A stretch of DNA of 20,036 nucleotides from a virus. Below are positions 1 to 20,036 of this stretch, in pieces (position 1 is the first letter of the stretch; each line of letters starts with the position of its first letter). A program made the translations under genes and the position numbers. Location: positions 1 to 20,036 of the IMG/VR virus record IMGVR_UViG_3300027805_001463; one strand, 5' to 3'. The notes beneath the pieces are model-generated. The model searched no databases and was not told where the DNA came from. It saw nothing but the letters and a program-made list of their open reading frames with translations.

Positions 1-55
1 CAGTACCATCAAAGCGTACATAGGCTTTGAGCGGGCGTTTGTCAATTGTGGCCAT
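1..55 (-). CDS. N-terminus of a phage protein of unknown function (partial)
   Basis: An ATG at 55-53 opens a frame that stays open to the left edge, giving 18 visible residues (MATIDKRPLKAYVRFDGT). The start lies 2 nt after the stop of the glycosyltransferase gene at 58-1074, so it is probably the next gene of the same operon. No Shine-Dalgarno is visible, like its neighbours. The phrase KAYVRFDG reminds me of openings of Bacteroidota-phage virion-associated proteins, but this is memory only. No function can be given from 18 residues. Confidence 0.6.
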   Translation of the reverse strand, partial: MATIDKRPLKAYVRFDGT

Positions 56-57
56 GA

Positions 58-1074
58 TTAATAATTAAGATTGTATTTATTAGATAATTTTTTAAGCTCG
101 TTTGCGTAATACCACGTACAACGTGGCTTACTTTTCTCATCATTTAACACTACATCTAGATGAGGATCTTTAGTTGGGTCACCGCTTGCGTGGTATTTAC
201 CTTTATAGAAGCAGGCATATCCGTCCATTTGTGTACCTATAATACCTGCATTATGAAGGATGGGGTGTGTCTTTAGTTTTTCTATTGAGTCAGGAGCCCA
301 GGAAAATCCCATCTCCTCAATCACCTTCACCTCTTTTTCTCTCACCCACAGGTTCCACAGCACAGCCCACATATCAGCGCACCAACTTTGGAATCCCTTA
401 TTTTCGTTCTCAAAGAACTCTTTGTTTATTCTCTGAAGGTAGCTTCTAATCAGGATGCAATCATTCATCACCTTGTTCCAGAAAGCTGCATCTATGTTCT
501 TCAGGAGGTATTGTGCACCACCTGAATCTTTATCTCTTTCTTCAGCTTCCTCCCTACTAATCCCAACTACGCTACCTATCTCAGCTAGGATGTCTCTAGT
601 TTTGTATTCTTCCAGTTTGTCAGGAAGTACATCTTTCACTTTGCTGTCAAAGTAAGCAGCGCCTATATAACTCTGTGTATCAGATAGATAGCACACATCG
701 TCTTCTATAAACTGTTGAATGTCAAAATGTTGTGTAAACAACACATCTGAATCACAGTAGAATATGGCCTTATCACTGAGACTTGGGTTTTCTTTCCAGT
801 GTCTCCAAAGGGTGTAAGGTCTCAGAACAGGAATATAAATACCCAAAAGAGCACTTACATCATGTTTGTCTTTATAGAAGTGGAACTCAGCCTCAGGATA
901 CAAGTCTATCACTTGCTGCCATTTGGGGTTTTGTTCTCTGTAGTTGGGAATGAATATGAGCACAATTGCTTTATCGCTTTCCCCTCTGTTCTTTAGACTC
1001 TCAAGCCACATGTGCACTTGCCATGTGTAATAAGAATCGTCTGGCTGAACACAGACATACTTAAGATCCTTCAT
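58..1074 (-). CDS. GT-A-like glycosyltransferase with DxD motif
   Basis: A 338-residue soluble protein with no signal peptide or membrane segment. The likely role is transfer of a sugar from a nucleotide donor in the cytoplasm. The support is a DSD triad at residues 108-110, set after a hydrophobic strand (KAIFYCDSDVLF). This is the usual metal/nucleotide-binding DxD position of GT-A glycosyltransferases. The N-terminal strand (KYVCVQPDDSYYTWQV) and the tryptophan-rich acceptor-side region fit an uncharacterised phage/capsule GT family. The second domain of the 4747-8172 fusion has the same order of elements (DSD after AYV), so the two may be distant paralogues. It lies downstream of the collagen-like protein and its 48-residue satellite and just upstream of the gene entering from the left edge. 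Donor and acceptor cannot be read from sequence. Modification of fibre proteins encoded beside it is plausible but unproven. Confidence 0.75.
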   Translation of the reverse strand: MKDLKYVCVQPDDSYYTWQVHMWLESLKNRGESDKAIVLIFIPNYREQNPKWQQVIDLYPEAEFHFYKDKHDVSALLGIYIPVLRPYTLWRHWKENPSLSDKAIFYCDSDVLFTQHFDIQQFIEDDVCYLSDTQSYIGAAYFDSKVKDVLPDKLEEYKTRDILAEIGSVVGISREEAEERDKDSGGAQYLLKNIDAAFWNKVMNDCILIRSYLQRINKEFFENENKGFQSWCADMWAVLWNLWVREKEVKVIEEMGFSWAPDSIEKLKTHPILHNAGIIGTQMDGYACFYKGKYHASGDPTKDPHLDVVLNDEKSKPRCTWYYANELKKLSNKYNLNY

Positions 1075-1103
1075 ATGTAGTTTGTTGGTTTTTATTATCT
1101 CTA

Positions 1104-1250
1104 CTACGCGATGGTAGTAGATGTGGTGGTGGTAGTGAAATTGTTATTTAAATCACAAAGCTGGCAGGAAATTCCCTCCAGCTGTTTAGCGATTTGCCAT
1201 AACAGATTTTCTGTTGTACCCCAACCTATTCCTCTACTTGGTATTGGCAT
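1104..1250 (-). CDS. 48-residue copy of the collagen-like protein's N-terminal domain
   Basis: ATG at 1250-1248, stop TAG at 1106-1104, 48 codons. Residues 1-10 (MPIPSRGIGW) are identical to the start of the 261-residue protein encoded immediately upstream (1252-2037). The similarity continues through NLLWQIAKQ, CQLC and LNNN. It then ends in a Thr/Ser tail (FTTTTTSTTIA) where the upstream protein begins its G-T-S repeats. The gap to the upstream stop is 1 nt, so translation is likely coupled. In the longer protein this segment would be the virion-attachment end. The short copy may occupy the same docking site without carrying a head domain, or it may be a duplication remnant. No frameshift or internal stop is seen, and the substitutions read as conservative protein-level changes, which favours a real gene. 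Confidence 0.7.
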   Translation of the reverse strand: MPIPSRGIGWGTTENLLWQIAKQLEGISCQLCDLNNNFTTTTTSTTIA

Positions 1251-1251
1251 T

Positions 1252-2037
1252 TTAGTATATTTTATTCAGGACAAATATGTCGCTGTATATGTTATTTGCT
1301 GTGGTTGCTGAGCCCCACTGAACAGTGATATCTAGTGTATTGCTGATGGTTGTATCAAAGGTGGTGTTATTCACACTGTTGAAAGAGAATCCTTCCACCG
1401 TACCGTTGTTTGTTTTTACAAAATTAAATGTTCCCAGACTCACTACTGAAGCTACACCAGGACCACCTAACGCTCTGATTGTAAAGTTGATTGACAAAGA
1501 CCAAACATCTCCATTAATTGAACTTCCCAGATTTTGAGCACCACTATCAGCCAGGATGATAGATCCAGCTTTGATTCTAACTCTCAAAGTTTGGTTGTTG
1601 TCAGCGTTCATTACACCAGCCAAATCTGCTCTAAAGCTGTCCCCAATAGCAAAGCCATTTGCAGGAACAGTGAGTGTACCTACACCACCATCAATAATAG
1701 TGGTCTCTACAGTGGTGTTTGTAACAATAGCACTGTTAGCTGTCTGGGCAAACAGTCCATACACTGGTGCAAAAGGAGGATTGTAAGACGTTCCGCTTGT
1801 TCCAGAAGTTCCATTCACACCAGAAGTTCCTGAGCTACTGTCTATTCCAGATGTTCCAGATGTTCCACTACTACCAGTTAGACCGCTAGTACCAGAGGTA
1901 CCGCTAGTTCCTGTAATGGTTTCAATATTATTGTTAAGCGTACAGAGCTGACAGCTAGCTTGCTCCATCTGTTTAGCAATCTGCCACAGCAGGTTATCCT
2001 GTGTGCTCCATCCTATTCCTCTTGAGGGTATTGGCAT
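1252..2037 (-). CDS. Collagen-like (G-x-y) fibre/appendage protein with beta-rich head
   Basis: 261 residues in three parts. Residues 1-42 form an N-terminal module (MPIPSRGIGW...LLWQIAKQ...CQLC) shared with the 48-residue neighbour, presumably a docking domain. Residues about 43-85 are Gly-x-y triplets, mostly GTS/GSS, a proline-free collagen-like stalk expected to trimerise. Residues about 95-261 are a Ser/Thr/Val/Asn-rich domain with alternating hydrophobics that reads as a beta-sandwich, probably the exposed head. There is no signal peptide, as expected for a virion protein assembled in the cytoplasm. The start is supported by the conserved N-terminus in the neighbour and by a TAGATTTG element ending 6 nt upstream, which would give a nearly leaderless transcript. 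It shares the G-T-S style with the giant fibre at 13359-20036, so both may be virion decoration or adhesion proteins. Structural role is inferred from architecture. Confidence 0.75.
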   Translation of the reverse strand: MPIPSRGIGWSTQDNLLWQIAKQMEQASCQLCTLNNNIETITGTSGTSGTSGLTGSSGTSGTSGIDSSSGTSGVNGTSGTSGTSYNPPFAPVYGLFAQTANSAIVTNTTVETTIIDGGVGTLTVPANGFAIGDSFRADLAGVMNADNNQTLRVRIKAGSIILADSGAQNLGSSINGDVWSLSINFTIRALGGPGVASVVSLGTFNFVKTNNGTVEGFSFNSVNNTTFDTTISNTLDITVQWGSATTANNIYSDIFVLNKIY

Positions 2038-2043
2038 AAGTTA

Positions 2044-2074
2044 CAAATCTATGGTGAAATTAACAAAAAACAAT
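2044..2074 (-). promoter_or_regulatory. Candidate Bacteroidota-type promoter for the 2037-1 operon
   Basis: On the minus strand TAGATTTG lies at 2051-2044, a perfect match to the -7 consensus TAnnTTTG. ATTG lies at 2074-2071 (one mismatch to TTTG), with a 19-nt spacer. The same -7 octamer occurs in the two other minus-strand promoters of this window. The distance to the ATG at 2037 implies a leader of only a few nucleotides. The -33 mismatch lowers confidence. Confidence 0.6.
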
Positions 2075-2081
2075 GAGCATC

Positions 2082-2107
2082 AACAAATTAGGTTAACCAA
2101 GTTTGTT
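2082..2107. repeat. 26-nt imperfect palindrome
   Basis: Reading the minus strand, arms AACAAA and TTTGTT flank an inner GGTTAACC. Eleven of 13 position pairs are complementary. It sits between the stop of the membrane-protein gene (2117) and the candidate promoter at 2074-2044. It could be a protein-binding operator. It could also be a weak terminator of the lysis operon, since a T-rich run follows about 10 nt downstream on the minus strand. The sequence does not decide between them. Confidence 0.5.
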
Positions 2108-2116
2108 AAAACGGCT

Positions 2117-2335
2117 CTAACTAAATTTGTTTAAATATTTGGATAGCAAGATATATGACAAGAAAAAGCAGCCTGAGATTCCATAGAAAATAAGATCTGC
2201 CACCCAATACGAGCCAGTTACCTGCATGATAAGCTTGAAAAGAAAGTCGTACCCAAAGGGCAAAAAGAACATTGCCAGCATTAGAGAACCATCTCGTAAG
2301 CTTCGTAATTGCTTCTTTTTCAATTGTTTGTACAT
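2117..2335 (-). CDS. Small two-helix membrane protein, unknown function
   Basis: 72 residues from the ATG at 2335. A GTG two codons upstream at 2341 could also serve. After a strongly basic N-terminus (MYKQLKKKQLRSLRDG) come two hydrophobic helices, about residues 17-37 and 44-65, ending in a Lys-containing tail. This is an inner-membrane protein with positive-inside character. It follows the lysis genes on the same strand, so it could be an accessory holin or antiholin. It also resembles, from memory, a conserved small membrane protein of crAss-like/Bacteroidota phages with no known function. An alternative frame at 2121-2348 is less convincing because its composition lacks a clear topology. 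The last gene before the palindrome and next promoter, it probably closes the lysis operon. Confidence 0.65.
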   Translation of the reverse strand: MYKQLKKKQLRSLRDGSLMLAMFFLPFGYDFLFKLIMQVTGSYWVADLIFYGISGCFFLSYILLSKYLNKFS

Positions 2336-2362
2336 GATCACCGTCCATACAGGGGGTTTTCG

Positions 2363-2491
2363 TTATCTACCTTGACCTCTGTATTTAGAGGTCTTTCTCA
2401 CCTTGGGACCGCTAGACTTTCTAGCTTTCCCACCTTTGCGTCTTCCAAAGGTGATTTTACGTGAATCACCTAGTGCTTTTGATTTTGCCAT
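2363..2491 (-). CDS. Small highly basic protein (42 aa)
   Basis: ATG at 2491-2489, stop TAA at 2365-2363, 42 residues beginning MAKSKALGDSRKITFGRRKG and ending KYRGQGR. Lys, Arg, Gly and Ser dominate and there are only two acidic residues visible (D9 and none after it being obvious), giving a large net positive charge. The start is 5 nt after the stop of the lipoprotein gene, in keeping with the operon. Similar peptides ending KYRGQG occur, as I recall, in Bacteroidota phages, without a known role. Binding of DNA or RNA, as in packaged small basic proteins, is the natural guess from composition. The frame uses ordinary codons and its Gly/Arg pattern is unlikely in a random frame, so I believe it is expressed. 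Confidence 0.7.
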   Translation of the reverse strand: MAKSKALGDSRKITFGRRKGGKARKSSGPKVRKTSKYRGQGR

Positions 2492-2496
2492 GGTTT

Positions 2497-2838
2497 TTAG
2501 TTTTCAAGAGAATCTACCACTACAGATCCAGAACTGTCCACCGTGGTCTTTTTCTTACCCCAGAAGTTCTTCTTCTCTGTAATGTAAATAGTGTCTCTTA
2601 TGATGGTTTTAGTGTTCTTTGCTTTTGCTATCTCAGCCTTCAGGTTGTCCATCTGGGCATCCATTTTTTCCACTATCGTATGAACTTGTTCATCTGTCTT
2701 AGGAAGTACAGCCATCGCTTCTTTTGCAAGGCTGTCACTTTTTAGAAAAACAGTGTCAACTTCTTGGTTTCTAGTGGTTTGCTGAGCTTCGCTTGTGCAT
2801 CCGAACACTAGGATTGAAATTATGATAAACCTTTTCAT
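2497..2838 (-). CDS. Putative outer-membrane spanin-type lipoprotein
   Basis: 113 residues. The N-terminus is Lys/Arg followed by a hydrophobic run and cysteine at residue 14 (MKRFIIISILVFGC), a lipoprotein-type signal with a slightly unusual Phe at -2. The mature part is hydrophilic and helical (about residues 28-75, coiled-coil-like), then carries an IIRDTIYITE segment and a Lys-rich stretch. The gene overlaps the preceding TM/coiled-coil gene by 4 nt (ATGA). That pairing, next to a holin and endolysin, matches a two-component spanin: an inner-membrane coiled-coil protein meeting an outer-membrane lipoprotein to fuse the membranes in the final step of lysis. Family membership is not provable by eye. 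The IIRDT motif resembles IVRDT in the 203-residue protein at 3953-4564, hinting that these periplasmic proteins are related or interact. Confidence 0.6.
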   Translation of the reverse strand: MKRFIIISILVFGCTSEAQQTTRNQEVDTVFLKSDSLAKEAMAVLPKTDEQVHTIVEKMDAQMDNLKAEIAKAKNTKTIIRDTIYITEKKNFWGKKKTTVDSSGSVVVDSLEN

Positions 2839-3119
2839 TTGATTTGTCCTAATTCTTGGAGAGTGGTTAATTTAGCCAGAGAGGCAGCTAGGAGGCTGTC
2901 AGATCTTTTGAGCTTAGAGCTCAGGTCGTCTATTTTAGCTTCCAGTGACTCAATCTTTTTGCCTTGCACTTCAATTTGCTTATTGTAGTTCATTTTACCA
3001 TCTATATACAGGTAGCCTACAGCCACCAGACAGATGAACATAAGCCCTTTTACAGGCTCTTTTGCAAACTCAGCAAAGCTGATGGGGAGAGCGTTAACTT
3101 TCAATTCCTTCTTGCTCAT
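2835..3119 (-). CDS. Putative inner-membrane spanin-like protein
   Basis: 94 residues: a cytoplasmic N-terminus, one transmembrane helix (about 23-39, LMFICLVAVGYLYI), then a charged heptad-like coiled coil (about 46-90) ending in a short tail. This N-in/C-out layout with a periplasmic coiled coil is that of i-spanins (Rz type). It starts inside the end of the holin gene (26-nt overlap) and overlaps the lipoprotein gene by 4 nt, so the lysis genes are translationally linked. Spanins are unrelated in sequence between phages, so identification rests on topology and position. An alternative is a holin regulator. Confidence 0.6.
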   Translation of the reverse strand: MSKKELKVNALPISFAEFAKEPVKGLMFICLVAVGYLYIDGKMNYNKQIEVQGKKIESLEAKIDDLSSKLKRSDSLLAASLAKLTTLQELGQIK

Positions 3120-3360
3120 TGTTGTTTCCTTTTGTTTTGTTAATAAATTTATCTACAGATGCTATACCGAAGCAAGCAATAGTGAGTATTTTAAAAGAGT
3201 CAAATATGAACTCGTTAACCAACAGAGGCTTGTTCATAGCTCCTGTAACAATATCTGCAATAGCAAATATGGTCATCATGATGAAGGCAGCAAATCCAAT
3301 CACTGCTTTCTCGTTGATGGAATTCTCATCATTGAAGAGATCGTGGAAAAACTTTTTCAT
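3094..3360 (-). CDS. Putative holin
   Basis: 88 residues with two hydrophobic helices (about 18-38 and 50-70), a short charged N-terminus (MKKFFHDLFNDEN) and a hydrophilic, acidic C-terminal tail (NNNEQEGIES). Holins accumulate in the inner membrane and open it at a set time so the endolysin reaches the peptidoglycan. The start overlaps the endolysin stop by 4 nt and the downstream spanin-like gene begins inside it, a classic lysis cassette. Two-helix topology matches class II holins, though such small membrane proteins are called largely by context. Confidence 0.7.
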   Translation of the reverse strand: MKKFFHDLFNDENSINEKAVIGFAAFIMMTIFAIADIVTGAMNKPLLVNEFIFDSFKILTIACFGIASVDKFINKTKGNNNEQEGIES

Positions 3361-3956
3361 GCTAATAGATTATGATATTCTTTAAAATGTTTAATACGAT
3401 CAGCCAGACCAATTGTACCACCGTTTACACGCTTAGTCACCTCAGTAACTACAGCGTCTGTAGCACCCTTGTCAGCTATCTTGTGTAATCCATTTTTATG
3501 GAAAAACCATGCTGCAGAAAGGAGGGGATATTTGCTAGCCACCAAGTCTGGATTAGCTAGGATGTCCTCAGGAACCACAGCATCAAATGCTTTGTAGTTA
3601 TCCTTTCCTGTAAGCTGGATGTAACCTCTTCCACGGAACTTAAATCCTTCGCCAGAGGCTTCAGGACCATTGCCCATTCTTCCTCCATATACCAAATTGG
3701 CTATCTTTTCAGGCTTACGCTCGTATTCCTTAGCCTTGGCTTCTGTAGGGAAGTATTTCTTAAATATACCTAGAAGGCCTTTTGCCCCATAGTTCAGGTT
3801 CTCGGTTGTAGCCTTGAAACCACCACTCTCGTGCCCTGTTTGAGCCAGGAAGTGAGCTAGTCTTAAGGGTGTATTGAGCTCAAACTTCTGCATAGTGTCA
3901 GGAATCTGAGATATTACGCTGTCTGGGATGTGTCCTTTTAGTTTATCTAGGTTCAT
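3357..3956 (-). CDS. Endolysin, glycoside hydrolase family 19 (chitinase/lysozyme-like)
   Basis: 199 residues, almost wholly one GH19 catalytic domain. Visible hallmarks are the HESGGF motif with the likely catalytic acid Glu43, the second Glu52 in TENLNY, the RMGNG segment, and the substrate-groove motif RGRGYIQLTGKDNY (about 108-121). GH19 phage endolysins cut the glycan strands of peptidoglycan. There is no signal peptide or cell-wall-binding domain, so export depends on the holin. Length is typical for a single-domain phage GH19 enzyme. The gene overlaps its neighbours by 4 nt on each side (3953-3956 and 3357-3360). This is among the safest assignments in the window. Confidence 0.93.
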   Translation of the reverse strand: MNLDKLKGHIPDSVISQIPDTMQKFELNTPLRLAHFLAQTGHESGGFKATTENLNYGAKGLLGIFKKYFPTEAKAKEYERKPEKIANLVYGGRMGNGPEASGEGFKFRGRGYIQLTGKDNYKAFDAVVPEDILANPDLVASKYPLLSAAWFFHKNGLHKIADKGATDAVVTEVTKRVNGGTIGLADRIKHFKEYHNLLA

Positions 3957-4564
3957 TTCTTAAGTTTTATCTTCCAATAAGAGTGAATTCCATACTGAAC
4001 ATCGCCATAAGTGTTTATACTTAGTGACCCTCCAAACAGTTTTTCATTCCTGGTTTTCAGAAGAGCAGACCCCATAATTGTGTTTGGTGCAGATGTCCCT
4101 AGGATAGCCCCCCCTACATACAGCTGGTTGGTCTTTTTTGCTGGCAGGGTGATAGTTTCCCTAATAATGGGATAGCGAATGTTCACCTTAGTAGATCTGC
4201 CTATAACCAGGTTTTTCTGGACAGTGTCTATGATTTTAACATACCCCACACTGTCTATAGCCACACTATCTTGCATGATATTCTTTGCAAGTAGTTGATT
4301 CACAACCTCTTGATACTGCAACACAAGCTTTGCATAGTTAGTATCTGGGATGTATTGCTGGGTGATGATAGTATCATGTGATTCTATCGCTATTGTTTTA
4401 ACCACCTGGGGCTTGGTAGTTGTAAAGGATTCCTTGACAACTAAAACAGTGTCTCTAACAATCCTGGGAGCCTCTATGATGGGCTGTTCGCATCTTTGTA
4501 AAAATACTAAGACGAGAAGAATAGAAACAATAATGGCTATCAGGTTGTCTTTAACGAATTTCAT
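3953..4564 (-). CDS. Membrane-anchored periplasmic protein in the lysis operon, unknown function
   Basis: 203 residues. One N-terminal helix (about 7-23, LIAIIVSILLVLVFLQRC) is followed by a periplasmic region with repeated hydroxyl/Asp segments (IVRDTVLVV, ESHDTIIT, QYIPDTNYA). There is then a helical stretch and a C-terminal region of short amphipathic strands (LYVGGAILG, GGSLSINTYGD) that could contact or insert into the outer membrane. It is the first gene of the lysis operon, about 120 nt after its promoter, and overlaps the endolysin by 4 nt. A protein tethered in the inner membrane and reaching the outer membrane in one chain would suit a unimolecular spanin. Since a two-gene spanin-like pair already exists downstream, its role may be accessory. 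I do not recognise the family. Confidence 0.7.
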   Translation of the reverse strand: MKFVKDNLIAIIVSILLVLVFLQRCEQPIIEAPRIVRDTVLVVKESFTTTKPQVVKTIAIESHDTIITQQYIPDTNYAKLVLQYQEVVNQLLAKNIMQDSVAIDSVGYVKIIDTVQKNLVIGRSTKVNIRYPIIRETITLPAKKTNQLYVGGAILGTSAPNTIMGSALLKTRNEKLFGGSLSINTYGDVQYGIHSYWKIKLKK

Positions 4565-4619
4565 TGGTAAATAAAAATAACGTTCCCCGTCTCATCCGAA
4601 AAGAGAAAAGGAACGTCAT
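4551..4619 (-). CDS. Possible 22-codon leader ORF overlapping the lysis operon's first start
   Basis: ATG at 4619-4617 opens a 22-residue frame (MTFLFSFRMRRGTLFLFTNE and two more) that ends at TAA 4553-4551. It passes over the ATG of the 203-residue gene (4564) in another frame. The 5' arm of a hairpin begins right after its start codon. It could couple or delay translation of the lysis genes, but an ORF this short can arise by chance. Confidence 0.25.
   Translation of the reverse strand: MTFLFSFRMRRGTLFLFTNEIR
4580..4616 (-). promoter_or_regulatory. Stem-loop in the lysis-operon leader
   Basis: On the minus strand ACGTTCC (4616-4610) pairs with GGAACGT (4586-4580). Inside it, TCTC (4606-4603) can pair with GAGA (4593-4590). 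No T-run follows, so it does not look like a terminator. It lies between the promoter at 4722-4691 and the ATG at 4564, and could affect translation or stability of the lysis transcript. Confidence 0.4.
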
Positions 4620-4690
4620 GGAGTTTAGTAAAATAGCGCCCAGGTCAGGGCATAATATAGCAATAACTTGACAGAGTAGGTCTCTAGGCA

Positions 4691-4722
4691 CAAATCTAAG
4701 AAATTGTTTTGAAACTACCAAA
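4691..4722 (-). promoter_or_regulatory. Bacteroidota-type promoter of the lysis operon
   Basis: Minus strand: TTTG at 4722-4719, 20-nt spacer, TAGATTTG at 4698-4691. This matches the -33/-7 consensus of the Bacteroidota primary sigma factor exactly. The spacer is similar to that of the promoter at 13316-13285 (about 13-14 of 20 positions identical). Transcription would start near 4685, leaving a leader of roughly 120 nt before the 203-residue gene. It interlocks with the plus-strand promoter. Confidence 0.8.
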
Positions 4723-4739
4723 TTTTTTTTCTACCTTTG
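4708..4739 (+). promoter_or_regulatory. Bacteroidota-type promoter of the glycosyltransferase fusion gene
   Basis: Plus strand: TTTG at 4708-4711, 20-nt spacer containing an eight-T run, TACCTTTG at 4732-4739. Both elements match the TTTG/TAnnTTTG consensus. Only 7 nt separate it from the ATG at 4747, so the transcript would be leaderless or nearly so. No Shine-Dalgarno could fit. Confidence 0.8.
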
Positions 4740-4746
4740 GGCTTAT

Positions 4747-7700
4747 ATGCCAAACAGTTACACATATTTTAAACCTGAAATAAAGCAGTGGATAATAGAT
4801 AATGTTCCTAACAGCAAACGCATCCTAGATGTAGGTCCTGGACAGGGTACATATTCTGACCTGCTTAGAGATCATGGCTACAGAATAGATGCTGTAGAAA
4901 TCTGGGCTCCTTACGTAGATCAATTCAATCTAAGATCTAAATATGACAATGTCTATATAGCAGACATACGTGAGTTCAACATAGAGGATTATGATTTCAT
5001 CATTTTGGGAGATGTCCTAGAACATCTGTCTACAGAGGATGCCAAGCGTCTAATAGACAAGATATTATTTTCAGAGATGGGGTGTCTTGTAGCTATTCCC
5101 TACATGATGCCTCAAGATGGGGCAGAATATGGAAATGAGCATGAAACTCACTTACAGCCAGACCTCACACCACAGGTGATGATGGATAGATATCCCAGTT
5201 TGGTAAAACTGTATGATAATCAGTGGTATGGCTATTACATAATGGAGGATAGCAAGTGGGAAAAGGCCTATGTACTCTATGCCACAGAAAGCTACAAGGA
5301 CACTGTACAAGCCTGTGTGGACAGCATTAAGATGGTGAGCAAGATTCCCATTATTGTCTATATGCTTAATTCAGATGTTGATATAAAGGGAGCTGTCACT
5401 ATCAAGTGGGAATGCAACGTTGACAATCCTAAACAGGACAAATACATCAATAGAGCTAGCAGTGATATATACAAGATACTTATACAGCGCCCAGCTATTG
5501 TAAAAGATGCGCTTAGATATGCTAAGACAGTGGCTTATGTAGACAGTGATAGCGTAGCCACTAAGTATATAGACACCATCTTTGACTACTTCCCAGAGAA
5601 GAATGCCTACCCCTATTTTGTAGAGGGTATATATGACTGGATGGTGCTGAACGGTAGGGGTGGAGCAATGTCTTACGATGACCTATCTACCACCCTAGAA
5701 CATCCAGCCTGTTACTTGTTCAAGGTGGATCAGTATTTTAGAACCACCTACAGACAGACAGGTTATTTTGTAGCTGGTCAGTGGTGTGAAAACTTTCTAG
5801 ATGAATGGGTGTGGATGTGTAACCATCCAGTCATCCTTAAGAACCCACAATATTACGCTCCCTATCACGAGGAGACTATAGCCAATGTGCTTCTGTGGAA
5901 GTGGAGGGTGAACAAGGGACTGCCCTATCTATATATAAACGGTTCACTAGATATGGTGAACAACGTAGAATTCACTGGTGAGAAAAGACAGGTTAGTCAT
6001 TTTGTAACCACTCCTGCAACAGAGGATAAACTACTGTTCTATCACGGAGAGAAAGATGCTGTCACCATGTACAGAATGATAGAGCGTCAAAAGAGGAACA
6101 TGAGAGTGTTGTTCTTAGCTCCACATCTATCTACAGGTGGGATGCCTGCCTTCCTCTTGAGAAGAATACAAGCTTTGCAGGCTCACACCAATGTAGAGAT
6201 ATATGTGGTGGAATACTCAAACCACAGCGATCATTATATTGTACAGAAGAATCAGATAAAGAATCTGGTGAAACACTTCTACACGCTGGGAGAGAATAAG
6301 CATGAGCTCATAGATATCATAAAGAACAACAATATTGATGTTGTACATATAGAGGAGATGGTAGAAGATGGTCATAACAACTGGCCAGAACCCCTAAGAG
6401 AAGCTTTGTATGCTCCTGATAGGACATGGAGGATGGTAGAAACCTGTCATAACATTGTGTTCAAGCCAGATTTGGAAAAGCGTTTTCATCCAGACAGCTA
6501 CATGTTCTGTACACCACATCACCTGAAGACATTTGCAAACATGCCTTCTCCTAAATATGTGGTGGAATATCCCATAGAAAAGAAGGATGCTGTAAAACTA
6601 GACCTAGGACCAGGAAAGCATGTACTGAATGTAGGACTGTGGACCCCTGGCAAGAACCAAGGAGAAGCTGTAGAGCTAGCTAGACAAATGCCAGATGTAC
6701 AGTTCCATTTTGTAGGGAATCAAGCAGGTAACTTCCAGCACTACTGGGAACCTCTAATGAAAGATGTTCCTTCTAATGTGCATGTGTGGGGAGAGCGTAA
6801 TGATGTAGGTAGTTTCATGAAGGGATGTGACCTCTTCCTTTTTAACAGCACATTTGAATGCAATCCTCTCGTGATTAGAGAGGCTATAGGATTTAGTAAG
6901 CCCATTATAGCTCGTAACCTTCCTCAGTATGGAGATATGTTTACCCAGTACATCACTGATTTAGATCCTAAAAAACTGAAGGAACAGGTGTATGAACAGC
7001 TGAAGAACCCAAAGACATATACTATTCCTGAGGACCAGGAGTTATTGTTTGCCCTATCCCATCTAGCCATATATCAGAAGGTAGTGAACGATCCACTACA
7101 GTCTGGAGAGCACATCACTATCACTCACACTTTTGTTCTAGAACCATTCCTTGAGATAAGAGGTAATTCCAAAAGTAGGTTCAGGGTGGAATATTACGAT
7201 GAGCAGGGCGTGTGTCACTACAGCAACACTATAGGTGTACAGAACTGGGTGAAGCTTAACAGAAGATGGTATACAAAATGGACCATCAAGATATGGAAGG
7301 ATGAAAAACCATATTACAACTATACACTAGACTATACAGGTAAGCGTGTCTATATAGCCTTTGATAGTAAATCCTTAGGAGACACGATAGCTTGGATGCC
7401 CTACGTGCTAGAGTTTAAGAAGAAACACAACTGTCATGTAATAGTGAGCACGTTCAAAAACTTCCTGTTCAAAGATGCCTACCCAGAGCTAGAATTTATT
7501 GAGCCTGGTCAAAAGGCTGATGATGTTCTTGGTATGTATACAATAGGTTGGTTCTACAATCCAGACAAGGAACCAGCTTTGTGTAATACAGTGAAGCTCC
7601 AAGAGGCAGCCACTAATATATTAGGTCTTGATTATCAAGAGATTAGACCTAGAATAGTTTTTACACCTGGTAACAATTTATATGGTAAATATGTTACCAT

Positions 7701-8172
7701 AGCCACCAACTCTACAGCAGGTTGTAAGTTCTGGACTAAAGAAGGATGGCAATCAGTGATTAACTTTCTGCATGAGAAAGGATATAAGGTGGTAAATGTG
7801 TCCAAAGAAAAGAATCCTTTTGACAACTGTGAGCAGATAGAGGATACATCCATGGAAAACACTATGAATGTCATCCATCATAGCCATCTATTTATAGGCC
7901 TATCTAGCGGGCTTAGTTGGTTGGCCTGGGCTATGGGCAAGAAGGTGGTAATGATATCCAACTTTACAGAAGCTGACCATGAGTTTACAGATAACTGTAT
8001 TAGAATTACTAATACAACTGTGTGTCACGGATGTTGGAACAAGGCTAAGAATAGATTTGATCCAGGAGATTGGGACTGGTGTCCAGAGCATAAGGGTACA
8101 GATAGACAGTGGGAGTGTCACACAAGCATATCATCCTTGCAGTTGATATTTAAACTTGTTTCTCTAGTGTAG
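4747..8172 (+). CDS. Four-domain fusion: methyltransferase, GT-A, GT4-like, and BAHT-type heptosyltransferase
   Basis: 1141 residues, no membrane segment. Residues about 1-165 are a class I SAM methyltransferase (ILDVGPGQG at 26-34, acidic E51, LGDVLEHL at 87-94). Residues about 172-420 are GT-A-like, with DSD at 266-268. Residues about 452-785 are GT-B/GT4-like (FLAPHLSTGG near 456, E704-x7-E712). Residues about 785-1141 match the Aah/TibC autotransporter O-heptosyltransferase family in my reading. They have a beta-rich lead-in, then SKSLGDTIAWMPYVLEF, GLSSGLSWLAWAMGKKVVMIS, and cysteines C1093, C1096, C1112 and C1124 in the pattern C-x2-C-x15-C-x11-C, which in that family bind iron. Known BAHTs transfer heptose from ADP-heptose to serines of repetitive autotransporter domains. 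The opposing operon supplies heptose-activation genes. It is the only plus-strand gene, with its own promoter, and its 3' end overlaps the epimerase gene by 23 nt. Domain borders are estimates. Confidence 0.85.
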   Translation: MPNSYTYFKPEIKQWIIDNVPNSKRILDVGPGQGTYSDLLRDHGYRIDAVEIWAPYVDQFNLRSKYDNVYIADIREFNIEDYDFIILGDVLEHLSTEDAKRLIDKILFSEMGCLVAIPYMMPQDGAEYGNEHETHLQPDLTPQVMMDRYPSLVKLYDNQWYGYYIMEDSKWEKAYVLYATESYKDTVQACVDSIKMVSKIPIIVYMLNSDVDIKGAVTIKWECNVDNPKQDKYINRASSDIYKILIQRPAIVKDALRYAKTVAYVDSDSVATKYIDTIFDYFPEKNAYPYFVEGIYDWMVLNGRGGAMSYDDLSTTLEHPACYLFKVDQYFRTTYRQTGYFVAGQWCENFLDEWVWMCNHPVILKNPQYYAPYHEETIANVLLWKWRVNKGLPYLYINGSLDMVNNVEFTGEKRQVSHFVTTPATEDKLLFYHGEKDAVTMYRMIERQKRNMRVLFLAPHLSTGGMPAFLLRRIQALQAHTNVEIYVVEYSNHSDHYIVQKNQIKNLVKHFYTLGENKHELIDIIKNNNIDVVHIEEMVEDGHNNWPEPLREALYAPDRTWRMVETCHNIVFKPDLEKRFHPDSYMFCTPHHLKTFANMPSPKYVVEYPIEKKDAVKLDLGPGKHVLNVGLWTPGKNQGEAVELARQMPDVQFHFVGNQAGNFQHYWEPLMKDVPSNVHVWGERNDVGSFMKGCDLFLFNSTFECNPLVIREAIGFSKPIIARNLPQYGDMFTQYITDLDPKKLKEQVYEQLKNPKTYTIPEDQELLFALSHLAIYQKVVNDPLQSGEHITITHTFVLEPFLEIRGNSKSRFRVEYYDEQGVCHYSNTIGVQNWVKLNRRWYTKWTIKIWKDEKPYYNYTLDYTGKRVYIAFDSKSLGDTIAWMPYVLEFKKKHNCHVIVSTFKNFLFKDAYPELEFIEPGQKADDVLGMYTIGWFYNPDKEPALCNTVKLQEAATNILGLDYQEIRPRIVFTPGNNLYGKYVTIATNSTAGCKFWTKEGWQSVINFLHEKGYKVVNVSKEKNPFDNCEQIEDTSMENTMNVIHHSHLFIGLSSGLSWLAWAMGKKVVMISNFTEADHEFTDNCIRITNTTVCHGCWNKAKNRFDPGDWDWCPEHKGTDRQWECHTSISSLQLIFKLVSLV

Positions 8173-8932
8173 TCCAATAAGCTTTTGCTGAAAGTAGTCC
8201 TTTACTCAAAGAGTATTGCGGTGCCCATCCAGGCATCCAGTCTTTTATATCACTACAGGTGTAAAATTGATACCCTTCTGGTATAGCTGAAACGTCATGG
8301 TAAGTGTAAGGAATTTCTAGTGTGTCTGCAATGTATTCAAAACCATGTGCAGCTCCAAGTCCCACGTCATATTTCTTTCCTAACAAATCACTATAGTGTG
8401 CTAATGCATGTAGATTAGCAGACACTACATCATCCACATATATAAAGTCACGTTTAGGGTCACCAGGAAATAGTTTAGCATTCCCAGCTTTAAACATTTG
8501 GTAGGCCATAGATGCCATTTTACCTTTGTGTTCCTCCCCTGGTCCATAAACATTAAAGTATCTAAGAGCTATACCTCCGTTACTAATCACATACTGCTCA
8601 GCTGTATATTTGCTCCAGCCATATAGATTAGATGGATATTCACCATTAGTTCCGTAAGAGGCTGCTGATGAAGAATAGACAAGAGGTTTATTATTAGCTT
8701 TACACCAGTCTGTCAATGTTTTTGTAGACTCAAAGTTGACAACCATGATGTAATTAACATCTGTTTCAAGGGTGTTAGAACAAGCTCCTACATGAAACAC
8801 AGCATCTGGATTGTGTTCATCTAACCACTCTGTAGTGACAAGTGCATCTTCATTAATCTCTAGTGGGTTATTGAAATAGCACTTTAGCTGACCAGCTATA
8901 AATCCTTTTGTTCCTGTAATTAATACTTTCAT
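8150..8932 (-). CDS. hldD: ADP-L-glycero-D-manno-heptose 6-epimerase-like SDR enzyme
   Basis: 260 residues of an extended short-chain dehydrogenase. The Rossmann start is TGTKGFIAG (6-14), with Ala where the third Gly usually stands, and the catalytic pair is Y104-x3-K108. HldD-specific phrases are present: HVGACSNTLETD (47-58), YSSSAASYG, LRYFNVYGP, HKGKMASMAYQM, and LFPGDPKRDFIYVDDVV. HldD converts ADP-D-glycero- to ADP-L-glycero-beta-D-manno-heptose, the last step of donor synthesis. It is about 50 residues shorter than the E. coli enzyme, with internal trimming rather than loss of motifs. It overlaps the kinase gene by 4 nt and is the last gene of the operon. A related nucleotide-sugar epimerase is the alternative, but the GACS...TE signature and the adjacent kinase and adenylyltransferase favour HldD. 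Confidence 0.85.
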   Translation of the reverse strand: MKVLITGTKGFIAGQLKCYFNNPLEINEDALVTTEWLDEHNPDAVFHVGACSNTLETDVNYIMVVNFESTKTLTDWCKANNKPLVYSSSAASYGTNGEYPSNLYGWSKYTAEQYVISNGGIALRYFNVYGPGEEHKGKMASMAYQMFKAGNAKLFPGDPKRDFIYVDDVVSANLHALAHYSDLLGKKYDVGLGAAHGFEYIADTLEIPYTYHDVSAIPEGYQFYTCSDIKDWMPGWAPQYSLSKGLLSAKAYWTTLEKQV

Positions 8933-9675
8933 GGTGTGCTTACGCCTCTTTTAGATACAACAATAGAGCTCATTTTATTAGCATAGTTAATAGCTACATC
9001 AATATCTTGTAGCTGTAAATACTTAATAGCAAAGGAAGCTAGAAATGTATCCCCAGCTCCTGAAACATCTATCGTTTCTTTGGGTTCTGTAGGATAGAGC
9101 ATACCCATATACTTAGCTCCTTTACCACCTAGTGTAGCAATTATTTTGAGCAGTAGATTCCTGTCGCTCGTATTGTTCTTTTCAAACTCTTCCTCATTAA
9201 GTTTTACAAACGTGTAGGCTAGAATAGTTTCAGGGGATAGTTTCTTTTTTGTGTCTAGGAAACTCTTTTTAGCTAGTGTGGCTATTTCATATAGTGTTTC
9301 CTCTGATAAAAAGCCCTTGTTATAGTCAGACACAAGAACAGCATCAGCCTGTCGAATAAGTTCTTTTCTTTGCTCTGTAAGTGCAAGAGGAGATATGTTT
9401 CCATACTCCCCCTCATCCACTCTTAGGAACATGTGATTGCTTCCTTTATCTACATATCTAGTCTTAATAATCACTTCAACTTGATGCATGCAATCTACAT
9501 CATAGTCTTCTGTAATAGCTCTTATGTTTCTTGCAACATTACCAGCCATCCCTTTTGATATCTGCCTATCTATAGGATTAAACACTGGGACAGGGGCCTC
9601 AGGACTGAGTCTTTTGCACTCTCCATAAATGAATACATCATAACAAAGCTCTCCTATCACTAATATCTTCTTCAT
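8929..9675 (-). CDS. hldA: D-glycero-beta-D-manno-heptose-7-phosphate kinase (HldE domain I / HldA type, PfkB family)
   Basis: 248 residues of PfkB/ribokinase fold. Near the N-terminus GELCYDVFIYGECKRLSPEAPVPVF (8-32) contains the RLSPEAPVPV phrase typical of the RfaE/HldE kinase domain. GMAGNVARNI (42-51) is the substrate-side motif, SDYNKGFLS (116-124) follows, and GAGDTF (206-211) supplies the anion hole and catalytic base D209. It phosphorylates heptose 7-phosphate at C1 to the 1,7-bisphosphate. It is shorter than the roughly 320-residue domain of E. coli HldE, but all motifs remain. In many bacteria the kinase and adenylyltransferase are fused. Here they are separate genes, as in HldA/HldC systems. 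The PfkB class points to the ADP-beta-heptose route, not the GDP-heptose route that uses a GHMP kinase. Confidence 0.85.
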   Translation of the reverse strand: MKKILVIGELCYDVFIYGECKRLSPEAPVPVFNPIDRQISKGMAGNVARNIRAITEDYDVDCMHQVEVIIKTRYVDKGSNHMFLRVDEGEYGNISPLALTEQRKELIRQADAVLVSDYNKGFLSEETLYEIATLAKKSFLDTKKKLSPETILAYTFVKLNEEEFEKNNTSDRNLLLKIIATLGGKGAKYMGMLYPTEPKETIDVSGAGDTFLASFAIKYLQLQDIDVAINYANKMSSIVVSKRGVSTP

Positions 9676-9974
9676 AGTTCTTCTATTCGTTTGGTCTTAT
9701 CACATATTAGGAGATCGTAAGAGGGTTTATGGTTCATTATAAGATGAGTGTATTTACAGTTCCAATCATGTAACTGTTTGATTGTTAACATTCTGTAATC
9801 ATGTCTAGACTGTTGACCTCTAGCGGTGTAATACACTATCTCATGACCTTCGTCATACAGCTTGTTTATCTTGGCTACATGTTCAGGAATTGGAATAGAG
9901 TTTTCATAATCAGATCCCTCTGTATGACAGATAGTGTTATCGATGTCTACATATATTTTTAGTTTCCCTTCCAT
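9672..9974 (-). CDS. Minimal HAD-superfamily phosphatase, candidate heptose-bisphosphatase
   Basis: 100 residues holding all four HAD motifs: DIDNT with nucleophile D10 and acid D12, Thr50 in YYTARG, Lys83 in NHKPSYD, and acidic D87/D92 at the end. There is no cap domain. Small HADs with the YYTARG phrase occur in sugar and capsule clusters. Lying directly between heptose kinase and adenylyltransferase functions, it is well placed to remove the 7-phosphate from heptose 1,7-bisphosphate (the GmhB step), but it is much shorter than GmhB (about 190 residues). Overlaps: 4 nt with the kinase gene, 16 nt with the cupin gene. Substrate is inferred from context only. Confidence 0.7.
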   Translation of the reverse strand: MEGKLKIYVDIDNTICHTEGSDYENSIPIPEHVAKINKLYDEGHEIVYYTARGQQSRHDYRMLTIKQLHDWNCKYTHLIMNHKPSYDLLICDKTKRIEEL

Positions 9975-10321
9975 ACGCGGTAGCTATCTGAGTCAAAATG
10001 TTGTGTTGATATTTCAAAGATTTCGCCATCCGTTATTGCCTCAAGTTGGTGAGGCATACCTATTGGTATAGTCACAACTTCTCCTTCATGCAAAAACTGA
10101 TTGTGTATTGTTCCTGTTTCTGTGTTAATCCAGTTAAACCTAAACTCCCCTTTGTTTACGTACCACGTTTCTTGTTTGATCATGTGGTAGTGCATGGAGA
10201 ACTTGCATCCCTTATTGAACACAAGTAGCTTGCCGCAGTAGTGTTCATTATTTACAATTATTAGCTCGTGTCCCCATCCTTTGGGAACAGTACAACATTC
10301 GCTACATATTGGTTTTAGCAT
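9959..10321 (-). CDS. Cupin-fold protein, sugar-phosphate isomerase/epimerase-like
   Basis: 120 residues forming a single cupin barrel. Candidate metal ligands are H44 and H46 (MHYHM), E51 (KQETW) and H91 (GMPHQLE). The KGWGHE opening (14-19) recalls the RPWG start of type II mannose-6-phosphate isomerase cupins. Such stand-alone cupins are frequent in nucleotide-sugar clusters. In a heptose pathway lacking a visible GmhA (sedoheptulose-7-phosphate isomerase), an isomerase role is tempting, but the folds are unrelated and nothing in the sequence proves it. It overlaps the adenylyltransferase gene by 7 nt and the HAD gene by 16 nt, so it is clearly embedded in the heptose block. Confidence 0.65.
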   Translation of the reverse strand: MLKPICSECCTVPKGWGHELIIVNNEHYCGKLLVFNKGCKFSMHYHMIKQETWYVNKGEFRFNWINTETGTIHNQFLHEGEVVTIPIGMPHQLEAITDGEIFEISTQHFDSDSYRVWKGN

Positions 10322-10695
10322 CTGTTAAGTATTTGTGTGGTTGAATGTGAAGTCCTGTCAAAGTAAACAATTTTCTTTATATATTCAGCTCCTACAATCC
10401 TTTTATTTTTATAGTCACTACCAATCACCATGATATCTGGTTGGTATTGTCTTATGCATTCTACAAGCTCTCCTTCTGAACCAAACCCAACCACCTCATC
10501 TACAAAGCGTAGGGATTCTAGGAATTCCTTACGTATGTTATAACTATTAAAGGGCCTTGTGGGGCCCTTCAATTCTTTTATCCTTTCGTCTGTATCTATC
10601 CCCACTCTCAAATGGCCCATGGCTGCCGCGTGCTTTAAGAGTCTGATGTGTCCTATATGAAGGACGTCAAAAGCTCCATTCACCCATATCCTCAT
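10315..10695 (-). CDS. hldC: D-glycero-beta-D-manno-heptose-1-phosphate adenylyltransferase (HldE domain II / HldC type)
   Basis: 126 residues, a single nucleotidyltransferase domain. The signature GAFDVLHIGHIRLLKHA (7-23) contains the HIGH motif at 13-16. ELKGPTRPFN (41-50) matches the RLKG.xRPxN loop of RfaE domain II. VIGSDYKNKRIVGAEY (90-105) and HSTTQIL (117-123) match the family's GGDYxPxxIxG and CSTTxII elements. It joins heptose 1-phosphate to AMP from ATP, giving ADP-D-glycero-beta-D-manno-heptose. It overlaps the FkbM gene by 4 nt and the cupin gene by 7 nt. Glycerol-3-phosphate cytidylyltransferase is a related alternative, but the kinase and epimerase neighbours decide for heptose. 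Confidence 0.87.
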   Translation of the reverse strand: MRIWVNGAFDVLHIGHIRLLKHAAAMGHLRVGIDTDERIKELKGPTRPFNSYNIRKEFLESLRFVDEVVGFGSEGELVECIRQYQPDIMVIGSDYKNKRIVGAEYIKKIVYFDRTSHSTTQILNRC

Positions 10696-11501
10696 TGTGG
10701 TATATAATTTATTGTGTCTAGCTTTTCGTTAGGTATACAGATATGGTCTAGTGATTTCCCACTGTAGGATTGATACTGTCGATCAGGATGTACTAGCTCC
10801 ACCTTATATCCCAATGCTTCAATCTTTTCTCTGAGCGTTTGATCTGTATATCCAAACTTCATAAGGTTGGGTTCTTCAAACTCTATAATCATGACAGGTC
10901 TGTGTTTTTCAATAGTCTTAACAGCACCATCTATAATCATAGGTTCATAGCCTTGTGTGTCCATTTTAATAAAAGACAGATTGTTAAACTCATAAGAGTC
11001 TAGTGTCCTGAGCCTGACAGATTCAGTGGGACGTGCAGTGGACTCATTCTTAATACCAACATCCCCAAAGTTTACATATCCTGTATCATGATAGTTAGGC
11101 ACCTCAATCTCTGTTACACCATCCTCAGCCCCAAGAGCTACGTTATAGCAATAGACATTGTCTAGCCCATTCATAAATATGTTTCCACAGAGCTGATAGT
11201 AGATAAGTCTTTGAGGTTCAAAGGCATGCACTCTTCCTGTATTACCAGCAAGTATACCAAAGTCCACTGTAAAGTTACCATTGTTAGCACCTATATCTAT
11301 AATATCTGTGCCCTCCACCTGTAGTTTATTTGTGCGAATGAAGTCAAATATATATTCCTCATACTGCCAACCCTTAATAATTGACTCGGTTACAGCATTA
11401 TCCTTTGGAAACAATGCAAACTTTAAAGAGTGTTTTAGGTTGTTCTTTAAATGGTCAGTTTTGGCTAGTCCATAAACATTAGTGTAGAATCTCTTTTTCA
11501 T
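10692..11501 (-). CDS. FkbM-family SAM-dependent methyltransferase
   Basis: 269 residues. The SAM-binding motif DIGANNGNFT lies at 69-78 with acidic E95 after VHAFEP, and the FkbM signature FIKMDTQGYEPMII is at 177-190. FkbM enzymes O-methylate sugars or small molecules. Many act on glycans of capsules, LPS or glycoproteins, and they are common in viruses carrying glycosyltransferases. The N-terminal 45 residues before the domain are basic. Within this operon the likely job is O-methylation of a sugar in the phage-directed glycan, but acceptor and position cannot be read. The start lies 2 nt after the sulfotransferase stop. Confidence 0.87.
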   Translation of the reverse strand: MKKRFYTNVYGLAKTDHLKNNLKHSLKFALFPKDNAVTESIIKGWQYEEYIFDFIRTNKLQVEGTDIIDIGANNGNFTVDFGILAGNTGRVHAFEPQRLIYYQLCGNIFMNGLDNVYCYNVALGAEDGVTEIEVPNYHDTGYVNFGDVGIKNESTARPTESVRLRTLDSYEFNNLSFIKMDTQGYEPMIIDGAVKTIEKHRPVMIIEFEEPNLMKFGYTDQTLREKIEALGYKVELVHPDRQYQSYSGKSLDHICIPNEKLDTINYIPQ

Positions 11502-11503
11502 AC

Positions 11504-12322
11504 TTACTTTTTATAGTTGAACTTGTCAAAGAACCACTTAAAGTTTTGATGTACCCAATCAGAAACATCTGCACCAAGCACCAGTCTAAAGTCATAGGGT
11601 TTTCGTTGCAGCTTAAAAGTACTACCTAGCTTTTGAGCAAGAAAGCCATTGTATATCTCATCATCTTCCTTAACCACCTTTGTAATGTTATCAAAGTCAT
11701 GTTTAAAGTGAGGGATCTCTAAGTATTGGTATATTCTGGTGAGCTCAGACTCTGGGTATAGGCACAGGTCCTCATACTTTACAAAGAGGATTTTATCATC
11801 ATATCCCTGTCTAACAATGTCATTTAGACTCTCTAGAGCTAGTCCAAGAGCAGGATTGGCCATCCATATATCAACACGTTTTGGAAGGCTGGTTCCCTTC
11901 ATCTCATCAGGAATCCTGATGCTATCTGTTCTAGCCTGGTTCTTTCTAAACTGCTTCTCCATGCTAGAGAACACCTCTCGTATGTCACGGATTATATAAA
12001 TGATCTTGGGATTGGGGTAGAATGTACTTACAAAGTCCCTATACATACCCCATTTCTTGTTCTTGTCTATGATGTACTTCTTATCCACATCCTTATAGAA
12101 GCCCTGTATGGCTGCCTCACAAAACCCTGTTAACTGGGAGGTGTTTGTGTTAGCATCCTGAAAGAAGAACTCAGGGAGCCTTAGCTTATCCTTGGCACCA
12201 TTGAGCATTTCTATAAGACCAGACACAGAGGAAACATGCATGTCTGGATTCTGAGCAAGGATGTTTAGTAGAGTGGTTGCGCCTGACCTAGGTAGGCTAC
12301 TTAAAAAGAATACGTTTTTCAT
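11504..12322 (-). CDS. PAPS-dependent sulfotransferase
   Basis: 272 residues. The 5'-phosphosulfate-binding loop is SSLPRSGATTLL (8-19). The 3'-phosphate-binding motif is IIRDIREVFSS (110-120), with Arg112 and Ser119 in the usual places. The RSG and RDxREV pattern with a P-loop-like start is characteristic of carbohydrate and protein sulfotransferases. It would move sulfate from PAPS to a hydroxyl, probably of a sugar, given that it sits between a glycosyltransferase and a methyltransferase in the same operon (gaps of 1 and 2 nt). No membrane anchor, unlike Golgi enzymes. Use of host PAPS is implied. The acceptor is unknown. Confidence 0.85.
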   Translation of the reverse strand: MKNVFFLSSLPRSGATTLLNILAQNPDMHVSSVSGLIEMLNGAKDKLRLPEFFFQDANTNTSQLTGFCEAAIQGFYKDVDKKYIIDKNKKWGMYRDFVSTFYPNPKIIYIIRDIREVFSSMEKQFRKNQARTDSIRIPDEMKGTSLPKRVDIWMANPALGLALESLNDIVRQGYDDKILFVKYEDLCLYPESELTRIYQYLEIPHFKHDFDNITKVVKEDDEIYNGFLAQKLGSTFKLQRKPYDFRLVLGADVSDWVHQNFKWFFDKFNYKK

Positions 12323-12323
12323 A

Positions 12324-13268
12324 TTAGTCTCCGATTATGTTGTTTCCTATTTTGATTGGGGGTGTAATTATCTTGTTAGAACAAGATGATGAAACATCTT
12401 CACCCTCTAGAGCCATGATAATCTTTTCAGTATCAAAGATTTCTCGCTCATCGTTATATGGAAACTCAAAAGGCTCTCCCCCAATATTGAACTTGGTTAG
12501 ATAGGCCTGTCGGATATCTGGTTTGTTGGTAAAAGGATTGGCCGTGATATTGGTATGCATGTCGTACCCAAACACTGTAGGGCTATTAGCTACCCACAAG
12601 ACAGTGGAAGGTAGGTTGGCGCTAGCACAAGCGTGCTGCATAAAGCTGTCTATTAAAAGCCTTTTTTCAGACAGCATAGCTAAGGCTGTAAGCTCTCTAA
12701 AAGAAGCTGTAGCCTTGGCTGTGTTATCATAGGCAGTCTGATCATCTCTTCTAATGTGGGCAATTAGATATCTGTCCTTATAGTGGTTGATGATATCTAT
12801 AGCAGTGCTAGAGGGCATGTCTCTAGCCCAAGAATACTTAAAGTTTTGATCCCCTCCCCCATTAGTCTGAAGGATCATAAGAGGTCTATCAAGGTTAAAG
12901 TTCTTATGGAAGTGTTCAATTTCCCTTTTTGTAAGGAAAATCTCAGGCATGTCTCCTTCATAAGGCAGGTCATACATCTCACACCAAGTCTTTATAAGGT
13001 GTTGATTCTGATGGAGAAAGCTTGTTTCTACATAAGGATCGTGCACCATTGCCATAACATCCTTGTCTTCTATATAGTCTTGATAGAAGTAGGAAAGTCC
13101 AGCAAATGAGAATGCCTTATCAACATAATAATTGTTGATAAAGAGCTCAGGATATCCAGAAACTACGATGAGGAAATCTTTGGGGTATTTTCTTTTGATA
13201 GCTTTGCAGACAGCACTTGCCATAACGCATTTGCCTGCACCCCCTTGGATAGAGAAGATGATATTCAT
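12324..13268 (-). CDS. GT9-like (heptosyltransferase-fold) glycosyltransferase
   Basis: 314 residues. The N-terminal glycine loop GGAGKCVMASAVCKAIKRKYP (9-29) resembles the GDxL.xxPxLxxLKxxYP opening of GT-B family 9. The C-terminal donor site region, residues about 199-236, has LLIDSFMQHACA then STVLWV and NSPTVFGYD, paralleling the iDSgxxHlAaAlgxPtvxlfG pattern of ADP-heptose transferases. This would be a second heptose-type transferase beside the BAHT domain of the plus-strand fusion, perhaps extending the glycan. It is the first gene after the promoter at 13316-13285, with a leader of roughly 10-13 nt and no Shine-Dalgarno. The resemblance to GT9 is partial, so the donor sugar is uncertain. 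Confidence 0.7.
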   Translation of the reverse strand: MNIIFSIQGGAGKCVMASAVCKAIKRKYPKDFLIVVSGYPELFINNYYVDKAFSFAGLSYFYQDYIEDKDVMAMVHDPYVETSFLHQNQHLIKTWCEMYDLPYEGDMPEIFLTKREIEHFHKNFNLDRPLMILQTNGGGDQNFKYSWARDMPSSTAIDIINHYKDRYLIAHIRRDDQTAYDNTAKATASFRELTALAMLSEKRLLIDSFMQHACASANLPSTVLWVANSPTVFGYDMHTNITANPFTNKPDIRQAYLTKFNIGGEPFEFPYNDEREIFDTEKIIMALEGEDVSSSCSNKIITPPIKIGNNIIGD

Positions 13269-13284
13269 TGATGGTTATTTGGGA

Positions 13285-13316
13285 CAAATCTAGGAAGATT
13301 TTGTGTAACTTCCAAA
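13285..13316 (-). promoter_or_regulatory. Bacteroidota-type promoter of the glycan operon
   Basis: Minus strand: TTTG at 13316-13313, 20-nt spacer, TAGATTTG at 13292-13285. Both elements match the consensus perfectly and the -7 octamer equals that of the lysis promoter. The spacer contains an inverted repeat GGAAG/CTTCC at its two ends, which could be an operator. The next start codon is at 13268, after 16 nt. Confidence 0.8.
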
Positions 13317-13328
13317 TCTTTTTTCAAC

Positions 13329-13357
13329 AAAAAAGCCCTCCGAAGAGGGCCTTTTTT
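13329..13357 (-). terminator. Intrinsic terminator of the giant fibre gene
   Basis: On the minus strand GCCCTC and GAGGGC (13350-13345 and 13340-13335) form a 6-bp GC-rich stem closed by a TTCG tetraloop, followed by a run of six T. A-rich sequence on the other side could lengthen the stem. It begins 1 nt after the fibre stop codon and lies just before the glycan-operon promoter, so it insulates the two transcription units. Confidence 0.93.
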
Positions 13358-13358
13358 A

Positions 13359-16300
13359 TTAGTTCACACATACCGTATTACCTCGTGCTATCAGGGTGGT
13401 TCGGGCTGTTATACCTGCAGCTGATGGGGTGGATGACCCACCTGTTATACACACCGTTCTTCCACAGAAAGGTATGGTACCATTAGTTCCATCCAGACAG
13501 GCTAGTCTAATAAGGATGTCATCTACAGAGCTTTGACACAAGCAGGCAGATGTAATTATTATATTCCCTAAACATGCTCCCACTTGCTTCAAGCCTGTTC
13601 CCAGGGTGATGCAACACAAAGCACCTGTACCGCATACAAGGTTTATGATAGGCTGAGCTGCAGTGACACCATATCCCAAACGCTCAATACTACTCATGTT
13701 TATACAAACCAGACTTGCCATACAACAAAGGTTAAGAGCAAAACACGTAGGAGATGCTATTACAGAAGACAAATTTAAACAGGTTAGAGCCCCTAAACAT
13801 GTTAGAGCTATACCTGTGGTTGCATTTGAGATTCCATACACTTGTAAATTACCAAGACACAGAGTTGTTAGTGAGTTTGCGTTGGTAACGCATATTCCAG
13901 CATTAGTGCTCACCAATGCAGGAAAATTAAGAGTTGTTAATGCTGGAGCAGTGGCAACACATACACCATTCGCAAATTGAAGAACTGGGAAACAAGCAGA
14001 TGTAAGTCCGTTTAAGGTGCAAAGATTTACATTAAGAGCTAATGAATCTGTATTTGGTAAACAAATAGATGTGAGACAGGGTAAGTTACATATAGTTAAA
14101 CCCGAAGCATTATTCAAACAAGGAAGACTTATGCAGTTTAGAAGAGCATTGTTTGCAATACAAACATCAAATCCAACAACGTTCAGCGCAGGAGCACTAA
14201 GACAAGTTAAACATGGATAGTTTTCTACACGAAAAGTACATCCTACAGTAGTCAAACAAGGTAGGCTAATGGCTGGGAGAAGAGCTCCGCAATTTAATGT
14301 AAAATTTTCATTTACATATCTCAAAACTGGAACGCAAAGCTGTGTCATACAGTTTTGACATACTACAGCGAAAGTTGATGCTCCACTACCTCCAGCATTA
14401 CCTCCTGCAACACATTGTAACAATGGAAAGCACACTTGACAGTTTCCAATTGAATTTATAGCAAGGCCAGCGCCTATAAAAACACGTCCTGCATGCACTA
14501 AACATGGCACCACTAAACAAGGTATACATTGAGCTCCTATTTCAAAAACTGGTGTGCGGCATAGTTTAGGAATGCAAAGTTGACATATTGCATTACATCC
14601 TAAAAGAAATTTTCCTGCATCAACTAGTTCTGGAAGACACAAGTTTCTTATACCAGTAGAAGATGCATCTATATTAAAATCACCAAGTATACATGACACA
14701 CATGGGAGACAGAGATTAACAATACAACTCGCAAAAGAGAAACAAAAATTACCTCCAATTGTTCTAAGTTCAGGGAAGCACGTAGTGGTGAGACAGTTTA
14801 ATGGAGTAGCATACGATATGCTTCCGCCAACATATTGTAAACAGGGAACGTTTAAACAAGAGAGGTTTGGTAGATTGATTAAATTTATACCATCATTAAC
14901 ATAGCACAAAGAAGGAAGATTAATACAGGTGTGCACTGTTGCTCCTCCACTAAAACTTAAATTACCAGCAAATCTTAAACAAGGAAGATCTATTGTTGCT
15001 GTACATATATTGTTTGCACAAAAAGTTCCATTAACACATACCAAACAAGGTAGTGATAAACAAGTTATACCGCCATTTGGATTAAGACATGTTCCTCCCA
15101 CATAAGACAAAACAGGGGCACAAACTATATTTAGACAAGAAGTGTTAGTATCAAAAACTCCAAAAACTTTTTGTAACTTTGGTAACGTAATGTCTCTTAA
15201 ACAATTTGAGTTAGTAGTAACTTGGAAGTTACAATATACATTAGTCAAGCAAGGAAGACATATAGATCTCAATCTACACATACTAGTTAAAACGACGCAA
15301 CCACCAACTGTTTCTAACACAGGGAAACATTCTGTGTCCATGATGGCTAAATTGCTCATGATAAGATTGCCTCCTACATAACTTAAACATGGTACGTTGA
15401 TATCTACTAATACTTGGTTACTAGCTGCACAAAAAATTCCCTGTACGCATTGTAAAGCTGGTAAATTAATACAAGCATTCTGGCTACTACCCATAACAGA
15501 CAGGTCAACACATCCGGCAAAGACCAATTTAGGATAACTGACACAATACACATTAGGATTAAATCCTGTATTAAGAACACCTCTTACACAAGTGATACAA
15601 GGAATTGTGAATTGTCTTACATTATTACTTGGGCAGACGGCAAATCCACTATGTGCATACTCCAGGTTCGGAATATTAAGACAACTTACAGATTGCCCTC
15701 CTAAGTTAACACTTCCCATTACACACTGTAAACATGGAAGACTCAAACATCTTGCTATAGTGAGGGCGCCTATAGTCAGGTTTCCACTAACAAAGTTTAA
15801 GTTTGGAAAACAGTGGTTTATTACTCTTGAATTACTAACAGTCAGACCTGCAAAATTTGATATCCTAGTTAAACAAGGAAAACATACATCTGTGGTAGGA
15901 GCGTTCGAGGATATAGATACACTAAAAAGAGAACCTCCTATACACTCCAGTTGTGGAAAACAAATTATAGGAAAACAAGTGCTAGAAATACAAAACCCAT
16001 TTGTGAATCTCAAACAAGGCATGTTGAGTGCCATACCAGAGGTGGTATTGAATACTACCAATCCACTTGTTCTAAGATTGACTAGTGATGGAAAATCCCA
16101 AGCTCCACTAAAGCAACCAGCGTTCGCACCGTTTATACAAAGACCACCTGCTGTAGTTAAACATGGAACATTAAATCTTTTGAAAAGTGTACTACCTACA
16201 GAAACAACACCTACAGTTCCAGTGGTGCACACTAAACAAGGATAGCTTACAGTGTTTGGATTACTACCACAGAGGTTTAGTCCAGCATCTCCAACACATC

Positions 16301-19300
16301 TTAAAGATGGGAAGTTATAACATGAATTACTACAAAAACTGTTAATGACAAGTCCTTGCGTCATCTGCAGGCATGGAAAGTCAACGTATGTTCTAGTACT
16401 TGAGGTTGCACAAATTTGCATACAACCAAATGACTCACAGATGTTTGAACATACACCTGGTAAGGAAAGGCTATTAGTACCAATCACGAATGTAGCAGCT
16501 GTAAGACATGGTAAGTTTAGACATATATTTGGAGAACAAGGGAGTATGGTATTGGCCCTTGTAAGTAGTGGTGCATTTATACAATAAGCACCACAAGCCG
16601 CAAGACAACCTTCAATTACGGTTAGAGCAGGTAAAGATACTATATCAGTAGGAGCAGTTACAGAAGTTTGTACGTCAAGGTTTTCTCCAATATAACTAAC
16701 ACATGGAAAACAAAAAGAGGAACTAGTACCGATCGTAAGCCTAGATCCCACCTCACGTAAAGAGGATAAGCAAATATCTTTTACACCAATAGTACTGAGC
16801 GAAAGACATCCTCTCACATTACAAAGTGCAGGTAATGAAATACATCTTGCAGAAGGAATGAATGCTATAAAGTTGCCATCCACTGTAGTTAAACAGGGTA
16901 GGCTAAGACATGTTGCGGTGAAGGTGCAGAAACAGAAGTTTCTACAAATTGTTGTTAGAACAGGAGCACACAGTTCTTCCAATGTACTGGCAACACTTCC
17001 ACCACTACTAGCTCCAAATGAACCTCCTGCTTCAACTAGACAAGGGAAACATACTGATCTAATTCTACTACAAGATGATGTAAGGATTGGTAATTCAGCG
17101 GAAGCTATAAATGTTGTAAGAGCTGGAAAACACAAAACAGGTTGTAATACAAAATTAAGATTAAGAGCATTTATAGAACTTATTGTTTGTAAACATGGAA
17201 AGCTAATGCAATCAATGGCTGAACAAACATTAATATTTACTCCAGACCCTAGGCCACATTGGGGTATATTTATCTCAGTTAATCTAGGAAAATCAAGACA
17301 TGTAAGAAATGATGTACAAAAAAAGTTAAAACTGCTTGTGATTGCTGTCACACAAGGAGTTGTAAATGTTGATAGAAAAGGTGAGGCAATTTCTAAACAT
17401 CCAAGCGTTGTAACATTTGGTAAACAAATAGTTGAAAGACATTGTAAAGAACACAGAAAAAAAGTACATCCCGTTGTAATTCCAAATCTTGTGAATCTAC
17501 TAAAGTCTATACATTTTGTTCCTGTAATATTCAATGCAAAGTTACCAACTTTTGTTAAGCATGGTATATGAACACAATTAATGCTTCTAATTGGTCCTGA
17601 TCGAGTACAAGCGACACATTGTCTACCTATGGAAAATTGACCCCCTATCTCTTCTAGAACAGGAAAACAGAAACAAGATGAAATAGTAGAAAAGGTATTA
17701 GTATCATACATTGCCATCTCTCCACCAACACAACGTAGACAAGGAAGACAGCTTCCATTAGCAAGGGCTCCATTTCCTTCAAATATAAGTCCTGATTGTA
17801 CGCTTACTAAACAAGGAAGTGATGGAGATTTTGAACTTTTTAAGTAGAGACTTCTTGTTACAGCAGATAGCTTAGGAAAACTAAAACAACAAGGTGATGA
17901 TATTTGACAAGTATAGCTTCCTAACTGTATAGTGTTAGCAATTTCAAGATTGGGAACACATAAATTTGTAATGGGAGATTGACTTAAAATTATTGGAGCA
18001 ACTGCAGCTGTTAAACAGGGTAGGCAAATAGAACACAATAAAGGTGTCTGAAGTCCTGTTACTGAAATAGTGCTTGTAAGATATTGTAGATTGGTAAAAC
18101 ATACCTCTCTTAAATCTGGATAGTAGGTGCAGTCAGCAGTGGTATAATAGTTAATATTGCAAGTGTGAAAACAACTTGATCCTAGTTCAAAACATCCACC
18201 AAACACCTTTGCTGTACAACTAGCAAGAGAACAATTGTTCTGTGCATAACTAGCACCACTTACAGTTAATCCTCCAATAGGACTGGCTGAACCAGATATT
18301 GAATAGGAAAGAGGAGCCACTGCTGCCCCTGGATAGTTAACAAGTTTACCATTTACATCTGAACAAACTGGGTTTCCACAGGTGAGTGTGGCTACAAAGA
18401 CATCATTGCAAGAGCAAAGATTATTAGCATAGAATGTACAAGCATTACATGCATTGATGTTACATCCCACTGCTGTAGAGAAAGGAGCTGTTGCACAGCT
18501 ACCACAACCATTTATAACAGATGAAAAACAACCAGTGGCACAGTTAGATGTACCATTTATAACAGATGAAGAAGACCCAGAAGCTATGTTTTGAGTTCCT
18601 GTTCCAATTAAAGAGTAGGCTCCACAAGCTGTATTACCTTTACCACCACCTATAAATGAACAAGCACTGGTGGCTAAGTTACCAGAACCACCACCTATAC
18701 TAGTATCAAGTAGAGCATCCGCAGCAACTCCACAAACGGCATTAGCAGCACCGCCTAATATAGAGGATCCAGATGCACAGGCAGTGTTATTAGAGCCTAT
18801 TGCAAAAGAGCAATCGCCTAGTGTAATATTACTTACACCACATCTTACAGAAGAGCATGGACCACCACCTAAAATAATAACTGCGCTAGAACCTACATTT
18901 ATACCTGAGGTACCTGCTGTCCCTGAAGAACCTGAAGAACCTGATGACCCAGAAGAACCAGAGGTTCCAGAAGTCCCACTTGTAGCTGATGTTCCAGACG
19001 TACCAGTGGTTCCTGAAGATCCACTAGATCCACTTGTACCAGAAGAACCTGATGTACCCGTAGTACCAGAAGACCCGCTACTACCGCTTGTACCAGAGGT
19101 TCCAGAAGTTCCTCCACTACCATCAGTGCCTGAAGACCCTGATGTTCCAGAAGATCCTGAAGACCCACTAGTTCCACTACTTCCTGCTGTTCCTGAGGTA
19201 CCTGTAGTACCCGAGGTGCCTGTTGTACCACTAGTACCGCTACTTCCTCCTGAGCCATCAGTACCGCTTGTGCCTGATGATCCAGATGATCCACTGGTGC

Positions 19301-20036
19301 CAGAGGTGCCCGTAGTACCAGATGTACCAGACGTTCCTGTGGTACCTGAGGTGCCACTAGTTCCGTCTGTGCCTGATGTACCACTGGTTCCCGTTGTTCC
19401 AGAGGTTCCTGTTGTTCCAGAAGTACCAGAGGTGCCTGTGGTTCCAGAGGTACCCGATGTACCATCTGAGCCACTAGTTCCGCTGGTTCCGCTGGTTCCA
19501 GAAGGAGGGGTGAATGTGGTTTGTGCGTAGGAATAGTTACTTGTTCCTTCTGTATAGAATGTAATGTTTTGGTTTCCAGCTCCTGTATGCTCAGCATAGA
19601 TTTGACAATAAAGCCTATCAGTGGCAAGAACTGCTGTCTGGGGAAGGAAAAGATCTGTGAAAAACTCTTTAATAACATTAGTAGACAGTGACTCAGTGTC
19701 AATGTTGGTGGTTCCTAAAAGTACCACGCTTCCACCTGTGGAGTCACATTTGTAAAGCTCCACATCCACTTTTAAACTAACGTTGGCATCTATTGAGAAG
19801 TGGTTCACCCAAGCCCAAAGTCCTGAAGGTAAACTTGTTACTCCTGGTTGATTTGAGTCAGTGGCAAATGTAGCAATTAGTGTTCTAGTGCTACCAGCAA
19901 CATTTGTTATCACTGTTTGTTCTGGACCACCTGTAGGTGTACCAGACCATTGCTTATATGTAGGAGTGCCTATTGCACTACTAGTATTTAATGATTGGTT
20001 TAGGTAGTATACAAGTCCTCCAGATACACCATTAAC
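13359..20036 (-). CDS. Giant cysteine-rich repeat fibre/adhesin (N-terminus beyond the window)
   Basis: At least 2225 residues. A GTG at 19913 is not the true start, because the frame stays open through 41 more codons to the right edge. Order by position: beta-rich domain (20036-19505), proline-free collagen-like G-x-y stalk (19505-18900), YadA-head-like left-handed beta-roll repeats (about 18890-18400; SFAIGSNNT, SFIGGGKGNTA), linker, about 60 leucine-rich-like repeats (about 18130-13640; consensus near C-x-x-LPCLxxVxG, 22-26 residues), and a C-terminal domain (SSVDDILIRL...SAAGITARTTLIARGNTV). Cysteine occupies fixed repeat positions, including about 25 PCL motifs, and is roughly one residue in eight to ten in dense stretches. 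The stalk has none. No signal peptide is visible, but the N-terminus is missing. The architecture suits a trimeric virion fibre that binds the host. It is a plausible substrate for the BAHT-type enzyme encoded nearby. Confidence 0.85.
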   Translation of the reverse strand, partial: VNGVSGGLVYYLNQSLNTSSAIGTPTYKQWSGTPTGGPEQTVITNVAGSTRTLIATFATDSNQPGVTSLPSGLWAWVNHFSIDANVSLKVDVELYKCDSTGGSVVLLGTTNIDTESLSTNVIKEFFTDLFLPQTAVLATDRLYCQIYAEHTGAGNQNITFYTEGTSNYSYAQTTFTPPSGTSGTSGTSGSDGTSGTSGTTGTSGTSGTTGTSGTTGTSGTSGTDGTSGTSGTTGTSGTSGTTGTSGTSGSSGSSGTSGTDGSGGSSGTSGTTGTSGTTGTSGTAGSSGTSGSSGSSGTSGSSGTDGSGGTSGTSGTSGSSGSSGTTGTSGSSGTSGSSGSSGTTGTSGTSATSGTSGTSGSSGSSGSSGSSGTAGTSGINVGSSAVIILGGGPCSSVRCGVSNITLGDCSFAIGSNNTACASGSSILGGAANAVCGVAADALLDTSIGGGSGNLATSACSFIGGGKGNTACGAYSLIGTGTQNIASGSSSSVINGTSNCATGCFSSVINGCGSCATAPFSTAVGCNINACNACTFYANNLCSCNDVFVATLTCGNPVCSDVNGKLVNYPGAAVAPLSYSISGSASPIGGLTVSGASYAQNNCSLASCTAKVFGGCFELGSSCFHTCNINYYTTADCTYYPDLREVCFTNLQYLTSTISVTGLQTPLLCSICLPCLTAAVAPIILSQSPITNLCVPNLEIANTIQLGSYTCQISSPCCFSFPKLSAVTRSLYLKSSKSPSLPCLVSVQSGLIFEGNGALANGSCLPCLRCVGGEMAMYDTNTFSTISSCFCFPVLEEIGGQFSIGRQCVACTRSGPIRSINCVHIPCLTKVGNFALNITGTKCIDFSRFTRFGITTGCTFFLCSLQCLSTICLPNVTTLGCLEIASPFLSTFTTPCVTAITSSFNFFCTSFLTCLDFPRLTEINIPQCGLGSGVNINVCSAIDCISFPCLQTISSINALNLNFVLQPVLCFPALTTFIASAELPILTSSCSRIRSVCFPCLVEAGGSFGASSGGSVASTLEELCAPVLTTICRNFCFCTFTATCLSLPCLTTVDGNFIAFIPSARCISLPALCNVRGCLSLSTIGVKDICLSSLREVGSRLTIGTSSSFCFPCVSYIGENLDVQTSVTAPTDIVSLPALTVIEGCLAACGAYCINAPLLTRANTILPCSPNICLNLPCLTAATFVIGTNSLSLPGVCSNICESFGCMQICATSSTRTYVDFPCLQMTQGLVINSFCSNSCYNFPSLRCVGDAGLNLCGSNPNTVSYPCLVCTTGTVGVVSVGSTLFKRFNVPCLTTAGGLCINGANAGCFSGAWDFPSLVNLRTSGLVVFNTTSGMALNMPCLRFTNGFCISSTCFPIICFPQLECIGGSLFSVSISSNAPTTDVCFPCLTRISNFAGLTVSNSRVINHCFPNLNFVSGNLTIGALTIARCLSLPCLQCVMGSVNLGGQSVSCLNIPNLEYAHSGFAVCPSNNVRQFTIPCITCVRGVLNTGFNPNVYCVSYPKLVFAGCVDLSVMGSSQNACINLPALQCVQGIFCAASNQVLVDINVPCLSYVGGNLIMSNLAIMDTECFPVLETVGGCVVLTSMCRLRSICLPCLTNVYCNFQVTTNSNCLRDITLPKLQKVFGVFDTNTSCLNIVCAPVLSYVGGTCLNPNGGITCLSLPCLVCVNGTFCANNICTATIDLPCLRFAGNLSFSGGATVHTCINLPSLCYVNDGINLINLPNLSCLNVPCLQYVGGSISYATPLNCLTTTCFPELRTIGGNFCFSFASCIVNLCLPCVSCILGDFNIDASSTGIRNLCLPELVDAGKFLLGCNAICQLCIPKLCRTPVFEIGAQCIPCLVVPCLVHAGRVFIGAGLAINSIGNCQVCFPLLQCVAGGNAGGSGASTFAVVCQNCMTQLCVPVLRYVNENFTLNCGALLPAISLPCLTTVGCTFRVENYPCLTCLSAPALNVVGFDVCIANNALLNCISLPCLNNASGLTICNLPCLTSICLPNTDSLALNVNLCTLNGLTSACFPVLQFANGVCVATAPALTTLNFPALVSTNAGICVTNANSLTTLCLGNLQVYGISNATTGIALTCLGALTCLNLSSVIASPTCFALNLCCMASLVCINMSSIERLGYGVTAAQPIINLVCGTGALCCITLGTGLKQVGACLGNIIITSACLCQSSVDDILIRLACLDGTNGTIPFCGRTVCITGGSSTPSAAGITARTTLIARGNTVCVN
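13640..18130 (-). repeat. Solenoid repeat block of the fibre (about 60 units)
   Basis: Protein-level tandem repeats of 22-26 residues built round a (hydrophobic)-P-x-L-x-x-(V/I) core. The x is often Cys (LPCL, VPCL, FPCL) and otherwise N, V, A, K, E or S. Cys-bearing and Cys-free units often alternate, suggesting a two-unit period. The DNA repeats are diverged, with a loosely recurring AAACAAGGAAG on the plus strand where LPCL is encoded. The pattern resembles receptor-L-domain or BspA-like leucine-rich repeats of Bacteroidota and their phages. Confidence 0.75.
18900..19505 (-). repeat. Collagen-like G-x-y repeat tract
   Basis: About 200 residues in which Gly recurs every third position (GTS, GSS, GTT, GTD, GSG), with Thr/Ser filling nearly all other places. 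No proline and no cysteine. Codons for Gly, Thr and Ser vary between units, so nucleotide identity is much lower than protein identity. Predicted trimeric stalk. The dense hydroxyls could be glycosylation sites. Confidence 0.85.

Follow-up and report, generated by a model that had tools for sequence, protein, structure and literature searches.

The locus studied here raises the question of why a viral fibre should carry cysteine at regular positions of its repeats, and of what these cysteines may do. The question concerns the window, by which we mean the whole stretch of DNA analysed (20,036 nt), and in particular one large open reading frame (ORF) in it. A preliminary description of this DNA had proposed that the Cys residues form disulfides, bind metal or carry S-linked sugars, and below we weigh these readings, together with others, against the positions of the residues and the genes that accompany such fibres.

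The fibre and the positions of its cysteines

On the minus strand, the ORF at 13359..20036 encodes at least 2225 aa of a fibre or adhesin protein, its 5' end lying past the contig edge; matches to PHROG tail-fibre families fall in the N-terminal part and the stalk. The stalk is collagen-like (GTSGTSG; aa 176-378, 18903..19511, minus strand), with the Pfam Collagen repeat scoring 82.8 bits against a cut-off of 27.2. It is followed on the same strand by a YadA-like β-roll head region (aa 379-590, 18267..18902), whose repeats are recognised by pattern and which matches UspA1 weakly (3pr7; phmmer E=0.0012), and by a Cys-rich β-solenoid of some 58 coils, each about 23 aa long (aa 591-2225, 13362..18266). 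The predicted structure of the solenoid segment aa 1380-1640 is all β, with a pLDDT of 78.9; Foldseek gives no match for the solenoid fold under E 0.001, and the best VIA alignments are with generic β-helix and LRR chains. For the whole fibre, a search of the phage collection yields no relatives at E 1e-5 and a single weak one at E 0.02, and a fibre-protein scan of viral contigs finds none. The solenoid pattern LPCLTxVGG matches six loci, none of which codes it in the frames examined, while a Cys-free version of the pattern matches 42 loci, none with enough repeats.

The Cys content differs sharply along the protein, being 1.1% in the N-terminal part, zero in the stalk, about 8.8% in the head and 10.2% (167 of 1636 residues) in the solenoid; for the other 16 ORFs listed in the window it is 0-4.2%. 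The excess is therefore real and domain-specific, as had been described. Within the solenoid, we aligned 58 coils by hand, with the conserved Pro as anchor, and counted the Cys by position. They occupy positions -4 (38% of coils), -2 (38%), +1 (47%), +3 (7%) and +4 (17%), and never -3, -1, +2 or +5. A strand runs from about -5 to -2 in the first coil of the modelled segment, in keeping with Cys at every second, outward-facing position, and all solenoid Cys are predicted to lie on such outward positions and not in the core. This position specificity argues against mutational bias as their source.

Cysteine in related heads and its neighbours

YadA-like heads in IMG/VR allow the same count on a larger scale. 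In 1337 unique 15-mer repeats from Cys-rich loci that also bear the glycosyltransferase (GT) described below, recognised by a pattern with few fixed anchors, Cys makes up 4-13.5% at positions 7, 8, 10 and 12-15, and 0-0.1% at positions 1-4 and 11. Cys-rich heads with no GT seen in the stretch have the same position pattern, whereas in Cys-poor heads it is reversed, with 0-0.4% Cys at the exposed positions, 1.1% at position 1 and 2.2% at position 4. The earlier suggestion that Cys replaces Ser in these repeats proves only partly right: exposed Ser is 15.6% in Cys-rich and 15.1% in Cys-poor heads, exposed Thr 11.3% and 12.7%, and the loss in Cys-rich heads is shared among Q, N, Y, E, A, T and G. 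As the two classes differ little in exposed Ser and Thr, the exposed sites gain Cys by addition and not by exchange with Ser. Nor is such Cys density very unusual in a viral adhesin, as had been thought, for the motif CSFIGGG alone is found in no fewer than 119 stretches from viral contigs, and Cys-rich fibres are common among phages carrying this GT family.

If the Cys formed disulfides after leaving the cytoplasm, as an inter-coil ladder or as cross-links, the high Cys density of the solenoid would be accounted for, and disulfide ladders do occur in some antifreeze solenoids. The arrangement of the residues speaks otherwise. In the heads, Cys stacked at the same position of adjacent coils number 187 against 203 ± 9.5 expected (about 209 against 201 in a larger set), which is neutral, and the pairs (8,10), (12,15) and (13,15) within one repeat are avoided. 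In the solenoid of the window, neighbouring coils both carry Cys at +1 in 3 cases where 10.2 would be expected (p≤0.001), the +1 Cys showing a lag-2 excess with a two-coil period that is absent from the non-Cys residues, and -4/-2 Cys share a coil once against 8.3 expected. The Cys thus avoid one another, and this speaks against both a disulfide ladder and a metal cluster. Disulfides would in addition leave the linked GT and sulfotransferase without a role, and we regard them as very improbable. Still less credit is due to the binding of a metal such as iron at the fibre surface; this would need many exposed thiols, such as are predicted here, but Cys of the same face avoid being neighbours, the opposite of a coordination site, and no linked metal gene stood out when ORF families were compared unsupervised (see below). 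Both proposals of the preliminary description have accordingly lost ground. Avoidance of this kind would result from a bulky modification of the Cys, or from selection against accidental disulfides.

A glycosyltransferase family that accompanies Cys-rich fibres

Directly downstream of the fibre, at 12324..13268 (minus strand), lies a gene whose product, judged from its AlphaFold model (pLDDT 89.8) by Foldseek and VIA, has the GT9 fold; the model matches 3tov with Z 22.9 over 268 residues, WaaF with 20.6, WaaC with 19.6 and TibC with 19.3. Pfam Glyco_transf_9 does not match this protein, and matches 19 of 49 members of its family at E≤0.1 (best 3.3e-5).

In the first two pattern scans the GT was present in 44 loci, nearly all fetched by CSFIGGG, a scan that itself carries no information on GT presence. 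We then take as the association set the loci of these scans together with those of the control motif YSFIGGG, with heads validated by at least five repeats. Counted per locus, a few loci being on one contig, the GT accompanies 91 of 130 fibres whose heads have ≥2% Cys and 1 of 51 whose heads have less than 1% (Fisher 7e-19; IMG/VR). When only the loci that the Cys-blind scan was the first to fetch are counted, the proportions are 16 of 28 Cys-rich and 1 of 51 Cys-poor. An unsupervised comparison of ORF families, whose Cys-poor set still contained some proteins having the motif only once, by chance, also places the GT first among the families enriched in Cys-rich loci (54 vs 0, p=6e-14), followed by a sulfotransferase (43 vs 1) and an APS kinase-like family (26 vs 0). 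A fibre-like ORF lies no more than 200 nt from the GT in 34 of 88 distinct loci, and in 27 of the 34 it is upstream on the same strand. On the other hand, for 39 of the 130 Cys-rich fibres the DNA searched contains no GT, 8 of these 39 being in records of at least 60 kb whose completeness is unknown. Near such fibres, ORFs with GT2-like, HtrL_YibB and phytanoyl-dioxygenase matches are seen.

The association might be due to lineage or composition, with the GT a passenger in the same phages. The Cys-poor loci come largely from SU10-like phages and are marked by SU10-like families, and therefore lineage is a partial confounder. Against it, Cys is strictly position-specific in the heads, and the stalk and the other ORFs lack Cys richness. 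Cys-rich records with the GT and Cys-poor records without it also share capsid clades in a gp23 tree, although this tree comprises no more than 12 sequences and its forks are poorly resolved, and the fibre-GT pairing recurs on contigs of Bacteroidota metagenome-assembled genomes (MAGs) and, weakly, in pelagiphages. On the whole we find this explanation improbable, though less so than disulfides.

The occurrence outside this phage is as follows. On bacterial genome contigs 42 GT loci are found, most of them in records titled as Bacteroidota MAGs and several on contigs at least 80 kb long. MAG contigs can hold phage DNA, so that a chromosomal location rests on gene content. Three of these contigs, read gene by gene, have the order Cys-rich fibre, second repeat protein, GT and sulfotransferase, and one of the three also has homologues of sulfate activation genes (named by eye). 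CSFIGGG has two exact matches in ten Bacteroidota genomes, where exact patterns are too insensitive. In Pelagibacter phages HTVC111P and HTVC112P a distant GT (24%) adjoins a fibre with 1.5-1.9% Cys, while the neighbouring tail protein has 0.2-0.4%. A module of Cys-rich fibre and GT is not reported in the literature searched, the coverage of which was limited.

Next to the GT of the window, a sulfotransferase gene (11504..12322, minus strand; Pfam Sulfotransfer_3, 7.4e-19) encodes a product weakly similar to protein-tyrosine sulfotransferase (PDB TPST1, 1.4e-5). Its family is present in 43 of 119 Cys-rich and 1 of 69 Cys-poor loci in the set preceding the five-repeat validation, and in 41 of 130 and 0 of 51 loci with validated heads. 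Of 89 phage loci with the GT, 69 have a homologue no more than 6 kb from it, as do 15 of 42 loci on bacterial contigs. The minus strand also encodes an FkbM methyltransferase, a candidate for glycan methylation (10692..11501; Pfam 6e-20), and a cupin resembling sugar isomerases (9959..10321; Pfam Cupin_1, 3.5e-8).

A second glycosyltransferase is encoded on the plus strand. The C-terminal domain (7162..8172) of a 1141-aa ORF at 4747-8172 scores 270 bits against TIGR04414, above the curated cut-off of 200, and keeps all four Cys of the iron finger CHGCWNKAKNRFDPGDWDWCPEHKGTDRQWEC, of the form CX2CX15CX11C (CHGCW...CPEH...WEC), with the spacing of Cys 339, 342, 358 and 370 in TibC (PMC4358343). 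By sequence, this domain belongs to the TibC/Aah heptosyltransferases. TIGR04414 matches are found in 12 of 20 Cys-rich records with the GT, in none of eight Cys-rich records without it and in none of seven Cys-poor records.

Homologues for most of the ADP-heptose pathway lie on the minus strand between 8150 and 10695, all of them scoring under curated cut-offs and two of them shortened. These are an HldD-like epimerase (ADP-glyceromanno-heptose 6-epimerase), N-terminally short (8150..8932; TIGR02197 1.2e-48, PDB 1eq2 1.8e-29); a shortened heptose kinase like RfaE/HldE domain I (8929..9675; TIGR02198 2.6e-37, PfkB); a HAD-type sugar phosphatase as a weak candidate for the GmhB role (9672..9974; EcbF-BcbF 3.6e-7); and a nucleotidyltransferase like RfaE/HldE domain II, a candidate for the ADP-heptose step (10315..10695; TIGR02199 4.7e-28), whose product also matches a glycerol-3-phosphate cytidylyltransferase model (1.7e-21). 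With the TIGR04414 domain, the HldE- and HldD-like homologues make ADP-heptose plausible as the donor.

A possible glycosylation module and its known counterparts

Cys-studded fibres across viruses travel with one GT family, so the Cys are probably sugar attachment sites. We give a little better than an even chance to a fibre glycosylation module in which the exposed Cys are acceptors of S-linked glycans, probably of heptose and possibly sulfated. The head and solenoid of the tail-fibre-like adhesin would be the substrate of this phage-encoded module, and their outward Cys side chains would accept sugars in the host cytoplasm during assembly. The transfer would be made by the fibre-adjacent GT9-fold enzyme, perhaps with the TibC/Aah-type heptosyltransferase too, from a donor that is probably ADP-heptose, made in part by the HldE and HldD homologues of the phage, and the sulfotransferase may then sulfate the glycan. 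Such a decoration might serve as a charged or sugar coat, in receptor binding or in shielding. The S-linked sugars of the preliminary description have thus gained support from the GT association and fold, the TibC/Aah and heptose genes and the restriction of Cys to exposed sites.

The main rival is that the fibre is O-glycosylated on Ser/Thr, as by TibC/Aah, and that the exposed Cys have another purpose or are a habit of the lineage. All characterised TibC-type acceptors are Ser (PMC4358343), and exposed Ser/Thr are plentiful in Cys-rich and Cys-poor heads alike. They are not depleted in the Cys-rich heads, which speaks against S-linkage, so that O-linkage has to be reckoned with. It leaves unexplained, however, why the GT should track Cys while exposed Ser/Thr hardly differ between the classes, and we consider it unlikely, if the least so of the alternatives. 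A broader reading is that a module whose GT9-fold enzyme puts sugars on many exposed Cys of β-roll and β-solenoid fibres, with sulfation to follow, is widespread among phages and Bacteroidota; the chance of this falls somewhat short of even.

If S-linked glycosylation is true, many S-linked sugars coat the adhesin fibres of a large phage group and of some Bacteroidota, and the Cys pattern, otherwise puzzling for fibres assembled in the cytoplasm, would be explained. To our knowledge, S-linked sugar chemistry has so far been known mainly from small bacteriocins, among whose enzymes SunS belongs to a different GT family; sugar attachment through Cys at many sites would be new. It would also provide a function for a GT family whose member in the window Pfam leaves unnamed, and phage fibre glycosylation could be examined by expressing two genes together. 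Many enzymes cannot readily break sugar-sulfur bonds, and owing to this resistance the GT could also serve as a tool.

Among known systems, the heads resemble those of YadA-type trimeric adhesins in their 15-residue β-roll repeats ending in Gly-Gly, but in the Cys-rich group, and not in Cys-poor phage heads, the exposed positions hold Cys. The solenoid is like a leucine-rich surface protein of Bacteroidota (L354, a 713-aa ORF) with SLxFPKLxxVG coils (blastp E=3e-10, low-complexity filter off); that protein has 1.3% Cys, and the Cys of the window align there to S, T, I, D, N, K and gaps. Glycosylation of virion proteins by phage-encoded means, as proposed here, has a counterpart in mycobacteriophages (Freeman et al. 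2023, as cited in PMC12619734), where capsid and tail tube subunits carry the glycans at their C termini and no Cys-rich repeats are reported. TibC/Aah with TibA/AIDA-I likewise link a GT9-fold enzyme genetically to a repetitive β-solenoid adhesin (PMC4358343), and the window shares with them the TIGR04414 domain, the iron-finger motif and the ADP-heptose pathway homologues. Their acceptor is Ser and their substrate a secreted autotransporter, unlike the phage fibre with its putative Cys acceptors, and the enzyme that tracks Cys forms a separate, smaller GT9-fold family. In the glycocins sublancin and pallidocin (PMC6405829) a dedicated enzyme is encoded beside its substrate and the sugar is on Cys sulfur, as may be so here; the substrate there is a small bacteriocin peptide with specific single sites, whereas here it would be a fibre of at least 2225 aa with many candidate acceptors.

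Glycosylation-type, tail and lysis genes of the window

On the plus strand, an ORF of 1141 aa (4747-8172) fuses methyltransferase-like, GT1-like and TibC/Aah-type heptosyltransferase domains. The minus strand carries a protein matching the PHROG family phrog_4417 (58-1074), a second, short collagen-like tail-fibre-like protein of 261 aa with 0.8% Cys (1252-2037), and a GH19 chitinase-type endolysin (3357-3956, phrog_181). Elsewhere, a Cys-rich fibre without the GT9-fold glycosyltransferase is followed immediately downstream by a homologue of the phrog_4417 protein (L097:10517-11563), whose DSD stretch, judged by eye, is a possible GT-A metal motif.

Cys-poor loci and pelagiphages

The family of a 94-aa ORF (L282:1357-1638 and relatives) is found in 31 of the 69 loci with Cys-poor fibres and in none of the Cys-rich loci, and is a lineage marker. 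In the pelagiphages L294 (6231-6638) and L295 (6003-6389), an annotated RTX/lysine acyltransferase adjoins the tail genes.

Bacteroidota contigs and a record titled bacteriophage

The record L354 (MT835494.1) is titled bacteriophage, but may be bacterial DNA, since by eye its ORFs resemble Bacteroidota lipoproteins and a TonB-type receptor. Three contigs of Bacteroidota MAGs (L327, L326 and L342) present in one row a beta-roll ORF rich in Cys, a protein whose repeats look NHL-like by eye, a GT and a sulfotransferase.
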